Assembly (NCBI GenBank): GCA_037893245.1
Contig: JBAIAA010000103.1
Location: 806,001 to 870,000 of the forward strand
Length of the DNA: 64,000 bases
Origin: Crossaster papposus
Lineage: Eukaryota; Echinodermata; Asteroidea; Velatida; Solasteridae
Direction: 5' to 3'
This document shows positions 1 to 64,000 of the stretch, piece after piece. The translations under genes and the position numbers were made by a program. Under the pieces are notes generated by a model that was not told the origin of the DNA, did no database searches, and saw nothing but the letters and a program-made list of their open reading frames with translations. Positions within the stretch are counted from its first letter, which is position 1, and every line of letters starts with the position of its first letter.

Positions 1-569
1 TAAAAAGGCACATAATACATGTAGTTTAAAATATATCTTCCGTTTTGTAACATAGCTCTCACGGCCTTTTAGACTTCCGGACATTATTATTAACATAGAA
101 ATCTTTCAACTGTTTCACTTTGGAACCTGGCCCTCTCGGCCATTCAGACACTGTCCGGAACCATTATCAAAGATAACATTTATAATACATCGCAATAAGT
201 AGTACATTAATTTTGTAATAAAATAAAGATTCAAACATAATACCACATCATTTTCACATCGAATTTTGTAGGCAAACGTGATACGTATACACGGCGTGAT
301 ACAACATTGCCCTGGGTACGTTGTATAGACAGTGCCAGTTCGTGAAATCTTTTTCACAGCGCGCACCCGCAACTTCGTTTTCACGAACTGACACCGAGTG
401 TACTGTCACTTCGTGGAACCGAAAAACGCCAGAATGGACTAATTTTTGCAAAACTCCCAAATAAAAATCAGAAAATTAACATGATTCAAGAAAAAACAAC
501 TTCGCCATGTTATACTACATGGCACAAAATGATATATTCGGCAAAAATTTGTTTTTCAAATTTCTTGAA
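1..569. repeat. Left part of DIRS-A, no gene
   Basis: No coding similarity is visible. The stretch is shared almost base for base with 56162-56730. It holds the block GGCCCTCTCGGCC followed by a CTGTCCGG motif (about 127-160); in the other copy the same block occurs twice (about 56103-56135 and 56289-56321), which suggests internal direct repeats near the element end. A short inverted pair, AGTTCGTGAAA and TTTCACGAACT type sequences, lies at about 335-390. Confidence 0.5.
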
Positions 570-599
570 TTATTGTGTGTGCACATGTGATGCAGATGG

Positions 600-1050
600 T
601 GTCAGTTCGTGGTGTCGGTGACGAATTGTTGAATGTGACTTGCCTTCATTTTGTGCCATTTCATCATGCCGGAAAAGGAGCGTAAATTTAAGGATAACAT
701 AACAAGCCGTTCTAAGTTGCATCAAATTGCAATTAGAATTAGCGAAGAGTCTTGCAATCAATTGGACTGTGTCAAAAGAAATTGGTTCTTTTTGCTGAGG
801 TGGTTTGTGTAATTTACGCTTTTGACAAACGACAAGAGTTTGCACTATTGGGGTGTCGACAGGATTTGGAGTACAGTAAACTAGTGAATGCAGCCATTTA
901 ATAGCCGATGCCGCTGTAATGACGGTGCTGTCTGATGTAGAGACAGACGCCTTATCGACAATATAAATAGCAATGAATTCTTCTCTGACTGGCAACCTTA
1001 CTGGAAGTTCCAGTTTTCAAAGCCACAATATAAATTCGCGACATTTATAA
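600..1050 (-). pseudogene. DIRS-A tyrosine recombinase, N-terminal fragment
   Basis: The minus-strand frame (995-570 and slightly upstream) carries the core-binding region of a DIRS recombinase: AIKWLHSLVYCTPNPVDTP, then KEPISFDTVQLIARL and ILKFTLLFRHDEMAQ. These line up with AAVKWVHSLAGLPSPTDN, KEPITPDILTKIL and FLRFSDLAG of the intact recombinase at 53045-53989. The catalytic HxxR and the tyrosine are absent, so this copy cannot recombine. A one-base difference near 650 puts the frame after DEMAQ out of register relative to the copy at 56763-57155. Confidence 0.8.
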
Positions 1051-1735
1051 AGGTAAGAATTGAAAGTACCGCCTGCCTTGGTCATCAACATAATCTCGAA
1101 AGAGACGCATCTTGGAACCTTGAATTTGCTGAGGAAATTCCGACCAAAAACTATGTCGAAAAACTATCTAATACACATAAAAAACAAATAGAAAGTTTTC
1201 ATTAGTTCAATGAGATGTATCAGCTCCTACTTTGCTTTTGAATATAATTGAACCTATGAGAGAATGCTTGTTTCGTCCTAACGTGAGATTATTGTATCCC
1301 GACACAGAAATGAAGGCTTTAATACCGGCCTTGTAAGATGACCATCATAGTAAAGGCCAAAAGGGGGGAAGAGGGTCACCAAGGAAAGACAAGTACTCCT
1401 TTGCATTTACACATTAACAAGTGACGCAGAACGTTAGGAATAAGAAGTACTGGCTGAACTAAACGACAGTTTTCGTTGTCCAATTTTGTGAAAAAGCATC
1501 GACTCCAGAGGATCCAGGGTTCCAAAATGTTGAAAAGAATCTTGGTAATTTGGCGTTATAATAGGTTGCGAAACAATCTACTGTAAATGGACCCCATAGA
1601 TCGGTAATGGTGACGAAGAAATCTTCAGAAATTGACCAGTCATCCAAGTCAACTAGTTTACTGCATGATGAAATCGGTTTGTTCATTTGCTGTTCTGGGA
1701 ATCCACTGTACTTCTAATCTGATGTTATTATGATG
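1051..1735 (-). pseudogene. DIRS-A linker between RNase H and recombinase
   Basis: Minus-strand frames show QWIPRTANEQTDF (about 1725-1685), then LDDWSISEDFF and ITDLWGPFTVDCFA (1686-1459), then LVFPWWPSS (about 1375). Each matches the same place in DIRS-B (WVPRNLKTIADSISR, YDDWSIDQSTF, NLWGPHSIDRFAS, LIVPKWTSAFFWP). The segment is frameshifted at about 1670 and 1459 and has several stops further on, so it is not translated as one piece. Confidence 0.75.
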
Positions 1736-3070
1736 TTACGAAGTCAGCTCGATTCCAGCCGACATCATAACAGACAACGAAACCAAAATTAAGAAAGGAA
1801 CACTAAAATGAATGAGGATTGGAATCAAGGGGTTTTAACGAAATGAAATTAGATTATTTTAATATACAATTCACCAATTTACACATAAACCAGTATTAAT
1901 TAACAGATGCGGAAAACAATAATTTTTACATTATCAAATACCCTAAATTATACATTTGATTGGCCATGCTGAGAGGGGAGGTACCTCCGTCGGAATCCCG
2001 ACATCGAGTTTTCTGGGGAACAGTTCGGAAGCCGCGAGAGAGTTCTTGTCATGATGGAATCTTGATCGGCGACCTCCGAAGCTGGACCTTAGAGTGATGG
2101 AGAACGGTACGGGTGCGGAGAACGGTACAGGTGCGGAGAACGGTACAGGTGCGGAGAACGGTACGAGTGCGGAGAACGGTACACGTGCGGAGAACGGTAC
2201 ACGTGCGGAAAACGGTACACGTGCGGAAAACGGTACACGTGCGGAAAACGGTACACGTGCGGAAAACGGTACACGTGCGGAAAACGGTACACGTGCGGAA
2301 AACGGTACACGTGCGGGGAACGGTACAGGTGCGGGGAACGGTACAGGTGCGGGGAACGGTACAGGTGCGGGGAACGGTACAGGTGCGGGGGAACGGTACA
2401 GGTGCGGGGGAACGGTACAGGTGCGGGGGAACGGTACAGGTGCGGGGGAACGGTACAGGTGCGGGGGAACGGTACAGGTGCGGGGGAACGGTACAGGTGC
2501 GGGGAACGGTACAGGTGCGGGGAACGGTACAGGTGCGGGGAACGGTACAGGTGCGGGGAACGGTACAGGTGCGGGGAACGGTACTGGAGTAGACCGGATC
2601 AATGGGGTGTGTTTGGGCTATAGTCGACCAATCTACGAGGTGTCATAGCTGAAGGACACACCGGCGGAATCGGCACCATTATTGCTGGCCCAAGCCAAGC
2701 CAGCGGTCATTGTACGGCCGTCGTGTGGGCAAGAGACCGTGCCCAGTGCAGGTAGCGTCGGGCAAGGTACCGCCAGATCAGCGGCATCAGCCACACACAG
2801 TCCCACGACCGCACCCCAGACGACTGAAGATCAGAATTACGTTAACAACGAATTTCCAGTGTTTATAAGTCCGGAGGGAAATTCCAATGTCCATTGCAAT
2901 GCTCCGAAATGTTGCTGGACATCTGCGTAAATTCTCCAGACCAGGTACAAAAGTTTGTCGCAACAAAAGCGGGGAACGTCAGAATAGCGCGGACTCTCGA
3001 ACTTTACATAACTCAATTTGCATGTACATAAAACTTTAAATTACTTAAATTACTTTACGAATTCTTAACA
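1736..3070. mobile_element. Unclassified insertion inside DIRS-A, carrying a minisatellite
   Basis: The DIRS minus-strand coding sequence stops making sense at about 3070 (after DIFSICLHC) and resumes at about 1735 (NIRLEVQWIP), so about 1.33 kb was inserted between RNase H and the conserved linker. The insertion contains the 18-bp minisatellite at 2098-2590 and flanking sequence with no recognisable protein. The edges read TTAA on one side and ATAA on the other, so a TAA-type target duplication is possible but unproven; I see no clear terminal inverted repeats. The same insertion lies at the same place in DIRS-A' (about 57970-59361), so it predates the copying. Confidence 0.6.
2098..2590. 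repeat. 18-bp minisatellite, about 27 units
   Basis: The units are variants of GGTACACGTGCGGAAAAC. There is an initial block with GAGAAC ends, about eight units with the CACGTG core, then units with GGTACAGGTGCGG and GGGAAC or GGGGAAC ends; a run of 19-bp units carries one extra G. The array has no stops in several frames on both strands, which yields long artificial reading frames (Asn-Gly-Thr repeats on plus, Pro-Val-Pro-Phe repeats on minus). These are a by-product of the unit and not evidence of a protein. Confidence 0.95.
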
Positions 3071-4430
3071 ATGAAGACAAATTGAAAATATATCTAAAGA
3101 AATCTTATGTAGTTCATACTACCGACCTCTACAATGTGAGCTGCTGATTGGCTGTCTGTAAATAATTTAAGTTTAGAGTTTGATATTAGCGGCAAGAATG
3201 GTATAAGGGCAAATAAGAATGTGTTTAATTCTCGCCAAGTGGAGCTTTTGAAGGATTTGTTTTCTGTCCAATGCTTGTGAGCTACATGTACATCGTTACA
3301 TATAATGGACCCAGCTCCTTTTGCACTGGCATCGCAGCACATGATCTTGTTGACTACAGAGTTCTGGAAAATATAGCTAACATTTAGGTTGGCGACATGA
3401 GTTTTCCAAAAGTTGATTTCTGAATTACAAAATTCGTCTAATGTGATCTCTTGGTCTTCTGCAACAGCCAATTGGGAGTGACGAGTCATAAGCCTAGAAA
3501 TGTTCCCTACTACTGGACCTAACGATATTATTTGGCCAACAAAGGAATGTAATTTCCGTATAGGGAGTAGTTGCCTTAACTCAGACACTGTGGATATTAT
3601 CTTCTGTATACGTCTATCTATACCTGTAATGTTCCAGCTGCGGTATCCCATTTCAAACCTAGCCACTCACAACTTGTAGATGGAACCCAATTACTCTTCT
3701 GTATATTGGATACAAATCCAGCTTTGATCAAATCTGATTTAATGTGTTGAGCTACTTCCTGTGCATGCTTTAAGTTAGCAGAGTGATCAGAGGAAATGTT
3801 AGGTACAACACAAAATCCGTCGTCCAGATAAACAGCAATTGAAATGCCGTTCATCCTCCAATGAGTTACAAGTGGTTTCAAGATCTTGGTGAAAATATAT
3901 GGGGCACAAGAAAGACCAAAGGGGAGAACATTAAACTCAAAGTACCTTATCACATTGTCAACATTCCAAGTAAAACCAAGGTAAGGTTGAAAATCGTTAG
4001 CAATATCAATATGATGGTATCCAGACTTCAAATCAAAATTAATTAAATTAGCATTTTTAACCTTAAATTGGAGAGCTATTTTCTAATCGTCGAGTTTAAA
4101 GTGAGTCTTTTCAACAAATGCATTCAATCTACTCAAATCTAAAATTAATCTTCTTTTCCCCGATGATTGAAAGGATACAGATAAGGGACTCGCAATATAC
4201 GACGGCTCTCGTTTTTCTGTAATTCTGTCTGAATGCAGTAATCCTAAGACAGCTTCGGTTACGAAAATGTGCTCTTGCAAAGCTGATCTATTATTGTTAT
4301 TAAACATTATTGGGGGGGTCTCTAGAAATTGTATTCTATAACCTTGGTCTACTATTGAAAGGATAAAATTAGAAGTACCAATATTTTCCCAAAACTGTCC
4401 GTGTTCTTCAATTCTTTCTTTGACTGACAC
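3071..4430 (-). pseudogene. DIRS-A reverse transcriptase and RNase H
   Basis: Minus strand. 4430-4083 holds the RT N-terminus (PPIMFNNNNRSAL, KRRLILDLSRLNAFV). A stop follows, then 4031-3618 holds SGYHHIDI, VLPFGLSCAPYIFTK and the catalytic YLDDG. After a frame change, 3666-3094 holds LPIRKLHSFVGQIISLGP and RNase H (MCCDASAKGAGSIICN, WRELNTFLFAL, LFTDSQSAAHIVE). The Asp-Asp pair and the RNase H acidic residues are still present, but the stop near 4083 and the shifts mean no complete enzyme is made. Confidence 0.85.
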
Positions 4431-5119
4431 AAGATCTGAAGAAAGATCACAAGGAGCATCATTATTATAATTGCATGATCAAATTTGTCTTGGAGGTGAA
4501 CACGAGTTTGTGAAGATTCACATCGAAGGGGCTGTACTTGAGCCTGGTCTTGCTGGGATGACCGAGAGGTATGTGCTGCGGATGAGATGGTTGGGATTGA
4601 CTGCTGGATGGTAGGGATTTGCCATGGTGTGCTTGAGTAGTAATTGGCGTATGACGAGCTGGCTGGATTTGCCCTTGCTCTACACCCGAATGTGAAATGC
4701 TGGTGTCTCTGGAGAGGACATTTACGTGCCCAGTGTCCTGGTGTCTTGCAGATATAGCAGAACACGAGGTGAACACGAGTTGGTGAAGATTCACATCGAA
4801 GGGGCTGTACTTGAGCCTGGTCTTGCTGGGATGACTGAGAGGTATGTGCTGCGGATGAGATGGTTGGGATTGACTGCTGGATGGTAGGGATTTGCCATGG
4901 TCTGCTTGAGTAGTAATTGGCGTATGACGAGCTGGCTGGATTTGCCCTTGCTCTACACCCGAATGTGAAATGCTGGTGTCTCTGGAGAGGACATTTACGT
5001 GCCCAGTGTCCTGGTGTCTTGCAGATATAGCAGAAATCATTTGGCAAGCCTGTGTGAATTAGCAAAATATACAGCAAGCAAAATGTCTCGTATAAGGGCG
5101 GGAAAGCAAGGACCAGCAA
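4352..5119 (-). pseudogene. DIRS-A gag-like protein with two CCHC zinc knuckles
   Basis: A 255-codon minus-strand frame contains CYICKTPGHWARKC twice. This is the Cys-X2-Cys-X4-His-X4-Cys knuckle used by Gag proteins to bind RNA. The two knuckles lie in a 91-residue tandem repeat rich in Ser, Gln and Pro. The upstream part of a normal DIRS Gag is missing, and the frame ends just inside the RT start, so this is a remnant that could still be translated as a small RNA-binding protein. Confidence 0.7.
4494..5039 (-). repeat. 273-bp in-frame tandem duplication in DIRS-A gag
   Basis: 4494-4766 and 4767-5039 are direct copies with only a few differences. The period of 273 bp is exactly 91 codons, so the duplication keeps the frame and doubles the zinc knuckle. 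Confidence 0.93.
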
Positions 5120-6115
5120 GGTAAGACAGTTGTGTACTCAGCGGTGAGCAAATCTGAACTGACATATAGAAGGTAGTACGTCACCAAGAAAGTTACGCAT
5201 CAATGGTTCCTACTATAATTACAATAGACCTCCTGGTGGAGGAACGAATCTTTACTTTGCATGCTTACGTAAGACGAATAAGAAAAGCATTCCCAAATAA
5301 CCCTTTGTCAAGGGAGAAAAACCTCCACGTTAGAGTTGTTCGCTTGAGTGGAACGCTTGTTCGCTGTTGGCCAGTGACGTATTTTAAAGATGGCGTAGAG
5401 GTTAGCAGACGACAGTTTTCTTTTCACGGTTCTGATTTACGTTTCATACTTTTCGTTATAAACGATGAATTTTGGAGACTTGTTTTTAATATCGTTTCAC
5501 TTCTACTGGCGCCAACTCAAAACGTAGGCGAACGTTCGCGCAAACGTAAGTGGCTGGAAAGCGCTGGACTAATGGCGTGTCGTTAGCGGGCGCACTCAAA
5601 TACAGTGGTCTTTGGCAAAGTCTACGCTTATTTTTAGCGGCATAACGGGGACAAAACGGCATCCCTGCCTATAACTTTAGAAACTGTTTACAACTTCAAA
5701 TAAAAAATAAAAAATAATCATGCACATTTTTCAGTATTATTGTTTAAACATTTTTACAAATTTTGAAGTAAAATCAGAAGTAGTGATCAATAATGCTGCT
5801 GCTTATATGAGCGTGTAAGTTGACCTCGAGAATGTACGAGAAACCGAACTTCTGAGCACATCAAATAAAAGCTTCAACGTGTAAAGCAAGTTTTTGTTTA
5901 ATACTTTGTTTTGGCGCTATTATTTTAACCGAAAGAGATAAAAACGTTTAAATGAGTGTTATTTTTTATTTCAATATACAAAATGTGAACGATATATCAA
6001 ATTATGGAAAAGGAAAGCGAACAATTGTAGTTACGTCATATGTACGTCATTCCATTGTTCTCGTTCACGCGCTAGTTTTTCTGAAAGCGTAGACCACATG
6101 CTTGGGTGTATCCGG
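5120..6115. other. No recognised gene; repeat-derived frame at 5203-5586
   Basis: A 127-codon plus-strand frame begins at 5203 (MVPTIITIDLLVEERIFTL). I do not recognise it, and its second half overlaps a repeat: 5490-5560 (AACGTAGGCGAACGTTCGCG) recurs inverted at about 15640-15690. It also holds a terminal-type motif near 5330-5375 (TTCGCTTGAGTGGAACGC). 5600-6115 is AT-rich with no feature I can support. A transposon remnant is more likely than a gene. Confidence 0.35.
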
Positions 6116-6430
6116 CCTGCGATTTCGTTTCACAAACGACATCACCATAGAACTGGTTTTTAGCGCATCTGATTGGTTGTTTAACATATACGTCATCCAT
6201 TCATCCATGTGTCGCATTGCATGACGTGTACTAGGGTAACAAAAGCCCAGAGTCCTAGGGTCAAAAGGGTTAGGGTCAATAAGTTGAGAGTCCTAGGGTC
6301 AATAAAACCCAGAGTTCTAGGGTCAATAAGTTGAGAATCCTAGGGTCAATAAATTGAAAGTACAATTTACTACCATGACGTAACCAGTTCTATGGCGATG
6401 TCGTTTGGGGATTTTTTTTTTGCATCTGGC
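6116..6430. mobile_element. Small inverted-repeat element (MITE-like)
   Basis: The arms at 6134-6156 and 6384-6406 are inverted copies (AAACGACATCACCATAGAAC against its complement with one change), with weaker pairing outside and an ACGTCAT match just inside each arm. The centre is a short minisatellite. There is no coding capacity. Confidence 0.7.
6241..6357. repeat. Short tandem array with TCCTAGGGTCAATAA units
   Basis: About four to five irregular units of roughly 24 bp (AGTCCTAGGGTCAATAAG with variants) lie between the arms of the inverted-repeat element. One unit contains GGTTAGGG, but this is not a telomere array. Confidence 0.8.
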
Positions 6431-8960
6431 CTCCCCGTCAACTGAATGTACGTCTTTGATTGGGTCGGACCCAAATTCTCGGAAGAACAATAATTGATAT
6501 AACTGACGCTTTTGTGGTTGTTGCGTTTAACATAAGATTAATATATATCAGAGTGTTTTGCATTAACAAAAAAAAACAGCTTTAACATATCAGTTAAAAT
6601 ATAAAAGATTCATAGAAATATATGTTTAACGTTTTCATAAAATTAATATGATGCACAATAACTACAGATACAGGTGATTACAGGACAAATTGGCCGGCTA
6701 AAAAACATAGGAGGTTTTGTAGTCGGTACACTTCAAATAAATTATTACAATTTAAGCTGTAATGTTTTTAAAAAAATCACTTTAAAAATGTATTCATTTT
6801 TTATTAAACTAGTCCGTTTCCCCTGCGAGTTGTTTGACGAACTTAATACCTTTTGCAACTACATGTATCAACAAAGCAATCAACACAATTATTGTTCCAA
6901 AGCTTTTAGTAAAGATATTAATGACTTTAAACTCCGTGAATTATTTTTCTGAAATTTTCTGAAATCACTTTTTTCGGTTGATATTTATGCTGTAACATGG
7001 GATACTTTATTGGCAATTGTACTTCTTACAGGTGATCGGTAGTAGCAATAATATACAGCATGCCAAAACAATTCAGGACTATACTATACCATGTAGATGT
7101 GTCTTATTTCTCCATGACTATACTGCCTACTGGCATACATAAATTGGAGTTTTGCTGTTTAGTCAGACAGATTGGTGAAACAAACATGGTAAAAATGATA
7201 AAAGCATGGAATTGGTTACACAATCAAAATATGTCTTTAGAATATAAATGTATACGGCCATCTTAGATTTGTCCCTTGAAAAAATATAACACGCATTTTT
7301 TAAAAATTTCAAAATGGCTACCATTGCATGTTATTCTTCCTTTATTCTTCCTATAGCCCGAAGCGGAGAGCCAAATATCTTTCTTTACACTCTAAATGTG
7401 TGCCAAAATTAATGCTTTTATCCTCAAGTGAACAATTCTATCATAATGTTGCATAGCAGTTGGAGTAAACTGACCAGTACCACAGCTTATACAAAACATC
7501 ACATGAATGACCCGCACGTACCAACATTCAGTTTATTTACAGCTACATATAATTGTTCAGATAGGGTCGATTCCTGTGTCATCCGGTAAATGAAATTGGT
7601 GCTGTCAGTACAGTCAAGTACTGCACTGAAAAGCTAATCCAATTCAAGATTGAAATGTCCATCTGATGATCCAGAAGATATGCTGTAATAAATAAATAAA
7701 AACAACAAACTGTTTGTCCATTCCAGAAAGATATTTTAATCAGAAGATAATTTCCGAGTGGAATTTAATTTGCCTGTAAAACGCAGTGTCTATCGTTACA
7801 GTATATAGTTGACGAGCTGATTCCCAGACATACCTAGGCCGACACATTGACAATAATATTTGGACGTCGTTCTTGGAACCAGACTGATTGATACTATTTC
7901 TAGCCAGGTTCCAAGAGTGAAAGGTCCAGAGTATTGTCATTGTCAGGGTATCAGATTGTCAACTGCCGTAACAATAGCCACTACGTTGCTGCCTAAAAAT
8001 ATCAATAACAATTACCAATTGCAAAAAATATTACGATATATAGTGCTAAGTACTACTATAACATAAGGCAAGGCTAGTAGACGAGAATGAGTAACACCCC
8101 TGCCTAGCGGCCTTCCCTTATACTTTGCAATAAAATGACATTTTCATCTTTGGTGGTTGACAGTTTTGGGTGGATTCTTCTGTGGTTATGGGAAGTACAT
8201 GTATTACTTATAACTGTGCTGATACATTTGTGTTGTTGATGATGCCGTGTGTTCTCTGGCGTCTTGCAAAATCGGGAACCGATTTCAAAATCAAAGAAAA
8301 ACAAAACTAAATACGACAAATCTGGATTTGTTAATATAAGACTATAGGCCTACCTCTATTCCTTGTTTCCTCACTTTTCAAATAAGTCCTTTTCGTTGCA
8401 GACCATGGCAACTCCCGTGTGGAAACAAATACGACACACCGACACAACTTCGACGTACAACATCGGTTGTATTCGCATTCGCCGCGCTGGTCGCGTCGTG
8501 GCATTGATTTTCATACACCAATTTCATGTTACATAATGTATTTACACTTGTCAGTCTTTTTTCTTAACTCTCCAGGTACTAAGTTACTTCTTTACACACA
8601 AACATGCAACATGCTTTACCTTACATACGTACTGTGGACATTCCTTTGTCTTCGTGTAGTTAACAAACTTTGACTAAATACTCATTTTTCTCGCTTCCCC
8701 AAAACAAATTTACCCTCAAATGTGGATTATGGGCCTCTCAGCTGTCCCTTCTATCTTTTCTATATATAACCCTAACCCGTTTTTCCTCTAGCGCTCTTTT
8801 TCGGAAACTGAAAAACGGATTGTGGACGTGGGCAAGTCCACAAACCGTAACCTCTTCCCGCATCGTGTGGACCTATATTGTTCGGAGGTCCACAGTGCGT
8901 ATGCAAGACTAACTCAGGGTTTCTGAAGCTGCGCTATCGGCAAAAGCTTGTGAATGGTGT
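6431..8960. other. No gene recognised
   Basis: This is AT-rich sequence with scattered frames under 95 codons (for example 6674-6952, 7060-7266 and 7740-7940 minus), none showing a known domain or convincing codon pattern. A TATA-like run (CTATATATAACCC) is at about 8759 and small inverted GTGGAC motifs are at 8824-8895. Confidence 0.4.
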
Positions 8961-9052
8961 AGTCCCACTAGTGTGCCCCCGGTATACTGCGATGTGTGCC
9001 CCGGTATACTGCGATGTATATCGCAGTATACCGGCGGCACACTAGTGGGACT
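8961..9052. repeat. 92-bp near-perfect hairpin
   Basis: AGTCCCACTAGTGTGCC at 8961 pairs with GGCACACTAGTGGGACT ending at 9052. The arms of about 32 bp also pair through CGGTATACTGCGAT, and the sequence CCGGTATACTGCGATG occurs twice on the left side. The size would suit a pre-miRNA-like foldback or a tiny MITE; neither is shown. Confidence 0.8.
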
Positions 9053-9714
9053 AGTGAATGGTGATGCTCTGCATGCGAAACGGGGGACCGCCATTTGTTT
9101 ACATATAGTGCGCCACCTATCGACACACTTTTTTATGGAAAGCCGCATCTTTTATAAATCGATCGTAAATAATGGGATGGGGGACATACTTTTTTTATAC
9201 AATGTAGTTTAAATTTGTTTAAAGATTTTTCTAAGTTTCTAAGTTTCACCAAAATGATTTCAAAATGTATATCAATTTGTGAAATGTAAGTGGGGGCGGG
9301 GGTTACTATTACATGTATTAGCCTAAATAAATTCATTGTCACTTTTCTTTTCTTTTTTGTCGAAATGGCTGTCCATATTGTGACCGTTGCGACGTCATCG
9401 ATTTAAGGACCAAAAACGGGTCTTTCGAGGCCTAATTTCACCCCTTTGTTCCATTCCCTTGCTCCGACATGGTGAATTGTTGAATTCGCAGTGGTTTAAT
9501 TTATATCTAAGTGAATTTTCATTCTGTTCCCCGTCAGGTACCACCAGGCAACACGAACAACGGGGACGTAACACGGCCTAGATTTGTATACTTCAGGTCA
9601 TTCCAGCCAGTAAGAAGTTTGCAGAAGTTTTAATCCTATTCACTTACAGTTAAGTACAAGTATAAAAGTATTTCATAATATTTATGTTTGCAAATGGTGT
9701 AATATTTCCTTTAC
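9053..9714. other. No gene recognised
   Basis: No frame with recognisable similarity and no clear repeat. The 5'-truncated LINE frame begins at the right end of this stretch. Confidence 0.35.
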
Positions 9715-10959
9715 ATGCAAAAAAATGGGCTTTTATCTACTGTACAATCTGGGTTTAGACCACAACATTCAACTCTTACTGCAATAACTGATGTCACTGA
9801 TTATCTTTATAATAATATGGACAAGGGTGAAATAACTGGTGCTGTTTTTTTGGATTTGAAAAAAGCCTTTGATACGGTAAATTATAGGGTTCTTCTGCGC
9901 AAACTATCTTGCTATGGTATTCGTGGCAAAGAGCTGGCATGGTTCTCAAATTATCTTACCAACAGAGCGCAAATAACAATCATGAATGGCGTTTGTTCTG
10001 ATTCCAGACGAGTAACAGTCGGTGTTCCTCAGGGCTCAATTTTAGGACCACTTTTGTTTATTATTTTTATTAATGATTTGCCAGACACGATTAGCAGAAG
10101 TAAGATAGTTTTGTATGCTGATGATACTGTTATAATGTACAGCTCTAAAAATGGATATGACATAAATTGTGTTTTGAATGAAGAATTGCAAATTATCTCT
10201 GAATGGATGTATAATAATAAATTAACTCTCAATGCTTCAAAAACTAAAGTAATGACTTTTGGCACATCTCAAAAAATAAAAAAATGTGATAATTTGACTG
10301 TTAAATTTAAAGATGACATATTAGAGAATGTGACCGAATTCAAATATCTTGGAGTATGGTTTGACCAATATCTCAGATGGGACATGCACATTGATAAAAC
10401 TGCTGCCCAAATTTCTCAAAGGCTTGGAGTTTTGAAAAGGTTGAGTTGGTATGTTGACCAATATACTCGTAATATATTGTACAGTACTCTCATTTTGCCT
10501 CACATTGATTATTGTTGCACAGTTTGGATACATGGTGCTAATAAATATGTTAACAGAATTCAGATTTTACAAAACCGGGCAGCAAGATTAACATTAGGCT
10601 GTAAGGTCAGAGATGTACATGTAAGTGATCTATATACTAAACTAAACTGGATGCAGGTTCGTGAGCGGGCTGAGTATTATAATAATATCCTTATGTACAA
10701 GTGTGTCCATGGCCTGGCTCCCGAGTATTTGTCAATTGGTATACAATCAAATATGAATACTCATTCTTATAATACTAGATTCAATAACAGAAATAACATT
10801 TCTCACTCGGCTGTAAAAACTGAAATTGGCAAACGTTCTTTCAAGTTCTCTGGAGCCAAGTCATGGAATAAACTTCCACCTGCCATTAAAAGCTTGCCAA
10901 CTATTCTAAGTTTTAAAAAGCATGTCAAGGGGCACATTTTAAATTCAAATAATCCGTAA
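9715..10959 (+). CDS. Non-LTR retrotransposon reverse transcriptase, N-terminally truncated
   Basis: A 414-codon frame. It starts inside the RT fingers at QSGFRPQHSTLTAI and continues through FLDLKKAFDTVN (motif A, first catalytic Asp), GVPQGSILGPLLF (motif B), LYADDTVIMY (motif C, catalytic Asp pair), KTKVMTFG and the FKYLGVWFD thumb motif. The C-terminal part has the conserved ILQNRAARL and SWNKLPPAI motifs of jockey/CR1-type proteins. Without the endonuclease and the first RT motifs it cannot retrotranspose alone. The ATG at 9715 is simply the first in frame and is probably not a natural start. Confidence 0.9.
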   Translation: MQKNGLLSTVQSGFRPQHSTLTAITDVTDYLYNNMDKGEITGAVFLDLKKAFDTVNYRVLLRKLSCYGIRGKELAWFSNYLTNRAQITIMNGVCSDSRRVTVGVPQGSILGPLLFIIFINDLPDTISRSKIVLYADDTVIMYSSKNGYDINCVLNEELQIISEWMYNNKLTLNASKTKVMTFGTSQKIKKCDNLTVKFKDDILENVTEFKYLGVWFDQYLRWDMHIDKTAAQISQRLGVLKRLSWYVDQYTRNILYSTLILPHIDYCCTVWIHGANKYVNRIQILQNRAARLTLGCKVRDVHVSDLYTKLNWMQVRERAEYYNNILMYKCVHGLAPEYLSIGIQSNMNTHSYNTRFNNRNNISHSAVKTEIGKRSFKFSGAKSWNKLPPAIKSLPTILSFKKHVKGHILNSNNP

Positions 10960-11152
10960 TATGTATATTGTTAATTGTATTTGTGAGTTTTCTTTAATGT
11001 ATTTGGTGTACATGTTAGTTTATCTTATGTGATATTATTATAATGTACGCTTAGTTTCTTTTATTATTGCTATGTGTACTGAGGGCCTCTATGGAAAGCA
11101 GTGCTGTGCACTGATTGGAGTTTACCCTCATTAAAGATGACATAAATAAATA
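9715..11152 (+). mobile_element. 5'-truncated LINE (LINE-D)
   Basis: It comprises the reverse transcriptase frame (9715-10959) plus about 190 bp of 3' untranslated sequence ending in ATAAATAAATA at about 11144, a short-repeat tail typical of CR1/jockey-like LINEs. The endonuclease and the first part of the RT are missing, the usual result of incomplete reverse transcription. The remaining frame has no stops, which suggests a fairly young insertion. Confidence 0.85.
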
Positions 11153-11310
11153 CACTGCATGCAAAGCGTTTGAACACCATACCTGAGGATATGTTGCCGT
11201 GCCTTAATCCTGCAAATATAGGTTTCTACGATTTGCCGTTGTGCCAACAACGCCACGCCCCCTGACAGAGCCAGAACAAAAACGACAATGAGTACCACCC
11301 ACAGACATAA
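11153..11310 (-). other. Hydrophobic minus-strand frame, doubtful exon
   Basis: On the minus strand the sequence encodes WVVLIVVFVLALSGGVALLA, a good match for a membrane helix, followed by QRQIVETY. It lies downstream of the last lipase exon found, and membrane-type phospholipase B1 ends in such an anchor. However, I see no convincing acceptor joining it, and the same stretch also looks like a pyrimidine-rich splice acceptor (TTTTTGTTCTGGCTCTGTCAG region). Recorded as a possibility only. Confidence 0.15.
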
Positions 11311-11482
11311 TGGCCGAGTTCGGGCGGTCTGTTCTTGACACGCGAACTCTGTTCTTACGCTCGAACGGCGGGAACGCGACCCGTGAACATTGCACTCGGA
11401 ACAAGAACACACACCACCTATCCACCAGGGTTTTGCAAGAACAAGTTACGCGTGTCAAGAATAGACCGCCCGAACTCGGCCA
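11311..11482. mobile_element. 172-bp MITE-like inverted repeat
   Basis: TGGCCGAGTTCGGGCGGTCT at 11311 is matched inverted by AGACCGCCCGAACTCGGCCA ending at 11482. The pairing extends through TTCTTGACACGCG, giving arms of about 35 bp. No coding capacity. Confidence 0.75.
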
Positions 11483-12386
11483 ATAAACCTGTAGACCGCC
11501 AGTCGTGTGCACAAAACCGTGATTTGCAAAGTATGGGCAAAACGACGCGTAGGTTGCACGGCATGCGCGTGTAGATAATCGTGTAACACTATCATTCGTT
11601 CGACGGGCAACACACCGCGCGCTTTTTACGTTCTGTGCGCATACCGGGCAACGCGCTTAACACAAAAATGGGCCTAAAAGTCTTTATTTGAGAGTATCAA
11701 GATAGATTGACACTGGATATGCTTAATCTACATGGCATATGGTATAACCCTATGTAATTTTTTTTTTAAATCGATAAATTCTTTTATATAATTATTTGAC
11801 AGGAACAGTTCGGGTGTGTACAAATTCCCTATACCGAGGGCTAAATTTGCCCATAGTTGGTATTTTAGTCGGGCGCCGCGAAATCACGAAATCATCCTGT
11901 AGTTTTGAATAGGACCTGGCGGTCTATGTGTTTATATGTCTGTGGTACCACCACGCCGCCCGAAAGCCCGCCCTCATTGGTCCCTGGCGAAGATGGCCCA
12001 CTTTGGCCAAGTTCGATCAAGGACTATAGTTAACTATAGTTTGACTAACTCTGATCGAACTCAGGTTAGTCGACGATGGTTCGACTAGAGTCGTTCGCAC
12101 TTTAAAGGTTCTACGCAGACCTTTCGAGGAGAATTGCTGTTTAATAATTTAAAATGTGCCTTGGTGTGTAAGTAACAAGACCAGGGGTGATAAAATGGTA
12201 TAAAATGACATTAATTGGGGTTAATCACCGTAAATTGGCCCCCTCATTCACACGTTCAAACACTGACAAATGGTGGCGCTGTTCGTGACGAACATTCGGC
12301 AACCCCCAAAAAGAAAAAAAATTATAGTCTGGTTCCTGACAATACGTCTGGACACTAGATAAGCCCCGTACGGGGCGCGCTTTTTC
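11483..12386. other. No gene recognised; one small palindrome
   Basis: The only structure I see is a short inverted repeat at about 12009-12053 (GTTCGATCA ... TGATCGAAC) enclosing CTATAGTTAACTATAG. The sequence AGTCTGGTTCCT at about 12335 recurs near other elements (about 16848, 17085, 22255 and 22320). Confidence 0.4.
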
Positions 12387-12729
12387 TTTCCGTACCACTA
12401 ACGCGTCAATTTGCCCGTTTCATTGGAATGGGGCGACTTGAATGGAGACTTTTATAACTTTTACTATAAGACCCTATCTAGATGAGATTATTAACCAATA
12501 ATTTGGGTTAAAAGGTATAAAAGTCGTGTATACGAAAAACTAGGGACTGTATACAATTAACTAGGGACTGTATCCATTAATTTTGGTGAATTATGGCTGT
12601 CAACGTCGTTGGTCTTCATACGTTCCGCCCGTATCCAAATCGATTCGTATTGAAGCGCGCGCTTTGGTCTCCATTCAAGTCGCCCCATTCGAATGAAACG
12701 GGCAAATTGACGCGTTAGTGGTACGGAAA
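12387..12729. mobile_element. 343-bp element with 63-bp inverted terminal arms
   Basis: The arms 12387-12449 and 12667-12729 are inverted copies with about one mismatch, starting TTTCCGTACCACTAACGCG and continuing to ACTTGAATGGAGAC. Weaker pairing continues outside as CGTACGG motifs on both sides. The interior holds the direct repeat AACTAGGGACTGTAT twice (about 12540-12575) and no gene. Confidence 0.85.
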
Positions 12730-13658
12730 AAAAAATCGCGTACGGCGCGATGCCGCTTCACTGCGTGCATGCAGCATGCGATCCGCGTACGTAAATACAT
12801 GTACAATATACACCATGCACCCAGTTACGCACGCAGCAGATTTTGATCAGACATGGCGAGTGAAGACGACAGTTCGGGGCCGGGGAGCGCATATTCCACC
12901 GAATCGGACGAAATATCCGCAGTATCATCAGGTCCTACATCTGAACCTGCAGCAACACATCTGGCTGGCATTCTTCTTTTAATAAGAAAACTCGGAACAA
13001 TTCCTTTGACAATAACTTGAGTCAACCATCGACTGAATGATTTTGCATCAATACGCGTGGCACATGATGCATGCATGCACGGGCACGCTGGTCGCGACGT
13101 CGAAGTCTTCCCGAACATACGTCACAATTATGCAAATTTTACATGTTAATAAGCTACCATTCTAGGGGCGGGGCCGGTCCCCCAAAGCACTTTATTATTT
13201 GTTTTCTCATATTAATTACCAACAAACTTTTATAAACTGAAAATCACTCAATTAGTTATAAGCTTTCATTTAAACTAATAAAAACCACATTTCTAGACCC
13301 TTTAACTTCAGTGCGCATGCCCTAATGACGTCACGAACTAACCACTGGTTAACTATAGTTCCTTCTTCGAGCTTGGCCTTTGCTGTTGGCCATCTTGTTG
13401 CTGTTGGTTTTGTTGTTGGTCTTCATTTCTGCTGTTCTTGTTGGTGTAAAAATACGGGAAGTCCTTTGGGGAAAAGTAAACAAAAGGGTTTTATCCCGAG
13501 TGCATAACAGACCTTATTCTTGCTCAAAAAAAAGAGTTCGTATACTCGAAAAGGGCACAAATCTCTGGTTGTAATTCTGGAAGAAGCTGGCCTAATTATA
13601 ATGTAATTTGCTCCACGAAATAAACAAACTGTTCATTCAATATTCCCGGCACACCTAC
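12730..13658. other. No confirmed gene; acidic small frame and hydrophobic frame
   Basis: The stretch holds the 55-codon frame at 12854-13021 (separate entry) and, at 13380-13500 plus strand, a leucine/valine-rich frame (LLAILLLLVLLLVFISAVLV) arising from a TTG/CTG-rich run. I see no splice context or domain that would make the latter a gene. Confidence 0.35.
12854..13021 (+). CDS. Hypothetical 55-residue acidic peptide
   Basis: ATG at 12854 in context GACATGG, stop at 13019-13021. The product begins MASEDDSSGPGSAYSTESDE, an acidic Ser-rich start, and ends with ATHLAGILLLIRKLG. It could be the first exon of a transposon-encoded or nuclear protein, or chance. Unrecognised. Confidence 0.2.
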
Positions 13659-13724
13659 CTCGGACGGACAGCGGAAATCCTCACCAGGCACCCAGTGTGT
13701 ATCCTTGGAACCCACAGGCTGGAT
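13659..13724 (-). CDS. PLB1-like: Lipase exon l: C-terminal tail
   Basis: Acceptor CTACCCAATAG, donor GTAGGT. It encodes [20 protein letters not shown] then SE, matching the LEPVGxK...CP segment that follows WNNM in PLB1. The presence of a donor means at least one more exon lies to the left. Confidence 0.85.
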
Positions 13725-16700
13725 CTATTGGGTAGTAATGCGAAGAAACGTCGATGTTTAAAGGTAGTATACACCATTTGCAGATATCGAAAATATTTAC
13801 TACCGAATTACTAAGAAATATATTACTCATTTGAAAGTAAATATTGATTCTAGGCAATGCATTCAGCAAAATGATTGCGCTAGATATCCTGTAATTATTC
13901 CGAATAGTAGAATTTTATAAAGAAAAATTCGGGATCGCCGGACGGCGATCGCGAAAAAAACCAAAGATAACTTAAGAATAACTGCTCGACGCCGGTTGAA
14001 AACAAACGCTGTTTTTTTGTTTTTCTCGGCATTCATGATTGTAAAACTTCGGACAGGTCAGTTAAACGATATTTACTATAAAATACAAGCCCCCCAAATC
14101 TACTTATTCATGATAATTCGAGCAATTACCAATGGTGTATCCTACCTTTGACACTGGTTGAAGCTTGACACGCTATATGCCGTTCACTTACATTTTCTGC
14201 ATGATTGTTTATGACAATATAATCGTTTTTAGCAAGCGTTATTATACAGAAAACGTCTAGAATAAAAAATATCTAAAATGTTTACCTGATATAAAGTCCG
14301 AAAAGGAAGGAAATGTGATTGATGAAGAGTAATACTAGGGTCTAGTATATTCAAATAAAACGGATGTGTGATGAAGAGAAATTACGCTATCTCATCAATA
14401 AGACCGATTAAGATCCAATCGAGTTGTACACACTGATTTGTGTCAAATCGTTTTAAAGAAGCGACTCGAGTCAAGTCATTAGGTTAAGAAGGTCGAGTCG
14501 AGTCGAGTCGAGTCACATGTGTACTCGAATCAAGCCAAGTCAAGTATTTAACTATAGTAATTCGAGTCACAAATATTTGAATATATATCTAAACTATACA
14601 TGTACAATAAGTAAACACACGTTACAGAAACACAAGGTGTGTGACAAGTCCATGACACGATATATGTTTGTTGTATCACGGAGGAAGGAAAACAGACTGC
14701 CGGTGTATATGTATACCATTTATGTGTACATAATTATTTGCGAACATACACGTGATTTCAACATAAACCGACACCTGCGTAAAGTCATTGCAAATTTTTT
14801 TCTCACAACGTTTAACTCTTATTTGTTAGGGACACGATTCTTATTAGCCTTCACTCGAGTCGAGTTATTCCAATGCGGGACTCGAATGAGTCGAGTCATC
14901 ATGGGGCTCAAGTCGCCAAAGAGGTCAACTTTGCGAAGACATGCACAATAGTCGGAATGACTTTAGATCAATATCGGTATCATCGGTATACAATCGATCG
15001 GTATCAGTCGGCGCTCAAACAAATCCACAGTCGCAAGAGTCGAAAAAATGTCAACTTCTGCGCCGCGACGGAACGCAGGCGGGAATCAATCGGAGTCGAC
15101 CAATCCAAAGTTATACGACGTCGTGCGCTCATCCCAAACATCCTGCAAACGTTCGCCATTTTGTGTGTGCATATCCAATGGAAAACGTTGTTCGCGGAGT
15201 TGGCAAACGTTAGGAACGTTCGCCTGAGTGAAACGCACCCCTTTTTTCAGTGTGACAAAAATGACCGAAACAGTCGTAGAGATCTATAGGGCGGTGGTTA
15301 CCAACAAAATGGTAAATTTAGCAATAAAAGAAAAACATTAAAAAACCCGGGCTCCCCTGCACAGAGTCCATTAGTCCTATTCCACCACTCACCATGTTAT
15401 TCCACGTAGCGACGTCCTGTGCTCCATGAGCCTTGACGCTGAAGTGGAAACAGTCTGGAGCGAAGAACGAAAGGTCCGGCTTGCCGTCCTGAAGCGTAAA
15501 ATCACAACACACATATTCAACTTTCGCTCGTTCCCACCGCCCATACTGACAATAGGAAGGTCTGACGCGCTTTAAGCTCTGACTGGATACATTTTGTGTG
15601 ACGTGTGAACTAGATGTCACCAGGGATGCGTTCCACTTACGCGAACTGTTTGCGCAAACGTTCGCCTACGTTTTGAGTTGGCGTTAATTGAAGTGGAACG
15701 ATATTTTAAAAACTACGTTTTCAAAATGGCTGCGCCCAGTGACAGTGACATCGTTTGGTTGGCTGCTTTTTGTCCAACTCAATATTTTTCTTTAAAAGAT
15801 CGCTGTGACTGCTGATAATGTTGCATTTTCTGCTAAAATGTATCCCTATGTTTTTACCCATTGTATTGTAACCTTCACAGTCACCGAGACCGGTTCATCA
15901 TGGACGTGACTAAGGGAAGGACTTCGCCCTGGAAATTCACAAGAGATGGTCGCAATTTTCCCGGCGAATTTCGCATTTGCGTATTACCGGTCCTATTTTC
16001 TTACTGCATTTTATGTACGACTAATGTCATTCTTGTAATTTCTGTAGTTTTCTAAAACGAATTTACATGCTCAGAAATCACGAATTTTTTGACGATGCAA
16101 TAGATATCGACCAAAATGGAATAATATCTTTTTTTTTAAACTTTGTTTAAGTAGGTTTTATTACGGGAATATATTAGTTTTACTATGTTGCAATTTTGAC
16201 TTTTGGGGGCAATAACGCCGCCCACATTTCCCCTCTAACACTGAATTGCAAAAGTATACCCAGCACGAAATGAGACGGAGGGACTCCCCGCCCCCTTAGT
16301 ACCAAAACCTATACACCCCCCCCCCCCCCCCGCACCACTACATGTGAATTTGACAGTCACTAAATGAACGTACCGGCCCTAGGGGTATAATGGTTTCCAG
16401 GAAAAACGGCTGGAAGACGGCAGCAAAATCCTCCCGGTCGAACTTCCCGCTATTGATGCTATCTTGCAGCATATTCTGTCGGGATTAATATATAATATAT
16501 TAAATATATATTAATATAAATAAGGGAATAAATGTGTGTTCGAGAGGTTTTAATCACTCTGTTTAATACCGCTTGGATTCTGGGTGCTGACCGAAGGCGA
16601 GGGTAATTATCAGCACCCAGACTCCAAGCGGTATTAAACAGAGTGATTAATACCGACCGAACACACATTTATTCCCATTCATAAATACCTTTTTTGTAAA

Positions 16701-19700
16701 ATTCAGCCAAAAAAGCCCCGAAAATCACGGAAAATTGTCGCAAGTAAATTTCGGTGTTTCGCCATTCTGTGTGTGTCAAATGACATGTTTCCGCCTCTGT
16801 CGCTCTACACAATACATACAATAAAGCGTATTTACTAGGAACCAGACTATTACTGCCATTGGCAACCTCGTTCCCAGGGTGTCGAGCTGTACGCGCCCAA
16901 CACCACCCGTTCTTACTATTGGAGATGTACGGTTGGAAATAAAGTGAGCCCTGGGGACGGGTATAATGCGCGTTGTCGCATTGTACTCCCAGGGCTCACT
17001 TTATTTTGTTAGTAAGAACGGGTGGTGTTGGGCGCGTACAGCTCGACACCCTGGGAACGAGGTTGCCAATGGCAGTAATAGTCTGGTTCCTAGTAAATAC
17101 GCTTTATTGTATGTATTGTGTAGAGCGACAGAGGCGGAAACATGTCATTTGACACACACAGAATGGCGAAACACCGAAATTTACTTGCGACAATTTTCCG
17201 TGATTTTCGGGGCTTTTTTGGCTGAATTTTACAAAAAAGGTATTTATGAATGGGAATAAATGTGTGTTCGGTCGGTATTAATCACTCTGTTTAATACCGC
17301 TTGGAGTCTGGGTGCTGATAATTACCCTCGCCTTCGGCTCGGGTAATTATCAGCACCCAGACTCCAAGCGGTATTAAACAGAGTGATTAAAACCTGTCGA
17401 ACACACATTTATTCCCTTAATAATAAATAAATTGAGGGGTTGTTTATAGTTTTTTTATAGGTATTTAATTCACAGTTTGTTTCTCTTTTACTGTAATAAT
17501 TCGTAATTTGTAATTTCGACAAGGCAAATTTCCATTTTCGATAAACAATAGAAAAGAAGAAAAAAAAAGGTACAATTAACACTCCTGGCATGAGAATAAA
17601 ATGTTGACGGTTAATGATTAATGTTTGTTGGTTGTATTTCATGAATAATTTATGAATTTGAAGAGGTTATACCTGATACTGTGTTGTAGCTTCTTGCATC
17701 ATTTTTCTGTCTTTGCTGTTACGGTTACACGGGCATAGAAAGCTGAGGAATAAAACATTATTCAACAATATTATTCAAATTGGTTTACGTTTTAACAAAG
17801 GTAAGATAGAACCGAGTTATATTCAACGATTGACAAAGGCAACGAAGTGAGCACATCTGCACACAAAATGAAGTAAGATATATGGCAGGGATATATACCC
17901 CCCCCTCATTCTGTTCGCTCATTGTGTTTCTAGAATCTCGGGAATTGTTTTCAGATATCTAGGGGATGTGTTAGGTAACAATAGAGCATATAAGCTGACC
18001 TCGAGAACGTGCGAGACTTTACGAGAAACCAAACTTCCAGTCAGCGTGATTTTTTCCCAGCATTGTAAAGGCAAATTAATACAATCACGTTGCAACTTGT
18101 ACGTCCGGGTCATACTTTTTGGCCTTCATTTAGAAAAAGTATGATGACAAAAAAGTGTCGACAGAATACTTCGTTCTTTGCTTAGCAAACACCTACAAGT
18201 GAAGAACATCACAGACGAATCCTGTCAACTCGGACACACGCCACGCCTCCAATATGCCGATTACATTGACAAACATCCGGGGCACCTGAGTGGAAAAAGA
18301 GACAGGTGTAGTCATTCGAATGATAATCGATACTGGAACATTGTAGTGTTCAACTAAATGTGTTCTGACAATTAACGTGCCCCATACTGCAGAATAAGCC
18401 AATTGCGTGTTAAATTGGAATAACATTTGGTACACTGACTTGCTCAACATGTTTGGCACATTTTAACTTTGAATTCATCAGACTAAAGACACTGTTGCTA
18501 TATCAGGTGATCCGAGGCAAGCCTTTGCATAGTTACGTAAGAGACGCTTGGCACCAATACATTGTTTACAATGGGAAAGAATGGCACAAAGACACCAGAC
18601 CATTCCGGAGCTTGGAGTTACTAAGCAAGAGCTTGCCCCGAATCACGTGATAAAGTAACAGTCTCTTTGGTCTGGATAATTCAAAGGTAAAATGTGTCAA
18701 ACATGTTAAGCAACCTCAAACCGTGCAGCCCAACAAGAACAGTCTGGGAGCCAGGTCTTGGAATCTGTCGTTTCGTTTCACCCATAAAAGAGAAAAGGTT
18801 CGACACTTGTATATGGAAGAGGGGTGTCTCTGGAGTATTATAAGTTTTAGGGTTCAGAAAAGTGGCTCTGCACAAACTACACAAGAATAACACAAAAACG
18901 CCCAGTTTTTCAAAGGATGGCTGTGTGGATGTTTATATCCTATCCCTTAAATGCCCTTTCAGATTAACATCATTTAGTTCAAAACACGTTTGGTGGCCCA
19001 ATTGGAACCGCTGATGAGAGGGTTTCGGAAAATGCGCTCTACAATTTCTCTGGTTGGCCTAATACTTTTCAGGGACAAACATTACACTTTTCTTGGTGAA
19101 AAAAAAAATAAAAACGAAAGGAAATGATACAGAGAAGATACATTGTGACCTTAAAAGTAGAACCCGGATTTCGCGGAGACTTTTAGAGTGTGCAGCGCAT
19201 TATATTATAAAAAGTCTACAACCGCTCGTGAAAGTGCTTTCTTTTTGCACGATTTCTAAGTAGTTTTGTCGACCTTTCAGAGCACGATTAGTTTATTTAC
19301 AATGATTCTTATACGTGAATAATGACTAAGGGGTAGATAAATAGCATCAGGATAAGTGGCATTAACGAGACAACCGCTTGGTGGCGCCCATCCCACGCTC
19401 AAAAAGCTAAATACAGCTACAATTGGAAGGCGGACTATATCCCCTTCGGATTACAGAGGAAGGGTTAAACTAGAATGTGAATTCTCTCACTTGGGACAAG
19501 ATCTTGACAGCTTCTTCAACGTGTGCCACATAGTTGGCCGGCGTATAACGGTCCGGGTTTCGGCACTGTAGACACAGGTCGTTCGCGCCAATGAACAGAG
19601 TCACCAACTTCCAATCGTTGTCCATGTCGACTTTGGGGTCATTACGCATGCGCTCCACCAACTTCCTGGCCTGATCTGGCATATTACTGCAGAAAGAATC

Positions 19701-22700
19701 GAGATAGTGGTATTGTTTTATTTTTGTACATTTCAATAAATAACGTAACACAGTTATTTATACAATGCATTAATAATTGTATGCGACACGGCATAGGCAC
19801 GACGTTTGAAACGGGCCTATAAGTCATCTTTAACCCCCCCCCCCCTTTTAGCATCGACGTTCCCAGAAAATGGCGCCTTCACTCACTTAAAAAAAAGATC
19901 TATATACACCGACTTACTCAGCAAAGGCCCCCGGTACAGCCACGTTTAGCTTGGAGTTTGGATTATCCACGTTGCCCGTTCCCGTTGAAAAACCATAGAC
20001 ATCGGAATTGTACTTCCTCAGGACATCTATCATAGAGTAAATTAATTTGCCAAGTTGACACGATATATTGCAAATAGTGTCTAATACCTGTATGAACCAA
20101 GCCGGGCGCACCGCCTTGATTTCAGTTTTCTGTTCACCACTCGAAATTGTTGGACTCCTTTGCAATGGCATGCGGTAAATTACGACTCCACCTCGATCTT
20201 AATAATTCTACCAAAACTTTGAATCTTCTACATATACAAAATTGTGGACGAAGTGAAGATTCACGTATGTTTCCATGTATTGCCTGATGTGTATCCGCTT
20301 AGTTATCAGGCAGACTTAACTGCTGCGCCTAGTCTCCGTGGTGTTTCACCAACATTAGGCCGTGCCTTAAACGTGATTCCAGAGCTGCGGCTACGTCTAT
20401 TGTCAGCGCATCACTGCGTATTTTTAATGGGTGCAGATCTAGACCTAGCTCTAGCCCGCTGATTCGAATGCAGTACAATATTGGCGTAACAGTGGCATAA
20501 AAGTCGGGGTTTCATACAGTTTACGCTCTGCAGATTATACTCAAAATAGGTTTCCAATAAAACTCATCGTATAGTCAGGCGCGCAAAGGTTTTTAAAGAA
20601 ATATTTTTGACATTTTATGCTCAATTGCCATGGAAATAAACGTGAATCATATTGGAACGTGAATCGTGTAAGGCAAAAAAACAATTATTGTGACTCAGAA
20701 AAAAGCCTTTGCACCCTACTAAATCACCTAGAAGGTTTTAATAAGATTTCTGGTTTCACTTTTATAGGTCTCACTTATTCCTAAAAAAAACCGGAAGTTT
20801 AAGAAAAAGACCAAATAGAGTAAAATCAGCAAATGCACTGCTTGCAAATACTTGAATACGGAGTAACGTATTCAAATCAAAATAAGAAAAAGAAAAGACT
20901 GAATCTGCCGTCATGTTTACGGAACAAAAGCTGATGGGCGACCAGTACAATACCTGGGCACAACAGAAAAAAACACCTAATTTGGCAGCAAGGACATTTG
21001 TGGACTATGAATAAAGTAGATCTGATAGACGAACGGAAACTCAATATGTAATCCTTTAAACGGCTCCGTTTATTTTGGACAAAAAGTGCAATAAATGAAG
21101 GTAAATTAATTTATTAAAATTTGAACACAATTGTGGATGTGCATATACTCACTTGGAAGTGTGACGACGCTCGAGAGGTCCTTGTCGCCTCCAATCCTGT
21201 CAATACAAAGACATCAAACAGAACAAAGAAAGAAAGAAAGAATGTAAACTATTATTGGTAAAGGAATTGCAGACTTCTTAACGATTAAAGGGAAAATTAA
21301 AGGGTTTTTTTCTTCGTTTTTGTGGCAGAGTATAGATTAAATAATAACAGTGCCACCGTCTCCAGAATAACGTCATATGTTTACATACAGACTTTTAAGA
21401 ATTCTGGCTGTGCAGGCGCAAAAAGAAAATGCCTCTAAAAAACGTATTTCTTACCTAATTTACCCCATTTTTTTGGTATTTATTATTTAATCTATACTCT
21501 GCCACAAAAAAAAAAAAAAAAAAAAAAAACACACTTTTAGTTCCCCTTTAAATTTAGCGAGTGGACCTAACAAATTTGGCATTTGGTACAAAGTTAATAA
21601 CTATAACTTCTTTTGGCCTATATTAAGCGGACATTTGAAACAAATAAATTGAAACTATTGTATGTGGCGTAAATCCGTTTCGGGAGCGATTTTGTATTTG
21701 TATACAAAAATTGTTATCCGATCGCATTTTAGCCAATCACAGGCCTGTGCATATTCAAGATCATTTTCAAGACATTCGACTTTTGGAAAGTTACAAGATA
21801 CCTTAAAATAGAAAAACAATTCATCATTTTCAGTCCCTTGCAATAATTTTAGAAGTAACTGTCTATCTACTTACGAAGCTGATAGACCCTTGTACTGTAT
21901 AGCAACTTCAATAAGTTTTTTCGCACCAGCCCCATTGGCTGCCTGTTAAAGAACAAACTACAGTGTATGATATGAAAATAATGTGACACGATTGTCGTCT
22001 GGGGCGACAGTAACAGTGGTAAACACACGATAATAATTATTCTTGTTATAAAGTTAATTTGATAAGTAAACCTGGCCCTAACAGAAAATTCCCGTATGTA
22101 ATCGTGCACTAAAAGTAAAAGGTATACACCATTAGCAAAAATAATAAAACAGAACTACTGAATTAGTTAGTGATTTAAAAGCGAACAAAAATTAGTTAGT
22201 CCACATTTTATTTTCAATACCGTTTACACATTCGTAAATGGCTGCCAGCCAGCTAGTCTGGTTTCCTAACCTAAAAATTTCCCAGCAGACGTTTATTGCT
22301 CGTCTGAAGGAAGTCAAGGAACCAGACTACAAAACAGCATTAAATTTCTAGATTTTTCCAAACTTTAAAAACAGGTCAGTGTCACAATAGTTACTGTAAG
22401 TGTATATGAACCCCAACGCATCCATTTTCAAAAATTACAGCAAAAGCAAATGGTGTATACTAACTCTAATTGGGAATGCTGCCAAATAATGCTATTTCAT
22501 CATGTACGTGTCCGAACGCCTCATTTGGAAAGTAGTTCGGGTACTTTTTGTAACACTTTCGCTTGCTGTTGTCTATAACATAATTGAGGAACCATTTTGT
22601 TGCATTATCTATATCAAGGCACGTCATAATAGTCATGTGCTTTGAGTCATGACGTGCCTTTGTCACCTCCAAATTAAGATCCAGGATTAAACCAAACCGA

Positions 22701-22783
22701 AATGACGGTGCAATTTCGAGGAGGATGGCCTCATATTTTCAAAAAAACATGAACAAATGTGTTTAGCTTAAGCTTTTAAAGGT

Positions 22784-22814
<31 letters not shown>

Positions 22815-24473
22815 GGGGTGTTGCCCCTGGCTCCTCTAAAAGTTACGACGGTACCACTGAATCCCAAAACGCTACTTTTACTCACAGTGAGAGAATCTCC
22901 CAACGCACCGACCACGTTGATGTCACCTGGACGCAATTTATTCACTGTAGAGAAAAACAACCTTGTTAAACATTTGAATTTGTTGGAATAACTTAATTCA
23001 GACACACATTTTAATAACCCTAACGTCGTTTTCCCTATTTTGACTGTTAAAACCAGATTTGTTTTGTGAGAATGTATGCAGTATTAAATGGGCACTAAGT
23101 CTAATCCCCGAAAAATTCATGTTTTGAAGTGTTTTGGATTTCAAACATCTGGCCGAATGGAAACCAATCTTACTAATGTCTTATCGTTCCCGAGAAAAGA
23201 CACACAAAAAAGTGTTTGCATCGTAAACGACAGACATTTCCTGTCGTTTTCATTTAATGATTTTGAATTGTAACAACTTGTAATTTTGTCAATGTTTTTT
23301 ACTCTTAATATTATTTAATCATTCTTTTAATGTTTATTTCTAGTTTTAATTTAAAGTTGTAATTCCTTTACAATATTTATCTAGGATTAACCTTTTTACA
23401 TGTTACTATTCGAGTAAGGATTGACAGGCTTTCGAGTCACAGTGTTTGATTATTGTCAATACTGGCCAGCTTGAATTGGGTGGTTTTTGTTTAGTTAGTT
23501 GTATGTTTGCAATTTGGCCGAATAAATAATAATAACAATGTGTGTGTCCCATAACTTACGCATATCACCAATGCAATGTGGTTTCTTACACATCCGCAAA
23601 AGGCCAACACCTTACGGCTGGAATCACAACTAAACCCAAACAGCTCGTGACGACTTTTAGTGGTCACAAAAGTGGACCCCGAAACTCGTTATATACAAGA
23701 ATAACACAAAACTCCCAGTTTTTTTAAAGATGGGTGTGTGGATGTTTATATCCTACTTTTAAATAACTTTCCAGTGAACATAATTTTTTTTATAATCGCC
23801 CTTTGTAGCCAAATTGGGCGCCTCTAAGACATAAGTATGTTCCTTTAAACTCAAGACGCTGTAAACAAGACACTATAACGATCCATTATTACTAAATCTC
23901 TTGTTACTTATTCACAGTGAGAAAATAGGAACAAATTCCCACCGCTCTCTTTATACGAGTGATTATTAGAAATAATAAGTTCATTAAGCCAAATTAAGCC
24001 CAAGGCCTACGGAATAATATCACGGGGATATTACAGCTGTTTTGATAATAATTAGGCAGATTACTTTTAGGACAAATTCAAATGAGATCTGCCAAGAAAG
24101 TTTCATCTTGTTTTGTTCCTCACCTGAAGTCGGCTTTTCAGGGGACACAGAAGGATTACAGTCGAATTTGACATCAATAGGAGTCTGCGTTAAAAGAATT
24201 AAGAATTATCACCTATAATCGAAATATGGAGAAACAATTGCCTTTGGTGAGCTGGTTTTGCTTGTAGTAAAAAATGGTTGAAAGATCAACTTCGTATGAC
24301 TTTATTGACCGTATGACGGTCCCCGTATGATATTCAACTTCCTATTGTTGGCAGACACCGAACGGAGATGATGACGTAACTTGGACTTACATTTGATGTA
24401 TTTAGGTGAAGTTGATCCCCGTAGCCATACTTGTCCAGGGTCTCTATGAGCGCGATGTACTCGTCCCAAAATC
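13659..24473 (-). CDS. PLB1-like: Phospholipase B1-like GDSL lipase, 12 exons (5' end not found)
   Basis: A secreted or membrane-anchored SGNH/GDSL esterase. Phospholipase B1 removes fatty acids from phospholipids and lysophospholipids (phospholipase A2 and lysophospholipase activity), in animals on gut and other epithelial surfaces. Exons, 5' to 3' on the minus strand: 24391-24473, 24124-24184, 22886-22944, 21875-21942, 21153-21196, 19918-20026, 19491-19686, 18197-18285, 17673-17742, 16374-16475, 15393-15488, 13659-13724. All eleven introns have GT-AG ends, and all phases agree, giving one open frame of 347 codons. Catalytic blocks: ALGDSLT (nucleophile Ser), FIGANDLC (GxND block) and APDCFHFS (DxxH block with the catalytic His). 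Length matches a single lipase domain; vertebrate PLB1 has four. The signal-peptide exon to the right and the C-terminal anchor to the left were not found. No lesion is seen, so it is probably functional. Confidence 0.92.
13725..15392. other. Lipase intron with GAGTC-rich repeat
   Basis: The intron between exons k and l. 14395-14915 is bounded by stretches rich in ACTCGAG/GAGTC (14468-14560 and 14850-14905, including a GTCGAGTCGAGTC run), probably the degenerate ends of a repeat element. 14950-15010 holds ATCGGTAT repeats. 15213-15240 carries AACGTTCGCCTGAGTGAAAC, a terminal-type motif seen at several other places. Confidence 0.5.
15393..15488 (-). CDS. PLB1-like: Lipase exon k: DxxH block with catalytic histidine
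   Basis: Acceptor TACGCTTCAG, donor GTGAGT. It encodes [20 protein letters not shown] then [12 protein letters not shown]. Asp-Cys-Phe-His is block V with the catalytic Asp and His; WNNM is the usual end of the catalytic fold. Confidence 0.95.
15489..16373. other. Lipase intron, repeat debris
   Basis: 15625-15680 is the inverted relative of 5490-5560 (GCGTTCCACTTACGCGAAC, CAAACGTTCGCCTACG). A C-run lies at about 16314-16331. No exon was recognised. Confidence 0.45.
16374..16475 (-). CDS. PLB1-like: Lipase exon j
   Basis: Acceptor CCCGACAG, donor GTACGT. It encodes [20 protein letters not shown] then FQPFF, the family motif SGRYDxREDFTVVVQPFF. The 893-bp palindrome at 16524-17416 sits in the intron just upstream. 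Confidence 0.9.
16524..17416. mobile_element. 893-bp palindrome (fold-back element) in a lipase intron
   Basis: The arms 16524-16954 and 16988-17416 are near-perfect inverted copies around a spacer of about 33 bp. Each end of the palindrome is itself a hairpin: AATCACTCTGTTTAATACCG pairs with CGGTATTAAACAGAGTGATT at 16550-16650 and again at 17280-17390. The left arm carries about 20 extra bases near 16921. Reading frames inside (for example 16966-17259) are not protein-like. A fold-back transposon is likely; an assembly-made palindrome cannot be excluded. Confidence 0.85.
17673..17742 (-). CDS. PLB1-like: Lipase exon i
   Basis: Acceptor TTCCTCAG, donor GTATAA. It encodes [20 protein letters not shown] then YQ, matching the Cys-Pro-Cys loop and following helix of PLB1. 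The phase completes the TT left over from exon h. Confidence 0.82.
18197..18285 (-). CDS. PLB1-like: Lipase exon h
   Basis: Acceptor TTTTCCACTCAG, donor GTAGGT. It encodes [20 protein letters not shown] followed by TGFVCDVLH, the VPRxFVNLVxVLE strand-helix of the family. Confidence 0.9.
18429..18711. mobile_element. MITE with about 125-bp arms, diverged copy
   Basis: Starts TTGGTACACTGACTTG; the arms contain TTGCTATATCAGGTGAT and its inverse, and CTTGCCCCGAATCACGTG. Same family as 24785-25091 and 26769-27075. It lies in the intron between lipase exons g and h. Confidence 0.8.
18712..19490. other. Lipase intron; dispersed repeat at about 18880-19010
   Basis: 18885-19000 (ACACAAGAATAACACAAAAA, GTGTGGATGTTTATATCCTA) recurs in diverged form at about 23695-23820. 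Nothing else was recognised. Confidence 0.5.
19491..19686 (-). CDS. PLB1-like: Lipase exon g: GxND block
   Basis: Acceptor TTTCTGCAG, donor GTGAGAG. It encodes [17 protein letters not shown], then [15 protein letters not shown], then [19 protein letters not shown]. Gly-x-Asn-Asp is block III; the Asn supports the oxyanion hole. This is the most recognisable exon of the gene. Confidence 0.95.
19918..20026 (-). CDS. PLB1-like: Lipase exon f
   Basis: It encodes [18 protein letters not shown] and [10 protein letters not shown], matching the family pattern LRKxNPxxxGFSTGTG followed by NxAxPGAxAE. The acceptor (CTATGATAG) has a weak pyrimidine tract, but the phase fits both neighbours. Confidence 0.88.
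21153..21196 (-). CDS. PLB1-like: Lipase exon e: IGGD block
   Basis: A 44-bp exon, acceptor ATTGACAG, donor GTGAGTA. It encodes [14 protein letters not shown]; the family has SIGGDxNLxxxTTLPN here (block II region, whose Gly helps form the oxyanion hole). Confidence 0.88.
21286..21553. mobile_element. MITE in the intron between exons d and e
   Basis: TGTGGCAGAGTATAGATTAA at 21321 pairs with TTAATCTATACTCTGCCACA ending at 21506. Outer ends of TTAAAGGG(G)AA type extend the pairing to about 21286 and 21553, suggesting a TTAA target site. A poly-A run is at 21507-21530. Confidence 0.75.
21875..21942 (-). CDS. PLB1-like: Lipase exon d
   Basis: Acceptor TTTAACAG, donor GTAAGT. It encodes [20 protein letters not shown] plus the start of SASIGGD, following the GDSLT block directly. 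Confidence 0.88.
21943..22885. other. Lipase intron with a hairpin and a 25-base G run
   Basis: AGTCTGGTTTCCT at about 22255 and AGGAACCAGACT at about 22319 form a small inverted pair. A T-run followed by 25 consecutive G lies at 22794-22818 on the plus strand, which is C-rich in the lipase transcript. No exon was recognised. Confidence 0.6.
22886..22944 (-). CDS. PLB1-like: Lipase exon c: catalytic serine (GDSL block)
   Basis: Acceptor CTCTACAG, donor GTGAGTA. It encodes [19 protein letters not shown]. Gly-Asp-Ser is block I of GDSL hydrolases, with Ser as the nucleophile; the phrase LRPxDI before it is characteristic of PLB1. Confidence 0.93.
22945..24123. other. Lipase intron, no exon recognised
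   Basis: AT-rich, with the diverged dispersed repeat at about 23695-23820 shared with 18885-19000. Confidence 0.4.
24124..24184 (-). CDS. PLB1-like: Lipase exon b
   Basis: Acceptor AACGCAG, donor GTGAGG. It encodes [20 protein letters not shown], the Cys- and Pro-containing stretch just before the lipase domain in this family. Phase 0 start, one base carried into the next exon. Confidence 0.88.
24391..24473 (-). CDS. PLB1-like: Lipase exon a: N-terminal linker
   Basis: Acceptor AATTTAG before GATTTTGG, donor GTAAGT at 24390-24385. It encodes [20 protein letters not shown]. It starts in the middle of a codon, so at least one earlier exon, probably with the signal peptide, must exist. The 5' 21 bp of this exon is repeated at 26437-26457 by the tandem duplication. 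Confidence 0.75.
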
Positions 24474-24784
24474 CTAAATTCAAACCACATCATTTCTCAT
24501 CAATTGTTAGTTCTAAGCATTTATGCGCAGTATCAGACGTATTTTACTGTTTGCTATCAAACCGCCGTCTGTCATTAAAATGCAGTCTACATTTGCTTGC
24601 GTTACAAAATCAAAGTTTATTTAATTTGGCTAAAGAACAAGCATTAAAGCTAAATTAAATGGTACGCATTTTAATGGCAAACAACATTGTAGCATTTAAA
24701 GCTCCAATGATAATTTAAGCCAGGGGTATACCTACTGTCAATAAGCCATTTGCGCGTGACCCCGGGTTAAAATTAAATAATATC

Positions 24785-25091
24785 TGGTACACTGACTTGT
24801 TCACACAGCTTGGCACAGTTTAACTTTAAATTCTCCAGACCAAAGACACTGTTGCTATATCACGTGATTCGGGGCAAGCTTTTGCATAGTTAGGTAAGAG
24901 ACGCTCAGCACCAATACATTGTTTACAATGGGTGAGAATGGCAAAAAGACACCAGACCATTCCAGAGCTAAGGGTTGCTAGCGTATGGCGCATAAGGCTT
25001 GCCCCGAATCACGTGATATAGCAACAGCGTCTTTGGTCTGGAGAATTTAAAGTTAAATTGTGCCAAGCTATGTGAGCAAGTCAGTGTACCA
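24785..25091. mobile_element. 307-bp MITE, copy in duplication 1
   Basis: TGGTACACTGACTTGTTCAC at the left is matched inverted at the right end (AAGTCAGTGTACCA). The inner arms contain TTGCTATATCACGTGATTCG and its inverse, so most of the element folds back on itself. Confidence 0.9.
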
Positions 25092-25254
25092 GATGTTATT
25101 CAAATTTAACTCGGGGTCACGCGCAAATGGCTTATTTCGTTAGCGGTTGATGCAGCCATCAAGAGGCAAGAGACGGCCAGTTGCAGCCCCGAAAAACGAA
25201 TTTTGAATGCTGTCTTAAGTATGGTGGCTTAAGTAAGGGACTACGCAGATCGTG

Positions 25255-25795
25255 AATCATGATCATGACTTTCCCCAAAAGTCGCGAATATTGACGTCAA
25301 ATTTGAAGTCGATATTCGCGTCAAATTTTACGACTTTCTCCGAAAGTCGCGAATATTGACGTCAATATTCGCGACAAAATTCACGACTTTCCTCAAAGTC
25401 ACGAATATTGACGTCAATATTCACGACTTTCCCCAAAAGTCGCGAATATTAACGTCAAATTTGACGTCAATATTGACGTCAATATTCGCGACTTTGGAGG
25501 CAAGTCGTGAAATTTGTCGTCAATATTGACGTCAATATTTGAGACTTTCGGAGAAAGTCGTGAATTTTGTCGCGAATATTGACGTCAATATTTGCAACTT
25601 TCAGGAAAAAGGCGTGAAATTTGACGCTAATATTGACGTCAAATTTGACGTCAATATTCGCAACTTTTGAAGCAAATATTGACAATATTCAATTGTTCAA
25701 TATTCAATAGTCAATATTGACGTTAATATTTGCGAGTTTAGGGAAAGTCGTGAATATTGTCGCGAATGTTGACGTCAATATTCACGATATGCGTG
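25255..25795. repeat. Palindromic array of AATATTGACGTCAATATT units
   Basis: Irregular tandem and inverted units combining GTCGCGAATATTGACGTCAA, ATTCACGACTTTCC and related pieces. About ten TGACGTCA palindromes occur, each often embedded in a longer palindrome. No coding content; short frames here are artefacts. Confidence 0.9.
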
Positions 25796-26768
25796 TCCCT
25801 CCAGGGCCACCTTACTTAAGCGTCGGTTATTGGCAAAGTCGCACCTTAATGATCATACAATTCACTCAGCTTGACTATTGTATTTCGTGCCCGGGTTTTT
25901 GGACCCTGTAGGTTCTACCGTACATACCGAACCTGTGCCTATTGTAATCTGAAACCAGATGCACAATCCAGAACCTCTAGGTTTTTTATTTAAAAGATTA
26001 TTCTTTCTCTAAAATGCTCAAACTATACACCAAATGAAAGGTCTTGATGAAAGAAATACAATGTTTTTTTAATCGAGAAAATCAGATAATTAGTTTTTGA
26101 GAAATACTGTTTTATTTAATTAAAATACATGTACACCCCATTCGATGAAGCGCGACCCTACTGTGTATACCCCTAATGGCCCCAAATGTCCTGGCAAAGC
26201 CCAGGCCAGCGCGGCCCGGGCCCCGGTGAATTTACCTCCAGTCACACACGGTAAGCGGAGCACACACGCGCATTCGCACAATGCCGTAATCTTCTAACAA
26301 TAGCTGTCATAAATCTAGCTTTACAAAGTTCACTTTCCAGCCGAAACTCATCCTGAGCCACGCAGCGCTTTTACAAGCTTTCTACGAAAGCGCTCGGGGG
26401 GGGGGGGGGGGGGGGGGGGGGGCGGAGGGGGCCCTTCGATGTACTCGTCCCAAAATCCTAAATTCAAACCACATCATTTCTCATCAATTGTTAGTTCTAA
26501 GCATTTATGCGCAGTATCAGACGCATTTTACTGTTTGCTATCAAACCGCCGTCTGTCATTAAAATGCAGTCTACATTTGCTTGCGTTACAAAATCAAAGT
26601 TTATTTAATTTGGCTAAAGAACAAGCATTAAAGCTAAATTAAATGGTACGCATTTTAATGGCAAACAACATTGTAGCATTTAAAGCTCCAATGATAATTT
26701 AAGCCAGGGGTATACCTACTGTCAATAAGCCATTTGCGCGTGACCCCGGGTTAAAATTAAATAATATC

Positions 26769-27075
26769 TGGTACACTGACTTGTTCACACAGCTTGGCAC
26801 AGTTTAACTTTAAATTCTCCAGACCAAAGACACTGTTGCTATATCACGTGATTCGGGGCAAGCTTTTGCATAGTTAGGTAAGAGACGCTCAGCACCAATA
26901 CATTGTTTACAATGGGTGAGAATGGCAAAAAGACACCAGACCATTCCAGAGCTAAGGGTTGCTAGCGTATGGCGCATAAGGCTTGCCCCGAATCACGTGA
27001 TATAGCAACAGCGTCTTTGGTCTGGAGAATTTAAAGTTAAACTGTGCCAAGCTGTGTGAGCAAGTCAGTGTACCA
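26769..27075. mobile_element. 307-bp MITE, copy in duplication 2
   Basis: Same element as 24785-25091, duplicated with the surrounding segment; only one or two base changes are visible. Confidence 0.9.
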
Positions 27076-27238
27076 GATGTTATTCAAATTTAACTCGGGG
27101 TCACGCGCAAATGGCTTATTTCGTTAGCGGTTGATGCAGCCATCAAGAGGCAAGAGACGGCCAGTTGCAGCCCCGAAAAACGCATTTTGAATGCTGACTT
27201 AAGTATGGTGGCTTAAGTAAGGGACTACGCAGATCGTG

Positions 27239-27779
27239 AATCATGATCATGACTTTCCCCAAAAGTCGCGAATATTGACGTCAAATTTGAAGTCGATATT
27301 CGCGTCAAATTTTACGACTTTCTCCGAAAGTCGCGAATATTGACGTCAATATTCGCGACAAAATTCACGACTTTCCTCAAAGTCACGAATATTGACGTCA
27401 ATATTCACGACTTTCCCCAAAAGTCGCGAATATTAACGTCAAATTTGACGTCAATATTGACGTCAATATTCGCGACTTTGGAGCCAAGTCGTGAAATTTG
27501 TCGTCAATATTGACGTCAATATTTGAGACTTTCGGAGAAAGTCGTGAATTTTGTCGCGAATATTGACGTCAATATTTGCAACTTTCAGGAAAAAGGCGTG
27601 AAATTTGACGCGAATATTGACGTCAAATTTGACGTCAATATTCGCAACTTTTGAAGCAAATATTGACAATATTCAATTGTTCAATATTCAATAGTCAATA
27701 TTGACGTTAATATTTGCGAGTTTAGGGAAAGTCGTGAATATTGTCGCGAATGTTGACGTCAATATTCACGATATGCGTG
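27239..27779. repeat. Second TGACGTCA palindrome array
   Basis: Copy of 25255-25795 inside the tandem duplication, with a handful of substitutions. Confidence 0.9.
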
Positions 27780-28393
27780 TCCCTCCAGGGCCACCATACT
27801 TAAGCGTCGGTTATTGGCAAAGTCACACCTTAATGATCATACAATTCACTCAGCTTGACTATTGTATTTCGTGCCCGGGTTTTGGACCCTGTAGGCTGTA
27901 CCGTACATACCGAACCTGTGCCTATTGTAATCTGAAACCAGATGCACAATCCAGAACCTCTAGGTTTTCATTTAAAAGATTATTCTTTCTCTAAAATGCT
28001 CAAACTATACACCAAATGAAAGGTCTTGATGAAAGAAATACAATGTTTTTTTAATCGAGAAAATCAGATAATTAGTTTTTGAGAAATACTGTTTTATTTA
28101 ATTAAAATACATGTACACCCCATTCGATGAAGCGCGACCCTACTGTGTATACCCCTAATGGCCCCAAAAGTCCTGGCAAAGCCCAGGCCAGCGCGGCCCG
28201 GGCCCCGGTGAATTTACCTCCAGTCACACACGGTACCGTAATCTTCTAACAATAGCTGTCATAAATCTAGCTTTACAAAGTTCACTTTCCAGCCGAAACT
28301 CATCCTGAGCCACGCAGCGCTTTTACAAGCTTTCTACGAAAGCGCTCAGGGGGGGGGGGGGGGGGGGGGGGGGGGGCGGAGGGGGCCCTTCGA

Positions 28394-29047
28394 GGCTGCG
28401 ATTGCGAAACGCTGTGGTAATGTGGGAAATGCGAAAAATAAAGAGTTTTACGCATCCAATCTTAACATCTTGTCTTTTGTAGTTAAAAAAAGTTGTTATT
28501 TACCTTAATTTTCATCATCCAATGACAAAAATTTTATTAAAAAAAAAAAGCAGTCGAAACAAAATGAACGTTGACGTACAGTAATTTTGATGCACGTGGA
28601 GATTGTGCACAAATACCCAACCGACGTCAACAAATACCTCCCCTAAAAAGGGCAATAATAATCGATAAATTGTGGAAAATCCTGCTTCGAACCCACTAAT
28701 TTTGTTTCCATGGATACGTTAAAAAAGGATGTAGCAGTGATGAACTGAATTTTTGAAAAAAATCTGTCTGTGAACCCCATGCGTTTTATTGCGTTGTTTT
28801 CCAACGAAAATGGCAGAAAATGACACCTCCCTAAACAAATTTCGTTTAGATCGTGCATGACTGTACCTGGCTTTGCGGACGCTGGATAAATCACTGAATT
28901 CGGGGAGCGATGCACGGGGCAAATTTGTACGTGTTTCAATGGTACGCTTCGAGGTAGCGATCTATACGTATTTATATGTGTGAGATGTGCGGTTCGTGAG
29001 CGTGGAAGAATAAATGAGATACATTTCAACATTGGTGGCGCACTTTG

Positions 29048-29082
<35 letters not shown>

Positions 29083-29979
29083 TGAAAGCGCTCAAACTCA
29101 TGCGGCCATTCGGCAAGATCTATGGTTATTAGCGCAAAGATTCATGCGCCCAATCAGAGCCTTCGTTACAAACAGACCAAGACCTTTTTTTTTAAGCCCC
29201 TGGCTTTGGCTCCGTTTCCGGCTACAGCCTATTGTTAAACTGTATGAATGAAGCCTGAGACGAAGACAAAGCTGGGGTTCGGAAAACAGCCCAAGGCATG
29301 CAAACCAACTTCGACCCCAACGCGCATTTCTATTAGTCCATTTGCTTGGACTTAAGGTGTTCTTAATGTTCATTCTCCCACGTACAAATTAAAAATAATT
29401 GGAAAAATTGTAGAAATTAACGTACAGTAGCTTTGCTATTATATATTATACAGAATAAGAAACATAAAGGACTGAAAAGCTACGTAAACGTCAATAAAAT
29501 TAGGCATAGTGGTAGAAATTGTCATTTTACCAGGGGTGGTGGTTCATATCATGTATTAGGCCAACTTGTCTAATTATTGCTGCGAATGTCCGCAGGGTTT
29601 GAGGGCGACAGTTCAAGAGCCGTTAAACTCTGCGTGGCTCAGAATGGCCGAAACTACGAACAATAGAGACTAAAAAATTACAGGTATAGTAGACAAGACA
29701 AGTAAACTTTACGTAAATGATAACACCTACCTTGATTTTTGATGATTGCACCATAACAAATCGAGTTTATTTTTACTTTTGTTGTAACTTTCGTTCTAAA
29801 TTGCTTATCGCGATGTAGTAAACACTAACGTGTACAGAAAGCCTTCGAAAACAAAGGGAGACCCGTTCAACTGTCACTCACTTTATACTCGGGGCTCGGA
29901 AAAAAGTGCCGAGTTGACACTCCGCGATTTGTTCAGGAAAAATCTAGGGCCAGATCGGTTTCTCTCGGGAAAACTATCA
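28394..29979. other. No gene recognised; 32-base C run at 29051-29082
   Basis: The frames with poly-Gly or poly-Pro come from the C run. CTGAAAGCGCTC next to it resembles the GAAAGCGCTC beside the G runs at 26396 and 28349, so this may be an inverted partial relative. Nothing else is supported. Confidence 0.45.
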
Positions 29980-30790
29980 AATCGCCGTCTGTCATTAAAA
30001 TGCAGTCTACATTTGGTTGGCTTGCGTTACAAAATCAAAGTTTAATGAATGAAATGCTTTTAAACCCAAATCCACTTGATGCCATTTTGTCTTACCTCCA
30101 GAAGAATATTGTGGGCGAGGCATCGATTGGGAGAAAATGGCAAAGTAAATGCAAAAGCATGGTCATTTATCAAGACTTTTGGCAGATAGTTGAAAATGTT
30201 CGAATTACATTTGAGCAGACTCACTCATTTTAGGGGCGGAGACACTATTCATAATTAAGGGTGATACAAGTAGAGACTCAGCGATGCCCGTAAATAGCAA
30301 AAATACTCAATGTGATATAAAGCAGGGTAGTTTTGGATTTGATAAATTGGGTTATGTTGAAATTTGTTAGCCTACAAAGCTTTCCCCTTACCCCCCTGTT
30401 TGGAAAATCTATTTGGCTAAAGAACAAACATTAAAGCTGATTAAAATGATACGCATTTTAATGGCAACAAAACATTGTAGCATTTAAAGCTGCAATGGTA
30501 ATTTAAACCAGGGGTACTTACTGTCAATTTCGTTGGCGGTTGATGCAGTCATCAAGAGGCAAGAGACGGCCAGTTGCAGCCCCGAAAAACGCATTTTGAC
30601 TGCTGACTTTCACTTAAGCGTCGGTTATTGGCAAAGTCACACACTTTAATGATCATACGATTCACTCGGCTTGACTATTGTGTTTCGTGCCCGGGTTTTT
30701 GGACCCTGTAGGCTGTACCGTTCATACCGAACCTGTGTCTATTGTAATATAAAACCAGTTGCACAATCGGTGACCGAACCTCTGAAAGTG
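29980..30790. repeat. Diverged partial third copy of the duplicated segment
   Basis: 29985-30045 (CCGTCTGTCATTAAAATGCA), 30410-30520 and 30530-30780 (GCCAGTTGCAGCCCCGAAAA, TTGGACCCTGTAGGCTGTAC) match blocks of the 24453-26436 unit. It lacks the MITE and the TGACGTCA array, so it shows the family before or without those additions. Confidence 0.8.
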
Positions 30791-32055
30791 TAAGCAAATT
30801 ATGACCACGGAGGCCTCTTTATAATATTTGCCATTTTGTTATTTAAATGACGTTTCAATCACGTGTTCTGTCATTTATTGCTTCTTTGACGTCGCGTGAC
30901 TATTTCGTATAGTTTATATCATGCTCGCGCCTCGCAGCCGAGTCAAGAAAACAGTGCACATGTAGATTGTGTTCACGTGCACTGCACTGACGTCCCAATG
31001 TGATCAGCCGTGCAGCTTGGTCCGAGAACGAAAGACTATTTCAGTTTAGATCACATGCAATCTAGGAAATGATCCACCCAAACCTGTTTTCATGTATAGA
31101 TGTTGATATCCGGTTGGTGCAGTGTTTACTTTAGTTTCTCGCCTTCCACCGTTGCGGACCGGTTTCGATTTAAGTAAAGGTTCGCTTTGATTTACTCTGA
31201 AATCTGGGATCGCTTGTATTATTTGTAATAATAACAGGACATTTTGGATTCTATATGCTTTGTGGTGCAATCACAGGCGATTCCTGGCCTCTTTCCTCTG
31301 ATTTTTTTTATCAAAAGTTTATATAGAGATAAAATAGGGCATTATGAAGATTATAAATATATTATAAATATATTATATATATAAGTTTATATATGAATGT
31401 GGGTCACATCCAAAACTGGAACATGCGAGAATATATATAAATATATAGCAAAACTGTCGCCAAAAAGATAAGCTCTCGGACAATGTCCTAGCTTAGGTTG
31501 GACAAAGCATAGCTCCATGGACAAACCAACCAACTAACATTCTTACACAAGGTCATTAACAACATAAACATTCATCCATATATACTGCAATAAAAGGGTA
31601 ATTGGCAATGATGGAGGGGACATTACTTCCAATTCAATGACCACATGTCCACCAGGCGCGGGATTATTTATCGAACCTCGATGCCAGGTAGTCCGAGTAT
31701 CATACGTTGGTTAACGGAGCCACCTCTGATACCAACGAGCGGCTAGATGCGCGCCAGTCGGGTTCAGGTTGTCTTCTGCGGATAACACCAATGTCCGGCC
31801 TCGCTCTCCCGCTGCGAGTATAGAGACCCTGGGAGGGCTTTATGTGCATGGAGAAATTGAACGGGTGCGGGCCGCAAACTGGGGTTCCATTGATTGCTAA
31901 CCCTTTTTGTCACTATTATATTAGGCCAAAAATAAGACACAGCAGATCTTCCGATCCGATCCTCTTCCCTTCCTTTTCTCTCACCTCCCCCTCTTTTCCC
32001 CCACCCCCGTTTTTGTTGTTGTTATACTCATTTTACCCGGGGGGCACGTGCCCCA
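30791..32055. other. No gene recognised
   Basis: Contains an AT-rich patch of TATAAATATATT repeats at about 31345-31445. No domain or repeat boundary is supported. Confidence 0.4.
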
Positions 32056-32165
32056 AAGTCGTGAATATTGACGTTACTACTGACATCAAATTTTAAGACT
32101 TTCCCCCAAAGTCGTAAATATTGACGTCAATTTTCGCGACAAATTTCACGACTTGCCCCTATTGA
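32056..32165. repeat. Fragment of the TGACGTCA-type array
   Basis: AAAGTCGTGAATATTGACGT and AAATATTGACGTCAATTTTC match the arrays at 25255 and 27239, so the family is dispersed and not confined to the duplication. Confidence 0.8.
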
Positions 32166-32532
32166 CGCGAATAAATAAAATAATCGGGCATTGATTGCAG
32201 GATGGCTGAACAGACTATCGGGACTATAATTAATACATTGCAAAATGTAAAGTGATGACACTAATTTAAGATATACATAGGATAGTGATGGCTTCTGATT
32301 AGTCAAGACTCGATCACGTGGAGGGCATTATTTTGTAGTAATTGCCCGGCTTTCAAGAAGAAGCGCATGAATGTCCCCTGAACCAGCATTATTCAAGCAT
32401 CATGTAAGCCAATGATTGGCCGAATTAAACAGTCCTACAGAAACTTGTAACAAGGACTCGTCAAATCTTGAAACCGCGCGCTATTAATACGGGTAGAACG
32501 TTTGTATCTATACACGCGGCATTTTTTTAAAA
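32166..32532. other. Nothing recognised
   Basis: No frame, repeat or site that I can support. Confidence 0.35.
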
Positions 32533-32787
32533 CTGGGCCCAATTTCTTGGCTCTGCTTACCGTTAGCGAAAAATCCCTGCTTAATATAGCAGAAAATTCG
32601 GTGCTTACGATAAAAGTATTTCACGCGTTAGCGAGGAATTTTGGTCTCTGAGCATGCGTACATCCCGTAACTAAGGATTCTGTGCTTACATGGTAAGCAC
32701 ATTATTGTTCTGCTAACGCGGTTAGCGGAAAATGGTGACCGTAAGCGCAGAATTCTGTGGTTAGCAGAGCCAAGAAATTGGGCTCAG
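32533..32787. mobile_element. 255-bp MITE
   Basis: CTGGGCCCAATTTCTTGGCT at 32533 pairs with AGCCAAGAAATTGGGCTCAG ending at 32787. The interior has further imperfect pairing built from GTTAGCG and GCTTAC motifs. Non-coding. Confidence 0.85.
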
Positions 32788-33150
32788 CACGTGTCGTCTG
32801 TTAACGCTAGCGCGTTGCTATGCACGGTGGGCATTAGTCAGCTAGTCTGGTCTCAAAGTATGGGTAATAATAACAACACATTTTAAAGAGACAGGGTACG
32901 ATGCATAAGCAAAAATATGGCCCCTGAACATAAAAACAAAACGCTAGAAATATCGCCGAAAGAAAAGTCACGAAATTTGGAGCATGTTCACGATTTTTCT
33001 CGTTAAAAAGGTATTCCTTAATTAGGGAATAACAGTGTGAGGACCCAGTCGTCATTGCGTGATAATGACCGGTTGGGGATGACCATTTGTTATTTTGTAG
33101 AATAACTCCTTTCAAACATGACATTTCGAGTGCGTGGTATTTAGCAAGAA
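32788..33150. other. Nothing recognised before DIRS-B
   Basis: A 96-codon minus-strand frame (33124-32834) has no recognisable similarity. Confidence 0.35.
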
Positions 33151-33332
33151 TGTTGAATTTCTATTCGTTTTCGCACGGCAGGTGCGAATTCATTTGCATA
33201 AAATGCTGTTACGCAACAACGCATTGTATATAATGGCCATGCTTGCCTCGCCTGAGCTCACTCTCGGTCAGAACAGTATACCATACCGTACGCCACTGAA
33301 ATTCTTTCTCTTACGTTGCTATACGTTTTACG

Positions 33333-34022
33333 ATGTCAACCGACCAGAACCAGGAGATCTTGCAGGCCATCCAAGCCTTAACTAACTCCCTGGACTCCCG
33401 CGTGGAAAGCGCATGTAAAAAGCAGCGTCTGTCGTCGAATATACCCACCTTCAAGAAAGAAGGGAACAAGCAGCAATTTGAACATTGCGAAAAAGTGTTG
33501 TCTTTCGTCGAGGCCGCTCTGCAGGGCATCGAGTCACTTGACATTGACTGCGCAAAGACAAACCTCGACAACGCCGTCACAACCATCCAGGAGCGGCAGA
33601 AACTGATTCGTCTGGCTGACAGGTCGGAGCTCGGCTGGAGCGTCGTCAAGGAATATGTGGCCGACGTACTGGCTTTAGACTCTGGCGACGAAAAACGTAT
33701 CGAGAAGGCCGAAAAGGCAGCCGCATCCAAGAAACCGGCCCTTAAGAAGCGTGCTACCACTGATTCGCCCCCATCACGCCGTACTTCAAGGCTCCATCTA
33801 CTGCTGTTTCTGCTCCTCAGCGCCAGCCGTTTTTCGTCCTTACCGAGCCGCTTTCGACAACCGCATCTGTTTCCAATGCGGCATCCACGGCCATATTCGT
33901 TCAGCCTGCCCCTCCCTCCGAGCTCTCCAGCGTCAGCACGGCCAGCAGGGAACCAGACCAGCCGATGCCAACTAGAGAGTGGGACCACCGTCAAGGCAAC
34001 ATCAATCCCCCCGAAGGAGTAA
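33333..34022 (+). pseudogene. DIRS-B gag-like protein, frameshifted
   Basis: Starts MSTDQNQEILQAIQALTNSL with a helical N-terminal domain (residues 1-150, KEGNKQQFEHCEKVLSFVEA, DIDCAKTNLDNAV), the pattern of DIRS gag-like ORFs. A frameshift at about 33755 moves the zinc knuckle CFQCGIHGHIRSAC (about 33860-33905) into another frame. The 229-codon frame therefore ends in nonsense residues. Confidence 0.85.
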
Positions 34023-34050
34023 AAGGTAGACTAAAAACCCATTTGCCTTA

Positions 34051-35952
34051 TTGGAAAAATGTTTTGAGAGCCAGCGAATTTGTAGTCTATGTTATCGATT
34101 CGGGATACAAATTCCTTTTGTCATAACCCCACCTCCATTTTTCGCCAAGAATAATAGGTCCAGTTTGTATCACCCCGATTATGTCGCATCAGCCATTTCA
34201 GAGCTCTTGCGAAAGCAATGCATTACTGAAGTGGACACGCCACCTTACTGTTGCAACCCCTTAACCGTCGCCACAGGTAAAAAGCTTAGATTGGTGCTCG
34301 GTATGCGGCATCCCAATCAATACATATTAAAGTCCAAATTCAAGTACGAAGATCTCAAGCACATATCTCAAGTCCTCGACCATAACCAGTATTATTTTAG
34401 TTTTGACTTGGAATCCGGCTACCACCACGTAGATATCTTTCCTCCCCACCAGAAATATATTGGTTTTTCTTGGCAATTTGACAATACCACAAAATACTTC
34501 GTGTTCCGCGTTTTACCATTTGGCCTTTCCAGTGCATGTTATTTATTCACTAAGCTTATCAGGCCCCTAGTTTATCACTGGCGCGCACAAGGCATTACTT
34601 AATTAGTCTATATCGACGACGGATTAATCATTTCATCCTCTCTACATTCCGCATTGCGGAACTCCCTCATTGTGTATGAATCCATTTCCCTCAGCGGGTT
34701 CGTAACTAACAAAGCAAAATGCTCATGGCGGCCTAGCACGACCATCAAGTTTCTCGGACTCGTCATCGACTCCCTTACCATGAAATTCACACTTCCATCC
34801 GCAAAAACCGACAAGCTCGTACAATTTATAGATGACGTATTAGCTAAACATCGCCTTTCTGAACCCATTCAAGCTAGATCACTCGCTAGCGTCACGGGCA
34901 AACTTATCTCTATGACCCTTGCTTTAAGCCCAGTTACACGCCTCATGACGCGCGACATGTACCGATCTATTGAAACCAGGCATTCTTGGTCTGACCCCAT
35001 CATTATTTCGAATCGGGTAGAATCGGAGTTAAACTTTTGGCGTTCCAATCTTGATACGTACAACGGGTTCTCAATCAATCGCCAACACACCCCTTCTTGC
35101 TCTGTATACTCGGACGCAAGTGCTACAGGTTACGGTGGCTATGTCGTGGGATCCCCCTCGTTGAGTCCTCGCGGTTCATGGTCTAACTCCGAATGGTCGC
35201 GCAGTTCAACTTGGCGCGAACTATCAGCCGTCCATAAAGTACTTCTGGAACTTCGCGACGAAATTGCGCACGAAAAGGTTATATGGTATACCGACAACGC
35301 TGACGTTCCCCGTATTCTTTCCCATGGCAGTGCGAAGTCCGATTTACATGATCTGGCCTCGTCCATGTTTTCTTTGTGTCTTCAGTTCAATATTGTCATT
35401 TTACCCGAATGGGTCCCTCGTAATTTAAAGACCATTGCAGATAGCATCAGTAGAGTAAGTGATTACGACGATTGGTCAATCGACCAATCTACATTCGCCT
35501 CTATTGATAACCTTTGGGGCCCACATTCAATTGACCGCTTTGCTTCTTCTACTACTCGCAAAACACCGAGATTTAATTCCAGGTTTTGGTGCTGAAATTC
35601 GGCGGGAGTAGACGCTTTTTGTCACGATTGGTCAGATGATAACAATTATTTGTGCCCTCCCGTTTCTCTTATTGTACATACTATGAGATATCTAGCGAAA
35701 TGTCGTGGCGTCGGCACCCTCATTGTTCCAAAATGGACTTCCGCTTTCTTTTGGCCATTTGTTTGTCCTGACGGCACCCACTGTCTTGCACAGCTCTATT
35801 CACGATTGGCGACTTTTGAGTATTTCATTCACTCCACCCCTTATTACTCCTCGATCAATTTTCAGCAAATCGCCAGATTTCTGGTCCTTGGCCTTGCGAA
35901 TCGATCACAATTGTTCCCCCATAGAGACAAAAGTGGGCTTTTGTTGCTCTGA
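34051..35952 (+). pseudogene. DIRS-B reverse transcriptase, RNase H and linker
   Basis: RT motifs: RLVLGMRHPNQYI, FSFDLESGYHHVDIF, VLPFGLSSACYLFTK and the catalytic YIDDG. RNase H: SVYSDASATGYGGYV, WRELSAVHKVL and WYTDNADVPRIL. Linker: YDDWSIDQSTF, NLWGPHSIDRFAS and LIVPKWTSAFFWP. A TAA at 34600-34602 cuts the RT just before YIDDG and a TGA lies at 35593-35595; otherwise one frame persists to 35595. This is a dead copy with its catalytic residues intact. Confidence 0.9.
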
Positions 35953-36261
35953 CCTCGGCTATTGCCGAACGTGCCTATGATACGGTGCATTTGGATGTAC
36001 CAGACCTAATTGAGGGCGCTGTTCTGCAGCTGCCACTGTCTATTTTTCTCTGCCAGTGCTTGCTTATTTTATCCGTTTTATCTTTGCTGAGTTTTTGGCA
36101 TCGTCTTTTTATTTATTGTTGACGTGTTTGGTAAGCTTTCTGTGCTTCTTTGTGATATATTTTGGTGTTTTATCCGATACGAATTGCTTGTTATTTTGAT
36201 GTTTTTTTAATGTGTTTTTTTATCTCTGGTCGAGTTTACTATTGTGTAACGTGTGTTCACC

Positions 36262-36804
36262 ATGGCTGGTGCCATTAGTGCCCGTGTTCGTCTGTTGGTG
36301 TTTTTACATCTGGTTTTTATCATACATAATTCACAACGGGTTCAATTCTTTACTGATGCTGAGACTGTCAGAAATGAGTATTTTGTGTCTTCTGATCAGT
36401 ACATGTGTCTGACTAATTTTGTTGTGCCAATCACGCCCTGTCACGGGGTAACATTACAGCTGTGCCGTACTGGATTTAATTTCTCAAAAGTTCCATTAGT
36501 CAAATGGTCCAAACATGGCCAAACTACTCTAGTTATTCCTGGTCACGACCCTCCACATGATATAACAATATTTATGGATATTTCTGTTAACCCAGGCCCT
36601 CGTATTGGATGCACTAGCAATGACGAGTTGCATTTTATGTATACAGAAAATTCGCCTTCCATGTCTATAAATACAACTAGAATGTATTCCCGTAGTCAGC
36701 TTTTTAACATCCGTAAGACTTGTTATCACTCCACTCAGCCTGAATTGTTTTCGATTCTGAAAGCGAATGGAATTTTTCGGTTCAGGGGTAGCGGGTCATT
36801 GTAA
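36262..36804 (+). pseudogene. LINE-B N-terminal region with signal-like segment and NPGP
   Basis: Starts MAGAISARVRLLVFLHLVFI, which looks like a cleavable signal peptide or signal anchor. About 100 residues later comes FMDISVNPGP (AAC CCA GGC CCT at 36589-36600), a 2A-like ribosome-skipping motif in which the usual Glu of DxExNPGP is Ser. The frame then runs to GSGSL and stops; the conserved downstream part (RIPVHIGHRLDY) lies in another frame at about 36815. Confidence 0.75.
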
Positions 36805-36959
36805 CTATAAGTGTAGAATTCCTGTTCACATTGGTCACCGGCTTGATTATGTTCATAATAGGTTAGCTTTGGGTAACCGTATATACTCCTGTCCTTAAAC
36901 ACATTGTTGTAAATCCTGCCGATTCCTCTGATAATCTATTTAAACTCTGTTGCTTAAAT

Positions 36960-37430
36960 ACCAGATTTCTTATGCTATTATAAGGCTGATTTGTTTGCCC
37001 TTACAGAGACTTGGTTTACAGATATAGATGTTGCCCACAAGGTTGAAGCAACTCCACCTGGTTTTAGATTGCTGGATCATCCCCGGAAAAACCGTGTGGG
37101 GAGAGGCACTGCTTTGTTGTTTCGTGATCATTTGCATGTCAAGAAAATTGCTAGAGATGAATTAGATTCATTTGAGTTTTCAGAATTGTCTGTAGGAATT
37201 AATTCGTTTAAATTACGACTTGTAATCATTTACAGGCCACCTTACTCAGTTAGCCATCCTTGTACAGTTAATCGGTTTATCACTGAATTTGCCGATTATT
37301 TAGAATCCATTATTTTATCTTCTGAACCAATTTTAATAACTGGAGATTTTAACATTCATGTTGACATATCTGACGATCCAAACACTAAACGTTTTTTAAC
37401 ACTTCTTGAATCCATGGGTCTCCGGCAACA
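36960..37430 (+). pseudogene. LINE-B apurinic-type endonuclease, first part
   Basis: Shows LFALTETWFTDIDV, GRGTALLFRD, VIIYRPPYS and ILITGDFNIHVDI, the catalytic and structural motifs of the endonuclease that nicks the target DNA. It breaks off at GLRQH where the Helitron enters and resumes at 40065 with VNKPTHEMGHILDLVITR and SDHFSVIC. Confidence 0.88.
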
Positions 37431-37454
37431 TCTATATACTATAAAAGATGAAAA

Positions 37455-37540
37455 ATGCGCCATCTTGTCCCTGGGCGCCGCCATCTTGGAACACAGGGCC
37501 GCGCCATCTTGGCGCGTGGTTGGCGCCATGTTGGAGAGAC
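37455..37540 (+). promoter_or_regulatory. Cluster of YY1-like GCCATCTTG motifs at the Helitron head
   Basis: GCGCCATCTTG, GCCGCCATCTTGG, GCGCCATCTTGG and GCGCCATGTTGG occur within about 80 bp, in GC-rich surroundings that continue to about 37600. GCCGCCATCTTG is the vertebrate YY1 consensus. The cluster resembles a TATA-less promoter and might be captured host DNA. Confidence 0.5.
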
Positions 37541-38014
37541 GCGGCGCTTTTGGTCGGGTGAATCGTCGCCGTGCGTGTGTGTCGCCGGCGTCGGTGCGGC
37601 GGGGTATAAGATTTAAAAAAACAAACCTATTCGTCCGTGGTGAGATTTAGAAGAAACAGACGTTACTGATAAACGTGTAGTCGCTTTTTGATTGCTGTTG
37701 ATGTGTGTGGGCCTTTTTTGCGTAAACTATTGCATTATTTTTGCATTATCCCTGCCGGAGTTCGGGCCGAAGCCTTCCCAAATTCGTATCCCGTTAAGTT
37801 GCTCTTTAGCCGAATTGTTGGCTGTTCGCGATTACAGTACACAAAACCTTCGCTAATTGTATCCGCCTTGCTCGCGCTGTAGCCGAGTTGTTGCCGAGTT
37901 GGTTGTTCGCGATTAGGCGGCGCATCCCGTGTTATTTGAGCTGGTGCCCCGCTTTATACTCCCTTGGTTATTGCGGAGTTTCCTGGAAACATATAGCAAC
38001 CAGTGAGCGCCAGC

Positions 38015-39950
38015 TTCGTTTTCGGCTTCGAATTCGTGCGCGTTGACCACTTTGTACTCACAGGTTTGGAACGTTAAAAAAATGATTTATTCCTTTCGCG
38101 TTGCCTTTCGGGCAAATTTCTCCCTTTCACATTGTCGATACTTAAATTTTACAACTTTATCTCTGTAAAAACACTCGAAATATTATCGCTATTGCGCAAA
38201 TGTTAACGTTCATCGTGCAAAAATATTGCGAAATTATATCGATCGTGGATATGAATATGCAATTTAGAAACGGGACTGCATACGTCAGTTGAGGGCGCAC
38301 TCTCAGATCGCCGGCCTGTTGGTTTTTAAATCATGATTTTCACGATATAAAATCAGAAATCCCGAAGTGGTTCGTATTGTTTCCCGTACGATTCCTGTTA
38401 AAAATCATGAGACGCAGGCAGCATGCAAGCGAAGATGGACTGCCTATTGAGTATTATTAGTTCGGAAGTCGGGAAGTATTTTTTACAAAGATTGTTTTTA
38501 TTCAGAGTCAATGGTATTCTACGGAGCCCCTAAAGGGACATATGACGAATAAAAGTCACCGTTACGAAATAATTTGAGTTTTTTATTTCTTACACTCAAA
38601 ATAACTTATTTGGTGAGCTCGAAATGTTTTCGTGGCTACGAAATAACTTCGTGCGCTCCAAAATAATCTGTTCGTGTGCTCAAAATAATTTCGTGCGCTG
38701 TAAATCGCGGTTTGTTTGTCATTGCTATTGCCTCATAATTACCTTTGATCGTGCAAAAATGTCGCGAAATTGTATGGCGATCGTAGCCTTTAAACAAGGC
38801 CACATGTCTGATAGACGCCGAGCGACTAAAAAGAGACTAATCGCGAAAACCTGAGTGACGTCAGTGCGAATTGCCCAGACAAGTGGCCTTTATCAATCTG
38901 GTTTGGATTTCTTATGTTAACCTTTGTTTCCAACTTGAATCGCTACCTATATGGTAGCGTCCAATCAGCGAACGTATCTCTGCGTGACGTCAGCTTATAT
39001 TTGAGTTGGATTAGTTCATTTTACAAACAGGGAATGTCCAATCATGTCACTTACAATATTTAGCTCAAATCATTAGTTGCTTCCTAATTTATTGAAATTT
39101 TGCATGTAAAATAGATTTAAATGTGATATCTTGTATTTATCATTCATATATTCAACTCAGAAGCAACATTTATTTACGTTTTTTTTACCTTTTCTTACAT
39201 GCTTTGATATTGAACGAATCACGAACGAAGCCAACTGGGAGATCGCCGTTCTGATTGGGCGTATTGACATGCTAATATGTACTATGAATAATTCATGCCG
39301 AGCAGTGAAACCTACATTGCAAAAGGCCTCGTGACATTCGTCACTCGGTCGCGCGTTCACCCCGGGTATCTAGACTCATCTCAGCCGCTTAGCCAGAGTC
39401 ACGAGGCCTTGTCAAAAGGCTATGGCGATCGTGGATATGAATATATGCAATTTAGAAACGTGACTGCGTTTCGGACTCGGCTTTGCCTCCGAATTCCTGC
39501 GCGTCGACCATTTAGGAGTCACAGTTTTGGAACGTAAAAACAATGATTTATTCTTTTCGTGTTGCCTTCTGGACAAATTTCTTCCTTTCACATTGTCAAT
39601 ACTCAAATATTAAAACATTATCTTTTTAAAAACACTCCGAAACATATCGCTATTGCCTCAATTTTAACTTTGATCGTGCAAAAATGGCGATCGTGGATAT
39701 GAATATTCAATTTGGAAACGTGACTGCATTACGCAGATTGTTTTTACTTAGAGTCAACGGTATCCTACGGAGCCCCTAAAGGGACATATGACGAATGCAA
39801 ATCACCGTGACGAAATCGTTTGATTATTTAATTTCTTGCGCTCGAAACCATTTCGTTCCCACGAAATAATTTCGTGCGCTCGAAATAACTTCGTGCCCAC
39901 TAAATGATTTCGTGCGCTCGAAAAAATTATTTCCGTGAGCTCGAAATTTT
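38015..39950. repeat. Internal diverged direct repeats of the Helitron
   Basis: About 38015-38700 and 39470-39950 share ordered blocks: AACGTTAAAAAAATGATTTA-type, TTTCACATTGTC, GATCGTGGATATGAATAT, CTACGGAGCCCCTAAAGGGA and CATATGACGAAT. Each ends in an array of CGAAATAAYTTCGTGCGCTC units of about 20 bp (38625-38705 and 39830-39950). Confidence 0.8.
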
Positions 39951-40029
39951 CTCCGTTTGTTTGTCACACAATCCATTATGTTTTTAGGACGTCAACAAGG
40001 TGTCTCTATACGTTACGATTCCACCCAGC

Positions 40030-40064
40030 TAGCGGGTGCCGCGCGAAGCGCGGCATCCCGCTAG
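40030..40064 (+). terminator. Helitron 3' hairpin and CTAG terminus
   Basis: GCGGGTGCCGCGC pairs with GCGCGGCATCCCGC around a GAA loop with one bulged base, and the stem is flanked by CTAG on both sides, the second being the element end. This hairpin is the transposition termination signal of Helitrons, not a transcription terminator. Confidence 0.88.
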
Positions 40065-42403
40065 TGTTAACAAACCTACACATGAGATGGGTCACATACT
40101 AGATCTTGTTATTACCCGGAAATCGGACATAGTTCTTAACAGTACCCCGACACCTCACCACCTTTTCTCTGATCATTTCTCTGTTATTTGCAACTTGCAA
40201 CAAAACAAGTCTTCTTTTCCTGCTAAACAGATTGTTTATAGGGATATTAAATCCATTGACATTAATTGCTTGAAAAGTGACTTAGTCTCTTCTAGGCTGT
40301 GCAGGGACACTCCTCAAGGTCTTGAGGAGCTTACGAATTGTTACAACAGCTGGTACCTTCAACACACATGCCCCGTTAAAGTCCAAGATGGTCACCACTA
40401 GGCCCCGTCTACCTTGGTTTAATCAAAAAATCAACTCTGCCTTGAGGATGAGGAGACGTGCAGAAAATAAATGGCGACGAACTAACATGGCCGCTGATCT
40501 TTCAAAATATAAGCTAATAAGAAATAAGGTAACCTTTCTTCTTAACAAAGCTAGCTGCAACTTCTAACAAAGACTTTATCGAAAGTAATAGTTCCGACCA
40601 GAGAAAATTATTTAGAGCATCTAAAAAGCTGCTTGGACATAGTAATGACGTCCTCTTTCCACCTTTTAAAGATAAAATGACCCTTGCTAATGATATGGGT
40701 AGCTTTTTTGTAAAGAAAATATCTAATATTCATGCTAAACTTGATGACTTAGAAGTTTCAACCTCTGTTGGCAGAACGTTCTCTTTTACATCTGAAACAT
40801 TGTCCAGTGGTATCTTGTTTGATAGTTTCATACCATTAACAGAGTCACAGGTAAAACAGCTTGTTGTAAATTCTTCTAAGGGATCATGCGCTCTGGATCC
40901 TATGCCTACTAACCTTGTGGGTGAGTGCCTTGATGTTTTGCTTCCAGTACTTACCAACATTATAAACTCATCTTTAGTATCTGGCACATTTCCTACTGAC
41001 TGGAAAGAAGCTTTAATTTGCCCTTTATTAAAAAAACACAATCTTGATAAGAAATTAGAAAACTACCGGCCAATCAGTAATTTACAATTTATTTCTAAAT
41101 TAACTGAGAGGGCCGTTTGTGACCAACTTTATTGTCACATGTCAAAACATTCCATGTTTCCGGTTTTCCAATCATCTTACCGGAAGCATCACAGTACAGA
41201 GACGGCGCTTATAAAGGTTAAAAATGATTTACTGATGAGGATGAATTCCCAACATGTTATTCTGCTTATTCTTTTAGACCTGGGTGCAGCATTCGATACT
41301 GTTGATCACGTCATTTTATTGAAACGTCTGCAGTCTAAATTTGGAGTCCCTGGCAAGGCCCTCGATTGGTTTTCGTCTTATTTGTCAGATAGAAGCCAAC
41401 GCGTATCCATTCAAGGTACCTTATCAGACAAGTTTAATATCAACTGTGGTGTTCCTCAGGGATCCTGCTTAGGACCATTTTTATTCATTGTCTACGCCTC
41501 TAAATTGTTTGACATCATTGAGCATCATCTGCCTGATGTTCATTGTTATGCCGATGACACTCGGCTGTATCTATCTTTTAGACCTGACGATATATCTTGT
41601 CAAGCTGCTGTAACTGTAATGGAAAATTGCATCAGGGACATCAGGCAATGGGTGTTGCATGACCGGCTTTTAATTAATGACGCTAAGAGTGAATTTTTGA
41701 TCATCGGATCAAAGCAGCAGTTAAAGAAAATTAATATTTCTGATATCATGATAGGCGATGTTAAAGTTTTCCCTACAACATGTGTTCGTAATTTGGGGTC
41801 ATGGTTTGATTCTGAACTTACAATGAATACCCACATCAATAAAGCTTGCTCTGCAGCCTTTTTCCATCTTCATAACATCAAACGAATTAGTCAATTCCTG
41901 ACGCAAGACTCTCTTGTAAAACTAATTCATGCATTTGTGACCAGTCGCCTTGATTATTGTAATAGCCTTTTGTATGGTCTGCCAAAGTCACAGCTAGCTA
42001 AACTGCAAAGGGTTCAAAGTGCTGCAGCCAGAATTGTTACTAACACACCCCGGTTTGAACACATTACACCTATAATTTGTCAATTACATTGGCTGCCTGT
42101 TTTGTACAGGATTAATTTTAAAATTCTTTTGTTGACCTTCAAAGCTCTTCATGGTCTTTCCCCAAAGTACTTATAGGATCTTGTTTCCATCCGGAAAGTA
42201 TCTTCATATCAACTTAGGTCAGGGAATAATGGTATTTTCTAAGATTATCCCTCTGGTAAAATGTTGACTACATTTGGTGACAGGGCTTTTTCTGTGGCAG
42301 CCCCTAAGCTTTGGAATGCGCTACCGTTTCATATACGTAGCGAACAGAAACTCACCTCTTTTAAATGTAACATAAAAACCCATCTTTTTAAAGCCGCTTT
42401 TTA
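40065..42403 (+). pseudogene. LINE-B endonuclease end and reverse transcriptase
   Basis: 40065-40400 completes the endonuclease (ILDLVITRKSDI, SDHFSVICNL). A frameshift follows, then 40677-42176 carries a 499-codon RT frame: CPLLKKHNLDKKLENYRPIS, LLDLGAAFDTVDH (motif A), CGVPQGSCLGPFLF (motif B), HCYADDTRLY (motif C, catalytic Asp pair) and HAFVTSRLDYCN. A stop at 42174-42176 and another at 42241 interrupt the C-terminus (FGDRAFSVAAPKLWNALP still legible). Catalytic residues are present but the protein cannot be made whole. Confidence 0.9.
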
Positions 42404-42779
42404 GTGTGTTTTGGTGTTGTTCTTTTGTGTCTTTTGTTTGTCTTTCTTCTATGCTCGCCTTGCCAGTTTGTTTAGATTTTTAGTTTAGATAGGGTTTGAG
42501 GCGTCTGTCTCCTGAAAAGATCAAGACATTACCGATGCCAGCAGGGATAGGCCTATGTAATAAGTAACTATTAGTTCTCTGTTGGCGGGACAGACGTATC
42601 CCCATACTTTTGTTTGGGCACTGGCCTGGTGATCAGTCTTTTTTCTTTGTCTTTTTCTTCCATTCTGTGCTTGTTAACATGCGTTCTGCGCCTTTGATCA
42701 TTTTGTATGTAAGGGGCGCAATATAAATTTTAAAAATTATAATTATTATTATATTATTATTGTATATGTGTTGTTCCAT

Positions 42780-43270
42780 GACGAACCGTTTAGCCAATTT
42801 AAGGCTGTTGGGCTCATTGCCACGCCCCCCCCCCTTTTATCTTAAATTGTTTTTATGTTTTCTTTAACACCAGAAGGCAGAATTTGCACCACTGGTATTT
42901 TTTGCCGCAACCCCAACGTAGGCCGATTCCCTTTCTTTGGCGTTCTCAACGGTACGGCCTACTGTCGACCTACCAACAGTTCAAACAATTGCGTCCTTTG
43001 TCATTTATTCATGTCTTAGTAGTGTTCACGCGTTTTGCACGTACGTAAGACGGCCATTAAGCTCTTGGCCAATGAAAAGCTCTGCTTTGCTGACTCCGCC
43101 CCAAGCTCCAACACCATCCGACCGTCGAAGTCTATACAATTTCATGAGTTCGGTAGCCGATTGTTTACTTTCTTTTCACTCGTGGATTTGCAACAATGGG
43201 GATTAACAACCACTGCCTTCTATTACTTCAATGGTTGTCCGGTAATAAGAACTATAATAGTCTAGGCGAT
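42780..43270 (+). mobile_element. Right terminal region of DIRS-B
   Basis: 42955-43020 (CAACAGTTCAAACAATTGCG, TTTGTCATTTATTCATGT) is shared with 54140-54190 of DIRS-C, and 43030-43210 is present in inverted orientation at 52016-52260. It is non-coding. Confidence 0.75.
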
Positions 43271-43339
43271 ATTTAAAAAAGGGTCTCATCTAGAGCAAGA
43301 AGAGTCATCTTTTGAGTAGAAGTTTGTAACATAGCTTTT

Positions 43340-44360
43340 TTCGGGGTGCTGAATCTGGAAATGATGGTCACCAAGCTGGATTTTTAGGGGAAATATGCCT
43401 AACTTGCATAAATCTGTAATACCTGTCGTGTAATATATTTGTTCCCATATTTGGATATATATAGATATATATATATTTTTATTTCTTTTGCAAAATTTAA
43501 TTTGGTGATTTTACTTACAGTTCCTTACTTCAATAACATTTTGTAAAGCAGATAATTGACTGAATAATTATGAGAACATAGTAACGATCGAAATGGCTAA
43601 AAATCTTACCCTTAAGTGGCGCGCATTTACCTTGTCTCCGGATATCATCAAGCCTTGCCAAACCTCAGTATTGATAAGCTTCTAATTCACCACGTTGCAC
43701 ACTGGCACAGTTACCATAATAAAACCTTATGGAAAATCAAAGGAACAATGATAACATTGTGAATATTTAGCCCAGCAAACACAAATGGAAAAAATTAGGT
43801 GGCCGTAAATTGGTCTAAAAAGTGGTCAAAGTTCAAGGAAATCACTACAATATTATGTGTAAGAATTTCTTACAATAAGAAACCATTTGACGTTGACATA
43901 ATTATAAGCAATAATACTCTTATTTTGATATTTCATTGAACTTGTTTAAGTCTCCCACGTTAGTCATTTTAGCCGAATTTACAGCTATCTCATTTTTGCA
44001 TGTTATTGTTTGCTGGGCTAAATGTCAAAATGTTATCATATTCATATAAGGGTTTAAGACTTGGTGAATTTAAAGCTCATCAAGACTGAAGTTTGGCAAG
44101 ACTACTTGATAATATACATTGTATGTAAACAAGGTAAATGCTCGCAACTTTTGGATATACTAATTAGCCATTGTGTATCGTTACTATGTTCTCATAATTT
44201 CGAGTCATTTCAGAAAATGTTATTGAAGTAAAAATATGTAAGTAGATTCACCAAAACATACTTTTAAACAAATAACATATTTAAAAAAAATACCCCAATA
44301 TGTGAAAAAAAGATGTTACACAACAGGTATTTCCAATTTATGCAAACTGAAAATATGTTT
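43340..44360. mobile_element. About 1-kb fold-back element, older member
   Basis: The left arm (GCCTAACTTGCATAAATCTG, GACTGAATAATTATGAGAAC) and right arm (TTTATGCAAACTGAAAATAT, CTATGTTCTCATAATTTCGA) are inverted relatives, with a loop near 43860-43960. It is clearly related to 50591-51833 but more diverged. No coding capacity. Confidence 0.82.
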
Positions 44361-44471
44361 ACAAAACGACGGAGGCCTCCTATAGGCTAACAATAATTAC
44401 TAGGCCCAAAGGGGTCTTCATGACATATATTGCTTTTTTCCGCCTGGTAACGGTAATCCCTCGATTATATC

Positions 44472-46021
44472 ACAAGTCAAAGGTAAAATGCTCTGAGAGC
44501 ATAATAAAAGGGCCAACGGGTTTCCAGTTAAAGTAAAATGCTGTGCGAGCATTCCAGCTAAAGTAAAATGCTGTCTCAGCACTGCACTCGCGTCAAAAAG
44601 GAAGTGGACAAGAGAATGCCAACGAGTTTTACCTCTTACCCCCCAACAAGCGCAGACCGAGCGAAAGGTCAGCAGGTGTGGGCCACTAGTTCGGTGTGGG
44701 CGGGTCGAAACCGTTGCCCTCCCACCTCGCCCCCTCCTCCCATAGCAGCATGGACTCACAATCGGGTAGTCTAAAGCACCGACTCAATGAGCCAATGAGA
44801 GAGAGACACACGCATTGGAGGGGAAAGCGCTGCACTCTCTGCGAGAGAGAGAAGGCCGCAACGCAAGAGAGTGGGAAGGCGATCACCGGCTATGTAACGC
44901 GGTCGGTGGTCACGTAGCTGAATAACTGGCACGAAATGGGCGGCGCGTAAACAATAACTCGTGCTCGCGCGATAGGGCGGATGAGCACGAGCTTATAAAT
45001 AAGCTTATAATGGGCTTATTAACGGATAATCTCGACGCGCGCTGTGGGCCCACGGTGAAGTTCACTTCTTACCCGCTCTGTGCGCGCTGTGTATCAAGTA
45101 GTAAGTATGCTGCTGTTGGCGCTCACATGTTTCCGTGCAAAAGTTGTTGAGTATTGAAGCAAGGTGACATCGTTTTTTTTTGAATCCGGCACACGTGTCG
45201 GATGAATGAGAGAAAGCGTGCGTTCGCTGTGTATTTGCGAGCGTTTGTGAGACAAATGCGCGCAAGGCACAGCTACGTACGGTGGTACGGTCTAAAGGCG
45301 GAGAAAGAAGGCGGTGCTAAATAGAATTGTCATTGTCAACTGACGTGATGACCTGTTGCAGTGTATGAAGTGCAACCCTATGCAGGCACAGGCGCTCATG
45401 CATTAGGTGTAGCTGACAGATGCTGAAAGTACGCCGGCGCAGATGTGCATGCAAAGCGGAGCGAAGGCTGTCAAGTGTCTTGGGCTAGCTGGAGGGTGTA
45501 GGTTAGAATTATGGGCGTAGCTAGTATGCGCCAGAGTAGAAGAGCGTGCATAGCGGCACCTAGGACCTCTCAGACAGTGTCGTCAGTGCAGGAGAGCGCG
45601 CAGCGTATATCGAACATTGGTGATAGTACTCTTTATAGCAACGCAAAACCAAAATTGAACTCCATCCAAGCCGTAATGGCTATCTTACGATGACCCACCA
45701 GCATTAGTGTATGCAAATAAATGCAGTGATTACGGTACGGTGCTAACCAGTTAACATCTACTGTTCGGTGGGAGGGCAACGGTTTCGACCCGCCCACACC
45801 GAACTAGTGGCCCACACCTGCTGACCTTTCGCTCGGTCTGCGCTTGTTGGGGGGTAAGAGGTAAAACTCGTTGGCATTCTCTTGTCCACTTCCTTTTTGA
45901 CGCGAGTGCAGTGCTGAGACAGCATTTTACTTTAGCTGGAATACTCGCACAGCATTTTACTTTAACTGGAAACCCGTTGGCCCTTTTATTATGCTCTCAG
46001 AGCATTTTACCTTTGACTTGT
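44472..46021. mobile_element. 1.55-kb element with 255-bp inverted terminal repeats
   Basis: The arms 44472-44726 and 45767-46021 are inverted copies with about 98 percent visual identity, starting ACAAGTCAAAGGTAAAATGC. They include two AAAGTAAAATGCTGT subrepeats. The 1-kb interior is GC-rich and has a TATAAATA at about 44994 followed by CpG-rich sequence, but no protein that I recognise; frames such as 45511-45693 are too short to call. No transposase is seen, so it is a non-autonomous element with unusually long ends. Confidence 0.88.
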
Positions 46022-46031
46022 CCACTTCCTT

Positions 46032-47704
46032 TTATTTAGTAGCTTGTGTTTGAACAGTAAGAAGTTTGCATGCGCGCTTTTGGCTCGGGATCATCGGGTG
46101 CAGTCCCTCACCCAATCGCTCGACTAACTCCACATCTGGCGTCCGGGGGGTTTTGTTTATAGTCGAGCGAGCGCCTTCCCCCGGCCGATTGCCCAGATGT
46201 GGAGTTTTTTGTGTACTCGCCGGCAGCAGCGCTTTGACGCCCGTGTGCGCCCACCACTGCGCATCCTCTTTGAAGAGGCAGGCGATACGCCGCTTGTGCG
46301 TGCGCAGTCGGCGCATTTTCTCGTATGCCGCGTAGAGGCGCGCGCAAATGTACTCGGAGGGTAGACTTGACCCAAGTCGGACTTACCATGGAGTTAAGAC
46401 TACCAAATTGCTTTCGTCAATCCGGCCGAATAGTTATGTGCTTTGTTGGCCTTAGAAAAAAGGCGCCGTCATCTGGTTGTCGTTCCGCTATCGGCATCAA
46501 CGCGATGTCATCATGTCAGTGCAGTAAATCCGACTTGACGGATCGGCCAATCAAACCCCCCGCGGTGATATGTAGTTATTCATAAATTATTTGCATACGC
46601 ATCACATGGTTATCGATGCATGCCAAATAAGTCCGCCAATCGGTACGGACTCGCTAGACCGCTAACGGACTATGGAGGAATGGTAGGCAGTACTGTCACT
46701 AGATGCCTTTTTCAAATTAAATAACTGCGTCCATACTTCGTTTATTTAGTTAGAGTATGGTATAGTGCAAACTTAACGGCCGGACAATGTACACGATAGC
46801 AAGACTATTAAACCGTTTGTACATTTACACATAATGTACACTATGCACATGTGTATGTACATTGTACATCACAATGTCCACGTATGTCCGTCACACAACT
46901 GGGTCAAAGTTCATATTATTACAGATATATGCTAATTTATACAATTCTGCAATTTGATTGGCCGCTACCGTTTTCGGTAAATGAGCCCATAGGTTGTGTA
47001 AAAACGTGTGGCAGATCCGTCAAGTCGGGATTTCTGAACCACACATGAGCATGGGTGGCGCATGAGGGCGCGCTACTGATAAGCGTGGACGTGACGCGAG
47101 GCGCACAGTGTGGATGACCATGAGCAATGTTACCACATAATCCCGACTTGGATCAAGTCTACTCGGAGGGCAGCTGGCTGCACTTGCCGGCACACTTCTG
47201 TTTGTGCGGCAGTGAGGTGCCCTTGTACTGCGGCGGGCTGTTGTTGCAGAGTGTCAGCTCACTCTCTCGCTTGGTGATGGTGAGCGGCGCCGGCGCATGG
47301 AACTTGGGGCGTCGCTTTCGACGCGGAATGCGCGCCATGCGGTCGCGACGCGCGTCCAGCCATATGTGCATGAACTGCGTGTAGAGCAGCTGCACGTGCT
47401 GGGCCGGACGCGTGTCGTCGCGTGGCTGCGCGGAGTGACTGCGCCGACGCCGATTGATCTTATGCGCCCTATCGCGCGAGCACGAGTGCGCCCGCGCGCG
47501 ATGCGCCGCCTGCGGCCCGGTGTTGTCGTCGCAGGGCGACTTGGGCATGTGCGCTTGTATCTCGTGCGCGTCGCTAGTGTACTGCGACTGGCTGCTGTCG
47601 ACGAGTGGCAGCTCACTCTCCCGCGCCCCGTAGGGTTTGCGACGCAGTCGGCGACGCGGCGACGCCTTGGGCGGCCGTCGCTTGTCGGCCGCACTGCGCG
47701 CCAT
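46032..47704 (-). pseudogene. Unrecognised basic protein frame, split by a transposon
   Basis: ATG at 47704 in the minus-strand context AATAATGGCG begins a 181-codon frame, MARSAADKRRPPKASPRRRL, very rich in Arg, Lys, His and Ser, with an internal QHVQLLYTQFMHIWLDARRD and ending CSQLPSE at the transposon. Beyond the transposon the same frame continues as YICARLYAAYEKMRRLRTHK and ACLFKEDAQWWAHTGVKALL (46353-46200). I do not recognise the family. The GC-rich DNA keeps several frames open, so coding status is an inference from amino-acid texture and from the frame crossing the insertion site. It could be a first exon of a nuclear, nucleic-acid-binding protein. Confidence 0.4.
46362..47161. mobile_element. 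800-bp DNA transposon with 9-bp target duplication
   Basis: CTCGGAGGG occurs directly on both sides (46353-46361 and 47162-47170). The ends are inverted: TAGACTTGACCCAAGTCGG on the left and its near-complement CCGACTTGGATCAAGTCTA on the right. A second inverted pair lies inside (ATCCGACTTGACGGATC at about 46528; GATCCGTCAAGTCGGGAT at about 47014). A 9-bp duplication suits Mutator-like elements. No transposase is encoded. Confidence 0.9.
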
Positions 47705-48759
47705 TATTTTTTTTAGTTTTGTGTTTTGTTTTTGTTTTGAAGGTTTTTTTTACGTTTTTTTCTCTTACCTCTTACAAGCAATCGTCTATCGCTTGTTGTG
47801 CCCGAAAATCGATGCGTAGATTCCGAGCGAATGAAACCTGCAAAAAAACACAATGTAAGTTTGCCGATGTGCGAACAAACAGCAAACGGTTGTTGAGTAT
47901 AGATGCAAGTTGACACCTCGGTACACGTTGTTCCCACACAGAACAGAACCACCGTTACAGTTAGTCGAGCCCATCTACTAACCTACCCGACTCTAAATAA
48001 ACCAATCAGCCTACTTTGCCGTCAGACCTACGGTGTTGCGTCTTGCCACATACCTACGGGCTACTAGTATGTATATACTATATAGTACTGTACACCATTA
48101 TTACATTGTTCTCCGTATACCCATTAGCTCCTATCCTGTGAGGAGATAGCACTAGTCAATAGCAGCTGCTACTTCGTTGTTTCTGTCTTAATTGTCTAAA
48201 TTGGTCACTTTTGAAGCCAAAATACGTTTTAGCTTCGTTATTTCGGGTGTTTTGTTACTTTTTTTAACCCCCCCCCCCCCCTCCTGCGAGTCGGCGTCGT
48301 CGTTGTCATCGGCGAACGTCTGCGATTGTGATGATATTGTCCAGCGTCAAGTTGCCGTTGTGCTTCACTACAAAGGGCACACTGTGACTGCTGCAAAAAA
48401 GCGAAATAGTTTGACAATTTTCAGCAGGAAATGAAACAAAATTGCGGCAGAAGCAAGAAAGTTAGACAGAAACACAGAATTGACCGAAATTGCCGATAAT
48501 TTGAAGCGATTCAGACAGCGAAAATTATTACCAGAGCTGAAATTTGTGGTTGTGTGCGCAAGCGTTTTGGCGGCATTTGCGCAGCGCACACTTGCAAACA
48601 ACGCCGCACAATTGCGCAGTACATGCGCACTGACACTAGCAAATGCTAAAACGCCCGAAACTCACAAAAACGCAAGAAATATCACACATTCTTGCACCGA
48701 GTTTCACTTAGGAATGCATTCATTCACAGATGCTTTTAGTGCCGTTTTCGTCGAACTGA
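47705..48759. other. Upstream of the basic frame; no gene confirmed
   Basis: This would hold the promoter and leader of the 47704 frame; a T-rich stretch lies at 47704-47765. A 104-codon plus frame at 48480-48794 (MTEIADNLKRFRQRKLLPEL) is unrecognised and runs into the repeat at 48760. A C-run is at 48270-48281. Confidence 0.35.
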
Positions 48760-48769
48760 GGAAATTCAC

Positions 48770-49890
48770 ATGTCAGATGGTCAGATTCGTATGACAACCC
48801 CCTCTGAGAAGTCGAAAATCAAAATTCTGTCCCAATAGAACTCATGCCCTTGATCTCCTGATCATTTTCGTTATATGGGTTCTTTTCGATTCCGTGGAGC
48901 GATCGCGAGTTATTCCAGTCGGACTGAAGAAGAAAGAAAGAAGAATAAAATTAACGCAAAATCGGTTCACTGGCAAAGTAAGGGTGCCGCGGCGCTGCCA
49001 CTCCCAGCCGGGCGAACCCGTTGCAACCCAGTCTCCTTCTTAAATTGTGTACATATCACAATTGACCAATTGTGTGTATATCACAATTTAAGAAACTGTA
49101 CATGCGCAGTAATGCTGGCAAAACGGAGGTTGGCCCTCAAAGAGTGAATAAACAAATGTATGGTGTTCTTATTAGTTGCAGTAGTTGTTTAAGTTTGGGA
49201 TTGGAAAAGGAAAAAGTCGGGTTAGGGTACAAGAAAAAAACAATTCATATTACCGCATTAACAGCAATTCTTATTATTGTTATTATTTGACGCAAGTTTA
49301 ATTGCATTGTATCTCAAGTTTTGTTTTTCTTTCTGTACCCTAACCCGACTTTTCCCTTATTCTACCCCAAAACAAAGTAATGAACTTAAACCAACTAATT
49401 CAAGTAATAAGAACATCATACACTTGTTTATTCACTCTTTCAAGACCAACCTCCGTTTTGCCGGTATTACTGCGCATGTACAGTTTCTTAAATTGTGATA
49501 TACACACAATTGGTCAATTGTGATATGTACACAATTTAAGATAAGAAGGAAACTGGGTTGGTCAGATGGTCAGATTCGTATGACAACCCCCTCTGTCGTC
49601 GAACTGAGGAAATTCATTCATTCATTCACATTTTTTTTTTGTCATTGTCAGATGGTCAGATTCGTATGACAACCCCCTCTGAGAAGTCGAAAATCAAAAT
49701 TCTGTCCCAATAGAACTCATGCCCTTGATCTCCTGATCATTTTCGTTATTGGGTTCTTTTCGATTCCGTGGAGCGATCGCGAGTTATTCCAGTCGGACTG
49801 AAGAAAGAAGAAGAATAAAATTAACGCAAAATCGGTGCACTGGCAAACTAAGGGTGCCGCGGCGCTGCCACTCCCAGCCGGGCGAACCCG
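48770..49890. repeat. Direct repeats of about 250 bp flanking a fold-back element
   Basis: 48770-49020 and 49645-49890 are direct copies (AGATGGTCAGATTCGTATGA, CTCATGCCCTTGATCTCCTG, GCCGCGGCGCTGCCACTCCC). Between them sits the inverted-repeat element 49024-49560, and 49560-49640 repeats part of the left flank again. Confidence 0.88.
49024..49560. mobile_element. 537-bp fold-back element
   Basis: CAACCCAGTCTCCTTCTTAA at the left pairs with the right end (AAGAAGGAAACTGGGTTG). The pairing continues through CAATTGACCAATTG, TGTACATGCGCAGTAATGC and CCCTAACCCGACTTTT, so the arms are about 235 bp each. Confidence 0.88.
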
Positions 49891-49935
49891 TTGGGCGTGA
49901 CGCTCCCGCGTCACCCTAGATTAAGGCACCTGACT

Positions 49936-50240
49936 AAAAGACGTACCTAAAAGATTGAGAGTCTTTTCAAACGATACGTCCTGTAAAGTAAAAGACGTAC
50001 CTAAAGAATTGTGAGTCTTTTTAAATGATACGTCGTGTATACAAGTGTAAAGTAAAAGACGTACCTAAAGGATTGTGGGTCTTTTCCAATGATACGTCGT
50101 GTATACAAGTGTAAAGTAAAAGACGTACCTAAGGGATTGTGAGTCTTTTCCAATGATACGTCGTATATACAAAATGTAAAGTAAAAGACGTACCTAATAT
50201 AAGGGATTGTGAGTCTTTTCAAATGAAACGTCTATGTAAA
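49936..50240. repeat. Five tandem units of about 64 bp
   Basis: Units start AAAAGACGTACCTAA at 49936, 49990, 50054, 50118 and 50183. Each contains GAGTCTTTT about 25 bp later, so each unit can form a small stem (AAAAGAC with GTCTTTT). The frame 50222-50001 (minus) is only a translation of the array. Confidence 0.92.
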
Positions 50241-50590
50241 TAACAATCACTTGGCGTACACGGGACGATGTCTTCTGAAAATACAACTCGTCTTTAGAAA
50301 TGTAAAAAAATCATATAAAAGAGAGTAACTCAACTGCAGGTGTTCACCAAGAACACTATATGAAGCGCCATATATGTGGCAAAGAAAACCCCCTTTTTGT
50401 GTTGAACATACTGCTCCCGGTATCTTAGGAATTCCTTTTAGGTTTCACGCAAGGTGTGTTAGGTAACAATAGTGTGAACTGTGTATGGTATAGGGACAAG
50501 AGGGGGGTACCCCTCTGCCACATATCGTGCTGGGTATAAAGAACACTCTTGATGCCGCCGACTGTATACACGGTATAGGTCTAACCTACT
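50241..50590. other. Nothing recognised
   Basis: No gene or repeat structure that I can support. Confidence 0.35.
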
Positions 50591-51833
50591 AGTCCAGGCA
50601 AAATACATAATTTTGTTTTGTTGACCTCGAACAAATTGCAACAAATTGTTTTTCACCACAGTGCACTTCTATAAGGTCCCTAGAATGACATACTAAAAAT
50701 CGACAAAAATCCAAGTGGTGGAAATATGTCTAATTTGCATAAATCGTTAATCCCTGCCATGTAATATTTTTTATTACCATATTTGGGTATATATTTTATT
50801 TTTATTTTTTTGAAAAGTTTATTTTGGTGATTCTACTTACATATACTTACTTGAATAACATTTGCTAAAGCATGTAAGTGACTGAATAATTATGAGAACA
50901 TAGTAATTATCCAAAATGACAACTTCGTGACCCTATAAATGTGCGCACATAACACTGTCTCCAGATATCATCATGTAGTCAGTATTGGTGAGCTTCAAAT
51001 TCACCAAGTTGCTTACTGGCACAGTTATCATATTAAAAACTTATGGAAAATCATATGGACAATGATAACATTGTGATATTTAGCCCAGCAAACAAAAACT
51101 TGGAAAAAATGATGTGTCCCTAAATTGGGCTAACAAGTAGGTGAAGGGTTGACTAAGGTGAGAGACTTGAACAAGTTCAAGGGAACCCCCCAAATTTAAG
51201 ATTTTTGTTGCTTACAATAATCATATCTACGTTAAAATGTATTTTGGTGATTTCCTTGAACTTGTTCAAGTATTCCATGTTAGGCAACCCTTTAACTACT
51301 TTTTAGCCCAATTTATAGACACACCATTTTCCCCCATTTTGTTTTCTGGGCTAAATATCACAATGTTATTATTGTTCATATGATTTTTCATAAGGTTTTA
51401 ATATGATAACTGTGCCAGTAAGCAACTTGGTGAATTTGAAGCTCACCAATACTGACTACATGATGATATCTGGAGACAGTGTAATGTGCGCACATTTATA
51501 GGGTCACAAAGTTGTCATTTTGGATAATTACTATGTTTTCATAATTATTCAGTCACTTATATGCTTTAGCAAATGTTATTCAAGTAAGGATATGTAAGTA
51601 GAATCACCAAAATAAACTTTTCAAAAAATAAAAATAAAATATATACCCAAATATGGGAATAAAAAATATTACATGGCAGGGATTAACGATTTATGCAAAT
51701 TAGACATATTTCCACCACTTGGATTTTTGTCGATTTTTAGTATGTCATTCTAGGAACCTTTTAGAAGTGCACTGTGGTGAAAAACATTTTGTTGCAATTT
51801 GTTTGAGGTCAAAACATATTTTTCCTGGACTAT
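50591..51833. mobile_element. 1.24-kb fold-back element, younger member
   Basis: The arms of about 600 bp run from AGTCCAGG at 50591 to CCTGGACT at 51833 and meet near 51220. Paired landmarks are CACAGTGCACTTCT with AGAAGTGCACTGTG, CTAATTTGCATAAATCG with CGATTTATGCAAATTAG, and TGGGCTAAATATCACAATG with its inverse. It is non-coding and related to 43340-44360. Confidence 0.9.
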
Positions 51834-52475
51834 ACGAGAAGTATGGATCCCAATGTCATTTCATTATTTTTGTGGTACAGTGCCGTTATTTCTACATCAA
51901 GATACCATTATTTACCTCCAAAAATGTGGACTTTTCGGAAAATAGGGGGAGGGAAAGGGGGGGGGGGCGTATGCACCCGTCGCACCCCCTGCGTACAGTA
52001 CGCATCTTTCGCCATTTAGAGTCCTATAACCTCCGAGCCGTGAACAACTCGATAAAGTATAGAGTTGCATTGTCCTCTCCACGACCTTCGTTGCAAATCA
52101 ACAGAGTGAAAGAACGAACAATGGCAGACGGGGCTCATTGTGGAATTATAAGGACGTGGACAGTCGAAGGGAGTGACGCTTGGGGTGGAGCCTGAAAAGC
52201 ACAGCTTTTCATTGGCCAAGAGCTTAATGACCGTCTTACGTATGTGCAAAACGCATGAACACTATTTACCTATAGGAGAAATAGAATAGAAATGTACTTT
52301 CTTACGGAAAAATGGAGGAAGAAAGTTTAATTTCTATTCGTTTTCGCACGGCAGGTGCGAAGCATTTGCATAAAATGCAGTTACGCAACAACGCATTGTA
52401 TATAATGGCCATGCTTGCCTCGCCTGAGCTCACTCTCGGTCAGAACAGTATACCATACCGTACGCCACTGAAATT

Positions 52476-52980
52476 CCCAATACCCCTACCCCAAAAGTAA
52501 GTAAAAAAAAAAAGAAAAAGCAAGACACATAGATTTTCCACATTCGGTCCAAGGGGAGTGCACCCCTGTTGAGCGCCCAGGATGCACCCACGTTTCCTCC
52601 TAAAAGGTTTTTTTTCGTGGCCGCCGAGTGCCAACTTCAACGTTGGACCGGCGCTCATCACCGGATTGGAATACAGTACATTCTCGTGTTTTTCTTTCTA
52701 CTACATCAAATAAACTGAAATAAGCACTTTACCTATTCATCTTAGAAATCCCTGACCCATTGTATTGTATCCATTGTATTCATCTTTGACTCCTTGGTCG
52801 CAGATGGCTTTTATAATATTATTCGATTTCATACTTCTTGCTACGTTCTTTTTCAAGAACGACCGTATAGGAATACTTGTGCATCATGTTTTTTACTCTT
52901 CACGCTTTTTGTGCGTATGTAGAACCCATTTGCTGTTGCCGTGTGTATTTTGTCTTTTGACAGGCATTTGGAACAACCTG
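52476..52980. other. DIRS-C interior, no intact gene
   Basis: The sequence diverges from the DIRS-B leader after GAAATTC (52475), so the deletion or a replacement begins here. No RT or gag motif is seen before the recombinase frame. Confidence 0.45.
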
Positions 52981-53044
52981 ACTTGCGCCCTTTCCGACAC
53001 CAGTTTTACTCAACCTGGCCAAGACCAATCTACCGTCCCTGCTC

Positions 53045-53989
53045 ATGTCGGCCAAAGCGCCCTCGACTACCAAGAAATACGTCGCCTACTGGAATAGATG
53101 GCAGGACTGGGCTTCCTCCAAAACCGGCGTCTCCGTCTTCCCTGTTGACCCTTTCCACTTATCACTTTTCATCGCACATCTTGCTACCCACGGGCATAAG
53201 ACGGTCGCCGATTCTGTCGTAGCGGCGGTTAAGTGGGTCCACAGCCTGGCCGGCTTGCCCTCCCCTACAGACAACACAGTGGTAAAAACTACCCTAGAGG
53301 GCTTCAAGCGCCTGAACTCAAAGGCACCTGTTCGGAAGGAACCTATCACACCTGACATATTAACAAAAATCCTTGACAGCCACGGACATCCAAACGCCAC
53401 TCTCGCCGATTTGCGGATCGTCTTTATTTGCCTTGTTTCTTACGCAGGCTTCCTTCGTTTCAGCGACCTAGCCGGGGTCACGCGAAAGGACTGTAGAATC
53501 ACAGACGGCCGTCTATCAATCCATCTCGCACGGTCAAAGTGCGACCAGTTCAGACAAGGAGCAGAGGTGTTAATAGCCAGGACATTCCAACATACCTGCC
53601 CTGTGACCGCAGCCGAGCGGTACTTTGCCGCTGTTGGCGATCCGGTGGACTCGTCGTCGTTGCCCGTGCTTCGCAGACTGGTCAGCACCAAAAAGGGCCT
53701 CATTGCGACTGTCCATCCACTAAGCTATTCTCGTACACGCGAGATTATCTTGGACGCACTTCGTCCCATTGTTCCTGATGTATCCCTGTATGGCCTCCAC
53801 AGCCTGAGATCGGGAAGGGCCACAGCCGCCTGCAATGCTCATGTTCCTGCTTTCTTAATTTCCAAACACGGCCGATGGAAGACAGAAACCGCCCGAAACG
53901 CCTACATGAAACCGGACACCGCATCCCTGTTGCTCCCTTCTCAATCGCTTGGAATTTATTTACAATACACATTTATTATTAATTATTAA
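53045..53989 (+). CDS. DIRS-C tyrosine recombinase, apparently intact
   Basis: A 314-codon frame; the same frame is open back to 52981 (LLNLAKTNLPSLLMSAKAPS). In DIRS elements this enzyme inserts the circular DNA copy without target duplication by cutting and rejoining strands through a Tyr-DNA intermediate. N-terminal core-binding domain: STTKKYVAYWNRWQDWASS and ADSVVAAVKWVHSLAGLP. Catalytic domain: SYAGFLRFSDLAGVTRKDC with the first Arg, GLHSLRSGRATAAC with the His-x-x-Arg pair, then SKHGRWKTETARNAYM with the His and the nucleophilic Tyr. No stop or shift interrupts it although the rest of the element is gone. The last residues after PSQSLG are probably read-through. Confidence 0.9.
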   Translation: MSAKAPSTTKKYVAYWNRWQDWASSKTGVSVFPVDPFHLSLFIAHLATHGHKTVADSVVAAVKWVHSLAGLPSPTDNTVVKTTLEGFKRLNSKAPVRKEPITPDILTKILDSHGHPNATLADLRIVFICLVSYAGFLRFSDLAGVTRKDCRITDGRLSIHLARSKCDQFRQGAEVLIARTFQHTCPVTAAERYFAAVGDPVDSSSLPVLRRLVSTKKGLIATVHPLSYSRTREIILDALRPIVPDVSLYGLHSLRSGRATAACNAHVPAFLISKHGRWKTETARNAYMKPDTASLLLPSQSLGIYLQYTFIINY

Positions 53990-54260
53990 AAAATAAAATA
54001 AATAAAAAATAAATAAATAAAATACAGTAATAATAATGTTGTTAACATTAATGTCCTGTCTTCAAGGAAGTGGCAGATGGTTGAATGTTATTGAAGAGTG
54101 AAATGATATGCTACAGTCTAGTTGTCGCCACTGTCGACCTATATACCAACAGTTCAAACAATTGCGTCCTTTGTCATTTATTCATGTATTATTTACCTAT
54201 AGGAGAAATATAATAGAAATGTACTATCTTACGGAAGAATGGAGGAAGAAATTATATAAA

Positions 54261-56161
54261 TGTACGTACTTCCTACCTCTGTCGTCCCTCAACAACGTAA
54301 GAATATTATACATGTTTTGGGGCGCAAAAAAACCCCGATGCTTCCAAAAAACATTGTACGAGGGTGCGTTCCACTCACGCGAAAGTTTCTAACATTGGCC
54401 AACTTTCATGCTACTTCGCTTCGCTCATACGCATGAAAAATAGTTTCACACTCTTGAACAAACGGAGCAGATTGTTACAAATTTATCTTGTTTCACTTGG
54501 TAAAGTCTAATATATTCTACGGTTTTGGTAGTTGTCACTAAATACAGTCTAGATTTAATAATGGTCATAGTCGGGTGAGTAAAACATGGTCTCATTTGGT
54601 CATAGTCAGGTGTTAAGTTGTTACGTGGTGTTATGTTAATGTTGTCATGTCAAGAATGTGTTGCCATAGTCGGTGTCAGGTCAGAAGTTTAGAGGCGCGC
54701 AGGTTAAATCGTTCACCTGTGACTCGTGAGCTAGACGCGGTATTGTTTTGTATTGTTTTGCGTTCTCCAGAGTTGGGGCGAGGCAGCGACAAATTGACAT
54801 TGCGACATCAGTTTTGGCACGGTGTGTTTGTCGTCTTGAGCTGCACAATTTGTGTCATTGAGACCTATGATATTTTGTAAAAAAATAGCTGGCGGTACTT
54901 TTAGCCGCTCTGAGGCAGTTGAAGCTAGCCTATAATCAGCCAAGCAAAATGCTGATGCTTTTCTGAAGATTTCAGACAGCCGACTGTAAGTTTATATTTG
55001 GTGTTTTAAGATGATATTGAATTTTGGAGATAATGTTTTAAAGTAGCATTATTCGTATTATTAGTATTTGATCCTATACAATTTTTCATCAGTTAAACCA
55101 AATGGTATATTTTTTTGAGATATTGAGAAGAGGTTAAACTAGTTTATATTTTCTAGTTGAATTATGGTTTATCAACCTTGAAGCATAATATGAAAAGTTT
55201 TGATCAATTTCCGAAGTATACAAAAATAGACGCTTTTTTCTAGATGTTTGGTTTGTTGCGATATAAAGTGTAAGGATAGAGCCTGCATTTTTTTTGGTGA
55301 AATTTGGTTTCATGTAGATGACCATTGATGAGGCACAATGTTGGTGTTGAAGACATAAACCAAGTCTGGAGTGGAGCAAACGTCCAGCTTGGTCCGTCAC
55401 CGGTCAGCCTGCGACGAGAGTTCGTCTGTGACGGAGACCGGCAGAGTACCCCGAGAATCACCCGAGTGTAACCGGCAGTGAGGTGGGGTTAGTTTTGTAC
55501 GCGAGTGCGTCTGAACAATGAACAATAAACTGTGAACTGTGCAGCTTTGTGGTTAAACCACGCAGTTTAGTGAAAGTGGTCTTGGAAGGACAGTGACAGG
55601 TAGTGAAGTGTAGTTAAGATACGGACCTCTTGCATCATAGAAGTTTTATTGAATGTGTTTATATTGCTGTATTTAATTACCCAGTGAGTGTATTTTCTGA
55701 TTTTGGGTGTTTGATCTGGTCCTGCAAATCATTTAACCGTGTGCACACGTTGTATTCATGGATTTATGTAGACGTGGTCAAGTGTTTCATTTGAGTGGCT
55801 GTAAATAATAACACTTGAGATATATTTTTAATAGATTTGTCTGTTTCAGTTTTATTTAACCTTTGCAGAGGTGACTTTTGTCCGTGACCCACAAAAATAG
55901 TTCTTTTGCTTCGGGAATTCTTTAACACAGATACATTATTTGAATCTCTAATATTTTATTAGCATGGGATTGGGGTTAGGCTCAGAGTGCAGAGTACACT
56001 TGGCTCGATTCATTCAAAGTGCAATTTTATGTAATCCGTTAACATTTTTCATTAATAATATTAATATTATAAAGTTGCCAGAAAAAGGTTCCACGTTGGA
56101 ACGTGGCCCTCTCGGCCCTTCGGTCTCTGTCCGGTTATCTATTTTATTTCAGATCGAAAAA
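54261..56161. other. No gene recognised
   Basis: A terminal-type motif GGGTGCGTTCCACTCACGCG lies at 54363, and ATGAAAGTTGGCCAA-like sequences follow. Frames of up to 94 codons show no domain. The block GGCCCTCTCGGCCCTTCGG at about 56103 belongs to the DIRS-A' end. Part of this may be the left end of DIRS-A' or an unrecognised LTR, but I see no boundary. Confidence 0.35.
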
Positions 56162-56762
56162 TAAAAAGGCACATAATACATGTAGTTTAAAATATATCTT
56201 CCGTTTTGTAACATAGCTCTCACGGCCTTTTAGACTTCCGGACATTATTATTAACATAGAAATCTTTCAACTGTTTCACTTTGGAACCTGGCCCTCTCGG
56301 CCCTTCGGACACTGTCCGGAACCATTATCAAAGATAACATTTATAATACATCGCAATAAGTAGTACATTAATTTTGTAATAAAATAAAGATTCAAACATA
56401 ATACCACATCATTTTCACGTCGAATTTTGTAGGCAAACGTGATACGTATACACGGCGTGATACAACATTGCCCTGGGTACGTTGTATAGACAGTGCCAGT
56501 TCGTGAAATCTTTTTCACAGCGCGCACCCGCAACTTCGTTTTCACGAACTGACACCGAGTGTACTGTCACTTCGTGGAACCGAAAAACGCCAGAATGGAC
56601 TAATTTTTGCAAAACTCCCAAATAAAAATCAGAAAATTAACATGATTCAAGAAAAAACAACTTCGCCATGTTATACTACATGGCACAAAATGATATATTC
56701 GGCAAAAATTTGTTTTTCAAATTTCTTGAATTATTGTGTGTGCACATGTGATGCAGATGGTG

Positions 56763-57210
56763 TCAGTTCGTGGTGTCGGTGACGAATTGTTGAATGTGAC
56801 TTGCCTTCATTTGTGCCATTTCATCATGCCGGAAAAGGAGCGTAAATTTAAGGATAACATAACAAGCCGTTCTAAGTTGCATCAAATTGCAATTAGAATT
56901 AGCGAAGAGTCTTGCAATCAATTGGACTGTGTCAAAAGAAATTGGTTCTTTTTGCTGAGGTGGTTTGTGTAATTTACGCTTTTGACAAACGACAAGAGTT
57001 TGCACTATTGGGGTGTCGACAGGATTTGGAGTACAGTAAACTAGTGAATGCAGCCATTTAATAGCCGATGCCGCTGTAATGACGGTGCTGTCTGATGTAG
57101 AGACAGACGCCTTATCGACAATATAAATAGCAATGAATTCTTCTCTGACTGGCAACCTTACTGGAAGTTCCAGTTTTCAAAGCCACAATATAAATTCGCG
57201 ACATTTATAA
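56763..57210 (-). pseudogene. DIRS-A' tyrosine recombinase, N-terminal fragment
   Basis: Same protein as at 600-1050. Here the 1-bp difference keeps DEMAQMKASHIQQFVTDTTN in frame. The catalytic residues beyond this point are missing. Confidence 0.8.
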
Positions 57211-57379
57211 AGGTAAGAATTGAAAGTACCGCCTGCCTTGGTCATCAACATAATCTCGAAAGAGACGCATCTTGGAACCTTGAATTTGCTGAGGAAATTC
57301 CGACCAAAAACTATGTCGAAAAACTATCTAATACACATAAAAAACAAATAGAAAGTTTTCATTAGTTCAATGAGATGTA

Positions 57380-57453
57380 ATAATAATAATAATAATAATG
57401 AGATTTGTAAAGCGCACATATCCACCCTGCAGGGTGCTCAAGGCGCTGATGTA
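57380..57453. mobile_element. 74-bp insertion unique to DIRS-A', with GATGTA target duplication
   Basis: GATGTA at 57374-57379 and 57448-57453 flanks an (AAT)n run followed by GAGATTTGTAAAGCGCACAT and GGTGCTCAAGGCGC. Read on the minus strand this is a short LINE 3' end with an (ATT)n tail, so it is probably a strongly 5'-truncated LINE or SINE insertion. It is absent at the matching place in DIRS-A (1214-1219). Confidence 0.88.
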
Positions 57454-57469
57454 TCAGCTCCTACTTTGC

Positions 57470-58200
57470 TTTTGAATATAATTGAACCTATGAGAGAATG
57501 CTTGTTTCGTCCTAACGTGAGATTATTGTATCCCGACACAGAAATGAAGGCTTTAATACCGGCCTTGTAAGATGACCATCATAGTAAAGGCCAAAAGGGG
57601 GGAAGAGGGTCACCAAGGAAAGACAAGTACTCCTTTGCATTTACACATTAACAAGTGACGCAGAACGTTAGGAATAAGAAGTACTGGCTGAACTAAACGA
57701 CAGTTTTCGTTGTCCAATTTTGTGAAAAAGCATCGACTCCAGAGGATCCAGGGTTCCAAAATGTTGAAAAGAATCTTGGTAATTTGGCGTTATAATAGGT
57801 TGCGAAACAATCTACTGTAAATGGACCCCATAGATCGGTAATGGTGACGAAGAAATCTTCAGAAATTGACCAGTCATCCAAGTCAACTAGTTTACTGCAT
57901 GATGAAATCGGTTTGTTCATTTGCTGTTCTGGGAATCCACTGTACTTCTAATCTGATGTTATTATGATGTTACGAAGTCAGCTCGATTCCAGCCGACATC
58001 ATAACAGACAACGAAACCAAAATTAAGAAAGGAACACTAAAATGAATGAGGATTGGAATCAAGGGGTTTTAACGAAATGAAATTAGATTATTTTAATATA
58101 CAATTCACCAATTTACACATAAACCAGTATTAATTAACAGATGCGGAAAACAATAATTTTTACATTATCAAATACCCTAAATTATACATTTGATTGGCCA
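57470..58200 (-). pseudogene. DIRS-A' linker segment
   Basis: 57920-57693 repeats the LDDWSISEDFF and ITDLWGPFTVDCFA frame of DIRS-A. From about 57970 rightward the shared inserted block begins. Confidence 0.7.
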
Positions 58201-58331
58201 TGCTGAGAGGGGAGGTACCTCCGTCGGAATCCCGACATCGAGTTTTCTGGGGAACAGTTCGGAAGCCGCGAGAGAGTTCTTGTCATGATGGAATCTTGAT
58301 CGGCGACCTCCGAAGCTGGACCTTAGAGTGA

Positions 58332-58880
58332 TGGAGAACGGTACGGGTGCGGAGAACGGTACAGGTGCGGAGAACGGTACACGTGCGGAGAACGGTACAC
58401 GTGCGGAGAACGGTACACGTGCGGAGAACGGTACACGTGCGGAAAACGGTACACGTGCGGAAAACGGTACACGTGCGGAAAACGGTACACGTGCGGAAAA
58501 CGGTACACGTGCGGAAAACGGTACACGTGCGGAAAACGGTACACGTGCGGAAAACGGTACACGTGCGGAAAACGGTACACGTGCGGAAAACGGTACACGT
58601 GCGGGGAACGGTACACGTGCGGGGAACGGTACAGGTGCGGGGGAACGGTACAGGTGCGGGGGAACGGTACAGGTGCGGGGGAACGGTACAGGTGCGGGGG
58701 AACGGTACAGGTGCGGGGGAACGGTACAGGTGCGGGGGAACGGTACAGGTGCGGGGGAACGGTACAGGTGCGGGGGAACGGTACAGGTGCGGGGGAACGG
58801 TACAGGTGCGGGGAACGGTACAGGTGCGGGGAACGGTACAGGTGCGGGGAACGGTACAGGTGCGGGGAACGGTACAGGAG
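58332..58880. repeat. 18-bp minisatellite, about 30 units
   Basis: Same unit as at 2098-2590, but with about 14 CACGTG-type units instead of eight and a different order of 18- and 19-bp units, so the array has changed length since the copies separated. The long frames across it are artefacts. Confidence 0.95.
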
Positions 58881-59361
58881 TAGACCGGATCAATGGGGTG
58901 TGTTTGGGCTATAGTCGACCAATCTACGAGGTGTCATAGCTGAAGGACACACCGGCGGAATCGGCACCATTATTGCTGGCCCAAGCCAAGCCAGCGGTCA
59001 TTGTACGGCCGTCGTGTGGGCAAGAGACCGTGCCCAGTGCAGGTAGCGTCGGGCAAGGTACCGCCAGATCAGCGGCATCAGCCACACACAGTCCCACGAC
59101 CGCACCCCAGACGACTGAAGATCAGAATTACGTTAACAACGAATTTCCAGTGTTTATAAGTCCGGTGGGAAATTCCAATGTCCATTGCAATGCTCCGAAA
59201 TGTTGCTGGACATCTGCGTAAATTCTCCAGACCAGGTACAAAAGTTTGTCGCAACAAAAGCGGGGAACGTCAGAATAGCGCGGACTCTCGAACTTTACAT
59301 AACTCAATTTGCATGTACATAAAACTTTAAATTACTTAAATTACTTTACGAATTCTTAACA

Positions 59362-60251
59362 ATGAAGACAAATTGAAAATATATCTAAAGAAATCTTATG
59401 TAGTTCATACTACCGACCTCTACAATGTGAGCTGCTGATTGGCTGTCTGTAAATAATTTAAGTTTAGAGTTTGATATTAGCGGCAAGAATGGCATAAGGG
59501 CAAATAAGAATGTGTTTAATTCTCGCCAAGTGGAGCTTTTGAAGGATTTGTTTTCTGTCCAATGCTTGTGAGCTACATGTACATCGTTACATATAATGGA
59601 CCCAGCTCCTTTTGCACTGGCATCGCAGCACATGATCTTGTTGACTACAGAGTTCTGGAAAATATAGCTGACATTTTAGGTTGGCGACATGAGTTTTCCA
59701 AAAGTTGATTTCTGAATTACAAAATTCGTCTAATGTGATCTCTTGGTCTTCTGCAACAGCCAATTGGGAGTGACGAGTCATAAGCCTAGAAATGTTCCCT
59801 ACTACTGGACCTAACGATATTATTTGGCCAACAAAGGAATGTAATTTCCGTATAGGGAGTAGTTGCCTTAACTCGGACACTGTGGATATTATCTTCTGTA
59901 TACGTCTATCTATACCTGTAATGTTCCAGCTGCGGTATCCCATTTCAAACCTAGCCACTCACAACTTGTAGATGGAACCCAATTACTCTTCTGTATATTG
60001 GATACAAATCCAGCTTTGATCAAATCTGATTTAATTTGTTCAGCTACTTCCTGTGCATGCTTTAAGTTAGCAGAGTGATCAGAGGAAATGTTAGGTACAA
60101 CACAAAATCCGTCGTCCAGATAAACAGCAATTGAAATGCCGTTCATCCTCCAATGAGTTACAAGTGGTTTCAAGATCTTGGTGAAAATATATGGGGCACA
60201 AGAAAGACCAAAGGGGAGAACATTAAACTCAAAGTACCTTATCACATTGTC
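59362..60251 (-). pseudogene. DIRS-A' RNase H and part of the reverse transcriptase
   Basis: It encodes the same motifs as DIRS-A (VLPFGLSCAPYIFTK, AVYLDDGFCV, LPIRKLHSFVGQIISLGP, MCCDASAKGAGSIICN). A 1-bp insertion near 59680 adds a frameshift not present in DIRS-A. The RT is cut at NVIRYFEF by the LINE-C insertion. Confidence 0.88.
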
Positions 60252-60252
60252 A

Positions 60253-63200
60253 GCGCCTAACAAGCTGCCACTCAAATCAGCTCTGCAAATTTTTGCCAAT
60301 TTCTTTGTGTTTTGCTTCATTTGTGTTCTCACTCTTATACCACTGGATTTGTTACAACACCAGGAATCTGCTGGACTTTTTCTGTGCATCTTGGAGTCAT
60401 CTATGATGTGAAATTGGTGATTTTCTGTTGGATTTTTGCTGAGTCACATCGAGAAATTTGCTGTACAGAGCTAACACACACATTGGTGGTTGCATTGCTG
60501 TGCGGTCAGCCATCACCTCCATTACATAACACTGTTTATTATGCCCAGCTGTGGACAATGGAGGTCAGCTTCCTGTTTATTCTCTCCCTGCTTGCTGGAC
60601 CACTGTGCTCCAATGACTCATCTGTGGTCAGCTTTCAGCAATCAACATCAACTGTGTACAGTGCATGCACTATGCCAAAGACATTAAAATCCATCCAACA
60701 TCGAAGATACCTTAAATGCCCTGTTCCTTACTATGACAACTCACCAGCTAGTTTTCACTTGGAAATTGTGATCTTTGGTGACATTGCTCTAAATCCCGGT
60801 CCTGATGCTGAAAATAATTCGAACTCGGAAACCAGTCTGAAATCTTCAATTTCCTACTCCCGTAACAAGCTTCTTAGTCTGCGTTATGCCCCATCTACAC
60901 GTGCTACAACTTTACCTTCATGCCCTATTGAGTTACAGAATCTCGGACTTTTTGTAAATCCCAACTGTATTTACCAACCTACACATCGTGGTAAAAAAGC
61001 GGGTCGCCGTAGAACAGTTCACCAATCACTACAGCCTGAACCCACACACCCATCTGTTCCAGCACCAGTGACTCACGCCAAATCCCAACTCAGCTTTTGT
61101 GTTTTAAATACACAGTCCATCTGTAACAAGTCTGAAGACTTCGTGGATTTTGTTCTGCAGAAAAATCTAGACCTTGTTGCTGTGTCTGAAACATGGCTGA
61201 GACCAGGTGATGACCTAACATGTCGTCAGTGTACCCCTGCTGGCTACTATTTTCATCAAATTCCTAGACCTCACAAGACTGGAGGGGGAGTTGCAATACT
61301 TTACAGATCCAGTTTATGTGTCTCTGTGAAAGATAATAACATCCATTACACAACTTTCGAATCTCTTCATGCTGAAATAACAGGAAACTCAAAATCTGTT
61401 CGCCTCGTCGTTTTATACAGACCCGAAAGAGATGCCAACGGCCATCATGTGACTTTTTCAAGTTTTCTTCAAGAATTTGAGAATTTGATTTTGGAATATC
61501 TCCTACACCCATCTGACATCATCATCACCGGTGACTTCAACATTCATGTTGATGACATCCATAACACCAATGCAAACCAATTCAAGCATTTGCTATCGGC
61601 TTATGGCCTTATCCAGCATGTCACGGAGCCGACTCATCGTCTCGGTCATTGTCTGGACCTTGTAATAACTCGTGATATCACCCCACCTGCTGTCTCTAAC
61701 ATTACGATTCTACCTGGATTATCAGACCATTATGCAGTTATGTGTAATTTGAGCCTGTGCAAGCCCAACATCCCAACCATCACTGTAAAGACCCGACAGT
61801 GGAAAAACGTAGATCTTCCTGAAGTGTTCCGGGATATAGGAACTCATTTGGAAAAATTAAACCTCGATCATGACGACTTGAATGTATATGTCAGCCAATA
61901 CGAAAGTACTGTCCGTGACATCTTGGATTTACACGCACCTTTGAAAACAAGATCTGTCAAGGTCCGAACTGAATTTCCTTGGTTCAATGATGACATTAGA
62001 GCTGCAAGAAAGATTCGTCGTCAACTTGAGCGAAAATGGCGGGAAAACGGAAAACTTGAATCACACCGACGAGAATATCGCAACCAATGTAATGTGGTTA
62101 GGAAATTGATCAACCAGGTGAAGATTACCCACTTCACATCCCAAGTTCATGAATCCTCAGGAGATCAAAAGAAGCTCTTCAAGATAATTGATAAACTGTT
62201 GCTGAAACCCAGAACCCCTGTCCTTCCATCCAACTACAATGATCAGGATCTGGCAAATGAATTCTCCAAGTTCTTTGTCACCAAGATTTCAGACATCCGC
62301 TCATCATTCTCATCGGCCCCTTGTGACATGCGCCAGACATCGCCACATCTTCACCAAGACTGTAGACTCTATGTGTTTGAGCCTACCACTGCTGCTGAGA
62401 TTCAAAGAATTATCATGAAATCTCCTACAAAATCCTGTGAACTGGACCCAGTATCAACATCCATGATAAAGCAGAACATTGATACATTTGTTCCGTACAT
62501 CACTGCACTTGTAAACAAATCTCTCAGCTCCGGTCACTTCCCCGATAGCCTCAAGATTTCCTACATCAGGCCGCTCATCAAGAAACCCAACCTGGACAAG
62601 GAGGTATTCAAAAACTACAGACCAGTTGCGAACTTAAAGTATCTCGGAAAAGTCATTGAACGAGTAGTTTCATCACGCATTCGCGATCATATTGATGCTT
62701 TCAACCTGTCCGACACGTTCCAGTCGGCATACAAGCCTTTCCATGGGACGGAAGTTGCACTAGTCCGTGTGAACAACGATATTCTTTCAGCCATGGACAA
62801 TGGAAACCTTACAGCACTAGTCCTATTAGACTTGAGTGCCGCTTTTGACACTGTTGACCACAACATCCTCCTCTCCCGGCTTCAGAATTACCTCGGCATA
62901 CAGGACACAGCCCTAGCATGGTGCAATTCTTATCTCTCCAATCGAACTCAGCACGTGTGTATCGGCACTGCAATATCAGACCCGGTTGTCTTGAACTACT
63001 CTGTGCCACAGGGGTCAGTACTGGGCCCACAGTGGTTTACGCTGTACACTTTGCCAATTCGTGACATCATTTTAAAATTTAACCTGAATTACCATGTCTA
63101 TGCGGACGACACTCAGCTATACATCACGTTTAAATCTTCTCGAGAACATGCCAATGCCTCCATTGAAAGACTTGAGAAATGTATCCAAGAGATTCGCCAC

Positions 63201-64000
63201 TGGACGCAACAGAACTTCCTGAAGTTAAATGACGACAAGACAGAGTTCCTTTTATTTGGATCACGTCAACAATTATCAAAAGTTTCAGTGCCATACATTT
63301 CCATCGGTGATGCTCAGATAGCTCCCTCGTTGCAGGCTCGGAACTTGGGTGTTATTTTTGATTCGTCAATGACACTTCAACCACACATCAACAACGTCAT
63401 TCGTCTCTCAACATTTCACATCAGGAACATCGGTAAAATACGCAAGTTTTTGGACAAGAGCGCTACAGAAAAAGTAATTCATGCATTTGTCACTTCTCGC
63501 CTTGACAACGGCAATGCCCTTTTCTATGGTCTTCCGCATAACCAGATTGCTCGTCTCCAACGCCTCCAAAACACCGCAGCCCGCATGGTTACACTCTCTA
63601 AAAAATCCTGTTCCATCACCCCCATCCTGGAACAACTTCATTGGCTCCCTGTCTCTCAACGAATAATCTTCAAGCTTATGCTAATTGTCCACAAAGCACT
63701 CAATGGCAAGGCTCCCCATTACATCTCAGAACTTCTTCAAGTTTACACTCCATCAAGGAACCTACGATCCAGCAACATGCTTCTCCTCAAGGAATCCAAG
63801 TCACGACACTCGTGGGGCGACAGACGTTTTTCTGCAGCTGCACCACACATCTGGAACTCTTTACCGCTTAATCTTAGATCTTGTCTGTGTACAACAAAAT
63901 TCAAATCACTTCTCAAAACTTATCTCATGTCTCAGGTTTTCAAGAACTAATTTATTTGTTCCTCTCATTTGTTATTGTTTCTTTCAAGTTAAATATTACT
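60253..64000 (+). mobile_element. LINE-C: apparently full-length, intact LINE
   Basis: It begins within the DIRS-A' RT (sequence departs from DIRS-A after CACATTGTCA at 60252), has a leader of about 60-300 bp, one long frame and a 3' untranslated region that leaves the window. No stops or shifts are seen. It is inserted opposite in orientation to the DIRS coding strand. The protein architecture matches L2/CR1-group LINEs. Confidence 0.9.
60312..63950 (+). CDS. LINE-C ORF2-like protein: NPGP motif, endonuclease, reverse transcriptase
   Basis: A 1212-codon frame. The natural start may be the Met at 60558 (residue 83), which begins MEVSFLFILSLLAGPLCSND, a convincing signal peptide. GDIALNPGP at residues 156-164 (Asn codon at 60792) is a 2A-like ribosome-skipping motif with Ala in place of the usual Glu. 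Endonuclease: FCVLNTQSICNK, LVAVSETWLR, GGGVAILYR, IIITGDFNIHVDD and SDHYAVMCNL. RT: YIRPLIKKPNLDK, LVLLDLSAAFDTVDHN (motif A), SVPQGSVLGPQWF (motif B), HVYADDTQLYITF (motif C) and ARNLGVIFDSSM. The C-terminal region has LQRLQNTAARMV and WNSLPLNLRS. All catalytic residues are present. Skipping at NPGP would release a secretory-pathway peptide and a separate enzyme. Confidence 0.93.
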   Translation: MLHLCSHSYTTGFVTTPGICWTFSVHLGVIYDVKLVIFCWIFAESHREICCTELTHTLVVALLCGQPSPPLHNTVYYAQLWTMEVSFLFILSLLAGPLCSNDSSVVSFQQSTSTVYSACTMPKTLKSIQHRRYLKCPVPYYDNSPASFHLEIVIFGDIALNPGPDAENNSNSETSLKSSISYSRNKLLSLRYAPSTRATTLPSCPIELQNLGLFVNPNCIYQPTHRGKKAGRRRTVHQSLQPEPTHPSVPAPVTHAKSQLSFCVLNTQSICNKSEDFVDFVLQKNLDLVAVSETWLRPGDDLTCRQCTPAGYYFHQIPRPHKTGGGVAILYRSSLCVSVKDNNIHYTTFESLHAEITGNSKSVRLVVLYRPERDANGHHVTFSSFLQEFENLILEYLLHPSDIIITGDFNIHVDDIHNTNANQFKHLLSAYGLIQHVTEPTHRLGHCLDLVITRDITPPAVSNITILPGLSDHYAVMCNLSLCKPNIPTITVKTRQWKNVDLPEVFRDIGTHLEKLNLDHDDLNVYVSQYESTVRDILDLHAPLKTRSVKVRTEFPWFNDDIRAARKIRRQLERKWRENGKLESHRREYRNQCNVVRKLINQVKITHFTSQVHESSGDQKKLFKIIDKLLLKPRTPVLPSNYNDQDLANEFSKFFVTKISDIRSSFSSAPCDMRQTSPHLHQDCRLYVFEPTTAAEIQRIIMKSPTKSCELDPVSTSMIKQNIDTFVPYITALVNKSLSSGHFPDSLKISYIRPLIKKPNLDKEVFKNYRPVANLKYLGKVIERVVSSRIRDHIDAFNLSDTFQSAYKPFHGTEVALVRVNNDILSAMDNGNLTALVLLDLSAAFDTVDHNILLSRLQNYLGIQDTALAWCNSYLSNRTQHVCIGTAISDPVVLNYSVPQGSVLGPQWFTLYTLPIRDIILKFNLNYHVYADDTQLYITFKSSREHANASIERLEKCIQEIRHWTQQNFLKLNDDKTEFLLFGSRQQLSKVSVPYISIGDAQIAPSLQARNLGVIFDSSMTLQPHINNVIRLSTFHIRNIGKIRKFLDKSATEKVIHAFVTSRLDNGNALFYGLPHNQIARLQRLQNTAARMVTLSKKSCSITPILEQLHWLPVSQRIIFKLMLIVHKALNGKAPHYISELLQVYTPSRNLRSSNMLLLKESKSRHSWGDRRFSAAAPHIWNSLPLNLRSCLCTTKFKSLLKTYLMSQVFKN

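Follow-up and report, generated by a model that had tools for sequence, protein, structure and literature searches.

Structure of LINE-C and its copies

We analysed a 64,000-nt stretch of the Crossaster papposus genome (contig JBAIAA010000103.1, positions 806,001 to 870,000; hereafter, the window), whose right-hand end carries LINE-C on the forward strand. As the original prediction stated, the element is intact; a single ORF of 1130 codons without an internal stop runs from 60558 to 63950 and encodes endonuclease (EN) and reverse transcriptase (RT) domains. Translation would begin at the first in-frame ATG (60558, +; ACAATGG), which we take to be a strong start context by Kozak rules. Residues 1-18 (60558..60611, +) form a signal-peptide-like N-terminus by matrix score, with predicted cleavage after Ser18. 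They are followed by a leader-peptide spacer containing Met39 (60612..60692, +) and by a 28-residue block common to other LINE families (60693..60776, +; shuffle p<0.01), which ends in RRYLKCPVPYYDNSPASFHLEIVIF. The 2A/StopGo-like core GDIALNPGP occupies residues 74-82 (60777..60803, +), and the bond predicted to be skipped lies between Gly (60798-60800) and Pro (60801-60803).

Downstream of the core, a linker (60804..61124, +) contains YSRNKLLSLR and RGKKAGRRR stretches common to relatives, and not a single Met occurs between GDIALNPGP and the Pfam EN domain. The APE-type endonuclease domain (Exo_endo_phos, PF03372; residues 190-391; 61125..61730, +) was recognized with an E-value of 4.4e-19 and the reverse transcriptase domain (RVT_1, PF00078; residues 674-932; 62577..63353, +) with an E-value of 3.7e-29; the latter is also similar to LINE-1 ORF2 structures. 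With an APE endonuclease and a LINE-type RT in one ORF, present in multiple copies, LINE-C belongs to the APE-type non-LTR retrotransposons. The core had been placed about 80 residues into the protein and just before the endonuclease. Its position and its order relative to EN are correct, whereas "just before" does not hold, as the Pfam domain begins approximately 108 residues past the motif.

The 5' untranslated region (60250..60557, +) was delimited by the homology limit among copies. The 5' end lies at approximately 60250; four other copies stop matching at approximately 520-530 nt 5' of the motif, and two (L040 and L041) give up the ungapped register earlier. The frame 5' of the ATG is open nearly throughout this region (60261-60557), so a non-AUG start is possible. 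Because its 5' flank matches window positions 1767-3960 at 98-99%, LINE-C was judged to lie inside another repeat. This repeat occurs twice (1767-3960 and 58001-60252, 98-99% identity), with LINE-C starting within the second copy, and includes a minisatellite of approximately 18-19-nt units (..AACGGTACACGTGCGG..). No 3' end of LINE-C was seen within the window.

Among the seven LINE-C copies read in long form, five, including the window copy, carry the intact 1130-codon ORF, and the other four of these are 99.82-99.97% identical to the window copy; the remaining two (L032 and L041) are broken. The LINE-C family is young. A search of the genome with the LINE-C EN domain, in which 150 of 2254 candidates were scored, gave 18 full-length matches at 100%. 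Three EN copies outside the 15 places that carry the motif (L100, L101 and L102) are 5'-truncated, since their LINE-C homology ends before the motif. At five further places in G000 (four in C427 and one in C287), the EN query matched only from residue 81, at 98%, within the same 923-residue open frame; these belong to a subfamily that is either truncated or chimeric, or are duplicates.

A decayed relative with the same layout, LINE-B, is located at 36262..42401 (+). Its core, MDISVNPGP (36574..36600, +), has Ser at the Glu position and is shared with L091 and L092, whose N-terminal region is near-identical to that of LINE-B. The LINE-B endonuclease is interrupted at approximately 37434-40066 by an insertion with units repeated at 19-nt spacing.

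The NPGP core across the genome and in relatives

Codons for exactly GDIALNPGP were found at 29 places in the assembly (1.02 Gb, 1841 contigs) and at none for the reversed control pattern; the LINE-C motif is not a chance occurrence. By their codons, the 29 places fall into three families, namely LINE-C (15), F3 (9) and F2 (5). The core codons of LINE-C differ synonymously from those of the other two families, which counts in favour of StopGo activity. Leaving the Glu position open (GD[VI]x[FILMV]NPGP) yielded 97 places, again with none in the control, and this is a lower bound because Met-first and Pro-type cores fall outside the pattern. A hand count over these places gave E 41, A 37, S 11, D 6 and K 2 at the Glu position. 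Long-form reading covered 41 of them (A 25, E 11, S 3 and D 2) and short-form reading 5; homology to LINE-C EN or RT followed downstream in 39 of the 41, the misses being L052 and L064.

In PMC12846837, the viral StopGo core is given as (D/G/C/N)(V/I)ExNPGP, with p14 almost exclusively Glu and rarely His. LINE-C resembles the viral sequences described there in Gly at p11, Asp at p12, Ile at p13, NPGP and the hydrophobic residues just 5', and thus has the D/G/C/N, V/I and NPGP residues of a 2A sequence. It differs from them at p14, which is Ala in LINE-C and A, S, D or N in its relatives. Without Glu at this position, the core was filed as 2A-like and not as canonical 2A. The original prediction had noted the Ala, and it turned out to be family-wide and not a private defect. 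All 15 LINE-C places have the same Ala, and the idea of a decay mutation was dropped; Ala is the family state of LINE-C, not damage. Moreover, all five intact, almost identical copies carry Ala, which shows that this residue does not preclude recent transposition.

The RT tree (unrooted, 16 tips, loci of this analysis only) contained a 100/100 split separating LINE-C, F2, L060, LINE-B and L015 from the other tips. The four motif-bearing elements on the LINE-C side have A, A, S and S at the Glu position. By parsimony, this position changed at least seven times over the tree, several inner nodes of which are weak.

Relatives were also collected without using the motif. Identity and open frame guided the choice of 24 loci from the EN search, with one to three taken from each apparent family; approximately 1 kb upstream of each was read. 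D[IV]xxNPGP was present in 14 of the 24. In none of these was the Glu position E; it was D, N, A or S. D and NPGP were invariant, and I or V followed D. The cores were GDIDPNPGP (L076, L077 and L099), GDVNPNPGP (L090), MDISLNPGP (L081 and L084), MDIAANPGP (L083 and L086), MDISINPGP (L087), MDISSNPGP (L088, L089 and L093) and MDISVNPGP (L091 and L092). In six relative families, the core thus opens with Met (MDIS.. or MDIA..), a possible internal start that counts against StopGo activity.

NPGP was missing from the other 10 loci. Upstream frames ended short of its expected place in L096, L097 and L098, and the upstream sequence appeared unrelated by eye in L085 and L094. The remaining five (L078, L079, L080, L082 and L095) have longer frames and still no NPGP, so the motif is not universal among relatives. 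The original prediction would have been undermined by family members that had not conserved NPGP; by this criterion, it was not refuted. The open-NPGP pattern found 15 LINE-C places, all of which keep it, although this is a weak guide to constraint because the copies are so young. A pure search-filter effect was dropped as an explanation of NPGP conservation after these motif-neutral searches (15/15 copies and 14/24 relatives).

A Met lies between NPGP and the YSR-like stretch in 2 of 11 NPGP families and before the stretch in 6 of 6 families without NPGP (Fisher p=0.002), a count made by eye and after the fact, excluding L060 (frame broken there), L085, L094 and L098. As this was a post hoc eye count and Met lies within the core itself in six families, replacement of NPGP by Met in sister families was not relied on.

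Beyond the starfish assembly, a protein search of viral_contigs gave no relatives, and the 12 stretches matching the GDI..NPGP pattern there had no LINE homology. A first RT pattern matched nothing in viral_contigs or genome_contigs; a second matched nine times in genome_contigs and once in viral_contigs, including a near full-length LINE relative (L015) and a fragment (L022). No match was found among the phages and plasmids searched. L015 (PIVJ01000154.1) is 38% identical to LINE-C over residues 92-1128; its contig is filed under a Bacteroidetes MAG and is probably eukaryotic contamination. The absence of NPGP upstream of its own YSR stretch counts against StopGo activity.

D12A and N16A abolish skipping, E14Q was partly active (56% or 26% retained in earlier work), and Pro at p19 is optimal without being strictly needed (PMC12846837). 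In PMC6249498, changing N, P or G to Ala abolished skipping, and one mutant with Ala in place of Glu was weakened, not inactive. The residues whose change abolishes skipping (D, N, P and G) and the last Pro are fixed in the motif-bearing relatives. A StopGo site whose p14 is relaxed would show this pattern, in which D, I/V and NPGP are conserved, together with the block in part of the families, and p14 and p15 vary freely.

These patterns bear on the possibility that the core is a relic that lost skipping along with its Glu, EN-RT being made as a fusion or through leaky scanning to the signal-less Met39. The near-invariance of Glu in the viral StopGo sequences of PMC12846837 fits such a loss, Met39 (with A at -3) is a possible leaky-scanning start, and relatives without NPGP exist. 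However, a relic should have shed N, P, G and P as well. Instead, D[IV]xxNPGP is complete in four elements of the LINE-C group (RT 40-47% identical) and in the 14 motif-neutral loci, with variation at the Glu position and the residue next to it, and some copies of the families with Ala at this position keep long open frames. We regard a relic as unlikely.

The core could also be a site at which the nascent chain pauses or arrests, helping EN-RT to associate with its own RNA or with the ER, with no peptide released. In StopGo as described in PMC12846837, D and N touch the exit tunnel and the peptidyl-transferase centre and Glu stacks on rRNA, so the residues held in these LINEs are the contacts and the one that changed is the rRNA stacker. 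Yet the Pro after Gly is fixed too, and families of other LINEs in the same genome have the full canonical core. A mere pause is rather improbable.

The signal-like leader and the block before the core

N-termini were scored with a von Heijne-type matrix, a score of 5.8 or more being considered high. The LINE-C N-terminus, MEVSFLFILSLLAGPLCS with predicted cleavage before NDSS, scored 7.9, exceeding shuffles of its own residues (p=0.007), in agreement with the signal-like start claimed originally; by this matrix, a hydrophobic core and a cleavage site are present at the first Met. For comparison, only 2 of 127 Mets inside EN-RT reached 5.8. A first Met could be tested in 15 motif classes, and 10 of these had at least one copy at or above this score, a comparison tilted towards the classes because one passing copy suffices. 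The shuffle p was below 0.05 in the other nine high-scoring classes.

Low scores were obtained for L031, L038, L044, L053, L064 and L067, sister copies of passing classes, several of which are truncated or changed upstream. Several 2A classes also scored low (L062, L060, L063, L068, L069, L081, L084 and L091), which counts against a leader coupled to StopGo. L075, a LINE-B-like element with GDVSV, scored 8.1, and LINE-B itself scored -5.7 despite a hydrophobic start. Among the motif-neutral relatives, 7 of the 17 scored reached 5.8 (three of them one family). They include L079 and L080, which are without NPGP, so the signal-like start and NPGP are not strictly tied. Searched alone against PDB sequences, the leader gave no match at E 10.

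The block before the core supplies the conserved upstream context of approximately 25-30 residues expected of a 2A sequence. That of LINE-C resembles the block of 7 of 14 other families (shuffle p<0.01). At the same threshold, 22 of 105 family pairs were alike, all within eight families whose blocks have Y-x-N in common. Between L060 and L061, the block is 50% identical over 28 residues versus 27% for RT. By eye, the LINE-C block falls outside the viral hexapeptide classes, although some relatives have LLLSG-like ends that are reminiscent of them. Leader dN/dS was below 1 for L052/L066, L052/L054, L064/L070 and LINE-C/L076, pairs with few changes or a nearly saturated dS. For the L037 and L033 pairs, leader changes were too few for judgement. 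Within LINE-C, the copies are too alike for selection on the leader to be measured.

These data also address the possibility that skipping is real and the N-terminus is not a true signal, the T-rich start being hydrophobic by composition and the leader cytosolic. The in-frame 5' UTR of LINE-C is hydrophobic as well, and some families score low. The same-residue shuffles, in LINE-C and in the nine other classes, argue against a purely compositional effect, as do the N-x-S/T/C sequons found in 9 of 15 blocks. LINE-C itself has N-S-P there and so is without the N-x-S/T sequon of relatives such as L076 and L090, which counts against a secreted leader. Overall, a cytosolic leader appears the least probable of the alternatives.

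Predicted separation of the leader from EN-RT, and other elements

The most likely reading, to which we assign a probability of roughly 55%, is that a partial or context-compensated StopGo site frees a nuclear EN-RT from an ER-targeted leader. LINE-C would then be one polyprotein composed of a leader peptide (the first 81 residues) and EN-RT (the remainder). The signal-like start would bind SRP, and the leader would pass into the ER. Once ...GDIALNPG had been made, the nascent chain would act from within the exit tunnel to prevent the next peptide bond. After release of the leader into the ER, translation by the same ribosome would restart at Pro82. The linker at 60804..61124 would follow Pro82 as the N-terminus of the separated, signal-free EN-RT, which could reach the nucleus, and chains made without skipping would be fusions sent to the ER. 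With a leader that goes to the ER, separation would be useful, since EN-RT must reach the nucleus. The anatomy, its recurrence, the conserved core in relatives and the young age of the family are observed, and skipping, ER entry, cleavage and partition in LINE-C are all inferred here from sequence. Because the site has Ala instead of Glu, it is probable that skipping occurs only part of the time or that the conserved block preceding the core makes up for the missing Glu. The original proposal of a secreted peptide and a nuclear enzyme from one message is partly supported, in that many LINE families of this genome have the motif and many have a signal-like start; in some relatives, the leader is present and NPGP is absent.

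More tentatively, this arrangement may extend to a LINE group with a secreted product. In such a group, a Glu-less StopGo core, D(I/V)[A/S/D/N]xNPGP, with its own conserved tunnel context would split an ER-directed, often sequon-bearing leader from the nuclear EN-RT, and sister elements without NPGP would carry Met near the same point.

The presence of 2A in LINEs is already known. Odon et al. in 2013 reportedly found 2A-like sequences in APE-type non-LTR retrotransposons with a Glu-containing motif; no signal leader upstream is known to us from that work. Like those animal LINEs, as reported, LINE-C has one long ORF with a 2A-like core 5' of the APE endonuclease; unlike them, LINE-C and its group have no Glu. 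A Glu-less core in a LINE group with a signal leader was not found among the publications listed in our searches, although either feature may already be described in Odon 2013 or Rao 2025. What appears new, against the known 2A-in-LINE theme, is a group that has no Glu and has a signal-like leader. If the leader is secreted, the LINE would export a peptide from the cell, for which we know of no precedent. Furthermore, with a natural Glu-less set in which D, N, P, G and P are held, the part played by Glu and any compensation by the upstream chain can be tested directly.

A related arrangement exists in sea urchin NLRs, where, according to Roulston et al. 2016 (PMC4981915), the signal sequence is itself a 2A, one 26-residue sequence with a canonical core serving as both. 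As in these proteins, a signal function and StopGo lie near one N-terminus in LINE-C and split targeting is predicted. The LINE-C signal (1-18) and core (74-82) are separate, so it does not have a dual signal-2A sequence.

Other elements were observed alongside. In other 2A-bearing families (L037, L066, L067 from 1528), a PHD finger lies directly after NPGP and before EN and RT, the match in L066 being slightly below Pfam's cut-off. Two ORFs in the window, at 53045-53989 and 34654-35595, appeared by eye to encode a tyrosine recombinase and an RT-RNase H of another element and had no Pfam match at 0.001. In addition, an ORF with repeated CCHC zinc knuckles is located at 4352-5119 on the reverse strand.
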